52,397 nt of DNA from an uncultured Candidatus Saccharibacteria bacterium. Its GTDB lineage: Bacteria; Patescibacteriota; Saccharimonadia; Saccharimonadales; Saccharimonadaceae. Below, piece by piece: positions 1 to 52,397 of the stretch. A model generated the notes under the pieces. The model was not told the DNA's origin and did no database searches. It was given only the letters and a program-made list of their open reading frames with translations. The translations under genes and the position numbers were made by a program. The stretch's first letter is position 1, and each line of letters opens with the position of its first letter. The stretch spans positions 1 to 52,397 of the forward strand of contig CALMAK010000020.1 in assembly GCA_937859515.1 (NCBI GenBank), read 5' to 3'.

Positions 1-4
1 TAAA

Positions 5-39
5 AACGACCCATCTCGCAGATAGGGTCGTTCGTTTTT
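5..39. terminator. Intrinsic terminator at the left edge
   Basis: Bases 5-16 pair with 20-32 (AACGACCC with GGGTCGTT plus an inner ATCT/AGAT, one bulged A), followed by a T-rich run to 39 and preceded by an A run. It could end transcripts on either strand. The gene it serves on the plus strand lies outside the window. Confidence 0.75.
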
Positions 40-151
40 GAATCTAGTTTTGGATCCAAACAGGTGCCGTCATTTCTGACTGATACTAGTGTATATGGTT
101 CCTGTTTTTTGTGCAAGACTTTTTCACAACAAAAAAGTACTTATGTAAACG

Positions 152-180
152 TTGACAAAATGCCTAAGCTATGATATATT
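152..180 (+). promoter_or_regulatory. Strong sigma70-type promoter of the KGG-protein gene
   Basis: TTGACA (152-157), 17-bp spacer, TATATT (175-180). This is close to consensus. The predicted transcript starts near 187 and carries a leader of about 84 nt. Confidence 0.85.
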
Positions 181-188
181 AATTTCAT

Positions 189-252
189 ACACATATCATG
201 TGTGAGGTATTAGTGAGGGTTTCCGCGGCAAAATGCATGTGGAAACTTTTTT
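189..252 (+). promoter_or_regulatory. Structured 5' leader with terminator-like hairpin
   Basis: Two hairpins lie in the leader of the KGG gene. The first is ACACAT (189-194) with ATGTGT (198-203). The second is GTTTCCGC (219-226) with GTGGAAAC (239-246), one G-U pair, followed directly by six T (247-252). The second has the form of an intrinsic terminator placed just before the Shine-Dalgarno AGGAGG (near 259-264). It may attenuate the gene or stabilise its mRNA; which one is not decidable from sequence. Confidence 0.5.
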
Positions 253-270
253 AAATGAGGAGGAAAACTC

Positions 271-474
271 ATGGCAGGAACAAAAGCAGGTGGTTTGAAG
301 GCAAAGGCTAAGAACCTCGCAAAAGATCCAAACTTTTACGCTAAGATCGGATCAAAGGGTGGCAAGGCATCGAACACTGGTGGTTTTGCCGCTAACCCAG
401 AGCTTGCACGTATTGCAGGTGCAAAGGGTGGCCGAATTAGTCGTCGCGGTAAGAAGACGACACCAACAGCATAG
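271..474 (+). CDS. KGG-repeat small basic protein (stress-induced family)
   Basis: A 67-residue, lysine- and glycine-rich protein. It has two KGG-type motifs, SKGGKAS in the middle and AKGGRIS near the end, spaced as in the stress-induced KGG/YciG-like family. The family is small, cytoplasmic and of unclear biochemical role; links to stress survival are known for relatives. An AGGAGG Shine-Dalgarno lies about 6 nt before the ATG. The near-consensus promoter at 152-180 suggests high expression. No enzyme motif is visible, and nucleic-acid binding is only a guess from the charge. Confidence 0.85.
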   Translation: MAGTKAGGLKAKAKNLAKDPNFYAKIGSKGGKASNTGGFAANPELARIAGAKGGRISRRGKKTTPTA

Positions 475-490
475 GTTTGACCGCTCATAT

Positions 491-521
491 AATAAAACCC
501 CTCGAGATGAGGGGTTTTATT
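491..521. terminator. Bidirectional intrinsic terminator between convergent genes
   Basis: AATAAAACCCCTC pairs with GAGGGGTTTTATT around a short loop, with A and T tails on both sides. It ends the KGG gene on the plus strand. Its right edge contains the TAA stop (520-522) of the minus-strand metallopeptidase, so both genes share it. Confidence 0.88.
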
Positions 522-975
522 ATAATGTCTGGACAGAGCGCCGCAGGTTACAGCCGCGCGCTTCATTGACTGACCAAGTCGTACTACACGAGACGCATCT
601 GTACAGCTGCGGTCCTGTTTGTACGCCATTCAGATCACATGTGGGGCAGGTGCTACGTGTGTGCATCCACTCGCGGTAGGTGTCGAGAGATGATTCGACC
701 AGTTCGGAGTTTATCTCAAGGCCGTATTTACTGGCAAGATTATCAATTGCATATGTCCAGGCGGCACGCTCGATCGCCAGTAACTCTATGTCACGTGAAT
801 ACGAGTTGTGCTGTAATAAAGCGTGGCCGAGCTCGTGCAGTAGGTATGCCCCGTCGCCTGATGGGTCGTATTCAACGGTATGTTGCTTGGGTATCCAAAG
901 AAAACTTTTGGCTTCACGCAGCGAAATTGACGGATAATCGGCCTTAACGGCCTTGACGAGTCCAGTCGCTACCAT
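520..975 (-). CDS. ImmA/IrrE-like zinc metallopeptidase with C-terminal zinc ribbon
   Basis: About 151 residues. HELGH at residues 47-51 with a downstream Glu in IERAAW (E69) is the gluzincin pattern seen in ImmA/IrrE-type peptidases. The C-terminus adds a CPTC (110-113) and CVSC (127-130) pair, a likely zinc ribbon. No signal peptide or membrane segment is visible, so it should act in the cytoplasm. The ATG at 975 lies inside the 3' end of the ROK gene (32-nt overlap), so the pair is probably co-translated. The open frame extends further upstream, but that part is antisense-like sequence within the ROK gene. ImmA relatives cleave repressors; no repressor partner is seen here, so the substrate is unknown. 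Confidence 0.75.
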   Translation of the reverse strand: MVATGLVKAVKADYPSISLREAKSFLWIPKQHTVEYDPSGDGAYLLHELGHALLQHNSYSRDIELLAIERAAWTYAIDNLASKYGLEINSELVESSLDTYREWMHTRSTCPTCDLNGVQTGPQLYRCVSCSTTWSVNEARGCNLRRSVQTL

Positions 976-1762
976 AGAAATAACATCCGTAGATGACAGC
1001 CTTTTCGGCGTCCTTTGCTTTGGCAAATTTTGGCACTGGAATATGAGGTGGCATTTTTTCGCGGAGAATGCCAAGCAGGGCTTCTTCGTATCGATCGAAA
1101 TAGGTACCCATGCTACCGCCGATAATAATAACGCTGGGTTGTGCCAAAGGAATAATGGCCAAAAATCCACGGCTAAACCGGTCGGCAATCTGCTTCCAGA
1201 TACGTTTGCTGTGGATATCACGGGCAAACTTGCCGTAGGCAGCGTAAACGCTACTGCCAGCGCCGAACATTTCCCATTCTTGAACGACACCGTTGTATTC
1301 AATGAGCGAACGACCACCCTCACTGAGGCGTAGCCCAGGGTCAATGACACCATCAGAGATAAAGCCAGTGCCAATACCTGTGCTGATAGTGACGTAAAGT
1401 GCAGAGGACGGAATGTTCTTTAGGCGTCGTACTTCACCGAGGCCACCGAGGTTAGCATCATTTTCGACAAGAATAGGTATGCCAGGGAACTGTGCCTCAA
1501 TCTCAGCCTGTACATTATAATTTGCCCACAGCAAGTGATTGCACCATACAGCAACACCATTTTTGACAATACCCGGAACTGCCACGACGATGACATCAAT
1601 ACGCGCCTCGTGTGAAACATCCTCAATTGCTTGACGTAGCTGTCTGACCCATTCCTTTTTGTTTTTCGGTGTTGGGAATTTAATTTCCTCTTTGATGGCG
1701 CCCTTGTCAGAGAACGCCGCCACCAGTGTTTTTGTGCCCCCCGTGTCGACTGCTATAATCAT
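944..1762 (-). CDS. ROK-family sugar kinase (glucokinase-like), zinc cluster missing
   Basis: A 272-residue ROK/actin-fold kinase. DTGGTKT at residues 6-12 is the phosphate loop, VENDAN carries the catalytic Asp, and STGIGTGF and IIIGGS are the later nucleotide-binding stretches. ROK kinases phosphorylate hexoses or N-acetylated hexosamines in the cytoplasm. The usual ROK zinc cluster (a GH motif plus CxCGxxGC) is absent: after the catalytic site the chain reads EGGRSLIEY and has no cysteine cluster. I chose the start at 1762 because AGAGGT precedes it and a TGC-TACACT promoter lies 6 nt upstream. The longer open frame would begin upstream of that promoter. The substrate cannot be told from sequence. 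Confidence 0.82.
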   Translation of the reverse strand: MIIAVDTGGTKTLVAAFSDKGAIKEEIKFPTPKNKKEWVRQLRQAIEDVSHEARIDVIVVAVPGIVKNGVAVWCNHLLWANYNVQAEIEAQFPGIPILVENDANLGGLGEVRRLKNIPSSALYVTISTGIGTGFISDGVIDPGLRLSEGGRSLIEYNGVVQEWEMFGAGSSVYAAYGKFARDIHSKRIWKQIADRFSRGFLAIIPLAQPSVIIIGGSMGTYFDRYEEALLGILREKMPPHIPVPKFAKAKDAEKAVIYGCYFYGSDWTRQGR

Positions 1763-1768
1763 ACCTCT

Positions 1769-1777
1769 AGTGTAGCA
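1769..1777 (-). promoter_or_regulatory. Extended -10 promoter of the ROK gene, near-leaderless
   Basis: On the minus strand TGC-TACACT ends 6 nt before the ATG at 1762. Transcription would start at or next to the start codon. Confidence 0.65.
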
Positions 1778-1789
1778 TAGAACTAAGAC

Positions 1790-1819
1790 TTGTCGGAGGG
1801 GTTGATTTGATGGTACAAT
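1790..1819 (+). promoter_or_regulatory. Promoter of the LPETG small surface protein
   Basis: TTGTCG (1790-1795), 18-bp spacer, extended -10 TGG-TACAAT (1811-1819). The 11-mer TGTCGGAGGGG at 1791-1801 recurs exactly in the promoter of the LRR surface protein at 49785-49795. Confidence 0.7.
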
Positions 1820-1846
1820 ATAGGAAATCATAACCGAGGTGAACAT

Positions 1847-2308
1847 ATGTCAGTACGTACAGCGCGCTATCAGGGTGGATCGATAGTATCATTTATTATT
1901 ATCGCCGTTCTTATAACGGCAGCAGTGGGTATTGGGCTTCATGTCCTTCGTCAACGATCAGAACAGTCACGTATCGGTCAAGCGGCAAGCCAAGACATAC
2001 CTCCGGAATTACCTGGTTCTACTACTACGGACAACGATAAGAAAAGTGCAACTGACGCTGAGAACTTTCCAAGCTCAACTAAGGACAGTGTAGACAAGGA
2101 AAAAGAGGCAGGTACATCAAGCACCACTGATACCAAAGGCACGAGCTCAAACGGGTCTACCTCACCATCGTCAACAACATCTCCATCAGCGACGGCACTA
2201 CCTGAGACTGGACCTGAACAGCTGCTCATTATCCCAGTCCTTGCGGCTGTAGTATATGTAGCAACTGCTTATGCCGGCTCGTCACGTACACTGGCACGTC
2301 TGCGCTAG
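1847..2308 (+). CDS. Small Ser/Thr-rich membrane or wall protein with LPETG-type C-terminus
   Basis: 153 residues. A hydrophobic segment at about 13-33 is followed by a Ser/Thr/Asp-rich low-complexity stalk (about 45-115). LPETG follows at 118-122, then a hydrophobic stretch and a short basic tail ending RTLARLR. That is the layout of a sortase sorting signal. No sortase gene is in the window. GAGGTG about 5 nt before the ATG is a fair Shine-Dalgarno. The N-terminal segment may be an uncleaved anchor, which would give two membrane segments instead of a cleaved signal. The function of the stalk is unknown. Confidence 0.7.
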   Translation: MSVRTARYQGGSIVSFIIIAVLITAAVGIGLHVLRQRSEQSRIGQAASQDIPPELPGSTTTDNDKKSATDAENFPSSTKDSVDKEKEAGTSSTTDTKGTSSNGSTSPSSTTSPSATALPETGPEQLLIIPVLAAVVYVATAYAGSSRTLARLR

Positions 2309-2315
2309 TCACTCT

Positions 2316-2344
2316 TTGACTTACTGCCGTATCTGAGGTACAAT
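2316..2344 (+). promoter_or_regulatory. Promoter of rpsA
   Basis: TTGACT (2316-2321), 17-bp spacer, TACAAT (2339-2344). It gives a leader of about 70 nt. Confidence 0.8.
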
Positions 2345-2405
2345 AGACCTAATCTAGGAGGTATGTCTTTTGATGTGCTTTTCCGGGAATAATAATTAAG
2401 GAAGG

Positions 2406-2421
2406 AGTCTTAAATAAGACT
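2406..2421 (+). promoter_or_regulatory. Small hairpin between Shine-Dalgarno and start of rpsA
   Basis: AGTCTTA and TAAGACT form a 7-bp stem around AA. It sits between GGAAGGAG (near 2400-2407) and the ATG at 2423, a linear gap of about 15 nt. Folding would bring the Shine-Dalgarno nearer to the start or hide it. S1 controls its own translation in other bacteria, so this is a candidate control site. Confidence 0.45.
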
Positions 2422-2422
2422 T

Positions 2423-3490
2423 ATGGCAAATAACGCCACTATAACAATGGACGATCTGCTCGCTGGCGACAGTGTCAAGCAGCTCACAACAGGTGAAGTA
2501 ATAACAGGAACGATCTTGACGGTCCGCAAGCATGAGGTCTTGGTTGATCTTGGCGCACAGGGTGTTGGTGTTGTGCCACGCCGTGAGGTTGGCTATTCGC
2601 GTAACTTGGCAGTTGGTGACGAAGTCACCGCCAGTATCGTTGATCCAGAGCTCGAAGGCGGTCTTTCACTGCTTTCACTACGTAAGGCTGCAAAGGATCG
2701 TGGATGGGATGAGGTAACCGCAAAGCTCGATGATGCGGAGATTATCGAAGTAACGCCATACGATGCGAACCGTGGTGGTTTGCTGATTGAATACGAAGGT
2801 GTTCGTGGCTTCTTGCCGGTATCACAGCTTTCGGCTGAGCATTATCCACGCGTTGGCAGTAGTGACAAGGATGAAATCTTGCAGCGTCTTAACGTGCTTA
2901 TTAACAAGCCTCTCAAGGTTCGTATTCTTGATGTTGATCGCAAGGCAAACAAGCTGATTTTCAGTGAGAAGGAAGCAATCAAGGATGGTTTGGCTGCACG
3001 CTTTGAAAGCCTTAAGGTTGGCGATACTGTAACTGGTGTTGCAACTGGTGTGGTTGATTTCGGTGTATTCGTGAATGTTGACGGTATCGAAGGCCTGGTG
3101 CACATCTCAGAAATCAGCTGGGAGCGCGTTAACAACCCTAATGACTATGTTAAGGTTGGTCAGCCAATCGAAGCAAAGATCATTGCTATCGACAAAGACC
3201 GCTTGTCACTCAGTATGAAGCAGCTATCTGAAGACCCTTGGATGACTGAGGTTGATCAGTTTAAGGCCGGCGACACGGTCGAAGGTACGGTGACTCGCAT
3301 TACACCATTCGGTGCATTTGTACAGATCAGCCCAGCAGTTGAGGCACTGGTACACGTATCAGAGCTTGGTGGTGATGGTGCCGATCCAGAGAAGGTGTTC
3401 ACCCTGAACGAGCGTAAGGAATTCATTGTCCTTGATATTGAAAAGGAAAGCCGCAAAATTTCACTAAGCCTTCCTAAGGGTAAGAAATAG
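2423..3490 (+). CDS. rpsA: Ribosomal protein S1 (four S1 domains)
   Basis: 355 residues with four S1/OB RNA-binding domains at about 20-88, 102-175, 195-263 and 280-352. The third and fourth carry the typical GDTVxGxVxxxxxFGxFV start and a V/L-H-V/I-SE motif. E. coli S1 has six domains; a four-domain form is usual for gram-positive and CPR lineages. It binds mRNA on the 30S subunit and helps initiation. It has its own promoter, and infB follows 53 nt later, so the two are probably one transcript. The lysine-rich end (KGKK) fits an RNA-binding protein. Confidence 0.9.
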   Translation: MANNATITMDDLLAGDSVKQLTTGEVITGTILTVRKHEVLVDLGAQGVGVVPRREVGYSRNLAVGDEVTASIVDPELEGGLSLLSLRKAAKDRGWDEVTAKLDDAEIIEVTPYDANRGGLLIEYEGVRGFLPVSQLSAEHYPRVGSSDKDEILQRLNVLINKPLKVRILDVDRKANKLIFSEKEAIKDGLAARFESLKVGDTVTGVATGVVDFGVFVNVDGIEGLVHISEISWERVNNPNDYVKVGQPIEAKIIAIDKDRLSLSMKQLSEDPWMTEVDQFKAGDTVEGTVTRITPFGAFVQISPAVEALVHVSELGGDGADPEKVFTLNERKEFIVLDIEKESRKISLSLPKGKK

Positions 3491-3543
3491 TAAAAAATAA
3501 CACATAAATCCGTGTCCACACGGGCAGAAAGGAGCTTTAGTAC

Positions 3544-5313
3544 ATGGCTGAAAAAGTTATTGTTGTAGCTGATTCAATTACTGTAGGCGAGCTGGCGGAG
3601 ACGCTTAATCTGCCCGTGACAACATTGATTGGTGAACTGTTTAAAAACGGCATTGTTGCCACCATTAACCAGAAGATTGATTTTGAGACGGCGACGATTA
3701 TTGTCGAGGAGCTAGGATTAGATGTTCAGCTTGAGCGCAAAGAGGTTTCAACACTGGCCGAGCGTAAGCGTCATGAAATTAGCGAGAACGCCGTATCGCG
3801 CCCACCAATTGTGGCCGTCATGGGTCATGTTGATCATGGTAAAACCAGTCTACTAGACGCAATCTTGGGTCAAAAAGTAGTCGATGGTGAGGCCGGTGGC
3901 ATTACCCAGCACATTAGTGCATATCAGACGATTCGCAAGGACCGTGCGATTACACTACTGGACACGCCTGGTCATGAGGCGTTTGCAGCCTTACGTCAGC
4001 ATGGTGCGGTCCTGACTGATGTGGTGATCATTGTTGTTGCAGCTGATGATGGCGTTAAGCCTCAAACGATTGAAGCAATTCGTTTTGCCAAGAACGCTAA
4101 TGCCAAGATTGTGGTTGCAATTAATAAAGTTGACAAGGAGACTGCCAACCCAGATATGGTTAAGGCGCAGCTTGCTAGTGAACATGGCTTGAATCCTGAA
4201 GAGTGGGGTGGCGACACGATTATGGTTGAAGTGAGTGCCAAGACGGGTCAAGGTGTCGACAAGTTGCTCGACATGGTATTGCTTGTTGCCGATCTTGAAG
4301 AACTGCGCGCCGACACCGATACGCCAGCCGAAGGTCTGGTGATCGAGGCACACATGGAGACGGGCCGTGGTTCAGTAGTAGGTTTGCTGGTTGAGCACGG
4401 TATGCTGCGCCCTGGGCATTTCCTGGTGGCAGGTACTGCCTATGGAAAGGTGCGTACATTGCTTGATTTTAGGGGCAAGACGCTAAAGGAAGCGGGTCCA
4501 TCAACACCCGTGACGGTGACCGGGTTTAAGGAGCTGCCACAGTTTGGTGATACCTTTGGGATTGTTAAAAGTGAAAAAGAAGCACGTCATCAGGTTGCTT
4601 TGGCTCGTATCGAGCAAGAGAAGAATGCTGCCAGTACAAACGTCACTGGTGCTGACCTTCTTAAGATGATGAGCCAAAAGCAAGAAGCCGAAGACTTTAA
4701 CGTTATCATTAAGGCTGACGTGCAAGGTTCGTTAACTTCTGTGATCGACAGTCTTAAGCTGATTAATACTGATGGGAAGGTAATGCTTCATGTTGTTGGC
4801 AGTGGCGTCGGTGCAATTACCGAAAACGATATCCGCCTTGCTGCTAATGATCAGACCGTGATTTATGGCTTTAATGTTGACCTACCGCCTGCGGTTAAGC
4901 GCCTCGCTGCACGTGATAAGGTGCAGGTGCGTATGTATAAGATTATCTATGAGCTGCTTGATGATGCACGGGCTTCGATGGAGGAGCTACTGGCGCCAGA
5001 GGTTGTTGAAACCGAAGTCGGCACGTTGACTATTAAGGGTGTTTTCCGCACCCTAAAGGACGAAGTAATTGCTGGTGGTGAGGTGACAAGTGGCAAGGCG
5101 ACCCCTGGCGTACTGGCTCGCGTTCTGCGTGGCGACGATCAGATAGCAGAGGTAGAAGTCGAAAAAGTCCAGCGACAGCAGCAAGAGGCGAAAGAAGTAT
5201 TTGAGGGTGAGATGTGTGGTCTCAGCCTGAAGACGACAAAGAAGCTCCTTCTTGAAGAGGGCGACAAATTAGAGTTCTTCTCGCGCGAATTGGTCAAGCA
5301 GACACTTTCATAA
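3544..5313 (+). CDS. infB: Translation initiation factor IF-2
   Basis: 589 residues. A short IF2_N segment (1-60) leads to the GTPase core: GHVDHGKT (94-101), DTPGHEAF, and NKVD. The beta-barrel domain II and the C-terminal initiator-tRNA-binding domains follow. The long variable N-terminal extension of enterobacterial IF-2 is absent, giving a minimal form. It loads fMet-tRNA on the 30S subunit, which matches the fmt and def genes just downstream on the other strand. AAAGGAG lies about 9 nt before the ATG, and a 6-bp hairpin (3510-3523) precedes it. Confidence 0.95.
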
Positions 5314-5325
5314 TCTGAACATTCG

Positions 5326-5354
5326 TTGCGCCATAAGCATAATGGTGATACAAT
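5326..5354 (+). promoter_or_regulatory. Promoter of the DUF5663 gene
   Basis: TTGCGC (5326-5331), 17-bp spacer, extended -10 TGA-TACAAT (5346-5354). Confidence 0.7.
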
Positions 5355-5384
5355 GGGCGTAACTAAAAGAGGGGAATACAAGGC

Positions 5385-5807
5385 ATGTTTCAATTAGATG
5401 ATAAGTTTTTACAAGACCTAGGTCTTGATCAGTTGCCAGAAGCACAGCGTCAAGCATTCTTGCAGCACATCTATGATGAGCTAGAACTGCGCGTTGGTAC
5501 GCAGCTGAGCGAAGGTATGAGTGACGAGCAGCTCGAACAATTTGAGGCAATTATCGACAAAGACCAAGGTGTTATCGAGAATTGGATTGCCCAGTACGCA
5601 CCTGATTACCATAACGATCCAGCATTCGGTCGTTTGCAGCAGGCAACTGGTCTTGACGTGAATGATCAAAATCTTCGCGATGAGTTTGTTGCGACCAAGT
5701 GGCTTGAGGTTAACCGCCCTGATTACCGAGACGTTGTTGCTAGTGTTCTTGAGAATCTCAAGCAAGAGATTAAGTCTAACCGCGAAGCAATCCTTGGCGC
5801 CCTCTAG
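5385..5807 (+). CDS. DUF5663 family protein
   Basis: A 140-residue acidic, mostly helical, soluble protein without a signal peptide. It resembles the DUF5663 family common in Patescibacteria: an LGLDQLPEAQRQ-like N-terminal helix, a LELRVG turn and a MSDEQLEQFE motif around residues 38-60. Its biochemical role is unknown. GAGGGG lies about 10 nt before the ATG. Its TAG stop overlaps the TAG stop of convergent fmt in the palindrome CTAG (5804-5807). Its terminator lies inside the fmt coding sequence. Confidence 0.8.
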   Translation: MFQLDDKFLQDLGLDQLPEAQRQAFLQHIYDELELRVGTQLSEGMSDEQLEQFEAIIDKDQGVIENWIAQYAPDYHNDPAFGRLQQATGLDVNDQNLRDEFVATKWLEVNRPDYRDVVASVLENLKQEIKSNREAILGAL

Positions 5808-6727
5808 GATTTAAGACGATCTTTATAGCCAGCAAGAAATGCCTGAATGGGCATTTCTTTTTTGCCGACAGGTTTAAGCGATTCGATACTTAGGCACCAG
5901 CCATCGCCACAGCGAACAGTAAAGTGATCGAGAGGTGTACCCTCCTGAGAGAGTCCCATGCATTCAACAACACTAGCACTCGTAATAATGACATCAATCT
6001 CACCTAATGTTGTGCGACTACCTGGCCATCCTTTGTATGCATGGATTTCTCTTACGATTTGTTCAGCTGGCTTATTCCAGTCAACTGTGCCATCAGACTT
6101 TTGAATGAGCTGGCAGTACGTAGCCGCTGATTCATCTTGTGGGGTAGGCTGTAGCTCACCTGAGATGATTTGTGGTAACACTCTCACAAGTTCACTTGCA
6201 CCAACCTTAGACAGCGTCTCGTATAGCTCTGGCTGTGTTTCTGTACCCTTAAGAAGGTGAGAGATAAAGGAATAGACTGGTCCAGCATCCATGGCTGCCG
6301 ACAGTTGCATGATCGATACGCCGGTTTCGCTGTCGCCATGTAAGATTGCTGATTCGATTGGTGATGGTCCGCGGTATTTTGGTAGTGGCGATGGGTGAAC
6401 GTTAATAATACCAGGTGTAAATAAATCAATGGTTGACTGAGGGATGATCTTACCAAAACTTACTAAAACACCAGTTGCGGGTTGCAATTGTTTAATGTCT
6501 TCGGTTATATCACGCAGTTTCGCTGGTTGCCAAACAGGGATGTTGTGCTTCTGGGCGATGATTTTAACGGTTGGTGATATCATTTTGTGACCGCGCCCTT
6601 TTTTGCTATCTGGCTTGGTGACAACTGCGGCAATGTTAAATCCGTTCGCGATGAGGGCACGTAAAGATTCAGCGCTAAATTCCTCGGTGCCAAAAAAGAT
6701 AATAGTACTAGTCTTGCCAGAGGTCAT
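5804..6727 (-). CDS. fmt: Methionyl-tRNA formyltransferase
   Basis: 307 residues. The N-terminal formyltransferase fold begins with IIFFGTEEFS. The catalytic stretch is INVHPSPLPKYRG (about 108-120) with Asn109 and His111, and the later MDAGP supplies the usual Asp region. The C-terminal OB-like tRNA-binding domain follows. It formylates Met-tRNA for initiation. The ATG at 6727 lies 20 nt inside the end of def, so def-fmt is a coupled pair. The open frame reaches further upstream only because it overlaps def in another frame. Confidence 0.92.
   Translation of the reverse strand: MTSGKTSTIIFFGTEEFSAESLRALIANGFNIAAVVTKPDSKKGRGHKMISPTVKIIAQKHNIPVWQPAKLRDITEDIKQLQPATGVLVSFGKIIPQSTIDLFTPGIINVHPSPLPKYRGPSPIESAILHGDSETGVSIMQLSAAMDAGPVYSFISHLLKGTETQPELYETLSKVGASELVRVLPQIISGELQPTPQDESAATYCQLIQKSDGTVDWNKPAEQIVREIHAYKGWPGSRTTLGEIDVIITSASVVECMGLSQEGTPLDHFTVRCGDGWCLSIESLKPVGKKEMPIQAFLAGYKDRLKS
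5835..5863 (+). terminator. Intrinsic terminator nested in the fmt coding sequence
   Basis: AGAAATGCC (5835-5843) pairs with GGCATTTCT (5850-5858), loop TGAATG, followed by T to 5863. It faces the plus strand and should end the DUF5663 transcript, although the bases encode the C-terminus of Fmt on the minus strand. Confidence 0.75.
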
Positions 6728-7286
6728 GATTGCCCTCAATATGTGTCGCATAATCAAGGGGCTGCAACTCGCCTTTGTCGTCAAGTGTGTAGAATGCTTT
6801 GTGGTTGTCGCGGATATGGTCGATAAATACCATACCATTGGTGTGGTCGATCTCGTGCTGCAAGACGCGCGCCAAGAATCCGTCGGCCTTGAGACGGATT
6901 TCATTTCCTTCGGTATCGAGCGCTTTGACGCGAACGCGCGAATAGCGAGGTACCTTGCCGTAGACGCCAGATACACTAAGACAGCCTTCATAATCGTCAA
7001 TTAATGTTCCCTCATATTTAACGACCTCTGGGTTGATAAGTGCAGTAAATTCACGAACAGACTTGTTGTCAAAATCACTACGTACGATAACAACCCGAGT
7101 CAGACGATCGACCTGCACGGCAGCAAGCGCTGCACTAATCTCATGCGGACGGCTATCCTCCCAGTCGAGTGCTGCGGTGGTCATCTCATCAATGAGCTGT
7201 AGCGTCTCCTCGGTAATCACATGTACACGCGATGACTTCTCGCGCAAATGTGGGTTGGGTAGGGTGATAATGTCATCTTTAGTCAT
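6708..7286 (-). CDS. def: Peptide deformylase with altered motif I
   Basis: 192 residues. Motif II EGCLS (100-104) with the metal-binding Cys102 and motif III HEIDH (144-148) are intact. Motif I, normally GxGxAAPQ, reads SAALAAVQ (51-58): both glycines and the proline are replaced while the Gln is kept. The enzyme removes the N-formyl group from new proteins and works with Fmt encoded directly downstream. The start at 7286 is supported by a TGA-TATAAT box 7 nt upstream; the long upstream open frame is not used. The altered motif could narrow the substrate pocket, but activity is likely because the metal site is complete. Confidence 0.88.
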   Translation of the reverse strand: MTKDDIITLPNPHLREKSSRVHVITEETLQLIDEMTTAALDWEDSRPHEISAALAAVQVDRLTRVVIVRSDFDNKSVREFTALINPEVVKYEGTLIDDYEGCLSVSGVYGKVPRYSRVRVKALDTEGNEIRLKADGFLARVLQHEIDHTNGMVFIDHIRDNHKAFYTLDDKGELQPLDYATHIEGNHDLWQD

Positions 7287-7293
7287 TGGAATG

Positions 7294-7302
7294 ATTATAT
7301 CA
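7294..7302 (-). promoter_or_regulatory. Extended -10 promoter of def-fmt, leaderless
   Basis: A perfect TGA-TATAAT on the minus strand ends 7 nt before the def ATG, so the first transcribed base should be at or next to the start codon. Confidence 0.75.
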
Positions 7303-7332
7303 GAGGTACGGCAGCAGTCCAACAGATATCTA

Positions 7333-9270
7333 TTATAAGAGGCTGATTGGATCCAGCTCATATTGCCAATGCGATGGCGGAAGGAGGCGAATGATATCGA
7401 CAAGGTCCTGGCGCTTCGGGCTTTTAATGACGAGTTGCCAGCGGTAGGTGCTGCCTGCACGTTCGTAAAATGAGGGAGTAGGGCCGAGGATCTCGACGTG
7501 TGCGGGGGTGGATGATGCAAGCTGAGTCGCAAGCTTTTTGGCATTGCGAATGGCAACGGCTTCGGTCTTGTACATACAAACAAGCTTTAATAGGAAGGTA
7601 TATGGTGGGAAGTGGGCACGGGTACGCTCTTTCAAGGCGTGTTGGTAGAAACTGGCATAATCTTGTACCAGGCCGAACGTAACAGCCGGGTGGGTGGGTT
7701 GATAGCTTTGCACAACCACCGATGTGGCGTGTTCGCTGCGGCCCACTCGCCCGATTGCCTGGGCTAATAATTGGAAGGTGCGCTCGCTTGCGCTGTAATC
7801 TGGTAGGCTGAGGCCTGCATCGGCTTGTACAATCCCAACCGTGCGAAGATGCGGAAGGTCGAGACCTTTGGCGACAACTTGGGTGCCAATGATAAGGTCA
7901 ATGGTGCCATCGTAAAGTTCTTTATATTTTGCTTGAATTGTACTATCTTGTTCGCTGTCACCGTCAAATCGTATAATATTTTTGTCTGGAAATATCTTGC
8001 GTAGTTCGGCTTCGATGAGCTTGGTTCCGATGCCTTTATGTACAATGTCAGCATCACCGCAACTGGGACAACTAGTGGGAACGCGATCATGTATACCGCA
8101 TATGTGGCAACGTAGTTCGTGTGTGTCGGCGTGCAGTGTCAGTGGCACAAAACAGCGTGGACAGCCGGCTTGCCAGCCACAATTGTCGCATAATGTCATG
8201 CTGGCGCTGCCACGGCGATTATGGAAAATGAGTGTCTGTTTACTGGCGGCAAACGTTTCTTCGAGCTTAGTTAGCATCACGTCAGATAAGAAGCGATGCT
8301 TTTTGAATGAAGCACGTTTAGTCATGTCGATTAGTGTGATCTTTGGCGGGGTTGTGCTGCGGGCAGTCGTAGTCATCTCGATGATTGGTCGTTTTGCTGC
8401 AAGGGCGGTGTAATAATCCGTTACTAGGGGTGTGGCACTGCCAAGAACAAGCTTGGCGCCATTCTCGTTTGCCAGAATACTTGCCGCGCGCAGGGCAGAA
8501 TAACGTGGTGATTGTTCTTGTTTGTAACTTGGCTCGTGTGCTTCGTCTATGACAATCAAACCAACAGACGACAGAGGCAGAAATAGGGCTGATCGTGGTC
8601 CAATCGCAATGCGAGGTGATGTTGTCTCAAGGGCGGCTTGCCATGTAATGTGGCGTTCTGCCTCAGTTTGCCTTGAGTGCGTCAGCAGGATATCATCAAA
8701 GTGACCAGAAAAATCATCAACCAACTGTGGGGTGAGGCCGATTTCGGGGGTCAGGATAATGACAGATTTGCCTGCATCTAAGGTTTTTCGGGCAGCTTCA
8801 ATGTAGACAGCGGTCTTACCTGATCCGGTCACACCGTGGAGGATCGCTGACCCAGCATCCATATCTTCTATCTGCTGAAGGGCGTTCAGCTGTGTTTTAT
8901 TGAGTACAAATTGTATTCGATCACGCAGGGGTGAATGTTCGGTGATCTGACGAACGCGACGAGTCTTTGTGATGCCACGAGGCAAGATGGTTGACCACAC
9001 AAGTCCAAGATGAGTGCCATAATAACTACTCATCCATAGCGCAAGTGATACGAGTGCTTTGGGCAGGGGGGTCTTTGTGACGAGATTGGCAATAGGTTTC
9101 GTTTCGTAGGAGGGCTTAGACGTACTCTTGATAATGATGCCAACCATTGTCTTTTTGCCAATCTCAATCTCGACAATCGTACCGATCGATAGAGGCTGTT
9201 CGGATGCATAAGTAAATGAGGCACTGTCCTGCCGCACAATACCCACCGGACTTACCTCGTAATACTTCAT
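7333..9270 (-). CDS. priA: Primosomal replication-restart helicase PriA
   Basis: About 645 residues. The N-terminal 3'-DNA-binding domain is followed by the helicase core with GVTGSGKT (Walker A) and DEAHEPSYKQE (DEAH box and aromatic loop). A zinc-binding insert has paired cysteines CDNCGWQAGCPRC and CHICG...CPSCG, then helicase motifs V and VI (QAIGRVGR). It reloads the replisome at stalled forks. The start at 9270 is the first Met after a TACACT box 7 nt upstream; an ATG nine codons earlier would lie upstream of that box. The protein is somewhat shorter than the E. coli enzyme (732). Confidence 0.93.
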   Translation of the reverse strand: MKYYEVSPVGIVRQDSASFTYASEQPLSIGTIVEIEIGKKTMVGIIIKSTSKPSYETKPIANLVTKTPLPKALVSLALWMSSYYGTHLGLVWSTILPRGITKTRRVRQITEHSPLRDRIQFVLNKTQLNALQQIEDMDAGSAILHGVTGSGKTAVYIEAARKTLDAGKSVIILTPEIGLTPQLVDDFSGHFDDILLTHSRQTEAERHITWQAALETTSPRIAIGPRSALFLPLSSVGLIVIDEAHEPSYKQEQSPRYSALRAASILANENGAKLVLGSATPLVTDYYTALAAKRPIIEMTTTARSTTPPKITLIDMTKRASFKKHRFLSDVMLTKLEETFAASKQTLIFHNRRGSASMTLCDNCGWQAGCPRCFVPLTLHADTHELRCHICGIHDRVPTSCPSCGDADIVHKGIGTKLIEAELRKIFPDKNIIRFDGDSEQDSTIQAKYKELYDGTIDLIIGTQVVAKGLDLPHLRTVGIVQADAGLSLPDYSASERTFQLLAQAIGRVGRSEHATSVVVQSYQPTHPAVTFGLVQDYASFYQHALKERTRAHFPPYTFLLKLVCMYKTEAVAIRNAKKLATQLASSTPAHVEILGPTPSFYERAGSTYRWQLVIKSPKRQDLVDIIRLLPPSHWQYELDPISLL

Positions 9271-9277
9271 TATCTCT

Positions 9278-9283
9278 AGTGTA
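9278..9283 (-). promoter_or_regulatory. -10 box of priA, leaderless
   Basis: TACACT on the minus strand ends 7 nt before the ATG at 9270. The downstream sequence TACACTAGAG matches that before the ROK gene. No clear -35. Confidence 0.5.
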
Positions 9284-9311
9284 CCGCACATTCGCATTTA
9301 CTGTGACTGAC

Positions 9312-9320
9312 TGATACAAT
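9312..9320 (+). promoter_or_regulatory. Extended -10 promoter of the phosphoribosyltransferase-like gene
   Basis: TGA-TACAAT. The ATG at 9324 is only 3 nt downstream and would not be in the transcript, so the ATG at 9330 (9 nt downstream) is favoured. Confidence 0.65.
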
Positions 9321-9329
9321 GAGATGGTT

Positions 9330-9986
9330 ATGTATTTTGAAGATAGGGCACAAGCAGGTCGCTTATTAGCTGCGCAACTCGTCGATAAGTATCGGTATGA
9401 GAACTGCGCGGTTGTTGCGTTGTCTGATGGCGGAGTGTTGGTGGGCGAGCAGATTGCCGCAGAGCTTCACTGTATGCTGATGATGATTATGAGTGAGGAC
9501 ATTGAGATCCCTGGTGAAGGAATGAACTTTGGTGGTGTTTCTCAGAACGGTCATTTTACGTACAATAGCGAGCTATCCAGTGGTGAGATTGAGGGGTATA
9601 CGAGTGAATTTCATGGCTATCTCAATGAGCAAAAGCGCGAGGCATTCCAGCGTATCAACCGATTGCTAGGAGATGGTGGTATCATTGATCTCGATTTATT
9701 GCGTGATCGAGTGGTAATACTGGTAACAGATGGCTTTGGTGATGATGCGTCGATTGGGGTGGCACTTGATTTTCTTAAGCCTGTGCGAATCCAATCCCTT
9801 GTCGTTGCGGCACCAGTGGCAACGGTGGATGCGGTTGATCGTATGCACGTTGCGGCAGATGAGCTACACATCCTCGATGTAAAAACCAATTATCTAGGGG
9901 TTGACCACTACTACGACAACAACGATTTGCCGTCGCATGAAGAGACGATTGCGTATATAAATGAGATAATTCTGAAATGGCGCTAA
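9330..9986 (+). CDS. Phosphoribosyltransferase-fold protein, degenerate PRPP loop
   Basis: About 218 residues. The layout is that of a type I phosphoribosyltransferase: an early LSDGGVLVGEQIA turn, a flexible middle (about 65-110), then VVILVTDGFGDDASIGVAL (about 126-144) where the PRPP-binding loop sits. In active enzymes that loop reads like VDDGxATGxT; here the ATGxT part is replaced by FGDDASIG. The protein may therefore bind a related ligand or be regulatory. It has its own promoter and faces away from priA. The base and reaction are unknown. Confidence 0.65.
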   Translation: MYFEDRAQAGRLLAAQLVDKYRYENCAVVALSDGGVLVGEQIAAELHCMLMMIMSEDIEIPGEGMNFGGVSQNGHFTYNSELSSGEIEGYTSEFHGYLNEQKREAFQRINRLLGDGGIIDLDLLRDRVVILVTDGFGDDASIGVALDFLKPVRIQSLVVAAPVATVDAVDRMHVAADELHILDVKTNYLGVDHYYDNNDLPSHEETIAYINEIILKWR

Positions 9987-9993
9987 TGTCGTC

Positions 9994-10022
9994 TTGCGAA
10001 ATGTTGTAGATTTGTGTAAGAT
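9994..10022 (+). promoter_or_regulatory. Promoter of the winged-helix/recJ operon
   Basis: TTGCGA (9994-9999), 17-bp spacer, TAAGAT (10017-10022). Confidence 0.55.
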
Positions 10023-10055
10023 GAGAAGAGCTAAGGGAAAAATAAGGGAATTTTA

Positions 10056-10355
10056 GTGTTAGACGTTTTTATTACATCGCGAGTTCGTAGGAAGATTGTT
10101 GTAGTCTATGCTAAGTATCCCGATTTTCGGACCCATGTTCGTGGCCTCGCGAAACTTATTAAGGAAGATCCGGGCAATATTCAGCGTGAGCTGAAAAAAC
10201 TCGAAAAGGTAGGCTTCCTTGTCAGTGAAAAGCAAGGTAATACCAAGATATATTCAACCAATAAGCAATTTTCTATCTTTAAGGAACTCCAAAGCATTGT
10301 GATCAAGTCGCAGCAGCAGTCTGCTCGGCCAAAGCGCCCATCGGCAGATGTCTAA
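10056..10355 (+). CDS. Winged-helix DNA-binding protein (ArsR/MarR-like fold)
   Basis: 99 residues with a helix-turn-helix at about 28-50 (VRGLAKLIKEDPGNIQRELK) and a wing ending in a Gly-Asn hairpin (KQGNTKIYSTN). The basic C-terminus may add contacts. No metal-binding cysteines of classical ArsR are present. The GTG start follows a weak AAGGGAA. It overlaps recJ by 8 nt, so it may regulate this operon or simply be co-expressed with it. Targets are unknown. Confidence 0.68.
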   Translation: MLDVFITSRVRRKIVVVYAKYPDFRTHVRGLAKLIKEDPGNIQRELKKLEKVGFLVSEKQGNTKIYSTNKQFSIFKELQSIVIKSQQQSARPKRPSADV

Positions 10356-12036
10356 ACTGTTCGAAGAAATCCTCAAAGCTCGCGGCCTAACAGGGGCAAA
10401 ACGTGATGCTTTTTTAAATCCAAGCTATGATGCACGGCACGACCCTTTTTTGCTGCCCGATATGGCAGCAGCCGTTGATCGACTCGTGATAGCCCGCGAA
10501 AAGCAAGAAAAAATTACGATTTATGGTGACTATGATATTGATGGGTTGACGGCGAGCACGGTGCTGATTGACGCATTTGAATCATTTGGATTCGAGCACG
10601 TCGATATTTTTATTCCAAATCGGTTTGTTGAGGGGTATGGGCTGACAGTTGAGGCGGTCGAGAAGATCGCAGCGACAGGTGCGCAACTGATTGTAACGGT
10701 TGACTGTGGCTCGCTCAGTGAAAAAGAAATTATTCGTGCGAATGAGCTTGGCGTCGATATCATCGTAACGGATCATCATAACGTCGCACCAGTGCAGCCA
10801 CCTGCGGTGGCAGTGATTAATCCAAAACGATTGTTACAGGATTATCCAGACGACTATGAGAATTTCATCTTGAAACAAGGTTCGTCGATGCAAGGTAAAA
10901 TCTATCCGTTTCTCGATCTTGCGGGTGTCGGTGTTGCCTTCAAGCTTGTCCAAGCACTTCAGACGCGTCTCGATGGATTGGAAGACGGACAAGAAAAGTG
11001 GCTACTCGACCTTGTGGCGCTCGGCACAGTGTGCGATATTGTGACGCTGGTCGATGAGAATCGCGCCAATGTTTATTGGGGGCTGAAGGTGATGGCGAAG
11101 ACTCGTCGACCAGGTCTCAAGGCACTTATGGCGGTGTCTGGTGTCGAGCCAGAAAAAGTAAATGCAAGAAGTTTGGGCTTTGGGCTCGGTCCGCGTATGA
11201 ATGCTGCTGGGCGGCTTGAGACAGCGCAGTACGCGTTGGATATGCTACGAGCGACGGATAATGAAACGGCATTTGAGAAAGCGCAGCTCCTTGATGATAT
11301 GAACAAGGCTCGCAGGGCAGAGCAAGACAAGATTTTAGAGGAAGCAATCGTCGAAGCAGAGCAGCGGATCGATGATCCTGTATTAGTGGTGTCGGGCAAA
11401 GGGTGGAATCACGGTATTATCGGGATTGTGGCGGCAAAATTGCTGGAAAGGTACAAAAAACCTACGTATGTGTTGGAAGAAATGGGTGAAGAAGCAAAAG
11501 GAAGTGCGCGTAGCTATGGTGACTTTAGTGCTGCTGATGCCATTCGTTCGGCCGACGACATCATCACTAAGGGTGGTGGTCATAAATTAGCTGCTGGTGT
11601 AACATTGCCAACCAAAAATATTCAGTCTTTCAGGGAACGGGTGAATAAATTTTACCGTGATCAGAAATTATTTAACCAACAGGCATTATTGCTGCCAAAG
11701 GCTGATGTGACGGCAGATTTCAATGACGTCACCGAAGACCTGATTGAAAAAATTGCCACGCTCGAGCCGTTTGGCAGCGGCAATCCGCAACCAATCCTTA
11801 CTAGTAAAAAGGTACTTGTTATTAACACTCGTCGCATGGGTGCTGACTCACAGCACGTCAAACTTGAACTGCAGGGCGTGCAGGGCTTATCCTTGCAGTT
11901 GTTGGCATTTAACGCACCGGATCATTTCTTTGTACAGCTGGGTGAATACGTTACGGTCTGGTATCAACCCGATATCAACGAATGGAATGGTCGTCGTACA
12001 GTAGAGGGGCGGCTGTTAAACCTTGAGTTACATTAA
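10348..12036 (+). CDS. recJ: Single-stranded-DNA-specific exonuclease RecJ
   Basis: 562 residues of the DHH phosphoesterase family. Motif I DYDIDGLTA and the DHHN motif carry metal-binding Asp/His; a further VDCGS motif precedes the DHH. The DHHA1 domain (GxGP-type RMNAAGR and GGGHKLAAG motifs) and an OB domain follow. RecJ degrades single strands 5'-3' in recombination and mismatch repair. The ATG at 10348 overlaps the stop of the winged-helix gene. Length is normal for the family (about 560-580). Confidence 0.93.
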   Translation: MSKLFEEILKARGLTGAKRDAFLNPSYDARHDPFLLPDMAAAVDRLVIAREKQEKITIYGDYDIDGLTASTVLIDAFESFGFEHVDIFIPNRFVEGYGLTVEAVEKIAATGAQLIVTVDCGSLSEKEIIRANELGVDIIVTDHHNVAPVQPPAVAVINPKRLLQDYPDDYENFILKQGSSMQGKIYPFLDLAGVGVAFKLVQALQTRLDGLEDGQEKWLLDLVALGTVCDIVTLVDENRANVYWGLKVMAKTRRPGLKALMAVSGVEPEKVNARSLGFGLGPRMNAAGRLETAQYALDMLRATDNETAFEKAQLLDDMNKARRAEQDKILEEAIVEAEQRIDDPVLVVSGKGWNHGIIGIVAAKLLERYKKPTYVLEEMGEEAKGSARSYGDFSAADAIRSADDIITKGGGHKLAAGVTLPTKNIQSFRERVNKFYRDQKLFNQQALLLPKADVTADFNDVTEDLIEKIATLEPFGSGNPQPILTSKKVLVINTRRMGADSQHVKLELQGVQGLSLQLLAFNAPDHFFVQLGEYVTVWYQPDINEWNGRRTVEGRLLNLELH

Positions 12037-12068
12037 GTTAGCACCCACAGAGGGTGCTAACTTAATGT
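12030..12068. terminator. Long perfect hairpin between convergent recJ and ABC permease
   Basis: A 17-bp perfect stem, 12030-12046 with 12052-12068, loop ACAGA. It includes the recJ stop codon. No T run follows directly on the plus strand; a T-rich stretch begins near 12078. It probably terminates both genes. Confidence 0.7.
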
Positions 12069-12079
12069 AGGCAGGTGCT

Positions 12080-13309
12080 TTATTTTTTGAACAATTTTGA
12101 AAGCTTGATAGTCGATCCAAACTCCAATGCACCGAGGCGGAAGGCCTTCACGGCGATCCAGATGCTGATAATCATGAAAATGATCATCGCAATCAGTGCT
12201 AGCCATGACTCAAGGAGACTCATATTACCGACCGTGTTGCGTACTAGCGCCACAACAGGCGAGGTCAGGGGGAAGAACGTGAGGAACTTTACGACAGGGT
12301 TTTCCGGGTTTGTCACGAGCAGCATAATGAAATAGAACGGTACAAACGCACCCATGAAGAAGACGGCAGAGAAGTTATTAGCTTCTTTGCTGCTTGGCGC
12401 TGCGGCCGCGGTTGCTGTCATATATCCCGCAAACATAAGGAAGCCTACAACAAGGAAGCTGAATCCAAAGAAGATAGGCCAGAAATCAAACACAATGCGA
12501 CTTGGCTCGATACCTAATGGCATGGCAACGCCACCGTTGACGTTATTGAGAATAATAAACCCAATGACTGCCAGTACTGCAAAGAATGCGATTTGTGTCA
12601 GGGTTACGAGGCTGACACCTAACAGTTTGCCGATAATGAGCGTGCGCGGCTTGACGTAGGTTAGTACCATTTCCATGCTGCGGTTTTCTTTCTCTTCACT
12701 GACACTCGTCAACATATAACTAACAGAGAAAGCGAAAATAATGTAAAACAGCAAGACGAAGATAGCTGGTGCGATGTACTCATTGAACCCAGCCGTCTCC
12801 TCGCCATCTTTATACGAAGTAATTTGGCTTGTCGCGCCGCTTTGGGCAATCGCGATGATCTCGGGTGACTTTAGCGGTAAGAATACACTTGTTTTGAGTA
12901 GATTGTCGGCCAGTGTCGAGACACCACCCATTTTTGTCAGATCGTTACCGCTGAGGTAGATCTGGTACGTGCGGTCTTTAGTTAGCGTTGTAGGATAAAC
13001 AACAAGGGCTTCTTGCTGACCAAGGCGAACGCTTTCTCGCAGTGCATTGATCTCGCTGGCAGGCTTCATTGTAAGGCCTGCACCTGCAACAACTTGCGCG
13101 TTTACGAGGCCGCTTTGATCGACAATAACAACATTCTTGAGGTCTTTGGCGAGTTCTTCAATTTTATCGGAACTAGCCTTATTGCCGATGATACTAATCG
13201 CGATCACCACGGCAATCAGCACAGGGATGGCGATCATCGCAATCCAAAAACTTGGCTGCTTTACAATTGTCAGATATTCGTGGCGCACCACACTGGATAA
13301 CTTAGCCAT
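12080..13309 (-). CDS. ABC-2 type transporter permease (NatB/YhaP-like)
   Basis: 409 residues. One membrane helix near the N-terminus (about 20-42) is followed by a large extracytoplasmic domain of about 140 residues, then five more helices from about 175 to the end. This is the ABC-2 NatB-like topology. GGAGG lies just before the ATG at 13309, which overlaps the end of the ATPase gene by 8 nt. Together they form a two-component exporter. The substrate (ion, drug or peptide) cannot be told from sequence. Confidence 0.85.
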   Translation of the reverse strand: MAKLSSVVRHEYLTIVKQPSFWIAMIAIPVLIAVVIAISIIGNKASSDKIEELAKDLKNVVIVDQSGLVNAQVVAGAGLTMKPASEINALRESVRLGQQEALVVYPTTLTKDRTYQIYLSGNDLTKMGGVSTLADNLLKTSVFLPLKSPEIIAIAQSGATSQITSYKDGEETAGFNEYIAPAIFVLLFYIIFAFSVSYMLTSVSEEKENRSMEMVLTYVKPRTLIIGKLLGVSLVTLTQIAFFAVLAVIGFIILNNVNGGVAMPLGIEPSRIVFDFWPIFFGFSFLVVGFLMFAGYMTATAAAAPSSKEANNFSAVFFMGAFVPFYFIMLLVTNPENPVVKFLTFFPLTSPVVALVRNTVGNMSLLESWLALIAMIIFMIISIWIAVKAFRLGALEFGSTIKLSKLFKK

Positions 13310-14045
13310 GGGCAACCTCCGTGCTTTTCTCTTTGTAGATCGAGACAAAAATATCTTCAATCGATTTACTCTTAAATTCTTTCTTGACGGCTGCGACAGT
13401 ACCGTAGGCGCGCGCTTTACCGTCCTTGAGGATCAGCAGACGATCGGCGAGGCGCTCAACTTCTTCCATCAGGTGGGTGATATAGATAACTGCCACGCCT
13501 TTTTCTTGCAGCTCGTCAACGATATCCAACAGCAACTTGCGGTTCACAGGATCCAGACCCTTGGTCGGTTCATCGAGGATAAGCAGTTTCGGTTCGCCCA
13601 TCACTGCCACGCCCAGCTGTACCTTTTGTTGTTGTCCGCCAGATAGTTTCTTGATTTTTACGTTTGCTTTATCTTCCAATTCAACGCGTTTTAGGAATGC
13701 CATTGCCTCATCACGAGCATCATCACGATCCATGCCTTTCAGCTCGCCAAAGTAAGTCATGGCATCGATTACCTTGGCTCGGGTGTATAGTCCACGCTCT
13801 TCAGGAAGATAGCCAACCATGCCGGCGATTTCTGGACTGAGCTTTTTTCCGTTGATTAGTAACTTGCCAGTACTCGCCTCATAGATGCCGAGGAGGCTAC
13901 GAATTGTACTGGTTTTACCCGACCCGTTGGCCCCCAGAAAAGCGAACACCTCTCCTGGAAATACCTCGAAATCGAGCTGCTCAACGATTTGCTTGTCGCC
14001 AATCGTCAGGCTGAAATCTTTCACACTCACAATAGGTTTTATCAT
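13302..14045 (-). CDS. ABC transporter ATP-binding protein (NatA-like)
   Basis: 247 residues. Walker A GANGSGKT (about 38-45), a Q-loop region YLPEERGLY, signature LSGGQQQKVQ, Walker B LLILDEPTKGLDP and switch ITHLMEE are all intact, so it should hydrolyse ATP. The EERGLY Q-loop and length match NatA/YhaQ-type exporters. The start at 14045 is supported by a TGC-TACACT promoter 6 nt upstream. It drives the permease encoded next. Confidence 0.9.
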   Translation of the reverse strand: MIKPIVSVKDFSLTIGDKQIVEQLDFEVFPGEVFAFLGANGSGKTSTIRSLLGIYEASTGKLLINGKKLSPEIAGMVGYLPEERGLYTRAKVIDAMTYFGELKGMDRDDARDEAMAFLKRVELEDKANVKIKKLSGGQQQKVQLGVAVMGEPKLLILDEPTKGLDPVNRKLLLDIVDELQEKGVAVIYITHLMEEVERLADRLLILKDGKARAYGTVAAVKKEFKSKSIEDIFVSIYKEKSTEVAHG

Positions 14046-14051
14046 GTATCT

Positions 14052-14060
14052 AGTGTAGCA
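14052..14060 (-). promoter_or_regulatory. Extended -10 promoter of the ABC operon, leaderless
   Basis: TGC-TACACT ends 6 nt before the ATG at 14045, the same arrangement as for the ROK gene. It lies back to back with the rpsU promoter. Confidence 0.7.
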
Positions 14061-14074
14061 TGATACCAATAGGC

Positions 14075-14103
14075 TTGCAGGCGAGCACATCATCTGTTAC
14101 AAT
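14075..14103 (+). promoter_or_regulatory. Promoter of rpsU-yqeY
   Basis: TTGCAG (14075-14080), 17-bp spacer, extended -10 TGT-TACAAT (14095-14103), 10 nt before the ATG. Confidence 0.75.
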
Positions 14104-14113
14104 ACATAACGAT

Positions 14114-14329
14114 ATGGTACAAGTAACACGTAAAGACGAACGCGAAGCGAACGAAAACATCATTCGTCGTTTCAACCGTAAGGTGTTGCAGAGCGGTGTG
14201 CTGGCAGAAGCTAAAGCTTCAATGCGATTCAGCAAGCCCCTCAGCAAGACCGAGCGACGCCAGAAGGCGATTATCCGCAAAGAACGTAAGGCAATTAAAA
14301 CTGCCAACATGCGTATGGGGATTCGCTAG
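14114..14329 (+). CDS. rpsU: Ribosomal protein bS21
   Basis: 71 residues, very basic, with the S21 pattern: V.VTRKDEREANENIIRRF at the start, then KVLQSG, and a C-terminal KERRxxxxRKERK-like basic helix. It is a late 30S protein near the anti-Shine-Dalgarno. The start at 14114 follows a promoter 10 nt upstream; an in-frame ATG at 14060 would lie upstream of the promoter. It is followed 3 nt later by yqeY, the order known from many bacteria. Confidence 0.85.
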   Translation: MVQVTRKDEREANENIIRRFNRKVLQSGVLAEAKASMRFSKPLSKTERRQKAIIRKERKAIKTANMRMGIR

Positions 14330-14332
14330 GCG

Positions 14333-14785
14333 GTGGCTCTGAAAGAGCAAATCAATAACGATCTGAAAGCCGCCCTTCTAGGCGGCAATCGTTTTGTCGC
14401 AGATACACTGCGTAATTTAAAGGCGGCCATTTTGAATGAGGAAGTGGCTCTGAATCGGCGAGAGGAAGGTCTTAATGATACCGAAATTGAAGGTATCATT
14501 GCCCGTGAAGTTAAAAAGCGTAATGAAAGCAAGGTGTTGTACGAACAAAACAATCGTCCAGAGCTTGCCGAAGTTGAGCAGAACGAGATTGACGTATTAG
14601 TGACGTATCTTCCACAGCAACTAACAGAAGACGAAATTCAGGTGATTATCAATGAGGTAGTTGCCCAAATGGGCGCGACCGATATGAAGGCGATGGGTCA
14701 GGTGATTGGTGCCGTTAAGGCAAAATGTGGCACGGCGGCTGATGGCGCAACGGTTGCAAAATTAGTGAAAACAACACTACAGTAA
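14333..14785 (+). CDS. GatB/YqeY domain protein
   Basis: 150 residues. It matches YqeY: an N-terminal helical domain with the RxLxAAILNxE pattern and a C-terminal GatB-tail-like domain with LPxQLTEDEI, MGxVxxxVK and DGATVAKLVK motifs. It starts with GTG 3 nt after the rpsU stop and has no own ribosome-binding site, so it is translationally coupled. The family is thought to touch tRNA-dependent amidation or tRNA, but its function is not settled. Confidence 0.88.
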   Translation: MALKEQINNDLKAALLGGNRFVADTLRNLKAAILNEEVALNRREEGLNDTEIEGIIAREVKKRNESKVLYEQNNRPELAEVEQNEIDVLVTYLPQQLTEDEIQVIINEVVAQMGATDMKAMGQVIGAVKAKCGTAADGATVAKLVKTTLQ

Positions 14786-14813
14786 TGACGAGAATAGCAG
14801 GAGGGATAGAAAC

Positions 14814-15365
14814 ATGATTTTACTTTTTGGCCCAACAGGTGCGGGCAAAAGCCTGCAGGGGCAAATGATGGCGATTCGCCAAGGCTGGAAATGGCTGTCG
14901 ACAGGTGAGATGTTCCGCGCGAGCAACGATCCGCAGATCATTGAGCAGCTCAAGACGGGTGAGTTGCTGAGTGACGAGCAAACCTACGAAGTATTTCAAG
15001 AGGCTGTTAAGGATGCACACGATAAGAAATATCCACAGATTATTGTTGATGGTTTTCCGCGTACTAAAGAGCAAGCCGAGTGGCTGGCAGATTACATGGA
15101 AAAAGAAGGCGAAAAGATTGATATCGTAATTGCTCTTGAGGTTCCTGAAAGTGAAATTATGAATCGCCTTGAAAAGCGCGCGAGAATGGAAGACAGTCCA
15201 GAGGTAATTGCGCGTCGTATGAGCATCTACCGCCAAAAAATGTATCCAGTACTGGGCATTTTTGCCGAAGATGAAGTGCGCGTTGTGCACGTCGAAGGTG
15301 TTGGTACTGCCGGTGAAGTCCACGACAAACTATACGCCGAACTTGAAGCGAACGGATTAGTGTAA
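14814..15365 (+). CDS. adk: Adenylate kinase (short-LID form)
   Basis: 183 residues. The P-loop reads GPTGAGKSLQG (6-16), where most adenylate kinases have GKGTQ. STGEMFRA is the NMP-binding region and DGFPRT the conserved ATP/AMP site. The LID is short (KRARMEDSPEVIARR) and has no zinc cysteines. It interconverts ATP, AMP and ADP. GGAGGG lies about 9 nt before the ATG. The altered P-loop leaves some doubt whether AMP or another nucleotide monophosphate is the preferred acceptor. Confidence 0.85.
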   Translation: MILLFGPTGAGKSLQGQMMAIRQGWKWLSTGEMFRASNDPQIIEQLKTGELLSDEQTYEVFQEAVKDAHDKKYPQIIVDGFPRTKEQAEWLADYMEKEGEKIDIVIALEVPESEIMNRLEKRARMEDSPEVIARRMSIYRQKMYPVLGIFAEDEVRVVHVEGVGTAGEVHDKLYAELEANGLV

Positions 15366-15374
15366 GGCTTTAGT

Positions 15375-16139
15375 ATGAGTTCTCAGCCTCGCAAAACACC
15401 ACAGCAAATCAATACCATGCGCGAAGGTGGTAGAGTATTGGCACAGCTGTTGGCTGATTTGAAGGTGTATGTGCGGCCGGGCATGACCGAGCGCGAGATT
15501 GACGAGTGGGTTGGGCGCGAAATTACAGCGCGCGGTGCAATTGCTACATACAAGACAAGCGAAGTGAACTTTCCAGGTAATATCTGTATCAGTGTGAATG
15601 AACAAATTGTTCACAGCGTACCGAGCGACTATACCCTTGAGGTGGGTGATATTGTTAGCTTTGATCTAGTGATTGAGTACAAGAAAATGAAGACCGATGC
15701 TGCTTTTACGATGGTGGTTGGTGAAGAGCCAAGGGGTGCCGTGAAGCATCTGTTGCAGACTACCGAGCGCAGCCTCTATGCTGGAATTGATGCCATCAAG
15801 GGTGGTGGCACACGCACTGGTGATATTGGTGCGGCGGTTGAGGAGGTTTTAAAAGGTGGAAAATTGGGCATTATGCGCGAACTCGTAGGGCATGGCGTGG
15901 GCCTTGAAATGCATATGCCGCCAGAGGTGCCGAACTATGGCCGCAAGGGAACGGGCACGGTATTGGAGGTCGGTGATACGATCGCAATCGAGCCAATGGC
16001 TAGTCTTGGCAGCGAAAAGATTGTCATCGACCAGGAGGATGGCTGGACCTATTCTACCCGTGATGGCAGTTTGGCCGCACACTTTGAGCACACGGTATTA
16101 ATTACTGAAGATGGTGCTGAAATTCTTACTCAATTGTAG
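15375..16139 (+). CDS. map: Methionine aminopeptidase, type I
   Basis: 254 residues with the pita-bread fold. Metal ligands are visible: the two Asp in FDLVIEYKKMKTDAAF, His in GHGVG, Glu in IEPMAS and Glu in FEHTV. The substrate-site His lies in NEQIVHSVP. There is no N-terminal zinc-finger extension. It removes initiator Met after deformylation. It lies 9 nt downstream of adk, an adk-map order shared with many bacteria, and is probably co-transcribed. The ribosome-binding site is weak. Confidence 0.93.
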   Translation: MSSQPRKTPQQINTMREGGRVLAQLLADLKVYVRPGMTEREIDEWVGREITARGAIATYKTSEVNFPGNICISVNEQIVHSVPSDYTLEVGDIVSFDLVIEYKKMKTDAAFTMVVGEEPRGAVKHLLQTTERSLYAGIDAIKGGGTRTGDIGAAVEEVLKGGKLGIMRELVGHGVGLEMHMPPEVPNYGRKGTGTVLEVGDTIAIEPMASLGSEKIVIDQEDGWTYSTRDGSLAAHFEHTVLITEDGAEILTQL

Positions 16140-16159
16140 CCAAAATTCGCCATAAGCGG

Positions 16160-16165
16160 TATAAT
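16160..16165 (+). promoter_or_regulatory. -10 box of ftsA, leaderless
   Basis: TATAAT ends 6 nt before the ATG at 16172. No good -35 at standard spacing was found (TTGTAG at 16134 would give 20 bp). Confidence 0.6.
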
Positions 16166-16171
16166 TACCCT

Positions 16172-17410
16172 ATGCAGGAAAATTCTCGTTATGCCGTAGG
16201 GCTTGATATCGGTACGACAGGGGTGCGTGCTGTGGTTGCGCATGTTGATGCGACAACTGGGGTGCCCACGATTGTTGGTGTCGGCACGTCACCTAATACG
16301 GGGATGCGTAAAGGCGTCGTCGTGACACTTAACGGTCCAGCGCAGGCGATTGATAATGCGCTAGAGGAGGCCGAGCGCATGAGCGGACATCAGGTTAATG
16401 ATGCCACCGTGTCTATTAATGGTACTCATATTCTTAGCACCAATGCTGATGGCATGATTGCGGTTGGTGCTGCTGATCATGCAGTGACACCTGATGATGT
16501 GATGCGGCTTGAGGAGGTTGCGACAGTTGGTAAAGTACCACCGAACCGCGAGATTCTTGAGGTGATTCCACATAGCTATCGTCTTGACGGTCAAGATAAC
16601 ATCAAAGACCCTATCGGTATGACGGGGACGCGTCTTGAAATCGACGCGCATGTGGTATCAGTGCTAACACCACATCTTGTTAATCTTCAAAAGACAACCG
16701 AACTCGCCAAAGTTCGACCAGTCTCGATTATTACCTCGGGTATTGCCTCAGCACGTGCGGTGCTAACCGAGCAGCAAATGGAAAATGGGGTTGCCCTGAT
16801 TGACCTCGGTGGTACAACAACGAATGTGGCTATTTTTGATGAAGGTGATTTGCAGTTTACGGCTGTGCTGCCATATGGTGGTGTAAATATCACCAATGAT
16901 TTGGCGATTGGTCTTAAGACTGACCCAGAGGTTGCCGAGCAAGTAAAGGTAAAGCACGCTGTTGCAGTACCTCGTGTCGAGACTGAAGGTATTTCGATTA
17001 AGCATGACGGAGATATTCTGACATTCTCGTCGAGGGACATTGATGATATTGTCGAGGCGCGCCTCGAAGAGATTTTTGAGGAAATTCAGAAGGTCCTTAA
17101 GAAGGCGGGTTATGCTGGCAAATTGCCGAGTGGAGTCGTTCTGACGGGAGGGTCGGCAAAGCTAAAGGGAATTATTGAGTATTCTAAGAAAACATTAGGT
17201 GTGGCGGCGCGCCTAGGTAAGGCAACAGGATTTGGTGGAGTCGCCGAGCATATCGAAGAGCCACAATTCGCCGCAGCTGTTGGCTTGATGCTACTCGACA
17301 GCGAAGGCGCACCTCAGATACCTCCAAAAGCCAAGGGTGCTGCTGTTGGTAGAAATATCGTTGGTGGAATCGGTGGTATTCTGTCGAGGGCCTTCGGTAA
17401 AGTAAAGTAA
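16172..17410 (+). CDS. ftsA: Cell division protein FtsA
   Basis: 412 residues of the actin fold. The phosphate-1 loop is GLDIGTTGVRAVV, the phosphate-2 motif is IDLGGTTTNVAIF, and VVLTGGSAKLKG is the adenosine motif. The inserted 1C domain follows the first motif. The C-terminal end, GGIGGILSRAFGKVK, forms an amphipathic membrane-targeting helix. It tethers FtsZ to the membrane. ftsZ follows 79 nt later with its own promoter. Confidence 0.93.
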   Translation: MQENSRYAVGLDIGTTGVRAVVAHVDATTGVPTIVGVGTSPNTGMRKGVVVTLNGPAQAIDNALEEAERMSGHQVNDATVSINGTHILSTNADGMIAVGAADHAVTPDDVMRLEEVATVGKVPPNREILEVIPHSYRLDGQDNIKDPIGMTGTRLEIDAHVVSVLTPHLVNLQKTTELAKVRPVSIITSGIASARAVLTEQQMENGVALIDLGGTTTNVAIFDEGDLQFTAVLPYGGVNITNDLAIGLKTDPEVAEQVKVKHAVAVPRVETEGISIKHDGDILTFSSRDIDDIVEARLEEIFEEIQKVLKKAGYAGKLPSGVVLTGGSAKLKGIIEYSKKTLGVAARLGKATGFGGVAEHIEEPQFAAAVGLMLLDSEGAPQIPPKAKGAAVGRNIVGGIGGILSRAFGKVK

Positions 17411-17417
17411 CCATCTC

Positions 17418-17447
17418 TTGTAGTATTTTGTACACGAGTGGTATACT
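17418..17447 (+). promoter_or_regulatory. Promoter of the ftsZ operon
   Basis: TTGTAG (17418-17423), 18-bp spacer, extended -10 TGG-TATACT (17439-17447). Unlike ftsA, this gene has a leader of about 35 nt with an AGGGGA ribosome-binding site. Confidence 0.7.
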
Positions 17448-17489
17448 GGTGGTAACAGAGCAAAAGGAATTTTAGGGGATAATAATCGC

Positions 17490-18698
17490 ATGCCAGAAGT
17501 AAAACCAAGTGACATTCAATCTTTTGCCAGCATCAAGGTGGTTGGTGTTGGCGGTGCTGGTGGATCAGCTATCAATCGCATGAAAGAGGCTGGCCTATCT
17601 GGCGTGCAATTCATCGCGGTAAATACTGATGCGCAGGCGCTTCATAACAGCAAGGCAGACGTAAAGGTTCACATTGGTCGTGATACGACTCGTGGTCTTG
17701 GTGCAGGTGCTGACCCATCGGTGGGTGAGTCTGCGGCCAATGAATCTCGCGAAGAGCTGAAGAACGTTCTTGAAGGCGCAGATCTCATCTTTGTTACGAT
17801 TGGCGCTGGTGGTGGTACGGGTTCTGGTGCAGGGCACGTGGTTGCCGAAATCGCGCGTGAGCTTGGTATTCTCGTAATTGGTGTTGCCACTAAGCCATTC
17901 AGCTTCGAGGGTGAAAAGCGTCGCCAAAATGCCGAATGGGCAATTGCACAGCTTGGCCGTGCTGTTGATACCCTTATCACGATTCCTAACGATCGCCTTT
18001 TGCAGACGATTGATCGCCGTACTCCGTTGCTTGAAACTTTCAAAATTGCCGATGACGTGTTGCGTCAGGGTGTGCAGGGTATCTCGGAGCTTATTACCGA
18101 ACATGGCTTGATTAACCTCGACTTTGCCGACGTTCGTGCGATCGTGTCGAACGCTGGTTCTGCCTTGATGGGCATTGGTCGCGCTAGTGGCGATGACCGC
18201 GCTGCACAGGCAGCACAGCAGGCGATCGAGTCGCCGCTGATTGAGGTGTCAATCGATGGTGCCAAGGGTGTGCTGTTCAACGTTACCGGTGGTTATGACA
18301 TGTCTATGTCTGAAATCCAAGAGGCTGCTGAGATTATCACCAGTGCTGTATCGCCAGACGCGAACATCATCTTTGGTGCAACGTTGAAGCCTGATCTTGA
18401 AGATGAGTTGATTATCACGGTAATTGCAACAGGATTTGATAGTGCATATTTGCACGAGCAAGCAGAAGCAATCCTTGGTGGCAATACAACCTCGTCACAG
18501 ACAACAAATGCTGTCGATGAGGTATCTGATGATGTTGTTGCCGCTATGAATCTCGAGCTTGACCAGACAGAAGCTGCCGAAGAATTCGCCAGTGAGTCCT
18601 CAGAGGATATCTGGAATCAGCCAACAGAAGATGACGAGTCTGACACGCCGGCATTCCTTCGTCGCCGCAAGCGCAATAAAGATAAAAGTGACTCTTAG
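17490..18698 (+). CDS. ftsZ: Cell division protein FtsZ
   Basis: 402 residues. VGGAGGSAINRM opens the Rossmann core, GAGGGTGSGAGHVVAEIA is the tubulin signature, and the T7 loop region (LINLDFADVR) is present. An acidic linker (about 335-385) leads to the C-terminal peptide TPAFLRRRKR, which binds FtsA. It forms the division ring. The next gene follows with an AGGAGG site after only 12 nt, so ftsZ heads an operon with the NrdR-like, thioredoxin-fold and VKOR genes. Confidence 0.95.
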   Translation: MPEVKPSDIQSFASIKVVGVGGAGGSAINRMKEAGLSGVQFIAVNTDAQALHNSKADVKVHIGRDTTRGLGAGADPSVGESAANESREELKNVLEGADLIFVTIGAGGGTGSGAGHVVAEIARELGILVIGVATKPFSFEGEKRRQNAEWAIAQLGRAVDTLITIPNDRLLQTIDRRTPLLETFKIADDVLRQGVQGISELITEHGLINLDFADVRAIVSNAGSALMGIGRASGDDRAAQAAQQAIESPLIEVSIDGAKGVLFNVTGGYDMSMSEIQEAAEIITSAVSPDANIIFGATLKPDLEDELIITVIATGFDSAYLHEQAEAILGGNTTSSQTTNAVDEVSDDVVAAMNLELDQTEAAEEFASESSEDIWNQPTEDDESDTPAFLRRRKRNKDKSDS

Positions 18699-18710
18699 GA
18701 GGTAGCTGAA

Positions 18711-19166
18711 ATGACCGCACTCAATATTGGTGACAGCCGCGTTATCGAATCTCGTGAGGTGGGTGATGGTGTGACAATTCGTCGACGTCGCGAGACAACG
18801 GATGGTAAACGGTTTACAACGTATGAGCGTATCGAGAAGCCAAATCTCGCCGTCATTAAGAAGGATGGTACGCGAGAGTTATTTGACCGTGATAAGCTGG
18901 CGATTGCGGTAAAGCGCTCGGTCGGTAAGTTTTTTGACTCAGAGCTTGAAGTTGAGAGAATCATCTCTGACGTCGAGGATGCTGTATACGCGTTGGGTGA
19001 GACAGAGATTCTGTCGAAACAAATTGGCGATAAGGTGCTCGATGAGCTAGCAGTTAAGAATGAGGTTGCGTATGTGCGCTTTGCGAGTGTATATCATGAG
19101 TTTACGACACTCGATGACTTCGTGAAGATACTTGAGCAGCGACGGCAACAACAAGAGGGCCGTTAA
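18711..19166 (+). CDS. NrdR-like ATP-cone regulator lacking the zinc ribbon
   Basis: 151 residues aligning with NrdR over the whole length: SRVIESREVGDGVTIRRRRE, KRFTTYERIE, then an ATP-cone (about 45-135) with VIKKDGTRELFDRDKL. Canonical NrdR begins MxCPxC and has a second CxxC before GKRFTTYE. Here the N-terminus is MTALNIGD and the second site reads ETTDGKRF, with no cysteine in either place. NrdR represses ribonucleotide reductase genes in response to ATP/dATP. Without the ribbon, DNA binding may differ or be lost. AGGAGG lies 8 nt before the ATG and the gene directly follows ftsZ. Confidence 0.82.
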   Translation: MTALNIGDSRVIESREVGDGVTIRRRRETTDGKRFTTYERIEKPNLAVIKKDGTRELFDRDKLAIAVKRSVGKFFDSELEVERIISDVEDAVYALGETEILSKQIGDKVLDELAVKNEVAYVRFASVYHEFTTLDDFVKILEQRRQQQEGR

Positions 19167-19167
19167 T

Positions 19168-19434
19168 ATGAAGGTAAGGGTTGTCTACAAGTATGAGAGT
19201 GATCATGCAAGGGAAGTGCTTGATTATCTCCGTGACTTTGAGCGTCAGACGGGACATGTTATTGAGGAGATTGACCCCGATACTCCCGACGGAGCTCATA
19301 CCTGTCGTACATATGACATTGTTGAGTACCCGACTCTCATTGCACTGAGTGATGATGGGCGGCTACAGAACCTATGGCGCGGTCGGCCGCTACCAACGAT
19401 AAGTGAGGTAAGTTATTATGTTGCAGAGCATTAA
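19168..19434 (+). CDS. Thioredoxin-fold protein without CxxC
   Basis: 88 residues. The strand-helix pattern VRVVYKY...EVLDYLRDF...VIEEIDPD, with a cis-Pro-like VEYPTLIAL and a final helix, fits a thioredoxin fold. The active-site CxxC is missing: the expected position reads YESDHARE, and the only cysteine is Cys46. It starts one base after the previous stop and overlaps the VKOR gene by 17 nt. No signal peptide is visible. It may be a docking or regulatory partner of VKOR, or an unrelated small-fold protein; the redox role is not supported by residues. Confidence 0.65.
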   Translation: MKVRVVYKYESDHAREVLDYLRDFERQTGHVIEEIDPDTPDGAHTCRTYDIVEYPTLIALSDDGRLQNLWRGRPLPTISEVSYYVAEH

Positions 19435-20050
19435 ATCATTCTTTAAACACCGTGATAAACAGACTCGTGATAATCGGTGGATATTCATTAGTATGCTTGT
19501 GGGCGCACTCCTTAGTCTTCTGGCGTCATTTGTGTTATCGGTCGAAGCAGTAGTGCTTGCCGGTGACCCCAACGCTGTACTAAGTTGCAGTGTTAATGTG
19601 GTGCTTAACTGTGCAACGGTAGCACTTCATCCGAGCGCCTCTTTCCTGGGATTCCCTAATAGCTTCCTTGGTCTTATCGCGGAGCCAGTTGTTATTACGG
19701 TGGCGATTGCTGGACTGTCTGGAGTGAAATTTCCACGCCTCTTTATGTTTGCTGCACAGGTTGGTTATGGCTTAGGGTTTATTTTTGCTTGGTATCTATT
19801 TGCAATAAGCTATTTTGTCATTCAGGCACTTTGTCCGTGGTGCCTCTTGGTGACACTCACGACAACAATGGTATTTTTCGCAATAACCAGGTACAACATA
19901 CGAGAGAATAATTTGTATCTCTCAAAGAATGCATTGCATCGATTACGGCAATGGATAGCTAAGGATTACGATAAGGTAATTCTTGCGGGGATTGTTGTTC
20001 TGGCAATTGCCGCCATCATTCTTAAGTATGGCGCTGATCTGTTCTCCTAG
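19418..20050 (+). CDS. Vitamin K epoxide reductase (VKOR) family disulfide-forming protein
   Basis: 210 residues, about five membrane helices. The loop pair Cys57-Cys65 (CSVNVVLNC) and the active-site CPWC (139-142) are the four conserved cysteines of bacterial VKOR. The family oxidises partner thioredoxin-like proteins using quinone and so makes disulfides outside the membrane. Cysteine-paired surface proteins in this window (36866 and 49870 genes) are plausible clients. It lacks the fused thioredoxin domain of some VKORs. The upstream overlapping gene has the fold but not the cysteines. Confidence 0.88.
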   Translation: MLQSIKSFFKHRDKQTRDNRWIFISMLVGALLSLLASFVLSVEAVVLAGDPNAVLSCSVNVVLNCATVALHPSASFLGFPNSFLGLIAEPVVITVAIAGLSGVKFPRLFMFAAQVGYGLGFIFAWYLFAISYFVIQALCPWCLLVTLTTTMVFFAITRYNIRENNLYLSKNALHRLRQWIAKDYDKVILAGIVVLAIAAIILKYGADLFS

Positions 20051-20058
20051 GGAGGGTA

Positions 20059-20087
20059 TTGACTTTTCAAAGCACCTATGCTTAAAT
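20059..20087 (+). promoter_or_regulatory. Promoter of the APNSG surface protein
   Basis: TTGACT (20059-20064), 17-bp spacer, extended -10 TGC-TTAAAT (20079-20087). The TATGCTTAAATGA segment recurs in the promoter at 25913-25941. Confidence 0.72.
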
Positions 20088-20126
20088 GATTGCAATATAT
20101 TTTTAACAAATCACGGTGTCATAGAT

Positions 20127-22295
20127 ATGCGAGTAGCACCACAATCAATTGTAGTAAAAAGTCAGACTCTAAGAATATTATTTCTTTCTGTTGCAATAAT
20201 TACTGTTGTTGCATTTGCGACACTTTTTCTCAATAGAATCGTAAAAGCAGCACCGACTACGCTCGCGCCAAATGATGTTGTGATTGTCACTGCAAATAGC
20301 GACAGTGGTTGGTCGGCAACTGCATGTTCTGATGCGGCACCAGGTGGGCCAAACTCTAATGCGATCGATCTTCTTTTGAGGAGGGACATTGGCTCTGGTA
20401 CGGTGATCAAGGTAACCGATAACGCCTGGACAGGATCAGCACTTACGTCATCCGAAGGTGTCATTACGTACACTGCACCAACTGATTTACCGGCAGGTAC
20501 GGTGATTCGCTATTCAGATTGTCTCTATGCTGCTGGAGGGTCTGGTTGGACGCGTTCAACGCCTGTCGCAGCATTCGATACTGCCGTATCGGGTGACACG
20601 CTCTTGGTATATCAAGGTACCGAATCAGCTCCGAGCTTTATTTATGGCTTTGGCTTCCGTTCAAATTCATGGATCGCAAGCGGTGTGCCGAGCGCTAATA
20701 ATTCTCGTATTCCAGCTGCACTTTCGGGTGCATCACCTTCGGCGTACATGTCGCTTGGTACTACGAGTGCTTCCCGTAACTACCAGTACCTGGCAACAGG
20801 TAATCACGGCATTTATTCAAGTACGTTCCTTTCAAGTCTAAAAGCTGCAGGAAACTGGGATACGAGTGGTGGTGCTAGCGCCGGCACGACGTTTGGTCCA
20901 ACTACCGTACCATTCGATGCAACGCGGCCAACGTTTACGAGCGTCACTCGTCAATCGCCAGCTACTGCCGTCATAAGTGCCGCAAGTGTGACGTTTCGCG
21001 TGACGACTAGTGAAGCGGTTCAGATGCTTTCTTCGAGTAACTTTACCTTCACGACAACCGGAACGATTACATATGGTGGGGTCTCTGTCGCAGTCGTTAG
21101 CGGTTCGCAGTACGATGTGACAATTACCGGGCTAGCAGGAGAGGGTACGATTGCGCTGAACACGTACACCGCAAGCCTGCTCGACATCCAAGGCAATCCT
21201 GCAACCGACACATCGTTCACGAGCCCTGCCTATACACGAGATATCACCGATCCTGTTGTGACGGTAAACGTACTTACGACCAATCAGCCACAACCGGCGT
21301 TGTCGGGTACGGTGAGTGATACTGGTGCTGATGTTGTTGTGACGGTAAACGGCGTTAACTACACTGCTACCGTGGCAGGAACCACTTGGACACTGCCTGC
21401 GGGCACGATTTCTCCAGCGCTTGTCGACGGCATCTATGACATTGAGGTAATGGCCGCTGATCTTGCGGGTAATGTTGGGGTCGATACAACTACGAACGAG
21501 CTTGTTGTTGACACAGTACGACCGACAGTGACGATTAATCAGGCGGCAGGGCAGGATGATCCGACAAACGTCGACAGTATCGTCTTTGACGTCGTCTTTT
21601 CTGAGGCATTCACTGCAGGTGACTTTACGGCAGTCGATGTTGTACTGAGTGGCACAACGGCGACCGTGGCAAGTGTCCTTAGCATCAGCCCAACACAGTG
21701 GCGGGTAACAGTGTCTGGCGCAACAAGCGGCGACATTGTGACGGCTAGTATCGCTGTAGACGCAGTGAGCGACGCCGCAGGTAACACGAGTCTTGTGAGC
21801 ACAAGTACAGACGCTTCAGTGTTGTACGATAATGTTGCGCCTGTGGTAACTATTGATACACTGTCGACGACCAATGCATCACCAGCTCTTACAGGTACAG
21901 TTGATGATCCAGCCGCTACGGTGCAGGTGACGGTTGCGGGTGTGACGTATGTGGCAATTAACGACGGCACTGGTTACTGGAGTTTGGCAACAGGTGCTAT
22001 CACGCCAGCGCTTGGTGCTGGTACGTATGACGTTGTTGTCCGGGCGACGGATGCCGCCGGTAATGTCGGATCAGACACTTCGATAGACGAGCTGACAATT
22101 ACAGCAATTGTTACCCCTCCTGTTGATCCTGAGGTTCCAGTGGATTCGGACATGTCTAATGACGGTGGTATCCAGGCTCCAAACTCAGGAGCGGGCGTGT
22201 ATAGTGGTGTGCATATTTTGCTCATGGCTATATTAATAGCCAGCGCGCTGATGTTCGCCATGATCGTCAATTCGACAAAGCATGCTCGTCGATAG
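20127..22295 (+). CDS. Secreted Ig-like surface protein with APNSG C-terminal anchor signal
   Basis: 722 residues. A signal or anchor helix (about 17-38) ends VKAAPT. The first extracellular domain (about 40-265) has the IGSGTVIKVTDNAWTG and LVYQGT features seen in other secreted modular proteins. Bacterial Ig-like modules follow (about 270-660), two with the ATDAAGNVG-type end. The C-terminus is a DP-rich linker, APNSG (684-688), a hydrophobic helix and KHARR. That layout mirrors a sortase signal but not the LPxTG motif; the 49870 gene ends the same way with APNAG. It is probably an adhesin or structural surface protein. The start at 20127 lies 39 nt after the -10; ATG codons further upstream fall in VKOR. 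Confidence 0.75.
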   Translation: MRVAPQSIVVKSQTLRILFLSVAIITVVAFATLFLNRIVKAAPTTLAPNDVVIVTANSDSGWSATACSDAAPGGPNSNAIDLLLRRDIGSGTVIKVTDNAWTGSALTSSEGVITYTAPTDLPAGTVIRYSDCLYAAGGSGWTRSTPVAAFDTAVSGDTLLVYQGTESAPSFIYGFGFRSNSWIASGVPSANNSRIPAALSGASPSAYMSLGTTSASRNYQYLATGNHGIYSSTFLSSLKAAGNWDTSGGASAGTTFGPTTVPFDATRPTFTSVTRQSPATAVISAASVTFRVTTSEAVQMLSSSNFTFTTTGTITYGGVSVAVVSGSQYDVTITGLAGEGTIALNTYTASLLDIQGNPATDTSFTSPAYTRDITDPVVTVNVLTTNQPQPALSGTVSDTGADVVVTVNGVNYTATVAGTTWTLPAGTISPALVDGIYDIEVMAADLAGNVGVDTTTNELVVDTVRPTVTINQAAGQDDPTNVDSIVFDVVFSEAFTAGDFTAVDVVLSGTTATVASVLSISPTQWRVTVSGATSGDIVTASIAVDAVSDAAGNTSLVSTSTDASVLYDNVAPVVTIDTLSTTNASPALTGTVDDPAATVQVTVAGVTYVAINDGTGYWSLATGAITPALGAGTYDVVVRATDAAGNVGSDTSIDELTITAIVTPPVDPEVPVDSDMSNDGGIQAPNSGAGVYSGVHILLMAILIASALMFAMIVNSTKHARR

Positions 22296-22342
22296 ACTTT
22301 TGATGACTTGCATACTTTACCTGGGTGAGATACCATGGTTGC

Positions 22343-22534
22343 AGAGACGCTTGAGCGGTTATCACCCGCAAGTTTTGGGAAGAAATCTCTAGAAGAAAAT
22401 AGACCCCAACGGTATTCGACCTGTCAGATCGAACAATAAAGTGCGAAAAGAATAATCTCTTTTTCGAAACTGGATGGTACCGTCCGAGTAATCGGATTCC
22501 AGTGGCGAAGAAGAGATTTTTATTTGGAGAAAAT
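22343..22534 (+). promoter_or_regulatory. T-box riboswitch (isoleucine) with ultrashort stem I
   Basis: The antiterminator is textbook: ACTGGA (22469-22474), bulge TGGTACC (22475-22481), GTCCGA (22482-22487), GTAA tetraloop, TCGGAT (22492-22497), TCCAGT (22498-22503). TGGT pairs with the ACCA end of a tRNA with discriminator A, as in tRNA-Ile. A hairpin at 22350-22372 has a 7-nt loop TTATCAC containing the Ile codon AUC (22361-22363) followed by A, which fits an ultrashort stem I. Further stems: TTGGG/CCCAA (22375-22409) and TTCGA/TCGAA (22415-22433). A 13-bp helix (22454-22466 with 22506-22518) encloses the T-box and is followed by T-rich sequence. The 5' boundary is inferred from TTGCAT-17-TACCAT (22308-22336), a weak promoter. 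Confidence 0.82.
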
Positions 22535-22897
22535 ATGAATAAGATAGTAGGCGAATCATTTGAGAATAGCAAAACCTGCCATGGTATGGCGTTTGTTGCC
22601 GATGCGCCGCTTGATCTCGCCGAAATAGTGATAACGGGACGGTATCCAGAAGATGGCTGGGCGAAAAACAGAGAAAGTCATGAGATGGTGCGAGTGCTGC
22701 GTGGTGTCGGGAGTCTTACGCTACGTAACAGTGAAGTAACCGGGCTTGTCGAGGGTGATGTGGTGCACGTTCTGCCTGGAGACTGGTTTGCATGGGATGG
22801 CGATATGACGATACTGATTGCATGTAGTCCTGCATCTGACCCTGAAAAGTATGAAGTGAAGATGGATGATCAGATAAAGAAAGAGGAGGCATTATGA
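22535..22897 (+). CDS. Small cupin-domain protein in the ileS operon
   Basis: 120 residues. A single beta-barrel cupin: WAKNRESHEMVRVLRGVGSLTL and VEGDVVHVLPGDWFAWDGD are the two cupin motifs. Metal ligands are only partly kept (His in SHEM; the second motif has no clear His pair). Start at 22535 follows GGAG by 7 nt; an upstream in-frame GTG would lie within the T-box stem. Its stop overlaps the ileS start as ATGA, so both are translated together under the T-box. Ligand and role are unknown; the context suggests a task tied to isoleucine or charged-tRNA supply. Confidence 0.72.
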   Translation: MNKIVGESFENSKTCHGMAFVADAPLDLAEIVITGRYPEDGWAKNRESHEMVRVLRGVGSLTLRNSEVTGLVEGDVVHVLPGDWFAWDGDMTILIACSPASDPEKYEVKMDDQIKKEEAL

Positions 22898-25896
22898 AAT
22901 TCAAACATGGTACACGCAGGCGAGCGCTTGAATATGAAAAAGATTGGGCGGAGCGCTGGAAGGAAAACAAGACATTCGAGAAGTCGGTCGAGAATCGACC
23001 TGCGGATAATGCGTATGTATTCTATGATGGTCCGCCGTTCATCACGGGTGTGCCGCATCATGGGACGCTCCTGAGCTCGATCGTCAAGGACGCCGTGCCA
23101 CGATATTGGACGATGAAAGGCAAGCGTGTGGAGCGTGTGTGGGGCTGGGATACGCATGGTCTGCCAGCTGAGAACTTTGTCGAAAAACAACTTGGTATTA
23201 CCGACCGTCGTCAAATTGTAACCACTGTTGATGTTGAGGCTCCGTTAGATAAGGACGGCAACCCACTCGAAACCATCAGTCTTGAGACCTACATCACTAA
23301 AGCCCGTGAAAGTATGGTAGCAAATGCTGCTACCTGGGAGAATGTTGTTGATCGTGTAGGCCGCTGGGTGGACTTTAATGGTGCGTACAAGACCATGGAC
23401 AAGACCTTTATGGAAAGCGTGTGGTGGGCATTCAAGCAGCTGTACGATGCTGGTAAGATCTACGAAGGTGAAAAGGTGTTGATGTTTGACACAAAATTCG
23501 CGACGCCAGTCAGCAAAAACGAAGTTACCATGGATAATGATGCGTATCAGACCGTCACCGACCCTAGCCTATATGCCAAGTTCAAGTTGGTTGGTGGTGA
23601 CGCATTTATCTTGGCGTGGACGACGACACCATGGACATTGCCAGCAAACTTAATGCTAGCAGTGAACCCAGAGATGGTATATTGCGAAGTGTCAGTAGAT
23701 GGTGAGCGATTAATTGTTGCCGAAGAGGCGTTAGAACGCGTGCTGAAGGATGAGAAAAACAAACCACTAGAGCACGAAGTGATACGTAAGTTCCCAGGCA
23801 GTGAACTTGCAGGTCGGGCATACGAGCCACTTGATACGGGCAGCACATGGCCAGAGAGCGACGCCGTGCATAAAATCTATGCTGCTGATTTTGTATCCAG
23901 CGAGTCTGGTACTGGTATTGTCCATATCGCACCAGCTTACGGCGAGGACGACTTTGAGCTAGCGAAGGCAAATGGCGTCGGTGCATTTCATGTTATTGAC
24001 GACAATGGCTATTATATCGACACCAACTACAAGGGCTTAGAGGTGTGGGATAATAACAAACGTATCGCCAAAGACCTGATGGAGCGGGGTATTGGTTGGA
24101 AGATTGAATACATTCGTCACGAATATCCGTTCAACCCTCGCAGCAAACAGCGTATCATGTACCGTGCTATCCCAAGTTGGTTCTTCGACGTGCAGGGGCA
24201 AAAGCCGTTGATGCTTGAGCAAAATGAGAATATCAACTGGTTCCCGCCGCATCTTAAGCATGGTCGCTTCGCAAAGAATATCGAGCAAGCACCCGATTGG
24301 AACCTATCACGTGATCGCTTCTGGGCGACAGCAATGCCAGTATGGAAGGGCGACAAGGGTACGGTCAAGGTTGTTGGTTCGTATACCGAGCTGAAAGAAC
24401 TCAGCGGCGTCGAACTTGAAGATTATCACCGTCCATGGGTGGATGACATCAGTTTCGAAATCGACGGTGAGAAGTTTACTCGTATTGATAAGGTACTCGA
24501 CTGCTGGTTCGAGAGTGGCAGTATGCCGTTTGCACAGCTGCACTATCCGTTTGAAAATCAAGAAAAGTTCGAGAAAAACTATCCAGCTGACTTTATCGTT
24601 GAATATGTCGGCCAGGTGCGTGCGTGGTTTTACTATGTGCACGTAGTGAATACTGCACTGGCAGAAGTTGGTGCATTTGGCGAGGATTCTGAAAAGCCAG
24701 AAAAAAATGCGTTCAAGAACGTCATTACGACTGGTGTTGTTGCTGGTAATGACGGACGCAAGATGAGTAAAAGTCTTGGTAACTTTACTGATCCTAATGA
24801 ATTGATGGACAAATTTAGTGCCGACAGTCTTCGTTTCTTATTGCTGAGCAGCCCATTACTTAAGGGCGAGGATTTTGCTCTGCACGATAAAGACGTTGGT
24901 GACATTGCTCGCAAACTGTCAATGGTATGGAATATGTACGATTTCTTCACAATGTACGCCGAAGTCGATGGCTGGGAGTATGATGCGTCTCATAACTCCG
25001 TATTGAATCCAGATGATGTTACAAACCCTATGGATAAATGGATTATCAGCCGTGTTCACCAGTTGAACAAGCAGATTACCGAGGATATGGATGCCTATAA
25101 TATTCCTGATGCTATGGCGGACATTCTGCCATTACTCGATGATGCCAGTAATTGGTATGTACGTCGATCACGCCGTCGTTTCTGGAAGTCAGACGATGAT
25201 GGTGATAAGAATGAGGCATATCGTACACTGCACTATGTACTGTTGAAACTCAGTGTGCTGTTGGCGCCATTTACGCCGTTCCTCGCCGAGGAGCTGTATC
25301 AGAACTTGAGTGGTGGTAACGAGTCAGTTCACTTACTAGATTGGCCAACGAATTACAGCGTTGATAATGATGAGTTGAAGAAAATGTTCATCATTCGTGA
25401 TGCAGTTAATAGTTCGTTATCTAAGCGCGCTGGCTTGGGTATTAAGATTCGACAGCCTCTGCAGAACCTGAAGCTTACTCTAGAAGGTACCTTTGCGAAC
25501 CTTGATTTTAATGACTACTACGTGGATATCTTAAAAGAAGAGGTAAACGTAAAGAGTGTTGAGATTGTAAAATCCAAAGCAGTGTTGACGGGTGTCGATG
25601 GCCTAGCAACTACGGAGCTTGATTCGGTGATTACACCAGAGCTCAAGCTTGAGGGTCTAATGCGTGAAGTTATTCGTCACGTACAGGCGGCGCGCAAGAA
25701 TGCCGGCTTGAACGTTGACGATCGCATTAACCTGCATTTAATGACTGATGGTGTGGAACTTGCCAAGGCAATTGCCACACATCGTGACGAAATTTACGCC
25801 GAGACGTTGGCGGTTGGTGAAGAGGTGAGCACGACTGATGCAACTGTGGTAAAGATCGAGGGCGTCGAGCTGGCAATTTCGCTAGAAAAAGCCTAA
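22894..25896 (+). CDS. ileS: Isoleucyl-tRNA synthetase, eukaryote-like type
   Basis: 1000 residues, class I synthetase. The HIGH motif is HHGT (55-58), KMSKS is intact (about 622-626), and WDTHGLP and the editing-domain TTPWTLPAN motif are present. The C-terminal part lacks the zinc-binding cysteines of E. coli-type IleRS and ends in a helical extension. These traits match the second, eukaryote/archaea-like clade, which in studied cases resists mupirocin. It charges tRNA-Ile. It is coupled to the cupin gene by a 4-nt overlap and lies under the T-box. Confidence 0.95.
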   Translation: MKFKHGTRRRALEYEKDWAERWKENKTFEKSVENRPADNAYVFYDGPPFITGVPHHGTLLSSIVKDAVPRYWTMKGKRVERVWGWDTHGLPAENFVEKQLGITDRRQIVTTVDVEAPLDKDGNPLETISLETYITKARESMVANAATWENVVDRVGRWVDFNGAYKTMDKTFMESVWWAFKQLYDAGKIYEGEKVLMFDTKFATPVSKNEVTMDNDAYQTVTDPSLYAKFKLVGGDAFILAWTTTPWTLPANLMLAVNPEMVYCEVSVDGERLIVAEEALERVLKDEKNKPLEHEVIRKFPGSELAGRAYEPLDTGSTWPESDAVHKIYAADFVSSESGTGIVHIAPAYGEDDFELAKANGVGAFHVIDDNGYYIDTNYKGLEVWDNNKRIAKDLMERGIGWKIEYIRHEYPFNPRSKQRIMYRAIPSWFFDVQGQKPLMLEQNENINWFPPHLKHGRFAKNIEQAPDWNLSRDRFWATAMPVWKGDKGTVKVVGSYTELKELSGVELEDYHRPWVDDISFEIDGEKFTRIDKVLDCWFESGSMPFAQLHYPFENQEKFEKNYPADFIVEYVGQVRAWFYYVHVVNTALAEVGAFGEDSEKPEKNAFKNVITTGVVAGNDGRKMSKSLGNFTDPNELMDKFSADSLRFLLLSSPLLKGEDFALHDKDVGDIARKLSMVWNMYDFFTMYAEVDGWEYDASHNSVLNPDDVTNPMDKWIISRVHQLNKQITEDMDAYNIPDAMADILPLLDDASNWYVRRSRRRFWKSDDDGDKNEAYRTLHYVLLKLSVLLAPFTPFLAEELYQNLSGGNESVHLLDWPTNYSVDNDELKKMFIIRDAVNSSLSKRAGLGIKIRQPLQNLKLTLEGTFANLDFNDYYVDILKEEVNVKSVEIVKSKAVLTGVDGLATTELDSVITPELKLEGLMREVIRHVQAARKNAGLNVDDRINLHLMTDGVELAKAIATHRDEIYAETLAVGEEVSTTDATVVKIEGVELAISLEKA

Positions 25897-25912
25897 CAAA
25901 CACGCGAGATAC

Positions 25913-25941
25913 TTGACATTTTATATCTTTTATGCTTAAAT
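25913..25941 (+). promoter_or_regulatory. Promoter of the 57-residue acidic protein gene
   Basis: TTGACA (25913-25918), 17-bp spacer, extended -10 TGC-TTAAAT (25933-25941). It has a perfect -35. Confidence 0.8.
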
Positions 25942-25967
25942 GAAATTATAAAGGTACAAAAATAAAC

Positions 25968-26141
25968 ATGTCATTATTTCAATATTTACAGCTTCAAGCA
26001 GTCGAACCAGAAGACGACAATAGTACACTGGACTATTTTGAGCGCGATGAGATGAGTCTTGATGATACGATCGATGGTGATGCACTGGATGCGTCGTGGT
26101 CGCGTATCATCGAATCAAACGACAATGACGGCGACGCCTAG
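25968..26141 (+). CDS. Small acidic protein, 57 residues, unknown
   Basis: ATG at 25968, TAG at 26139-26141. The chain starts MSLFQYLQLQ, which may form an amphipathic helix, then is rich in Asp and Glu to its end (DNDGDA). It has no cysteines and no membrane segment. A near-consensus promoter precedes it, and the leader ends GGTACAAAAATAAAC before the ATG, similar to the leader of the 32284 gene. It is not recognised as any family. Codon use looks like that of its neighbours, so I take it as a real gene. Confidence 0.6.
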   Translation: MSLFQYLQLQAVEPEDDNSTLDYFERDEMSLDDTIDGDALDASWSRIIESNDNDGDA

Positions 26142-26147
26142 TTGGCG

Positions 26148-26153
26148 TACACT
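26148..26153 (+). promoter_or_regulatory. -10 box of the metallopeptidase gene, leaderless
   Basis: TACACT ends 6 nt before the ATG at 26160; TACACTAGA is the same string seen before the ROK, priA and ABC genes. Confidence 0.55.
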
Positions 26154-26159
26154 AGACAT

Positions 26160-26549
26160 ATGGAACTTACCGATCAGCAGTTTGATGCATTGATTACCCG
26201 CGCTATGGACGAGTTACCTCAAGAATATATTAAGGGGCTAAAAAACGTGGCAATCGTTATGGCGGACGAACCGACTGATGAACAACGTCAAAAGATGAGG
26301 TTAGATAGGCGAAGTCTTCTTCTGGGCCTATATGAAGGGGTGCCACTGACTCAGCGAGGTAGTGGATGGAGCGGGATGCTGCCAGATAAGATTACGATGT
26401 TTAAGAATCAAATTTTGGCAGTTGCCTATGACGAAGAAAGTCTATTTGAACAGACAAAGCGCACCTTGTGGCATGAAATTGCACACTACTATGGTCTGGA
26501 TCATGATCGTATTGATGAGCTAGAGGCACGTGCCCCGCGCGAGCGTTGA
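26160..26549 (+). CDS. Metallopeptidase family protein (minimal zincin)
   Basis: 129 residues. HEIAHYYGLDH near the C-terminus (HExxHxxGxxH) is the zinc site of the small zincin-like metallopeptidase family found across bacteria. The middle reads LLGLYEGVPLTQRG, also typical of that family. It is soluble and cytoplasmic. The start at 26160 is chosen because a -10 box sits 6 nt upstream; the upstream in-frame ATG overlaps the previous stop region. Its substrate is unknown. Its TGA stop lies within the -35 box of the next gene. Confidence 0.85.
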   Translation: MELTDQQFDALITRAMDELPQEYIKGLKNVAIVMADEPTDEQRQKMRLDRRSLLLGLYEGVPLTQRGSGWSGMLPDKITMFKNQILAVAYDEESLFEQTKRTLWHEIAHYYGLDHDRIDELEARAPRER

Positions 26550-26574
26550 TTTTTTCGTAAAAACGGAGTACAAT
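26546..26574 (+). promoter_or_regulatory. Promoter of the 1242-residue surface protein
   Basis: TTGATT (26546-26551), 17-bp spacer, TACAAT (26569-26574). The leader is about 58 nt with GAGGT before the start. Confidence 0.7.
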
Positions 26575-26638
26575 CGGCTTGAATTAGTTTATCGCCCAGA
26601 TGGAGTGGAGTCCTGGCGGGCAGGCGAGGTAACGTGTA

Positions 26639-29600
26639 ATGAGTCTTAAATCATCTATCAACCCCCCCCAGATTAAGAAGCGGCTGGCGGTATTTTTTGC
26701 CGTCTTCGCATTGTTGGTGCAACCGATGTATGCGTTGGTGGCAAGCCAAGTAGCAAATGCCGTCACGGCTGTCGTTGTCAACCAGGCAGAGCTTGAAGCG
26801 GCCATTGACCCTGCAAGCGGAAAGAATATTATTCAGCTGGGCGCTAGCTTCTCGGTAGATACAAAGATTTCTCTCAATCGATCGTTAACACTGAATGGTG
26901 AGGGATACACGATCACCTCCACTCGTAACAATAATCCGAATGATAACAGCAATAATGCGACACTTGGTATCAATAATACGGCTGGCGTAACCCTCAATAA
27001 CCTCACCGTTACCCGTGGTGCTGGACAGAACATTCATGGTATCAATATATGGCGCTCGACTGCGGTGCTGAATGATGTTACGATCACAGGCTTTAACAAC
27101 GGTGGAACGAAATATGGTCTTCTCGTTGGCGAGAACTCACAAGTAACGGTATATAACATTACGACCAGTGGCAATAGCCGTGGTATCAATGTCGACAAGG
27201 GTGCACCAAAACTTACGGTTAATGGACAAAGTAGTCATGGCGAGTCAACGGCTATATTTGTTGATAGCAGTACTACCTCGTATGTTGTTGATACGCATAG
27301 TCAATACCAGCGAACTTCACTTTTTGGCCACTGGTATTCTCTCAAGTCGGCACCTAGTGCTCCAGCTATTACGGCACCAGCGACTTCACCAGCAGTAACT
27401 ACGACGAATGTAAATGCTACGTGGAATGCACCGTCGTTTTCTAGCACAAGGAACGCAGCGGCTTCGTATAATGTATCCATCAATGGTGGTCCAATCACGA
27501 ATGTGACAACAACAAACTACACGTTCGACGGTCTCACTGACGGTACGTATACTATCTCGGTTCAGTCAGTTGCAGCATCTGGCCTTGTGGGCGGTACGGC
27601 AACACAAACCTTCACGGTTGAGCTGCCTGACACAACACCACCAACATTTGCAATCACTAACCCTGTAAACGGATCATATGTGCGTGGTACACAAACAATC
27701 AACGCCCAGATTACCGACGAGAGCGATATCTCAAAGGTTCTCGTGAATATCGCAGGTAACTCTCGATCATGGACAAATGGTTCTAGCGCGACGATTAGTC
27801 GTACTGGTGATATCTTCTCAACAACGATTGACACCAAGACGATTGCTGATGGTCCTGTACACGTCGTCCTTCGTGGCACAGATGGTGCAGGCAATACACG
27901 CTACTGGAACAATAATGCGAGCAACCGCCAACATGTATTTTACGTTGACAACACGCGACCTGTCGTTGAACTGGTCAGTCCAGTTGGCGCTAGCTATAAC
28001 CCGGTCAACTACGAAGTAAAGGCAACAGATAACCTTGCCTTGCAGACCGTCACGGCTCATATCTACGATGCGGCGGGTACGACGCTCGTGAAGAACTGTT
28101 CAAGTACGGTAACCCCAGATGGAGCTGATGAATATAACTTGGTTTGTCCTGTTTCGTCACTCGGTCTTTCTGACGGCACATACACGATTCGTTACAACGC
28201 AGCCGACAAGGCGGGTAATATCGCCGTTACTAAGACGGCTACATTCACTATTGACGCAATCAAGCCGACAATTCATGTTAAAGGCCAGGGTAATACGTAT
28301 ACACCCACTTCGTTGGGCCAGGGTAACATCTTCCGCGAAGTCAGCTTCAAGCTGTTCGATGGCGGCAGAGTCGACCGCGTAGAGATTAACGGTGTCAACA
28401 AGAACCTCAGCGACAGTACGTGGTCTGATGTGAATAACGTCAAGCCAGGTGTGTCTGGTGCCGTTGAAGGCAACAACACGCTGGTTGCATTTGACGTCGC
28501 TGGTAATAGCACGACCTATGAATTTGTACTTGATACGACGGCACCAAAGATTACGGTGAAGCCAGGGTATATTGGTACTCTTGGTGATAAGATTTTCAGT
28601 AATGTCAGCTTCGCACTTGAGGATTACGGTAGTTCGTCTATCAACAAACTTGATAAGTACACGATCAATGGTCATTTAAGCGATTTTAGTAATAACAAGT
28701 GGAGTGATGCAAACTTCCAAAATATCAAGGCACATCTCGTTGAAGGTGAAAATACGCTCGTACTATATGACGAAGCAGGTAACTCGTCATCATATACATT
28801 TATCTATGATGCCACGAAGCCTACGGTAAAGGTAAACCTGAACCGCAGCGGTTATCTGGTTTCAGGTGGAGTGACAAACTCAGCTAGTGTGCCAGAGATC
28901 GAGGCATTCGATAAACACCTGACACGCATCGAGGTATGGAAAGACGGTGCAAAGGTAACAGGGTGGACGACTGTCAATCAGAACGCCACAACCTATAAGA
29001 AGATTAATTGGCTAGGTAATGGCACCTATGTTATCCGTGCATTTGATGCAGCCGGTTTGGTATCAGATGACTTCACGGTCACTATTGATAACACAGCACC
29101 AACTGGTACATTTGCCTACTCACACAGCAACAACCTGACAAATCAAGATGTTACTGTAACTCTTACTACGTCCGAGGAAGTCCAGGACATTGCTGGCTGG
29201 ACACGTACTAGTGCAAATACTTTTACAAAGATATTTACGGCTAACGGTAAGTTCACCGTTGCCTTTACTGATATCGCTGGTAATAATGGTGGCGCGAACG
29301 GCGAAGTAAAGCGCATTGACAAGGTTGTGCCAGTGTTCCTCAATATTGCTGATGGCGCATCTATCGCAGGATCATCATTCGTCATTCAAGTGCAAGATCC
29401 ATACAATAACGGTGCCCACGGCATCTATGAGAAGCTTATTGTTGATGGAAGTCCTGTGAATCTTACCCGTGTTGGCGACTTTGTTTACGAAGCGACTATT
29501 AGCGGGGTGGGTAGCCATACTGTGACAGTTAGAGACAAGGCCGGCAATGAGGCGACGATTACATTCTTGATTGGAGATGCAGTTCCTGCTTCGGTGGTTA

Positions 29601-30367
29601 CAATTACTAATCACGAACGCAACGATGATGGTACCTACACTATTCGGGGCACGACAACGCACCCTACTGATACGGTGAAACTTTGGTTTGTTACTGAGGG
29701 CGGTCATGTGGAGATCGAGGGTGTTGTAGTTGACGTAGAAGGCAATTGGTCAGTCCCAACTGGTAAACTTACGCCAGGTGAATATGAATTGTTTGCCCTT
29801 ACGACAAACGAACAAGGCGTCCAGACCCCCGTAGAGAGCACCTATACATTTGAGGTTAAGAATAATAATGGTGGTGGCCAACAGGGTGGTGCTGAAGAGG
29901 TTCTTGCCAACGAGAGTGCCGATGAGGAAGATCGTCCAACTCTGCAATCGAACCCAATTGCGTTTCTTCCTGCAACCCTCGGCACGACTGGCTTTAATGA
30001 TGGTACGGCTACAACACCATTGCTACGCACAGCCCCATCGGCAAACAGTGATGATAGTGACGCTGACGTTCTTGGTGCCGAAGATGTACGTGCTGACTGG
30101 TCGGTTGTAAATGCTGCAATGGCGGGCTTTATCGCCATTCTTGCCGTTGTCGCCTTGGCTGGCATCCGCCGCAAAGAGACGGATAACAATACGGGTGCGC
30201 GCGTGTTCATGTTGGTGCCTGCGGCTGCGGCGATTATCGCATTCTTCGTAATTGACGATTTGACCGGTTCGATGATTTGGTTCAACGTATGGACATGGCT
30301 GTTCGCCGGTATCTTGGTGGTCCAGGCAATCCTCGCCACTCTGACAACAAAGACAGCGAACGATTAA
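26639..30367 (+). CDS. Giant surface protein: beta-helix, Ig-like repeats, three C-terminal helices
   Basis: 1242 residues. A signal peptide (about 14-40) follows a C8 tract at codons 8-11. Residues 45-235 look like a right-handed beta-helix (repeated short strands, LNNLTVTRG, INIWRSTAVLNDVTITGF). A fibronectin-III-like module (about 235-330) and several Ig-like modules follow to about 1085, each ending near DxAGN. The C-terminus has three membrane helices (about 1159-1236), so it is anchored by membrane segments rather than by a sortase signal. It is most likely an adhesin or cell-surface fibre; sugar binding by the beta-helix is possible. Gain or loss of one C would truncate it at once. Confidence 0.82.
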   Translation: MSLKSSINPPQIKKRLAVFFAVFALLVQPMYALVASQVANAVTAVVVNQAELEAAIDPASGKNIIQLGASFSVDTKISLNRSLTLNGEGYTITSTRNNNPNDNSNNATLGINNTAGVTLNNLTVTRGAGQNIHGINIWRSTAVLNDVTITGFNNGGTKYGLLVGENSQVTVYNITTSGNSRGINVDKGAPKLTVNGQSSHGESTAIFVDSSTTSYVVDTHSQYQRTSLFGHWYSLKSAPSAPAITAPATSPAVTTTNVNATWNAPSFSSTRNAAASYNVSINGGPITNVTTTNYTFDGLTDGTYTISVQSVAASGLVGGTATQTFTVELPDTTPPTFAITNPVNGSYVRGTQTINAQITDESDISKVLVNIAGNSRSWTNGSSATISRTGDIFSTTIDTKTIADGPVHVVLRGTDGAGNTRYWNNNASNRQHVFYVDNTRPVVELVSPVGASYNPVNYEVKATDNLALQTVTAHIYDAAGTTLVKNCSSTVTPDGADEYNLVCPVSSLGLSDGTYTIRYNAADKAGNIAVTKTATFTIDAIKPTIHVKGQGNTYTPTSLGQGNIFREVSFKLFDGGRVDRVEINGVNKNLSDSTWSDVNNVKPGVSGAVEGNNTLVAFDVAGNSTTYEFVLDTTAPKITVKPGYIGTLGDKIFSNVSFALEDYGSSSINKLDKYTINGHLSDFSNNKWSDANFQNIKAHLVEGENTLVLYDEAGNSSSYTFIYDATKPTVKVNLNRSGYLVSGGVTNSASVPEIEAFDKHLTRIEVWKDGAKVTGWTTVNQNATTYKKINWLGNGTYVIRAFDAAGLVSDDFTVTIDNTAPTGTFAYSHSNNLTNQDVTVTLTTSEEVQDIAGWTRTSANTFTKIFTANGKFTVAFTDIAGNNGGANGEVKRIDKVVPVFLNIADGASIAGSSFVIQVQDPYNNGAHGIYEKLIVDGSPVNLTRVGDFVYEATISGVGSHTVTVRDKAGNEATITFLIGDAVPASVVTITNHERNDDGTYTIRGTTTHPTDTVKLWFVTEGGHVEIEGVVVDVEGNWSVPTGKLTPGEYELFALTTNEQGVQTPVESTYTFEVKNNNGGGQQGGAEEVLANESADEEDRPTLQSNPIAFLPATLGTTGFNDGTATTPLLRTAPSANSDDSDADVLGAEDVRADWSVVNAAMAGFIAILAVVALAGIRRKETDNNTGARVFMLVPAAAAIIAFFVIDDLTGSMIWFNVWTWLFAGILVVQAILATLTTKTAND
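26662..26669 (+). repeat. C8 homopolymer in the 5' coding region (candidate contingency tract)
   Basis: Eight C cover the end of codon 8 to the start of codon 11 (Asn-Pro-Pro-Gln). With C9 a TAA follows three codons later (CCA GAT TAA). With C7 the frame stops at a TAG after about 28 codons. Only C8 (or a multiple-of-three change) expresses the protein. Confidence 0.8.
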
Positions 30368-30390
30368 TAAAAGTGTATCTTCGCGATATG

Positions 30391-30421
30391 AAAGGAGCCT
30401 CCCAAGAGGTTCCTTTTTATT
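30391..30421 (+). terminator. Terminator of the giant surface protein gene
   Basis: AAAGGAGCCTC (30391-30401) pairs with GAGGTTCCTTT (30406-30416) with one G-U pair, loop CCAA, followed by TTTTTATTT-type sequence. Confidence 0.85.
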
Positions 30422-30428
30422 TGCATAA

Positions 30429-30437
30429 TGCTATACT
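30429..30437 (+). promoter_or_regulatory. Extended -10 promoter of the CAP gene, leaderless
   Basis: TGC-TATACT ends 8 nt before the ATG at 30446. The in-frame ATG at 30428 lies upstream of the -10 and cannot be the start of this transcript. Confidence 0.68.
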
Positions 30438-30445
30438 GGTTGCAA

Positions 30446-31345
30446 ATGACCAAAAAACAAACACAACTTTGGAAACGACGTGTGCGACGTGTTTGTCGGC
30501 GGATTCATCTTTGGTTTGTGCCGCAGCGAAATAATCACTATCGACCACACCTTATACGACGCTATGGGCTATTGGTGGTACTCGCGGTGGCGATGGGTCT
30601 GCAATTTGGATATAACTATACCAAAACGGGGTATGTGCTGGGGCGGGTGACAACTGTAACACCTGCGGGATTGTTGGCGAGCACCAATGATGAACGCATT
30701 GAGCGTAACCTGACACCACTGCGCATGAACAGCCAACTAACAGAGGCAGCAACCGCCAAGGCACAGGATATGCTGCAACGAGGATATTGGGATCATAATG
30801 CGCCCGATGGTACTGAACCGTGGGCGTGGGTTGATCAGGCGGGATATACCTACAGTAAGGCGGGCGAGAACCTAGCACGTAATTTTTCGTCGTCGAGTGC
30901 AGCAGTGGGTGCATGGATGAATTCGACTTCACATCGTGATAACGTGCTAAACGCTGCGTATCAGGATGTTGGTTTTGCTATAGCGAGTGGCGAATTAGAG
31001 GGCAAACCAACGACGATTATTGTTGCATTTTATGGTGCGCGTCAACAGGGCGTGGTTGCGGGAGCATCAGCGGTGCGTAGTGCCAAAGAAGCGGCGGTTG
31101 ATGTTGTGTTGACGCCTGCTGCACGGATTGGCATTGCCTTGCAGTCATTAACGCCAGCTGCCGTTACGAGTCTCGCATTGATCTTTATTGCTACGACTGT
31201 TGCGATAACGGCACACTTTTATCGTAGCAAGTTACCAAAACAACGCCGTGAAAGCTGGTACAAGCATCATGGTGTGGCCAAGGCGACAGGACTGCTGACT
31301 ATGGCGGCATTTATCGTGCTGCTGTACGGTGGCGGGCAGCTGTAG
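30446..31345 (+). CDS. Membrane-anchored CAP-domain (SCP-like) protein
   Basis: About 299 residues. A basic N-terminus leads to a membrane helix (about 42-60). The CAP domain (about 75-195) shows the typical LTEAATAKAQDM helix, YWDHNAPDG, GENLA and SxxHRDNVLNxxYxDVG motifs. Two more membrane helices follow (about 228-250 and 275-295). Bacterial CAP proteins are secreted; their activity is mostly unknown, with lipid or wall binding suggested. The start is set by the promoter at 30429-30437. Confidence 0.85.
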   Translation: MTKKQTQLWKRRVRRVCRRIHLWFVPQRNNHYRPHLIRRYGLLVVLAVAMGLQFGYNYTKTGYVLGRVTTVTPAGLLASTNDERIERNLTPLRMNSQLTEAATAKAQDMLQRGYWDHNAPDGTEPWAWVDQAGYTYSKAGENLARNFSSSSAAVGAWMNSTSHRDNVLNAAYQDVGFAIASGELEGKPTTIIVAFYGARQQGVVAGASAVRSAKEAAVDVVLTPAARIGIALQSLTPAAVTSLALIFIATTVAITAHFYRSKLPKQRRESWYKHHGVAKATGLLTMAAFIVLLYGGGQL

Positions 31346-31363
31346 CACGTCTTTTTTTTGCTG

Positions 31364-31369
31364 TATAAT
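31364..31369 (+). promoter_or_regulatory. -10 box of galU, leaderless
   Basis: TATAAT ends 7 nt before the ATG at 31377. No convincing -35; a T8 run lies upstream. Confidence 0.6.
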
Positions 31370-31376
31370 GGGCTAT

Positions 31377-32195
31377 ATGAGCATTACAAAAGCAATTATT
31401 CCAGTGGCTGGGTGGGGAACGCGTCGCCTACCAATTACTAAAGCAATCGAAAAATGTATGTTACCAATTGGTAATCGTCCGCTTGTCGATTATGTCGTTC
31501 AGGACTGTCTCGCGGCAGGTATCAACGAGATATTCTTTGTCGTTGGTGAAGATAGCGATCAATTAGAGAATTACTATCGCAGTAATATCAAACTAATTGA
31601 CTATCTAAAGCGTAACGGCAAGGAGGATATGCTGCCGCTCATCGCCCCCCTGGCGGGCGTGAAGTTGCACTTTGTAGTGCAACCAGGATATGGAAAATAT
31701 GGTACGGCAGTTCCTGTTGCGCTGGTGGCTGATCAGATTCCTGACGACGAATCGGTGGTAGTACTGATGGGCGATGACTTTGTATATACGGAGGATGGTA
31801 GTAGTGAGACGGCGCGGCTTATTGCGGCGGCTGGTGATAATTCGGCGATGTTGGGCGTCGAGGTGCCTCGCGAGGCAGTCTCTCGATATGGGGTGATTGA
31901 GACAGATTTGAATAATCATTTTGTTCAGATTGTCGAGAAGCCTACTTCTGAGGAAGCACCAAGTAATCTTATTAATGTTAGCAAATATGTTCTTAATCCC
32001 GAGGCAATGACGGCAATACGCACGTATGCAGCGACCGAAAGGACAGAGGAGTACTATATTACTGACCCTATTAATGACTATGTCTCGACGGGTGGAATTG
32101 TGGTGGTTGTTCCGGCTGAAGGGCAGTATCTTGACGGTGGCTCAGTCGAGGGTTGGCTGCACGCCAACAACGTTGTTATTGGCAGTAGTAAATAA
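31377..32195 (+). CDS. galU: UTP-glucose-1-phosphate uridylyltransferase
   Basis: 272 residues. The nucleotide-binding motif AGWGTRRLPITKAIEKCMLPI covers residues 11-31 (most GalU have LGTR or FGTR at the third to sixth position). VVLMGDDF carries the metal-binding Asp, and VEKP and a YLDGGSVEGW motif match the sugar-binding site. It makes UDP-glucose for envelope glycans. The start at 31377 is supported by a TATAAT 7 nt upstream; the longer frame starts within the CAP gene. Confidence 0.92.
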   Translation: MSITKAIIPVAGWGTRRLPITKAIEKCMLPIGNRPLVDYVVQDCLAAGINEIFFVVGEDSDQLENYYRSNIKLIDYLKRNGKEDMLPLIAPLAGVKLHFVVQPGYGKYGTAVPVALVADQIPDDESVVVLMGDDFVYTEDGSSETARLIAAAGDNSAMLGVEVPREAVSRYGVIETDLNNHFVQIVEKPTSEEAPSNLINVSKYVLNPEAMTAIRTYAATERTEEYYITDPINDYVSTGGIVVVVPAEGQYLDGGSVEGWLHANNVVIGSSK

Positions 32196-32208
32196 TACAA
32201 CGATATAC

Positions 32209-32238
32209 TTGTTTTATTCAATATGCTTATGGTACAGT
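32209..32238 (+). promoter_or_regulatory. Promoter of the 1510-residue acidic protein
   Basis: TTGTTT (32209-32214), 18-bp spacer, extended -10 TGG-TACAGT (32230-32238). A TATGCTTATGG segment resembles the promoters at 20059 and 25913. Confidence 0.6.
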
Positions 32239-32283
32239 AGGCGTATATAGTTTAGGTAAAAGTAAAGAAAGTGCAAAATAAAC

Positions 32284-35200
32284 ATGAATAACGAGACGCA
32301 ATCACCTCGACCTTTCTCGGACGATGAAGCATATCGACAGTATGTTGAGGCAAATCAAACACAGGAAGACCTTGACCAGGCTGTCGCTGATGGCCGAGTT
32401 ATCGAACATCAGGTAGAAAAAACATACGAGACGATGTCGCGTGCGGAACTTGCCGACGTCATTGGTCGTGCTGAAGCGATTGGTGATGTATCGACATCAA
32501 ATGAGGCACAACACTTCCTTGAAGAGAAGATTGAGGCTGCGCTTAAGAATGTTTCTGATGAGTTGCCAGAGTACGAAGATCTGAACGGCAATATTGTTCA
32601 TGGTACCGAGACGCCGCGTCAGCGTTATCGCCGTATGCTGACCGACAAATACCTAAACGAAGCTATTGGTATCAAAGAAAACTTGGACGCGAATGAACTT
32701 GATGCGGCACCTGAGAAATTTGCTGAGGAGCACGAGCAACAAGATCTTGCTGGGCTTGCTGCCGAGGATGCAACAGCTGTTCGTGCAGAAAACGAGCATC
32801 TAAAGGCCCAGGTGGCAGAGCTGAAGGCACTTGTCGAAGCAAAGGCAGAGAGCAAGGACGTATCAGCCGAAACAGAACCGAGTCAATTTATTGATCGTTC
32901 AAGCGAGAGTGTGCGCAGTCTTGAAGACGACGGCGTGCTACCAGCACTTAATCAGCGTCGTGAGAACGGTAGTTTTGCCAGCGGTAAAGAGGAAGAGTAC
33001 GTTACTGCCGAGCAGCTTGAGGCCATTGAGGCGAACGCCGAGACAATTAAGGCTGGCCTGAAGGAAAATCTTGCATTACAAAAAGACTATCTCGCAGAAA
33101 AGCTGGATGATGAAGAGGCGCTTGCTGCACAAGCCGCTGAAGAAGGTAAAAAACTATCTGAGCTTAAGCGTAGTCTTGCGTTCAAGCTAAGGCGTGTTGA
33201 AAAAGAACTGGGCGCCCTTGACGCCCAGGAGGTCGAGACCGATGAAGAAGTGGCGGCAGACAATGAGGTGGTAGCCGAAGACGCCGAGGTTGCGGCTGAG
33301 AAAAAAGAGCTCGCCGAGAAGCAGCCACGTGCTGTTCGCAAAGAGACAAATGGTCCAACCGAGAGGCTGGTACTGTACAAGGACGGTAGCTTTGAGTGGG
33401 TGCCTGTTGATGAGCAGAAGGCAGAAGAGGTCGATGGAGAGGGCGCTACAGCGGCCGCTGAGACTTCTGAGACTAATGATGATGCTACTGAAGCAGTTGA
33501 GACACCAGCCGAAAAGAGTGACACTGATAAGGCTCGTGAACTTGCCGGAGATTATGACCTTGACGATCCAGTTCAGATGGGTAAATATCGCGCTAAGTTA
33601 GAGAGTGAAGGTATTTCGACTGCGGGTCTTGATGCTGAGGCACTGAAGAAGATCGCGAGTGGTGAGGAAACTTTTGCATCCGATGAGGAGAAGGATGATA
33701 AAAAGTCAGAACAGGACGATACAACAAAGAGCGTACGTGAGCTTGCTGAGGGTTACGACCTTGAAGATCCAGTACAAATGGGTAAGTATCGTGCCAAATT
33801 GGAGAAAGAAGGCATTTCGACCGCTGGTCTTGATGCTGAGGCACTAAAGCGAATTGCAGCCGGCGAAGAGGACTTTCCGTCTAAACCAGTCGAAGCTCGC
33901 ACTGATGCAGCAGAAGGTTCACTCGAAGGGTCTTCATCAGATGATAAAGGTGAAGAGGATGAGTCATCTCAGGAAAAAAAGAAGAAGGACATTGAGGCGT
34001 ACGATCGCGGACGCCTGGAAAATCTCCTGAAACTTCGTGATGAAATGCGAGCTGAATCAGAGAAGCTTCGTGCCGAAGGCAAGGCCGACGAGGCTGATGT
34101 CATTGACAGTAAGATCGTCGAATACAATCTTGTCATCAAGGATCTTGAAGAGAAGGTGAAGGGGTATGATACTGAATCCGAGGGTGAAAAGCCCGATAAC
34201 CCAACACTTGATGGCCTTCCGGCACGTGAAGACGAAGCATCAAAAGAGCGATCCGAAAAAGAAAAGGCATTGGCTGATGCTGCGAACAAGTTAGCTGAAC
34301 TGAAGGCGCAGCCGTGGTTCCGCAAAGATAAAGAAGCGATTAAAGCTGCCGAAGCTGAATATCTTGGATTGGCACAAGAGGCTGGTCGTGAAATAGTTGA
34401 TGGGTATGAGGATGATGAGGAAACCCGTCAGTCTTTGTTTGCAGCAACTCAAGTGGCGATGTGGGAAGATATTAACACACGTGTTGCAGAGCTAAAGAAA
34501 GAGACTAAGTATGGCAAGTTCACTGAGGCATTCGGTAAGCTGCATCCTGCTGCGCGTATGGCGATTATGGCAGGTGCCGGTGTCGGCATTGGTGTTGCGG
34601 CTGCGGCAGTTGGTACAGTAACGGGTGGTATCGGTGGAGCTGCGGTGATTGCCGGCGCAACGACATGGGCTGCAAAACTTGCAAAGGCAAAAGTAAGTGT
34701 TGATATTTCGGGATCTGATGCTAATAAGGAGCGCGAAAGAGGTAAATTCGATGCTTTGATGGCGGGTGCAAGTAGGGTAACTGGCCTTGCAAAGCTTACA
34801 AAGTGGGGAGAAGGACGCCTCGATAGGCGTTTTGAAAGCAAGGAGGCTCAGGCAGTAGATGCAATCAGCTCGGAGGCCCAAGAGAATGGTTGGACCCAGG
34901 ATGATATTGACGCCGAAGTAGCCAAGCGAAAAGCTGAATTAACAGAGGAGAAGAACAGGGCACGATCACGACGTGCGATGGCAACGAGTGCCGTATTCTT
35001 GGTTGGTGGTGGAGCTGCATCGTTTCTTGCAGCTGAAACGCTTGGTATGCCAAGCCTTGAGGATCATATCAACAGCAAGTCAGGTGATCAGACGAGCCTT
35101 GATGAGGTACCTGCGCGAACTGAGGCAGATACCGACGCTACAGATACCGATGCCGAGACGGATAGTACTGAGGCAGACACCGATGGTGCCGAGGTGGATC

Positions 35201-36816
35201 CGTTGCCAGGCGAATATACGGCCGATAATATCTATGTCAATTATGAAGAATACCTCAGCGAGAATAAGATTTCTGACTGGGCAATGGGTGAGCATATGGA
35301 TATGACATCAACTGAGACCGCCATGGATGACATGTGGGACCTTGGTGAGTCGGATCCGGGGCATGCAGGCCAGATGGTACAAGGATACCTGACGGATGCC
35401 CAGAAGGAAGAGCTTGGTCTTGGTGGTATGACACCTCAGCAGGTGGAGAATGCACTTCATGACGATGCGACCCGTGCCGCAGCCCTTAACATGATTGCCG
35501 AAGAGTTAGAAAACGGTGGCGCCAAGGTAGAGATTGTCGATAATGTGTCAGGCAACTTCTACAACTGGGGTGCTGCACCAGTTGATGAGAACGGTAATAT
35601 TATCAGTATGGAGGAGGCGCGTGCAAATGGCATCACCGATACAGAGCTAGTTCAGTCTGAACGATACCTTAGTAACGTATCATTGTTGCGCGTAACAGAT
35701 GCTAATGGCAATGTGTCATACTTTAATAGTGAATGTAAAAACTTCTTAACCGAACAACCAACACCACATATTCCTGTCGAAAGCGATCCAACTGCTGAAA
35801 ACCCATCTGATTATGCCGCCGAGAACCCTTCCGATCAAGCTGAAGAAAATCCGTCAGATCATGATGAAGAAAACCCTGGAACTGCACCAGACGATGAAGC
35901 CGAAAATCCAGGCACATCCCCTGAAGACGAAGAAGAGAATCCTGGTACTGCACCAGAAGATGAGGCTGAAAATCCAGGTACATCTCCGGATGGTGAGGAA
36001 GAAAACCCAGGCACGGCGCCTGACGCTGAAGAAGAGAATCCTTCTGACGAAATTGAGGAGAATCCAAAGACTGAGGATGCGAGTGAGTATCCAACTGCTC
36101 CGGATATGGAGAACCCTTCTGATCAAAATGAAGAAAACCCAGGTACTGCACCAGAAGATGAGGCTGAAAATCCAGGTACATCTCCGGATGGTGAGGAAGA
36201 AAACCCAGGCACGGCGCCTGACGCTGAAGAAGAGAATCCTTCCGATCCCGTGGAAGAGAACCCAAGTGATGAAGCAGAGGAAAACCCATCTGATCCTGTG
36301 GAGGAGAATCCGTCTGACGAAATCGAAGAGAATCCAAAATCAGAAAATCCTGATGATTATCCAACTGATGATGCTCCAAAGGCAGAAGTGGACGAAGACC
36401 AGGGCGAGACAACGCCACCTCCGGATGCAGAAAAGCCAGCAACTCCAGATGAAGAGCCAGCCGAAGAAGTTCCCGCTGATCATGATGCCGGTACTGCCGA
36501 AGATGCAGATCCAGTGACTCCTGAAGAGCGCGAGGAAGAGATTGAACAAGCACCTGTCGATAACAGTGCTCCTTCTGAGGAGCAGCCAGGTACGGAAGTC
36601 TCTGGTCCTGGTAGCAGTGAACCTGCTCCCGCTCCGGCACCTGCTCCCGAGCCTGCACCTCAGCCAGCGCCGGCACCTCAGCCAGCGCCGGCACCTGAAC
36701 CTGCTCCCGCACCCGCCCCAGCTCCTGAGCCAGCGCCAGCACCTGAACCTGTTCAGCCAGCTCCAGCTGAGGTAGATGCTGATCAGGGTGAGTCTGCACC
36801 ACCTGAGGATTCGTAA
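32284..36816 (+). CDS. Giant acidic repeat membrane protein, unknown function
   Basis: 1510 residues, not a family I recognise. There is no signal peptide. Residues 1-750 are Glu/Asp/Ala-rich and largely helical or coiled coil, and contain a 48-residue repeat twice (415-462 and 482-529, core DPVQMGKYRAKLE). A Gly/Ala-rich hydrophobic stretch (756-800) and a second (898-920) preceded by arginines suggest membrane insertion. After these come a 250-residue folded-looking region, ENPGTxPEDE/ENPSD repeats (about 1171-1356) and a PAPAPEP-rich end (about 1448-1496). The motif VDxDQGExxPP occurs twice in the last part. By charge, the N-terminal half should be inside and the repeats outside. It may link cytoplasm to the cell surface. 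Confidence 0.7.
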   Translation: MNNETQSPRPFSDDEAYRQYVEANQTQEDLDQAVADGRVIEHQVEKTYETMSRAELADVIGRAEAIGDVSTSNEAQHFLEEKIEAALKNVSDELPEYEDLNGNIVHGTETPRQRYRRMLTDKYLNEAIGIKENLDANELDAAPEKFAEEHEQQDLAGLAAEDATAVRAENEHLKAQVAELKALVEAKAESKDVSAETEPSQFIDRSSESVRSLEDDGVLPALNQRRENGSFASGKEEEYVTAEQLEAIEANAETIKAGLKENLALQKDYLAEKLDDEEALAAQAAEEGKKLSELKRSLAFKLRRVEKELGALDAQEVETDEEVAADNEVVAEDAEVAAEKKELAEKQPRAVRKETNGPTERLVLYKDGSFEWVPVDEQKAEEVDGEGATAAAETSETNDDATEAVETPAEKSDTDKARELAGDYDLDDPVQMGKYRAKLESEGISTAGLDAEALKKIASGEETFASDEEKDDKKSEQDDTTKSVRELAEGYDLEDPVQMGKYRAKLEKEGISTAGLDAEALKRIAAGEEDFPSKPVEARTDAAEGSLEGSSSDDKGEEDESSQEKKKKDIEAYDRGRLENLLKLRDEMRAESEKLRAEGKADEADVIDSKIVEYNLVIKDLEEKVKGYDTESEGEKPDNPTLDGLPAREDEASKERSEKEKALADAANKLAELKAQPWFRKDKEAIKAAEAEYLGLAQEAGREIVDGYEDDEETRQSLFAATQVAMWEDINTRVAELKKETKYGKFTEAFGKLHPAARMAIMAGAGVGIGVAAAAVGTVTGGIGGAAVIAGATTWAAKLAKAKVSVDISGSDANKERERGKFDALMAGASRVTGLAKLTKWGEGRLDRRFESKEAQAVDAISSEAQENGWTQDDIDAEVAKRKAELTEEKNRARSRRAMATSAVFLVGGGAASFLAAETLGMPSLEDHINSKSGDQTSLDEVPARTEADTDATDTDAETDSTEADTDGAEVDPLPGEYTADNIYVNYEEYLSENKISDWAMGEHMDMTSTETAMDDMWDLGESDPGHAGQMVQGYLTDAQKEELGLGGMTPQQVENALHDDATRAAALNMIAEELENGGAKVEIVDNVSGNFYNWGAAPVDENGNIISMEEARANGITDTELVQSERYLSNVSLLRVTDANGNVSYFNSECKNFLTEQPTPHIPVESDPTAENPSDYAAENPSDQAEENPSDHDEENPGTAPDDEAENPGTSPEDEEENPGTAPEDEAENPGTSPDGEEENPGTAPDAEEENPSDEIEENPKTEDASEYPTAPDMENPSDQNEENPGTAPEDEAENPGTSPDGEEENPGTAPDAEEENPSDPVEENPSDEAEENPSDPVEENPSDEIEENPKSENPDDYPTDDAPKAEVDEDQGETTPPPDAEKPATPDEEPAEEVPADHDAGTAEDADPVTPEEREEEIEQAPVDNSAPSEEQPGTEVSGPGSSEPAPAPAPAPEPAPQPAPAPQPAPAPEPAPAPAPAPEPAPAPEPVQPAPAEVDADQGESAPPEDS
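33526..33870 (+). repeat. Two-copy 48-codon repeat with 201-bp period
   Basis: Copies at about 33526-33669 and 33727-33870 encode near-identical segments (DPVQMGKYRAKLE and ISTAGLDAEALK in both). Third-position changes show that it is an old duplication kept by selection. Confidence 0.85.
35944..36242 (+). repeat. Exact 101-bp direct repeat, 198-bp offset
   Basis: Bases 35944-36044 recur without visible change at 36142-36242, within the ENP-repeat coding region. Perfect identity suggests recent duplication or gene conversion; the 66-codon unit keeps frame, so copy number can vary without loss of the protein. Confidence 0.8.
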
Positions 36817-36865
36817 GACTGATTATTGACCGGTGGGCTGATTGAAAAAAGAAAGAAAGGATAAA

Positions 36866-38332
36866 ATGATGAAAATACAAAACAATATCAACGTAATGCG
36901 CAAAGGATTCATGCAGCGATTTGCTGGACTACTCTCAGTAGCAGTACTGGCAGTTGTTGGTCTGATTGGGCTTGGTCCTGTTGTTGATGCGTGGGGTCCC
37001 TCGGATCGTCCGACGTACACAACGGCAAGTCCTGCGCCGCATGTAACGTTTAACTCCATTACTAATAATCCAGCGTATGGTGACGAGCGCAACTTCTTCC
37101 GTATTAAGGATGCAGCGACATCAGGTACATACACTGATGAGTTGAAGGTTGAGCCAGGTAAAACATATCGTGGATATATTTATGTTCACAACAATGCCTC
37201 AAAGGTATTAAATGATGCAGCTCACGAATACAAGGGTGTGGCATTGAATACGCAACTACGTGTCAGCCTGCCAAATAGTGTTACACCGGGCAATAAAGCC
37301 CGCATCAACGCATACATTACTGCGGACAATGCGCAACCAAAGCAGGTCTGGGATGAAGCGTACATGACTGCTGATTCAGCTGTTGCTATTCGCTATGTGC
37401 CAAACTCAGCAAAATACTATAACAACGGCCCAACAAATGGAGCAACGATTGCGGATTCATTCCTGACAACAGGTGCACCACTTGGCTTTGATAGCCTTAA
37501 CGGACGCCTGCCTGGATGTAATGAATATTCTGGTTATATCCTCTTCGACTTTGTTGTTGATAAGCCAGACTTTACGTTCAAAAAGCAAGTCGCAAAAGAC
37601 GGTACGAATCAGTGGGGTGATTCAGTTACCGCAAAGCCAGGTGAAAAGGTTAACTTTCTCTTGACTTACCAGAACACTGGTACAACACAACAGAACAATG
37701 TCATCCTTCGTGACACGTTGCCAACTGGCATGAACTATGTCGCTGGTAGCACGATCGTGACAAACTCGGTCAGTCCAAATGGCGCAAAGGGTGCTGATGG
37801 TGTGACAACAGCAACCGGAATTAACTATGGATCATATGCACCTCGAGGTAATTTGTTTGTACAATTTAGTGCAACAGTACCAAGTGCCGACAAGCTGAAG
37901 TGTGGTAAGAATGAACTAGTAAATACTGGTCAGGTTTCAACTGAAAATGGCCGCAAAGATGGAACGGCAAAGGTAATCGTTGAGGTTGAATGTCAGCCGA
38001 ACGAATGTAAGCCTGGTATCCCTGAGGGAGACAAGCGCTGTAATCCAGAGCCATGTACGCCTAAAGAAGGTGAAACAGTTGATAAGAATGGAAACTGTGT
38101 GCCAGCTGCATTGCCAACAACAGGTCCTGCGCAAATTGTTGCAGGTATCTTCGGCGTTGCATTGGTAACACTTGGATTTGCTTACTGGATGCGTAGTCGC
38201 AAGTCATACAGGAAAGCACTCGCAGGCTTTACTGAAGACTTTAAAGAAGAGCCAACTGAAGAGTTACTTGTCGCAAAGACAGAATCTCACGAGGGTCATA
38301 CGTCGCACGCAAATAACTTTCACAAAAAGTAA
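36866..38332 (+). CDS. LPTTG-type surface protein with DUF11-like domain
   Basis: About 488 residues. A signal helix (about 18-40) ends VVDAWGP. Residues 40-230 form an extracellular domain. Residues about 235-350 contain the DUF11-like pattern PGEKVNFLLTYQNTGTTxQxNVxxRDTLPTGMxY. A cysteine-rich stalk (about 365-410, seven Cys) leads to LPTTGP (from about 416), a membrane helix, RSRKSYRK and an unusually long 40-residue tail. Sortase signals normally end within a few residues of the basic cluster, so it may stay membrane-anchored. AAAGG lies 5 nt before the ATG at 36866. It follows the giant acidic gene by 49 nt and may be co-transcribed. Confidence 0.78.
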   Translation: MMKIQNNINVMRKGFMQRFAGLLSVAVLAVVGLIGLGPVVDAWGPSDRPTYTTASPAPHVTFNSITNNPAYGDERNFFRIKDAATSGTYTDELKVEPGKTYRGYIYVHNNASKVLNDAAHEYKGVALNTQLRVSLPNSVTPGNKARINAYITADNAQPKQVWDEAYMTADSAVAIRYVPNSAKYYNNGPTNGATIADSFLTTGAPLGFDSLNGRLPGCNEYSGYILFDFVVDKPDFTFKKQVAKDGTNQWGDSVTAKPGEKVNFLLTYQNTGTTQQNNVILRDTLPTGMNYVAGSTIVTNSVSPNGAKGADGVTTATGINYGSYAPRGNLFVQFSATVPSADKLKCGKNELVNTGQVSTENGRKDGTAKVIVEVECQPNECKPGIPEGDKRCNPEPCTPKEGETVDKNGNCVPAALPTTGPAQIVAGIFGVALVTLGFAYWMRSRKSYRKALAGFTEDFKEEPTEELLVAKTESHEGHTSHANNFHKK

Positions 38333-38352
38333 TCGTTTGCAGTAAAAGAAGT

Positions 38353-38383
38353 ATATGCCAGCTATCACGCTGGCATATTTTCT
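38353..38383 (+). terminator. Terminator of the LPTTG protein gene
   Basis: A perfect stem ATATGCCAGC (38353-38362) with GCTGGCATAT (38369-38378), loop TATCAC, followed by TTTCT. Confidence 0.85.
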
Positions 38384-38384
38384 A

Positions 38385-38393
38385 TGGTAAAAT
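38385..38393 (+). promoter_or_regulatory. Extended -10 promoter of the ATP-grasp gene
   Basis: TGG-TAAAAT, 7 nt before a GTG codon at 38401 and 25 nt before the ATG at 38419. Confidence 0.6.
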
Positions 38394-38400
38394 GAGAGAA

Positions 38401-39972
38401 GTGAAAAAGGGTGAGGGGATGAAATTAGCGATTATATTTCCAGATAAAGAAGGCTGGACGGTTGATCGTTTCCGTGAAAGTGCCGAAGGCCGAGGGATTG
38501 AGGTGCAGACAGTCGCTGTTACTGATGATTTGATCGCGCGTGGTCAGGTTGATATTCAGATACAGCAAGCGGACGCTGTGTTATGGAAGTTTGCCGACGC
38601 AACGCTGGCAGGATTTTTGGCATCATATCCAATTTTGAAGGATAAGCCACTTATTAATACGGGTGTTGTATTGATGCCAAGCGCAACAGACAAATTCTTG
38701 CAACAACAGTTATTGGTACGGTCATCACTATCCGAGTATGCCCTTGCGACATATCGTGTGCGCAGTAAAGAACATGTGGAGGAGCTGGTGAATGAGGGCG
38801 TGTTGTCGTACCCCCTCGTTGTAAAGCCCGCATGGGGGACGAACGCTCAAAACATATGCATTGCGAGGTCGGTTGATGATCTGCAGAGGGTAGGTAAATG
38901 GCAAAGCCAGATTGCCGAGCCGTTCATCTCCAGTCTTGAGGAGTGGCGAGTGTTTGTGATCGGCGGGGTTGTTGCGGGAATTATGAAGAAGCATCGCAAA
39001 GATGGAGCTGACCCAGATACGACAATTATCGGGGGAGGCGCCCGCAATATCGCCGAAGAGGACGTGCATCTCTCGGCGCAACTGGCCGACATCGCCGAGC
39101 GCGTTGCATCGCTGTTTCATCTTGAATATGCCGGCATTGATATCGTGCGCGATCGCCATACGGGAGCATTGCATGTCTACGAGGCAAACAGTGCCGCGGG
39201 GTGGCAAAATGGATTTGTCGAGGCAACAGGAGAAGATATTCCGGCACAAGTGCTTGATTGGTTTGAGGAGAGATTGTCAGCCCATCGAGATAACGATGTA
39301 TCGCGATCAGTAAGAAGGTATTTGTATCGACGATCGCGTCGCTTGCCACTGATTGATGAGTTGCTGTTGATGAGTCTTCTGATGGAGGTATACCCTAAGG
39401 GCGATATGATTGTTAGGCGGCAACAATTGATGGGTGAGGATTACGCTTCGTTGCGCCAGGCTATTCAGAGTGAACTTGGTAGCAGTAGGGGCCGGGGAGT
39501 GACGTATGTTCGGGAATTATTAGATATTCTTTGTCGGCATCACACGGTTGAGCCACGTAAGATATTAGGGGACGCGCTGTATGAGACGGTGTTTACCGAT
39601 GGGACAGTGAATACACCAGAGGGTGATGTGACACGAGGGAATATCACAGCGTGGGTAGAATGTCTGCGTGTCGACAAGGATACTGCACTTATATCTGCGA
39701 TAGATAAGGTGATACGGATGAATTTCACATCAATCCCACTCGTCACGCTCCTTAAATTTGCTGTGTACGCGCGACTACTGGGTAGTCCAAGTGATATGGA
39801 GGCATTAATTATCGGTCGTGCGCGGGCGAGTGTGTCGTGGGCGGGTAATTTTATGATTGATGAACAGGAGGTGCCGGTGGGCGTTTCGACAGGACACACC
39901 CTCAGGCAGGGGTACCTACAAAGTGCATACTATGTATGGCTCGAGGCGCTTGTTGAGAGGGCGGACTTGTAA
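38401..39972 (+). CDS. ATP-grasp protein (RimK-like) with a novel C-terminal domain
   Basis: About 523 residues. Residues 7-310 form a RimK-like ATP-grasp ligase: an N-terminal Rossmann-like part (KLAIIFPDKEG), the ATP-clamp strands YPLVVKPAWGTNA, and the metal site YAGIDIVRD...LHVYEANSAAGW. The remaining 210 residues match nothing I know; they are helical, with a conserved-looking SxxWAGNFMID stretch. The start is either GTG 38401, 7 nt after the -10 (leaderless), or ATG 38419, which directly abuts GAGGGG. The family ligates an amino acid to a carboxylate; substrate unknown, possibly a peptide or protein tail. Confidence 0.75.
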   Translation: MKKGEGMKLAIIFPDKEGWTVDRFRESAEGRGIEVQTVAVTDDLIARGQVDIQIQQADAVLWKFADATLAGFLASYPILKDKPLINTGVVLMPSATDKFLQQQLLVRSSLSEYALATYRVRSKEHVEELVNEGVLSYPLVVKPAWGTNAQNICIARSVDDLQRVGKWQSQIAEPFISSLEEWRVFVIGGVVAGIMKKHRKDGADPDTTIIGGGARNIAEEDVHLSAQLADIAERVASLFHLEYAGIDIVRDRHTGALHVYEANSAAGWQNGFVEATGEDIPAQVLDWFEERLSAHRDNDVSRSVRRYLYRRSRRLPLIDELLLMSLLMEVYPKGDMIVRRQQLMGEDYASLRQAIQSELGSSRGRGVTYVRELLDILCRHHTVEPRKILGDALYETVFTDGTVNTPEGDVTRGNITAWVECLRVDKDTALISAIDKVIRMNFTSIPLVTLLKFAVYARLLGSPSDMEALIIGRARASVSWAGNFMIDEQEVPVGVSTGHTLRQGYLQSAYYVWLEALVERADL

Positions 39973-39995
39973 AAATAACGACCATCTGGTACAAT
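39967..39995 (+). promoter_or_regulatory. Promoter of rplU
   Basis: TTGTAA (39967-39972), 17-bp spacer, extended -10 TGG-TACAAT (39987-39995). The -35 overlaps the stop of the ATP-grasp gene. Confidence 0.8.
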
Positions 39996-40030
39996 CTATA
40001 TCTGATTGATTAACAATTTAAAGGAATGAT

Positions 40031-40339
40031 ATGACAAAAGCAGTCGTAAAGGTTGGTGGCAAGCAGTATGTTGTCGCCGAAAAAGAGACCCTCCTGGTGG
40101 ACCTCCTCCCGGAAGGAACGAAAGAGCTCACCCTTGAACCACTACTTGTTATCGACGGTGATACAACCACGGTCGGTACGCCAGTAGTTAAAGGCGTGAC
40201 TGTAAAGGCAAAGGTAGTCGAGGAACTCGTAAAGGGTGACAAGATTCGCGTTATTCGCTATAAGGCAAAGAAGCGTGTTCACAAAGAGAACGGCCATCGC
40301 CAAAAATATACTAAGATTGAGATCTCATCAATTAAATAG
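40031..40339 (+). CDS. rplU: Ribosomal protein bL21
   Basis: 102 residues. VVKVGGKQYVVxEKETLLVDLL at the start and KRVHKENGHRQKYTKIEIxxI at the end are the L21 signatures. It binds 23S rRNA in the 50S subunit. AAGGA lies 5 nt before the ATG. In most bacteria rpmA (L27) follows rplU; here a terminator and parA follow, so L27 must be encoded elsewhere. Confidence 0.95.
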   Translation: MTKAVVKVGGKQYVVAEKETLLVDLLPEGTKELTLEPLLVIDGDTTTVGTPVVKGVTVKAKVVEELVKGDKIRVIRYKAKKRVHKENGHRQKYTKIEISSIK

Positions 40340-40345
40340 TCATAG

Positions 40346-40370
40346 AAGCCACCCGAAAGGGTGGTTTTTT
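40346..40370 (+). terminator. Terminator of rplU
   Basis: AAGCCACCC (40346-40354), GAAA loop, GGGTGGTTT (40359-40367), then T. Confidence 0.9.
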
Positions 40371-40393
40371 AGTGGTGGGAATTGCCAGGGGCG

Positions 40394-40402
40394 TGATACA
40401 AT
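40394..40402 (+). promoter_or_regulatory. Extended -10 promoter of parAB
   Basis: TGA-TACAAT, 30 nt before the GTG start; AAGGGG lies in the leader. Confidence 0.6.
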
Positions 40403-40432
40403 AGGTATTAGCAAAAGGGGTATAAGAAACAC

Positions 40433-41197
40433 GTGACAACAGTTATTGCAGTGACGAATCAAAAGGGTGGTGTGGGTAAGACGACAACGTCGGTGAATCT
40501 TGCTTATTATCTTGCAAAGGCAGGCAAGCGCACGCTACTGATTGATTTTGACCCTCAGGGCAATGCTACAAGCGGCCTTGGTGTTGACAAGCAAGGCTTG
40601 GGTCAGACCGTTGTTGACGTTATTATGCACCGCACCACGCTTGACCAAGTAATAGTTGCAACTGAACACAAAAACTTGTGGCTGGCGCCAACGACACCAC
40701 ATCTTGCAAATGCTGAGGTAGAATTAGCGCAGGCTGATCAGCGTTTTACACGTCTGCGCACGGCAATCGAACAGTGCGGCATTGAGTATGACATCGTCAT
40801 CATTGATAGTCCACCGAGTCTTAGTTTGTTGACGGTGAATGGACTGATTGCTGCACAGTATGTTTTGTTGCCGGTGCAGACAGAGTTTTACGCATTAGAG
40901 GGCCTTGGGCAGCTGCTTGAAACGATGCGCCTTCTTCGTAAAGCGACGAACCCAACGCTGGAACTATTAGGCGTCTTACCGACGATGGTAGATAGTCGTA
41001 CGACTCTTAGTGCGCAGGTGGTGGCAGAAATCCACAAGCACTTCCCAGGTAAAGTCTTCAAAGCGACGATTCCACGCAATATTCGCCTTGCCGAGGCACC
41101 AAGTCACGGTGTGCCAATTGGGGTGTACGATCGTTTCTCGAAGGGTGCTCGGGCGTATAAGACGCTGGCGGCCGAAATACTGGATCGAATAAAGTAA
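40433..41197 (+). CDS. parA: Chromosome-partitioning ATPase ParA (Soj)
   Basis: 254 residues. The deviant Walker A KGGVGKTTT lies at residues 11-19, LLIDFDPQGNAT at about 36-47, and the Walker B strand IVIIDSPPS in the middle. There is no N-terminal DNA-binding domain, as in chromosomal Soj. It forms a gradient on the nucleoid that moves ParB-parS. The GTG start follows AAGGGG by about 12 nt. parB follows 13 nt after the stop. Confidence 0.93.
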   Translation: MTTVIAVTNQKGGVGKTTTSVNLAYYLAKAGKRTLLIDFDPQGNATSGLGVDKQGLGQTVVDVIMHRTTLDQVIVATEHKNLWLAPTTPHLANAEVELAQADQRFTRLRTAIEQCGIEYDIVIIDSPPSLSLLTVNGLIAAQYVLLPVQTEFYALEGLGQLLETMRLLRKATNPTLELLGVLPTMVDSRTTLSAQVVAEIHKHFPGKVFKATIPRNIRLAEAPSHGVPIGVYDRFSKGARAYKTLAAEILDRIK

Positions 41198-41210
41198 GAA
41201 GGAGGGGATG

Positions 41211-42083
41211 ATGGCTAAAAAAGGGTTAGGACGATCATTTGATTCACTGATACCAACTGACTTGCTGGATGAGTCGTTTGATCCTAGCGCTGGGCAGAAT
41301 GATCAAACATCTGAACTGCGATATCTAAAGCTAAGTGAAATTACCACTGATCCCAATCAGCCGCGTCGCCATTTTGACGAGGCAGCTATTGCTGAACTTA
41401 CTGCATCGATTGCCGAACATGGTGTCCTGCAGCCAATTGTCGTGACGGTGAGTGGAAAAGGATATCAAATTGTTGCGGGCGAGCGTCGCTATCGTGCTGC
41501 TACCGAGGCGGGTCTTGAAAAGATTCCAGCTATTGTACGCACACTCAATGATCAACATCGTCTTGAGCTGTCACTGATTGAAAATATTCAACGTCGCGAT
41601 CTTAGTCCTATTGAGACAGCAGTTGCTTATGCGAAATTACGCGATCAATTTAATCTGACGCTGGAAGAGATCGGCGAACGCGTGGGTAGTAAATCGGTGA
41701 GTGCAGTGAGTAATACACTACGTCTACTGAAGTTACCAAAGGAGGTGCAACAGGCATTACTGACAGGGATAGTGACCGAAGGGCAGGTGCGCCCACTCGT
41801 TGGGGTAGATGAGGAGATTGTTCGTGATATCTTACCACGGATTATCCGCGAAGAATGGAGCGCGCGTGCGGTTGAACGGTATGTTGCGCAAATAAAACAG
41901 GGTCAAAAAACTCACCATGTGGTGAAAAAGAATGAGGCGGTAATCGCAGACGCGGTTCGGCTTGGTGAACGACTGAAGGCGCCAGTTGATATTCGTGTCG
42001 CCGCCAGTGGAGCAGGTAAGATAGTTATCTCTTTTAAGGATCAGACAGAGCTAGACCGAATAAAAAAAGTGTTCGATAATTAG
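41211..42083 (+). CDS. parB: Chromosome-partitioning protein ParB (Spo0J)
   Basis: About 290 residues. KKGLGRSFDSLIP is the usual ParB N-terminus. The CTPase/Srx domain has DPNQPRRHFDE and VAGERRYRAA (the arginine-rich ERR motif). ENIQRRDLSPIETA and the helix-turn-helix (about 130-190) follow, and the C-terminal dimer domain is short. It loads on parS and partners with ParA. Two ATG codons are adjacent (41208 and 41211); the second has the better gap from GGAGGGG. No convincing parS was found in the window. Confidence 0.93.
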   Translation: MAKKGLGRSFDSLIPTDLLDESFDPSAGQNDQTSELRYLKLSEITTDPNQPRRHFDEAAIAELTASIAEHGVLQPIVVTVSGKGYQIVAGERRYRAATEAGLEKIPAIVRTLNDQHRLELSLIENIQRRDLSPIETAVAYAKLRDQFNLTLEEIGERVGSKSVSAVSNTLRLLKLPKEVQQALLTGIVTEGQVRPLVGVDEEIVRDILPRIIREEWSARAVERYVAQIKQGQKTHHVVKKNEAVIADAVRLGERLKAPVDIRVAASGAGKIVISFKDQTELDRIKKVFDN

Positions 42084-42087
42084 TGTG

Positions 42088-42696
42088 CTAAAAGAAGCGA
42101 ATTTTCTGTATTGGGAAGAGTCGCATTTTGACAGGACCAATCACATCATAGAAGGGAATAGTGCCCAATCCCTGCTCTCCATTGCGAGAGTCATATGAAA
42201 AGGTTCCTTCGCGGTGGTCACCGGCAACAAATAGTTCTCCATCAGGTACGACAAGATCTGACTCACCACTGGTGAAGTCGCCAGGTTCGCCATGATTGTC
42301 ATCATCAGGGTGAAACCCGTCAGGGTGTTCGCTATTATAGACAACGAGACGGCCCTCTTCGACGGTAACACGCTCGCCAGGGAAGGCAATGACACGCTTG
42401 ACGATATATTCATCACCAGTGCCGAGGTTATAGCGGGGGTTTTTAAAGACAATGATTTGCCCTCGTTTTGGAATGTAGTCTTTGTTTTGAATCTGAGCCC
42501 AGGTGGCGGGGAGACGACTTACAATCAGTCGATCGCTGGTGTGAAGCGTCGGTTCCATACTAGGACCAACGACATTGTAGCTGCGAAAGACGAATGTATT
42601 GATAAAGATAGTCCCAAGAACGACGCAAGTAATAAAAATAATAACGCCGATGACGTCCTTAATAACGGGGTGTCTCTGAAGAAAAGATGCTTCCAC
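42088..42696 (-). CDS. lepB: Signal peptidase I
   Basis: About 202 residues from a GTG at 42696. One membrane helix (about 15-34) leads to the catalytic SMEPT (Ser46) and YIVKRVIAFPGE (Lys100); the GDHRE..DSR motif is kept. It cleaves signal peptides outside the membrane and should process the surface proteins of this window. The choice of GTG rests on TATAAT at 42704-42709, which ends 7 nt before it and overlaps the next upstream ATG (42705). If a different promoter is used, ATG 42705 would add three residues. It is convergent with parB, 4 nt apart. Confidence 0.9.
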   Translation of the reverse strand: MEASFLQRHPVIKDVIGVIIFITCVVLGTIFINTFVFRSYNVVGPSMEPTLHTSDRLIVSRLPATWAQIQNKDYIPKRGQIIVFKNPRYNLGTGDEYIVKRVIAFPGERVTVEEGRLVVYNSEHPDGFHPDDDNHGEPGDFTSGESDLVVPDGELFVAGDHREGTFSYDSRNGEQGLGTIPFYDVIGPVKMRLFPIQKIRFF

Positions 42697-42703
42697 TTGC
42701 CTC

Positions 42704-42709
42704 ATTATA
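42704..42709 (-). promoter_or_regulatory. -10 box of lepB overlapping an in-frame ATG
   Basis: TATAAT on the minus strand shares its last bases with the ATG at 42705. A GTG in frame lies 7 nt downstream. Confidence 0.5.
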
Positions 42710-42795
42710 CAGTATTTTGTATTTCCTAAGTAGAAAAACATAACTAGCATGATATGCGCTGAAAATCTAGAGTTTTCATAATATCGACAGGCGGG

Positions 42796-42801
42796 TATAC
42801 T
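42796..42801 (+). promoter_or_regulatory. -10 box of the LCP gene
   Basis: TATACT, 12 nt before the ATG at 42814. A second GATACT at 42803-42808 is 5 nt from the ATG. No ribosome-binding site is seen. Confidence 0.5.
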
Positions 42802-42813
42802 GGATACTAGTTT

Positions 42814-44436
42814 ATGAGCAAGAAACAATCAATTGACGGGTTTGTCACTCGTAGTGCCCCTACAACGTCTACACAAACCCATAGAAAGCTTTCTAATACT
42901 GCCTCGGTGCGGCCGTCGCTTCATACGGGTGGTGAGAAACGTGTTTCCAGTATTTCGTCAACTCCAACGCAGACAACGTTGGGTCGCACGAATATTCGCG
43001 AAGCTTTGCAGTCGCTTGATGATGAGCCAACGCCGCCAAAAACAAGCCGTCGTCAAAGGCGACAGCTTCGTCGTGATGGTGTGCATCACAGGTCAAAAAA
43101 ACGTCGTATTATCAAATGGGTAGTGATTACCATTCTCACTGTTGTGCTGGGTATTATCGCGTATACGGGTATTATCGCATTTATTACGACGAATAAGATG
43201 TTTGATGGCGGGTTCTTTGGCCTGACGCAAAAGCAGGCCCTCAAAGAGGATGCGAATGGTCGCAGTAACTTCTTGATTTTTGGTACCGCCGAAGATGATG
43301 AGGGTGGTGAGCATGGTGGGGCAAACCTGACCGATTCACTGATGGTAATGAGCGTCAATCAGAAGACCAAGGACGTCTTTATGGTCAGTATTCCACGTGA
43401 CCTATGGGTTGAATATGGTACGGCGTGTAATGCAGGTTATCAAGGTAAGGTGAATGAGGTCTATGGCTGTTATTCGGAGGGTGGCACAGACGAAAAGGCG
43501 GGCGCCGCTGCCTTGCAGAATAAAATTGGATCAATTCTCGGACTCGATATCCAGTACTATGTCCACCTTAATTTCACGGCGGTTGTGGAATTAGTTGATG
43601 CTGTCGGTGGTGTGGACGTGACGATCGAATCAAACCCTAAGGGGGTTGGTATTCTTGATCGTAACTTTGACTGGAAGTGTGGCTATCGTTGTTATTACGT
43701 CAAGTACGAAGATGGTCAGCAGGTTCACCTCGATGGCGAGCATGCTTTGGCGCTATCACGAGCACGTAACGCATCCGGTGGGTATGGGCTGGCAGATAGC
43801 AACTTTGATCGTGAGAAAAACCAGCAAAAGATCATCAAGGCGCTTCGAAAGAAAGCTCTCAGCGCTGGAACGCTCACAAATTTAGGTAAAGTCACCAGTA
43901 TTATGAATGCACTTGGCAATAATCTTCGAACCAATATTGATACGAAAGAGATTCAAACACTGATGTCTATTGCAAATGAGGTATCAGATAGCGCTATTAA
44001 ATCACTTACATTTGTAGATGAAGAGGCACCGCTTGTAGCGACGTGCAGTATTGGCGCATCAAGTGCGGTTTGCCCAACGGAAGGGCGCTATAGCTATATG
44101 GCTATTCAGTCATACATCAAGAAAAATTCAGTAAATAATCCTGTCACCAAAGAAGGTGCGCACATCGTTGTTCTTAACGGTACTGGTACAAGTGGTGTCG
44201 CCAAGACGGAGGCGGACGTATTGACGGCAAAAGGATACACAATTAGCGCGTACGATAATGCGCCAGATGGCACCTATGGGGCGGTTGAGATTTATAAGCT
44301 AGGTGAGGGCAATTCGGCGACAACTGAAGCATTGAAGCAATACTACTCAGTGCAGACCGTCAAAACGGCAGCACCGCCAGTTGCTGTTGATGATGACGTT
44401 TCATTTGTGATAGTAATCGGCAAGGTGCGCAGCTAA
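42814..44436 (+). CDS. LytR-CpsA-Psr (LCP) family ligase with LytR_C domain
   Basis: 540 residues. A long basic cytoplasmic N-terminus (1-105, ending SKKRRIIKW) and one membrane helix (about 107-128) precede the LCP domain (about 145-375), with NFLIFG, LTDSLMVMSV, SIPRDLWVE and the arginine-rich ALALSRARN motif. The C-terminal LytR_C domain (about 445-515) starts IVVLNGTGTSG. LCP enzymes attach undecaprenyl-linked glycans to peptidoglycan or proteins. The unusually long N-terminus may bind a cytoplasmic partner. It fits the GalU gene in the same window. Confidence 0.9.
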   Translation: MSKKQSIDGFVTRSAPTTSTQTHRKLSNTASVRPSLHTGGEKRVSSISSTPTQTTLGRTNIREALQSLDDEPTPPKTSRRQRRQLRRDGVHHRSKKRRIIKWVVITILTVVLGIIAYTGIIAFITTNKMFDGGFFGLTQKQALKEDANGRSNFLIFGTAEDDEGGEHGGANLTDSLMVMSVNQKTKDVFMVSIPRDLWVEYGTACNAGYQGKVNEVYGCYSEGGTDEKAGAAALQNKIGSILGLDIQYYVHLNFTAVVELVDAVGGVDVTIESNPKGVGILDRNFDWKCGYRCYYVKYEDGQQVHLDGEHALALSRARNASGGYGLADSNFDREKNQQKIIKALRKKALSAGTLTNLGKVTSIMNALGNNLRTNIDTKEIQTLMSIANEVSDSAIKSLTFVDEEAPLVATCSIGASSAVCPTEGRYSYMAIQSYIKKNSVNNPVTKEGAHIVVLNGTGTSGVAKTEADVLTAKGYTISAYDNAPDGTYGAVEIYKLGEGNSATTEALKQYYSVQTVKTAAPPVAVDDDVSFVIVIGKVRS

Positions 44437-44447
44437 GTTGTCGGCTG

Positions 44448-44456
44448 TGGTATAGT
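44448..44456 (+). promoter_or_regulatory. Extended -10 promoter of the membrane protein gene, leaderless
   Basis: TGG-TATAGT ends 8 nt before the ATG at 44465. Confidence 0.6.
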
Positions 44457-44464
44457 GGTATCAT

Positions 44465-45253
44465 ATGGAGCTGTTAAAGTTACTGCGAAAACGTTCGTTT
44501 CTGAGTGAGCTTGTCTATGTGGGATTAAATATTGGTCTCGCGATTGCTGTGTTGATAATCGTTCGAACTGTCGAATCACCAATACCAGCATTTCTTCTTG
44601 TCACGCTTAGTAAGTGGCGAGTATTTGCCGTAAGACCACGGTATTGGATTGCAAATATACAGGCAAACTTTGTTGATTTTATCGTCAGTATCAGCGTGGT
44701 TGTGCTGATGTACAGTGTTGGCATGCATAGCAGCTATGGTTTGGTAGCGCAAATTTTGATTGTTGCGTTGTATATTGCATGGTTGATATACCTTAAACCC
44801 CGCTCGTCCAAACGAGCTGTTGCTTCGCAGGCATGGACGGCATTATTGGTTGGTACGACGGCGCTATTTGCCGTGTCATACAGCTGGCCCATTGAATTAA
44901 TCGTTGTAGGCATGGCAATCATCGGCTACGTCTCGGGGCGGCATGCACTGACACAGTTTGAAGAGGATCATTTACAGTTCTTATCACTGATGAGTGCACT
45001 CATCATGGCGCATATTGGATGGATATTTTATCACTGGGTCATTGCTTATTCGTTGCCAGTTATCGAGGCGCGCATTCCGCAGGTGACCATTATTGTGGCA
45101 GTGTTATTCTTTGTGTTATATAGGGTGTATGATTCATACAAACGGCATAACAAGGTGGAGCCTGCAGATGTAGTGCTGCCGATTTTATTCAGTATAGGTA
45201 TTGTGTTTACACTGATGATATTCTTCAGTGCAATTCCTGTTGGCATGCCATAA
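44465..45253 (+). CDS. Polytopic membrane protein, unknown
   Basis: 262 residues with about seven or eight hydrophobic helices (near 17-34, 67-84, 90-108, 120-135, 140-155, 170-190, 203-220, 237-257). Loops are basic (RKRS, KPRSSKR, YKRHNK), giving a cytoplasmic N-terminus. No transporter or enzyme motif is recognised. A GRHALTQFEEDH loop is the most polar stretch between helices. It lies between the LCP and HtrA genes, each with its own promoter, so an envelope role is only suggested by context. Confidence 0.75.
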   Translation: MELLKLLRKRSFLSELVYVGLNIGLAIAVLIIVRTVESPIPAFLLVTLSKWRVFAVRPRYWIANIQANFVDFIVSISVVVLMYSVGMHSSYGLVAQILIVALYIAWLIYLKPRSSKRAVASQAWTALLVGTTALFAVSYSWPIELIVVGMAIIGYVSGRHALTQFEEDHLQFLSLMSALIMAHIGWIFYHWVIAYSLPVIEARIPQVTIIVAVLFFVLYRVYDSYKRHNKVEPADVVLPILFSIGIVFTLMIFFSAIPVGMP

Positions 45254-45282
45254 TATTCAGGCATTTTTCAGGTTACTTGCGA

Positions 45283-45288
45283 TATACT
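45283..45288 (+). promoter_or_regulatory. -10 box of htrA, leaderless
   Basis: TATACT ends 8 nt before the ATG at 45297. The string TATACTAGGCAT resembles the TACACTAGACAT before the 26160 gene. Confidence 0.55.
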
Positions 45289-45296
45289 AGGCATAT

Positions 45297-46463
45297 ATGG
45301 ATGCACACTCTTCGGAACCTCAGGTGATACAGCCACGTCGTCGCAAGTGGAGTAAGTACATTAGTCTAATAATCGTCGGATTACTTGTCTGTGGGGCGGG
45401 TGGATTTGCTGGTGGCTGGCTGGCAGGATCACTGCGCGGCGCTGACTCAGGTGTTGATATGCAGCATATGATTCAGTCTGATGGCAGCACGACAGTTACT
45501 CTTGAGGAAGAGGCAATCTCAAAGGTTGCTGCCAAGGTGTCACCAAGTGTTGTCTCGATCGTGACGACAACATCGGCACGTTCGGCCTGGGGGTATAGCT
45601 CACAGGGGGCGGGCACCGGTGTAATTGTCAGCAAGGATGGATACATTATGACAAATAATCATGTCATTAAGGGTGCCAGCAAGGTCTCGGTCGTACTGTC
45701 TGATGGTACAGAATACGATAAGGTGGTGGTAGTCGGCAGCGATCCGCTGAATGATATCGCGTTTGTGAAAATTGAAGGCGTATCAAATTTGACTCCAGCC
45801 GAGCTTGGTAACAGCGGAAAGTTACGCATTGGTCAGCGCGTAGTTGCGATTGGTAACGCGTTGGGGCAGTTTGATAACACGGTTACCAGTGGTATTGTTT
45901 CAGCAATGGGACGACCGTTGACCGCCTCATCATCTGATGGTCAAAGCTCAGAGAATCTTACTGATCTTATCCAGACTGATGCAGCGATTAACTCTGGGAA
46001 TTCTGGTGGTCCTTTGGTTGATCTATCTGGTCGCGTTATTGGTATTAATACAGCAGTTGCAACTGATGCGAATGGTATTGGCTTTGCGATTCCAATTAAT
46101 GCGACACGCGGAGTGCTTGCAGAGGTTCTTGAACACGGCAAGGTCGCACGGGCGTATCTTGGTGTGCGCTATCTAGATGTGACGGCATCACTGGCGTCAA
46201 GTAAGGATCTGGGCTCTAAAAAGGGTGCCTTTGTGTATGCTGATGGGGAGACACATCCTGTGGTAAAAGGTGGTCCCGCCGACAAAGCGGGTGTTAAAGC
46301 GGATGATATTATTCTAAAAGTAGATGATGATGTTATCGGTATCGCTGGCAGTATGTCGAGTATTATTGGGCAATATCGTCCTGGTGACAAGGTAACGCTG
46401 ACGGTTCTTCGTGATGGCAAGGAAATAAAACTTAACGCAGAGCTTGCCGCTTACGACGACTGA
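45297..46463 (+). CDS. HtrA/DegP-like membrane-anchored serine protease with PDZ domain
   Basis: 388 residues. One membrane helix (about 21-46), then a trypsin-fold domain with His122 (MTNNHVI), Asp153 (NDIAFVKI) and Ser236 (GNSGGP), all intact. One PDZ domain (about 285-382) follows, with the GPADKAGVKADDII motif. It degrades or refolds damaged exported proteins. The 3' end overlaps convergent prmC by 13 bases. The gene is near-leaderless. Confidence 0.92.
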   Translation: MDAHSSEPQVIQPRRRKWSKYISLIIVGLLVCGAGGFAGGWLAGSLRGADSGVDMQHMIQSDGSTTVTLEEEAISKVAAKVSPSVVSIVTTTSARSAWGYSSQGAGTGVIVSKDGYIMTNNHVIKGASKVSVVLSDGTEYDKVVVVGSDPLNDIAFVKIEGVSNLTPAELGNSGKLRIGQRVVAIGNALGQFDNTVTSGIVSAMGRPLTASSSDGQSSENLTDLIQTDAAINSGNSGGPLVDLSGRVIGINTAVATDANGIGFAIPINATRGVLAEVLEHGKVARAYLGVRYLDVTASLASSKDLGSKKGAFVYADGETHPVVKGGPADKAGVKADDIILKVDDDVIGIAGSMSSIIGQYRPGDKVTLTVLRDGKEIKLNAELAAYDD

Positions 46464-47257
46464 TAGAGTGCGATCAGACCACGCGTTTCAATGTGTGATA
46501 ATCCATGTTGTTCAGCATAATAGGTCATTGCGTGATGTTGGCGTAGGTCTGCCTCTAGGAGAATGTACCCGCCACTGCGGAGCTTGTTTGCCGATTGGTC
46601 AATTAACTGTTTGATAAGCGAGAGGCCATTATCATCGGCGTATAATGCCCGTGAAGGTTCGTGCTGTAGTTCTGGTGAGCCATTCCACTCTTTGTCAACG
46701 TATGGTAGGTTTGCAAGGATAACGTCGGCGACGTAAGGATATTCGGCAAGGAGGTTGCTTTTGAGGCATTCTACTGCGAGGCGGTGCTGTGTGGCATTTT
46801 TGCTGGCTACGGCGAGGGCGTGTTTGTCGATGTCGAGTAACGCGACGTCGAGTTCAGGGTGTTCTAACTTGGCGGTAATTCCCAGGCAGCCGCTGCCTGT
46901 GCCGACATCAACGAGTTTCATGCCTGGGCGTAATGGTAAGGTGCCTAACAGTTCAATTATTGCCTCTGACTCGGGGCGTGGTATGAGTGTGGATGTCGTG
47001 ACGGTGAAGCGTCGGCCATAAAATTCTTTGTGGCCGATAATGTAGGCAATTGGCACGCGGTCGAGGCGTAAGTCTAGGCGTGCATCGGCAATTTCACGGT
47101 GACGGATGTCAATGAGTTCGTCGTTATGGGCGTGAAGCCAGGTGCGGCTTTTACGAAGCGTGTGCGCAAGAATCAGCTCGGCATCAAGTCGTGCCGAAGG
47201 GATCTCTCTTTTGCTCAAAAGAGAGATTGCAGATTTGAGCCATGCGCTAATTGTCAT
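46451..47257 (-). CDS. prmC: Release-factor glutamine methyltransferase PrmC
   Basis: 268 residues. A helical N-terminal domain, RVPIAYIIGHKEFYG, IPRPESE, and the SAM-binding VDVGTGSGCLG (117-127) are typical. The catalytic motif, usually NPPY, reads NLPY (183-186). It methylates the Gln of the GGQ motif in release factors, and prfA lies nearby on the same strand with one plus-strand gene between. A TGA-GATAAT box ends 6 nt before the ATG. Confidence 0.9.
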   Translation of the reverse strand: MTISAWLKSAISLLSKREIPSARLDAELILAHTLRKSRTWLHAHNDELIDIRHREIADARLDLRLDRVPIAYIIGHKEFYGRRFTVTTSTLIPRPESEAIIELLGTLPLRPGMKLVDVGTGSGCLGITAKLEHPELDVALLDIDKHALAVASKNATQHRLAVECLKSNLLAEYPYVADVILANLPYVDKEWNGSPELQHEPSRALYADDNGLSLIKQLIDQSANKLRSGGYILLEADLRQHHAMTYYAEQHGLSHIETRGLIALYQSS

Positions 47258-47263
47258 GTATAC

Positions 47264-47272
47264 ATTATCTCA
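47264..47272 (-). promoter_or_regulatory. Extended -10 promoter of prmC, leaderless
   Basis: TGA-GATAAT on the minus strand ends 6 nt before the ATG at 47257. Confidence 0.6.
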
Positions 47273-47321
47273 CCTCTGTTGTGGTTTGGCAAGTTGGTGA
47301 TAATATGCTGCAATAATGTAG

Positions 47322-47327
47322 TACAAT
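47322..47327 (+). promoter_or_regulatory. -10 box overlapping an upstream ATG of the 47335 gene
   Basis: TACAAT contains the first bases of the in-frame ATG at 47326, so that codon is not transcribed from here; ATG 47335 lies 7 nt downstream. Confidence 0.55.
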
Positions 47328-47334
47328 GAAGGTA

Positions 47335-48609
47335 ATGGTTTTCTTTCGTACCATCTATTATTTCTTTAGTCGCTATACCGACCCCGCTGAGCGCCGCGTC
47401 GGGAAGTTTTTTAGGCGTGTTAATGAGCGCATGGGTCCACACCAATTAGAAAAAACATTGATCGCATTACTGCAACAAGATACGGCCACCATTAACCTGT
47501 GGACAGAGTATCGATATAAGGGATATAACTATCTGGCAAAAGGAAAGCGCAAAGAGCTGTACCAAAATCTAGCAGCTCTGCACGAAGATTTTGCAGCTTT
47601 TGCCACGTCACAGCAGGTGGACGTTAAGGCGGAAATTGCAAAGATTCACGAAAAGGGGATTGATACAGCACGGTTGCGCAGTTATCCCGATCAGCTGCAG
47701 CACATCATTCTTATTCAACGGTATCTATCGCCGCATCGTGGCTTGTATACGTATCGTGCATCCAGCTCGTTTGGGCGATTACTGCGTGATCCAGCAAAGG
47801 AGAAGATTGAAGGTGACTGTAATCAGATTGTGACACTGTACCTCTCGCTGTATGCGACTAAATATAGGGTGACTGACTTGAAATTGACACTGTATCCGGG
47901 TCACGTGGCATTGCATTTTGAAGGCGTTGACATCGAGACGACTAACGGCACCTTTACGCGGTATGACAAAGAAGGTCAGCGAACAGCGCCAATCCACGAG
48001 ATCGTCAGTGTTAACTTGCTCGACACGACTGATACTAACTTTGAGAAGACGGCGATTCATCCTGAGGTGTTTCTTGAATCAGCGCGTCTGGCGTATGCCG
48101 TCAGTAGTAACCGGCAGTTAGTGAAGAAAAATCTAGAAATTGCCTATCACAATACAGTCAGTCACTTGATGAAATCGGCGCAATATAAAAAGGCATTTGA
48201 GTATGCCAGACAAAGCAAAGATCAAGAGTTGATTGCGATTGCGTCATATAACGGTGCGCTGCATTATATGCGCAAGCATGAGTTTACCCGGGCGAGGGAC
48301 TTCGCTGCGTATTCGCTGAAAAAGGCGGAACTACTGCGCATGATTGATCATAACGAGGCGGCATGGCTATATAACGCCAAACGTTATCAAGAGGCAATTA
48401 AGGTGTTTGAACGATTAGGTGAACGGCAGTGGGTCGTGAATTGCTATAAGGCGCTGTACCATCAAGAGCAGCGTGCTTTGTCCGGAGTGAAGACAGTAGC
48501 TGATATTAAAGCACATGCGGGTACGGTACGAAATATGGAACGATACGCTAAGTTTTCGGGTGATTCACAGCTGATTCAGCACGTGCAGTCGCTGGTAAAG
48601 TATTTGTGA
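47335..48609 (+). CDS. Transglutaminase-like protein with TPR-like C-terminus
   Basis: About 424 residues, soluble, no signal peptide. Residues 155-210 fit a transglutaminase-like Cys-His site: EGDCNQIV (Cys162), PGHVALHF (His190 or His194) and a following VDIET (Asp199). The C-terminal half (about 245-410) is a run of helix pairs resembling TPR units (YKKAFEYARQS, RARDFAAYSLKKAE, RYQEAIKVFERLG). Members of this fold act as proteases, peptidoglycan amidases or structural domains. Substrate unknown; the absence of export signals points to a cytoplasmic role. The gene separates prmC from prfA. Confidence 0.62.
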   Translation: MVFFRTIYYFFSRYTDPAERRVGKFFRRVNERMGPHQLEKTLIALLQQDTATINLWTEYRYKGYNYLAKGKRKELYQNLAALHEDFAAFATSQQVDVKAEIAKIHEKGIDTARLRSYPDQLQHIILIQRYLSPHRGLYTYRASSSFGRLLRDPAKEKIEGDCNQIVTLYLSLYATKYRVTDLKLTLYPGHVALHFEGVDIETTNGTFTRYDKEGQRTAPIHEIVSVNLLDTTDTNFEKTAIHPEVFLESARLAYAVSSNRQLVKKNLEIAYHNTVSHLMKSAQYKKAFEYARQSKDQELIAIASYNGALHYMRKHEFTRARDFAAYSLKKAELLRMIDHNEAAWLYNAKRYQEAIKVFERLGERQWVVNCYKALYHQEQRALSGVKTVADIKAHAGTVRNMERYAKFSGDSQLIQHVQSLVKYL

Positions 48610-48615
48610 GTGCGC

Positions 48616-49686
48616 TTAGTTACTGGCGTTTTGCGCCTTCAGCTCGCGCTCGTAGGCCTGTAGGTGTTCGATAATATCATCAATGCGACCATCCATCGCC
48701 TGCGGGATGCCGCTGCGGCTATAACCAATGCGATGGTCGGTAATACGGTCTTGCGGGAAGTTGTAGGTGCGAATTTTTTCACTGCGATCACCTGTACCAA
48801 TCAGTCCGCGGCGCTCGGCCGTTAGTTTGGCGTTTTCTTCGTCGATTTGCGCTTGCAATAGGCGGCTTCGGAGTACGCTGAGTGCTTTTTCCTTGTTTTT
48901 GATTTGTGACTTTTCGTCTTGGTTTGTTACGACAAGGCCGGTTGGAAGGTGAGTGATGCGCACGGCACTATCGGTTGTATTGACGCTTTGGCCGCCATGA
49001 CCACCACTACGGTACACGTCGATCTTGAGATCATTCATGTGGATTTCAATATCTTTTTCTTCGGCCTCAGGAAGGACGGCAACGGTGACAGTACTGGTGT
49101 GGATACGACCTTGTGATTCAGTGGCAGGAACGCGTTGAACGCGGTGCACGCCAGACTCAAATTTCAGCTGTGCGTATGGCGCGTCGCCCTTGATAAGGAA
49201 GACAACTTCCTTGTATCCACCCGTATCATTGGCACTTTCAGATAATTGTTCGGTTTTGAGGTCATGCGCCTCACAGTAACGGAGGTACATTCGGTACAAT
49301 TCGGCGGCAAATAAACTCGCTTCGTCACCACCTGCACCGGCACGGATTTCCATGATAACGTTTTTCTCGTCGTTCGGATCTTTCGGAGATAACATAACAA
49401 ACAGTTCTTCCTCAAGAGCAGCCAATCTCTCTTCAGTCTCACTTACCTCGGCTTTGGCTAGTTCTGCGAGCTCATCGCTGCCGCCGGCTAATTCCTTCGC
49501 CTCAATCAGTTGCTGTTCAAGTGTCGCGCGGAGGGTTGCTTTTTCAATAATGCCTTCAAGTTCAGTAAAGCGTTTGTTCTTACTGGTAAAGTCAGGGTCA
49601 TTGTAGGCGGTAGGAGTTGCCAAAAAATCACCTAATTCGGATTTTTCGGTTGCTAATTCATCAATGTTTAGTTCAATTTTTGGCAT
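48616..49686 (-). CDS. prfA: Peptide chain release factor 1
   Basis: 356 residues. The codon-recognition tripeptide is PAT (187-189), the RF1 form that reads UAA and UAG. GGQ lies at 231-233 within [16 protein letters not shown], where PrmC methylates the Gln. Length is normal. The genome uses TGA stops too, so an RF2 is expected elsewhere. The start has no Shine-Dalgarno; a TGA-TATGAT box ends 12 nt upstream. Confidence 0.95.
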
Positions 49687-49698
49687 AATTCAATACTA

Positions 49699-49707
49699 AT
49701 CATATCA
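49699..49707 (-). promoter_or_regulatory. Extended -10 promoter of prfA
   Basis: TGA-TATGAT on the minus strand, 12 nt before the ATG, giving a leader of about 5 nt. Confidence 0.55.
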
Positions 49708-49779
49708 CATTACCTCTGTTTGGCGTAATGTAACAGAACAGAACATCTCTCCTTGGCTAAATGGGCTGAGAGGAAAAGG

Positions 49780-49810
49780 TTGCCTGTCGGAGGGGGGGGG
49801 GTGCTATAAT
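49780..49810 (+). promoter_or_regulatory. Promoter of the LRR surface protein with G10 spacer tract
   Basis: TTGCCT (49780-49785) and extended -10 TGC-TATAAT (49802-49810) are 19 bp apart. The spacer holds ten G. Loss of two G would give the optimal 17 bp, so promoter strength should change with tract length. Confidence 0.78.
49792..49801 (+). repeat. G10 homopolymer between -35 and -10
   Basis: Ten consecutive G. It is the longest homopolymer I noticed in the window and lies entirely inside a promoter spacer. Confidence 0.95.
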
Positions 49811-49869
49811 AAAAGCATATACTCTATGAAATAAAAATCATACCATTCCACCACAGAAGGGTAATCACA

Positions 49870-51990
49870 ATGAGAGTAACAGTAAGAGGACTAAATCATC
49901 GCTTGCGTGGCGTGGTGACTGTTTTTGGAATAAGTCTTGCAATTATCACGGCGGTTGCCGGGGTCTTGGCATATAGCAACAAGAATGCACAAGCGGCAGT
50001 TCCACCAGATTCATGCTTTACAATGTCGGGCGGTACAATCACAGCATATTCGACTGCAGCAGGTTGCCCAAAGAATGTTGATATCCCCAGTACGATTGGC
50101 GGGGTGACGGTGACGGGCATCGGTACGCAAGCGTTCTTTAATAAAGCGCTTACCGCTGTGAGTATTCCTAGTACGGTCACCTCAATTGGTTCAATGGCAT
50201 TTTACCTCAATCAGATTACCTCGCTCCCTGCGTATTTTTCAAATCCTTCGGTGACAACGATTCCGCAGTATGCATTTGGATCAAATCGCTTTACTTCGCT
50301 GACGATACCTGCAAACATTACAACGATTGAGTCGGGCGCTTTTATGTCAAACCAACTGACAAGCATGACAATTCCTAACACGGTTATCTCTCTTGGATCG
50401 CAGAGTTTTGCCTATAATGCGAGCCTTACTTCTTTTACGGTGCAGGGTGATCCAGTGACTATCCAATCGGGTGTTCTCGCAGGCAATAACAGCCTTACGA
50501 CAATCTCTTACGGTGGAACAGCCTATACATCGGCAAATCCAAACGATGATACCTGCTTTACTGTATCTGGAGGAACGATTACAGGATTCCTCAAGGCTGA
50601 CCTTGCAAATATAAAGGCGAACGGACAGGCGTGTCTTAGTGCTGAGCTTGTAATTCCTAGTTCGATTGGCGGTACGACGATAACATCACTCGCAAACTCG
50701 TCGCTTTCTAGTAAAGGGTTTACGACAGTAGCCATCCCTTCGACGATTACATCTATTAACTCATACTCGCTCTACGGCAACAAGCTAACTGAGGTAATCG
50801 TCCCTGCTTCGGTGACCTCTATTGGTGATTATGCGCTTTATAACAACCAGATTACGCAGGCGACCTTCCAGGGTAGCCCAACTACGGTTGGTGCTAATAT
50901 TCTTCGCAATAACCCCGTGCAGAGTTTAACCTATGCAGGTACTACCTACACACCTGCGAATTCTCCAATTGATGAAAGTTGCTTTGAGTTCAATAGCACG
51001 ACAGGTGTAATAACAGGTATACTAAGTGCCGATCCGGCGACTGTGAAGGCAACTGGCAAGGCATGTATGAGTCTACAGCTTGTTGTGCCTGCGGAGATAG
51101 GTGGCGTTCAGGTTACTGAGATTACGGGTGGTTTTCAGAATATTGGGCTGACTTCTGTAGACATACCGTCGACGATTACGAAGGTGTCAAGCTATGCATT
51201 TACGGGTAATGCCATTGTAATCCCAGAAATGCCATCATGGACTCCTTCTGACATCACTTCGTTGCTGACGCAGCCGGCGAATATCACAATTGATGGCGTA
51301 CCGATGACTATATCGACCAGTCTTTCGGCGGGAAGTACGACGGGTACGCATATTGATGCAGTTGATTACATTCTTCATCGATTTGACGACAAGTGGTATC
51401 CAGGTCAGTGGCAAGCAGACTCACGAATTACTAGCGGACGCACTATGACTGTTGAGGTAGAGGGCGATTTTAGTAAACTAGAAGATTTCAGTGTGTATGT
51501 TTCAGATGCCGAGCAAACACCTTTTCGAGTGTATGGATTTGACGCTGATGGCAATCGTGTTGATGTGACCGATTGGGTGGTGACGGATCAACGTGCAGAT
51601 GATTCTGGTCCTGCGATTCGACCGAACCCACATACGGTGCTTGCGGATTCTATCGAGTTTGGCAATCCAACGGCACCAGGTAGCGTCAATGATGACACGA
51701 TGCGCGTACGAATACAGGGGGTGCCGCTTGCGTCACTGAAGAAATTTGTGATTGAGTTTACATCGCAGAGCACTGGTGACTGGGTAGAGTGGGGATTTCT
51801 TGGGCGTGCACCAGCACCAGCTGTTGATCCGGTCGATCCCACTGACCCAGAAGTTCCAAACATACCGGATACTAAAGCACCTAACGCTGGTGTCGGGAGC
51901 TCAACACAGGGCTTCGCCGCCATCGCTGGGATGCTGCTACTGGTAAGCATTGGCGTAGTGGCTGTTCTGCGTCGTCGTGGTACTGTGTAA
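49870..51990 (+). CDS. BspA-like leucine-rich-repeat surface protein with APNAG anchor signal
   Basis: 706 residues. A signal peptide (about 12-43) ends AQAAV. Residues 49-470 contain BspA-type LRR_5 repeats (IPSTVTSIGSMAF, VPASVTSIGDYALYNN). They are arranged in three modules, each opening with a DxCF...SGGxITG...CxS cysteine pair followed by VIPSSIGG, likely disulfides made through VKOR. A C-terminal domain (about 480-645) is unassigned. The end is a DP-rich linker, APNAG (670-674), a membrane helix and RRRGTV. BspA-like proteins bind host matrix or other bacteria. GAAGGG precedes the ATG by about 8 nt. Its promoter carries the G10 tract. Confidence 0.85.
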   Translation: MRVTVRGLNHRLRGVVTVFGISLAIITAVAGVLAYSNKNAQAAVPPDSCFTMSGGTITAYSTAAGCPKNVDIPSTIGGVTVTGIGTQAFFNKALTAVSIPSTVTSIGSMAFYLNQITSLPAYFSNPSVTTIPQYAFGSNRFTSLTIPANITTIESGAFMSNQLTSMTIPNTVISLGSQSFAYNASLTSFTVQGDPVTIQSGVLAGNNSLTTISYGGTAYTSANPNDDTCFTVSGGTITGFLKADLANIKANGQACLSAELVIPSSIGGTTITSLANSSLSSKGFTTVAIPSTITSINSYSLYGNKLTEVIVPASVTSIGDYALYNNQITQATFQGSPTTVGANILRNNPVQSLTYAGTTYTPANSPIDESCFEFNSTTGVITGILSADPATVKATGKACMSLQLVVPAEIGGVQVTEITGGFQNIGLTSVDIPSTITKVSSYAFTGNAIVIPEMPSWTPSDITSLLTQPANITIDGVPMTISTSLSAGSTTGTHIDAVDYILHRFDDKWYPGQWQADSRITSGRTMTVEVEGDFSKLEDFSVYVSDAEQTPFRVYGFDADGNRVDVTDWVVTDQRADDSGPAIRPNPHTVLADSIEFGNPTAPGSVNDDTMRVRIQGVPLASLKKFVIEFTSQSTGDWVEWGFLGRAPAPAVDPVDPTDPEVPNIPDTKAPNAGVGSSTQGFAAIAGMLLLVSIGVVAVLRRRGTV

Positions 51991-52015
51991 TCCTAAGTTT
52001 TTACGTGTAATATAA

Positions 52016-52045
52016 AATAACCCGCCTTGTACGAGGCGGGTTATT
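52016..52045. terminator. Bidirectional terminator between the LRR gene and rpmE
   Basis: AATAACCCGCCT (52016-52027) pairs perfectly with AGGCGGGTTATT (52034-52045), loop TGTACG. It serves both convergent genes. Confidence 0.9.
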
Positions 52046-52061
52046 TGTGGTTGGTTGAAGG

Positions 52062-52382
52062 TTACTTGTCGTCCTTCTTTGCTTTGTTGGCTGCGGCTTT
52101 CTTTGCCTTGTTTGCCAAAGCTTGCTTGCGGGCCTCTGCGGCTGCGGCGCGAGCCTTAAATCGATCAACGCGACCTTCGGTGTCGATGATCTTCTCTTCA
52201 CCAGTAAAGAACGGGTGAGATGCTGATGAGATGTGGACTTTCACGAGTGGATACTCGTTGCCATCTTCCCATTTGATGGTTTCTGCTGTCTGCGCGGTTG
52301 ACTGAGTCAGGAACGCAAATCCCGCTACATCGTCGCTAAATACGACAGGGCGGTAGGTGGTTGGGTGTATACTGCTTTTCAT
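52062..52382 (-). CDS. rpmE2: Ribosomal protein bL31, type B (zinc-free)
   Basis: 106 residues. [41 protein letters not shown] and [13 protein letters not shown] are L31 signatures. The CxxC pairs of the zinc form are absent, so this is type B. A Lys/Ala-rich tail of about 35 residues (from about 72) extends beyond the usual length and may contact rRNA. The start lies 9 nt after a TACAAT box at the window edge. Confidence 0.92.
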
Positions 52383-52391
52383 ATCCGGACT

Positions 52392-52397
52392 ATTGTA
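52392..52397 (-). promoter_or_regulatory. -10 box of rpmE2
   Basis: TACAAT on the minus strand, 9 nt before the ATG; any -35 is outside the window. Confidence 0.5.

Follow-up and report, generated by a model that had tools for sequence, protein, structure and literature searches.

Promoter and coding region of the LRR gene

The window analysed here is the whole stretch of 52,397 nucleotides, a contig of an uncultured Candidatus Saccharibacteria (TM7) bacterium of the same taxonomic family as the Candidatus Saccharibacteria genomes G007, G029, G035, G087 and G096. Close to its right-hand end, a gene for an LRR protein is preceded by a promoter-like arrangement that contains ten consecutive G (Table 1). 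The TTGCCT hexamer, the ten G, the extended TATAAT box and the 19-bp spacer noted in the preliminary description were all confirmed by direct reading. The hexamer and the tract are separated by GTCGGA, and the spacer occupies 49786–49804; the G10 run lies wholly between the -35 and -10 boxes, such that its length sets the spacer. The -10 is 59 bp from the ATG of the 706-residue open reading frame. TTGCCT also forms the -35 of two further tract promoters in a set of nine genomes described below, and TGCTATAAT is found behind a G tract in further Saccharibacteria as well. A consensus scan of positions 49600–49960 revealed no additional sigma-70 promoter with a spacer of 16–18 bp, under a rule that also passes over the TTGCCT/TATAAT promoter because its spacer is 19 bp, and no Rfam element was detected in the promoter region.

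Table 1. Features of the locus, with positions numbered along the window
Feature	Position	Strand	Basis or remark
prfA (peptide chain release factor 1), divergent neighbour	48616–49686	-	Adjoins rpmE in genus-mate G001
-35-like hexamer TTGCCT	49780–49785	+	Read from sequence; 4/6 match to TTGACA
G10 homopolymer, proposed slippage tract	49792–49801	+	Inside the -35/-10 spacer; sequence and comparative scans
Extended -10, TGC-TATAAT	49802–49810	+	TGC 49802–49804, TATAAT 49805–49810
Expected transcription start	49816–49818	+	About 7 nt past the -10; inferred from the sigma-70 promoter rule, no measurement
Likely ribosome-binding site AGAAGGG	49855–49861	+	Sequence
Secreted LRR (BspA-type) surface protein, 706 aa, proposed controlled gene	49870–51990	+	Open reading frame; N-terminal hydrophobic signal segment
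Top-scoring LRR_5 stretch among several (aa 129–214)	50254–50511	+	Pfam
C-terminal sortase-like tail (APNAG, hydrophobic stretch, RRR)	51880–51978	+	Under Pfam cut-off
rpmE-like gene (ribosomal protein L31), other flank of the LRR gene	52062–52382	-	Sequence

No homopolymer in the window, whatever its base, is as long as the G10 run; next come one C8 and one T8, with no A8. Run counts drop about six-fold for each extra base, and roughly 0.002 G/C runs of ten or more would be expected in the window. Within the 907-kb genome it is the single G/C run of at least nine, and one of only three of at least eight. A chance origin of the tract promoter was considered and is ruled out by these expected run counts, together with the reversed-pattern and shuffle controls given below. 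Elsewhere in the window, a secreted, repeat-rich surface protein of 1242 residues (26639–30367, + strand) carries a C8 run at 26662–26669, in frame over codons 8–11; it is possible that this run acts as a translational switch.

The product of the downstream gene was described at the outset as a BspA-like LRR protein, and this is borne out by the match to Pfam LRR_5 (E 3e-39; 134.1 bits against a gathering cut-off of 27.7). Judged by sequence only, its N-terminal signal or hydrophobic segment and the LRR_5 repeats mark the protein as putatively surface-exposed. The anchor signal that had also been proposed is only weakly supported: a tail of the appropriate kind is present and the genome encodes two sortases, but the Gram_pos_anchor score of 13.7 bits falls under the cut-off of 20, with APNAG in place of LPXTG. 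In the genus-mate G001, prfA and rpmE are adjacent with 63 bp between them and the LRR gene is absent, which indicates that the gene is accessory.

No orthologous promoter was found among relatives, the only genus-mate being without the gene, and length variation at the G10 locus itself could not be seen as there is one assembly only and no second genome with the locus. Homologs in three genomes of other genera (G101, G076 and G159), and a paralog in the window genome, are 41–57% identical over parts of the protein; none of these has a G tract upstream. In the homolog L240, TGCTATAAT is present and the tract is absent. Viral contigs scanned for the flank of the locus gave no match.

Recurrence of tract promoters

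The arrangement of at least eight G followed within 0–8 nt by TATAAT was found in 29 of 295 genomes of the same family, and the reversed pattern in 2. For nine genomes with complete tract sets, all 124 tracts of at least eight G were scored. These genomes were picked from those with hits and the per-genome rate is therefore inflated; the selection has little bearing on the orientation and shuffle controls. A -35/-10 spacer location (15–23 bp between the boxes) was assigned to 41 of the 124 tracts, as against 1 when the orientation is reversed and 2.4 when the flanks are shuffled, and the other 83 lie outside promoters. The 41 spacer tracts have a -35 of the TT type (TTGACA in 20) and are 8–15 G in length. 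When only the -35 side is considered, TTGAC followed by at least eight G occurs 70 times in nine Saccharibacteria, versus 4 in the control. The window genome has one tract promoter, and others have several. The pattern is uncommon beyond the family: it is present in 14 of about 357 other Patescibacteria, where the control gives 5, and within other families of the same order in 2 of about 188 genomes. Many of the tracts are no more than about 200 bases away from the end of their contig (contigs C3, C5, C6 and C24 of G035; C8, C17 and C41 of G238; C8 of G243), as though assembly had been halted by mixed tract lengths, by repeats or by failed poly-G reads.

A scan for G8-TGCTATAAT across 84,980 species returned 79 stretches, mostly with TTGACA in front, many of them from the termite-gut lineage Candidatus Ancillula, gut Clostridia, Kiritimatiellae and further groups. 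In the termite-gut MAG Candidatus Ancillula JAIRWY01, 29 matches to TTGAC and tract were counted versus 1 in the control. Across this one MAG, nearly identical promoters of the form TTGACAAGC, then G9 to G14, then TGCTATAAT are repeated (loci L164–L166, L170, L172, L182, L197, L198, L201, L202, L204–L206, L214 and L220–L224). We infer that the tract-promoter solution probably arose several times.

The genes behind the spacer tracts are biased towards surface proteins. An N-terminal hydrophobic segment is predicted for 44 of 71 open reading frames behind such tracts (62%) and for 46 of 219 (21%) other open reading frames in the same loci (p 4e-10), although the hydropathy test is crude. Pfam domains behind tracts are mostly of surface type and include TIG, Flg_new, Fib_succ_major, RCC1 and the type IV pilin N_methyl domain. 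Some downstream genes are seemingly cytoplasmic (a Mur ligase and a LexA-like protein), and part of the matches may thus be due to chance. Type IV pilin-like genes, with GFTIIEVVLVLAIAGLIFL or a close variant, stand directly behind spacer tracts at L156 (two tracts), L252, L275, L013 and L160, and such pilin-like tract genes occur across several Saccharibacteria. N. lyticus TM7x binds its bacterial host by means of type IV pili (PMC12206443).

Tract length and mismatch repair

Tract length differs in 14 of 22 near-identical tract pairs, a count that takes in all groups, including pairs from a coding-tract family and from outside the Saccharibacteria. Among promoters with near-identical flanks, G243 has G15 at L022 and G10 at L061; G035 has G12, G10 and G13 at L149, L157 and L159, as well as G11 at L146 and G10 at L151; and G238 has G9 at L057 and G10 at L058. 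Two chicken-gut MAG contigs, which are not from Saccharibacteria, are the same over about 1 kb except for G9 versus G10. These contigs (L179 and L203) are filed as Ureaplasma and Gallilactobacillus; they share one locus, which carries a KxYKxGKxW-like adhesin signal and a G9 or G10 promoter, and one or both are probably misbinned. Homopolymer lengths in MAGs may be wrong by one or two.

A gene family of at least five copies in G238 has its G tract just past the start codon. Copies with G9 (L102 and L105) are in frame and encode 208 residues, whereas those with G10 (L101, L103 and L106) are frameshifted and encode 13. This is how standard translational switching is laid out, and it shows that changes in the length of G tracts have taken place within the group.

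Homopolymer slippage is expected to be frequent without MutS/MutL repair. A profile search for mutS1 (TIGR01070) gave no match in any of 22 Saccharibacteria genomes, the window genome included, while it was positive in 11 of 14 control genomes. A survey of Saccharibacteria likewise reports neither MutS nor MutL (PMC8406219).

Interpretation of the G10 promoter

We consider it likely that the G10 run is a simple-sequence contingency element within a sigma-70 promoter, which switches the LRR surface protein by slippage. That the promoter is phase-variable was the main proposal of the preliminary description, and it is supported by the recurrence of such tracts in the family with the correct orientation and position, by their differing lengths in near-identical promoters, by the in-frame and frameshifted versions of a coding tract and by the absence of MutS. 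Slipped-strand replication errors would add Gs to the tract or remove them, and the missing MutS/MutL repair would leave such slippage uncorrected. The number of Gs would set the distance between the -35 and -10 boxes, at 19 bp for G10 and 17 bp for G8, and the changed spacing would be expected to alter the binding of RNA polymerase at the LRR-gene promoter. The predicted outcome is a mixture of cells with high or low amounts of the LRR surface protein. In porA and in T. pallidum tp0126, a spacing of 17 bp is best (PMC3899988, PMC7864442); by analogy, the assembled allele, with 19 bp, is predicted to represent a weaker state. The extended -10 (TGC) may soften the dependence on spacing; with a -35 matching at four of six positions and an extended -10, a promoter class that depends less on the -35, spacing could have a graded or only a minor effect. 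The change of length at this locus, its effect on transcription and a role of the protein in binding or evading partner cells are all three inferred.

The extended -10 also leaves room for another reading, which we regard as unlikely, namely that it drives the promoter by itself and that the tract is a neutral, fixed spacer, error-prone yet irrelevant to expression. Such a reading could draw on the tract-free promoters, TGC-TATAAT or TGC-TACAAT-like, of the homologs and the genome's own paralog, and on the presence of a single tract promoter in the window genome. It does not, however, lead one to expect the strong orientation-specific enrichment of G tracts in the spacers of the family, nor the bias towards surface genes, nor a run of a length that is otherwise rare in the genome. 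The orientation bias is itself more than slippage alone requires: G is always on the coding strand (41 versus 1), and the tract could conceivably be a fixed regulatory or structural element, for instance the site of a protein that reads G tracts or a stiff spacer that tunes the promoter. This seems very improbable, given that lengths of 8–15 G and spacers of 15–23 bp vary and that near-identical promoters have unequal tracts; moreover, an intramolecular quadruplex of four runs would need more than ten Gs. There remains the prospect of a sequencing or assembly artefact, in which the tract is in reality far shorter or the run stems from two-colour chemistry. The assembly is a draft, and several of the family's tracts are near contig ends, but the G10 run is internal and falls exactly between the promoter boxes, the same architecture is seen in MAGs from many projects and assemblers, and the tracts show a strong orientation bias; we therefore give this explanation hardly any credence.

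The slippage-promoter mechanism favoured here is already known elsewhere, and the best reading of the locus is as a porA- or tp0126-like promoter that forms part of a wider Saccharibacteria set. The porA promoter was reportedly first studied by van der Ende in 1995. Slippage in a poly-C promoter tract controls the fim surface gene in Bordetella. In Neisseria meningitidis porA, the precedent invoked in the preliminary description, poly-G lies between the -35 and -10 and one-base changes are reported to alter transcription (PMC3899988, PMC7864442). As in porA, the tract described here occupies the spacer of a surface protein gene; unlike porA, it belongs to a different phylum and to an epibiont without MutS, has an extended TGC -10, and its switching is inferred only. 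The slippage-controlled tract of N. meningitidis opc overlaps the -35 (PMC7864442); like the LRR gene, opc and fim are surface genes with a homopolymer in the promoter, but as poly-C rather than poly-G. In T. pallidum, the OmpW homolog tp0126 has poly-G in the -35/-10 spacer, as does the window locus, with activity best at 17 bp, while the tract of tprL, 7–11 G in vivo, coincides in part with the -10 region and is not what determines the spacer (PMC7864442). The tp0126 and tpr genes are from a different phylum, and expression data exist for T. pallidum only.

Within the Patescibacteria, a Gracilibacterium has a hypervariable gene with 9-mer coding repeats (PMC6851277), which is likewise repeat-based hypervariation in this group (CPR) but in a coding gene instead of a promoter homopolymer, and antigenic variation by domain reshuffling has been suggested for Patescibacterium (PMC11809585). 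The open-access papers searched contained no earlier report of phase variation through poly-G in either the Saccharibacteria or the remaining Patescibacteria, in agreement with the initial statement that no case is described in the phylum, although absence cannot be proven in this way.

More broadly, we lean towards the view that many Saccharibacteria employ genome-wide random switching through poly-G in promoters and gene starts, where mutable tracts without mismatch repair would diversify the pilins, adhesins and other contact proteins of an epibiont that depends obligately on other bacteria, similar promoters seeming to have separate origins in Ancillula and gut Clostridia. If this is true, the surfaces of Saccharibacteria, including their pili, would vary from cell to cell; host switching and host resistance, as well as the success of these epibionts at strain level, would then have a direct explanation that is open to testing. 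Phase variation is known chiefly from animal pathogens and commensals; it would then also serve bacteria that live on other bacteria.
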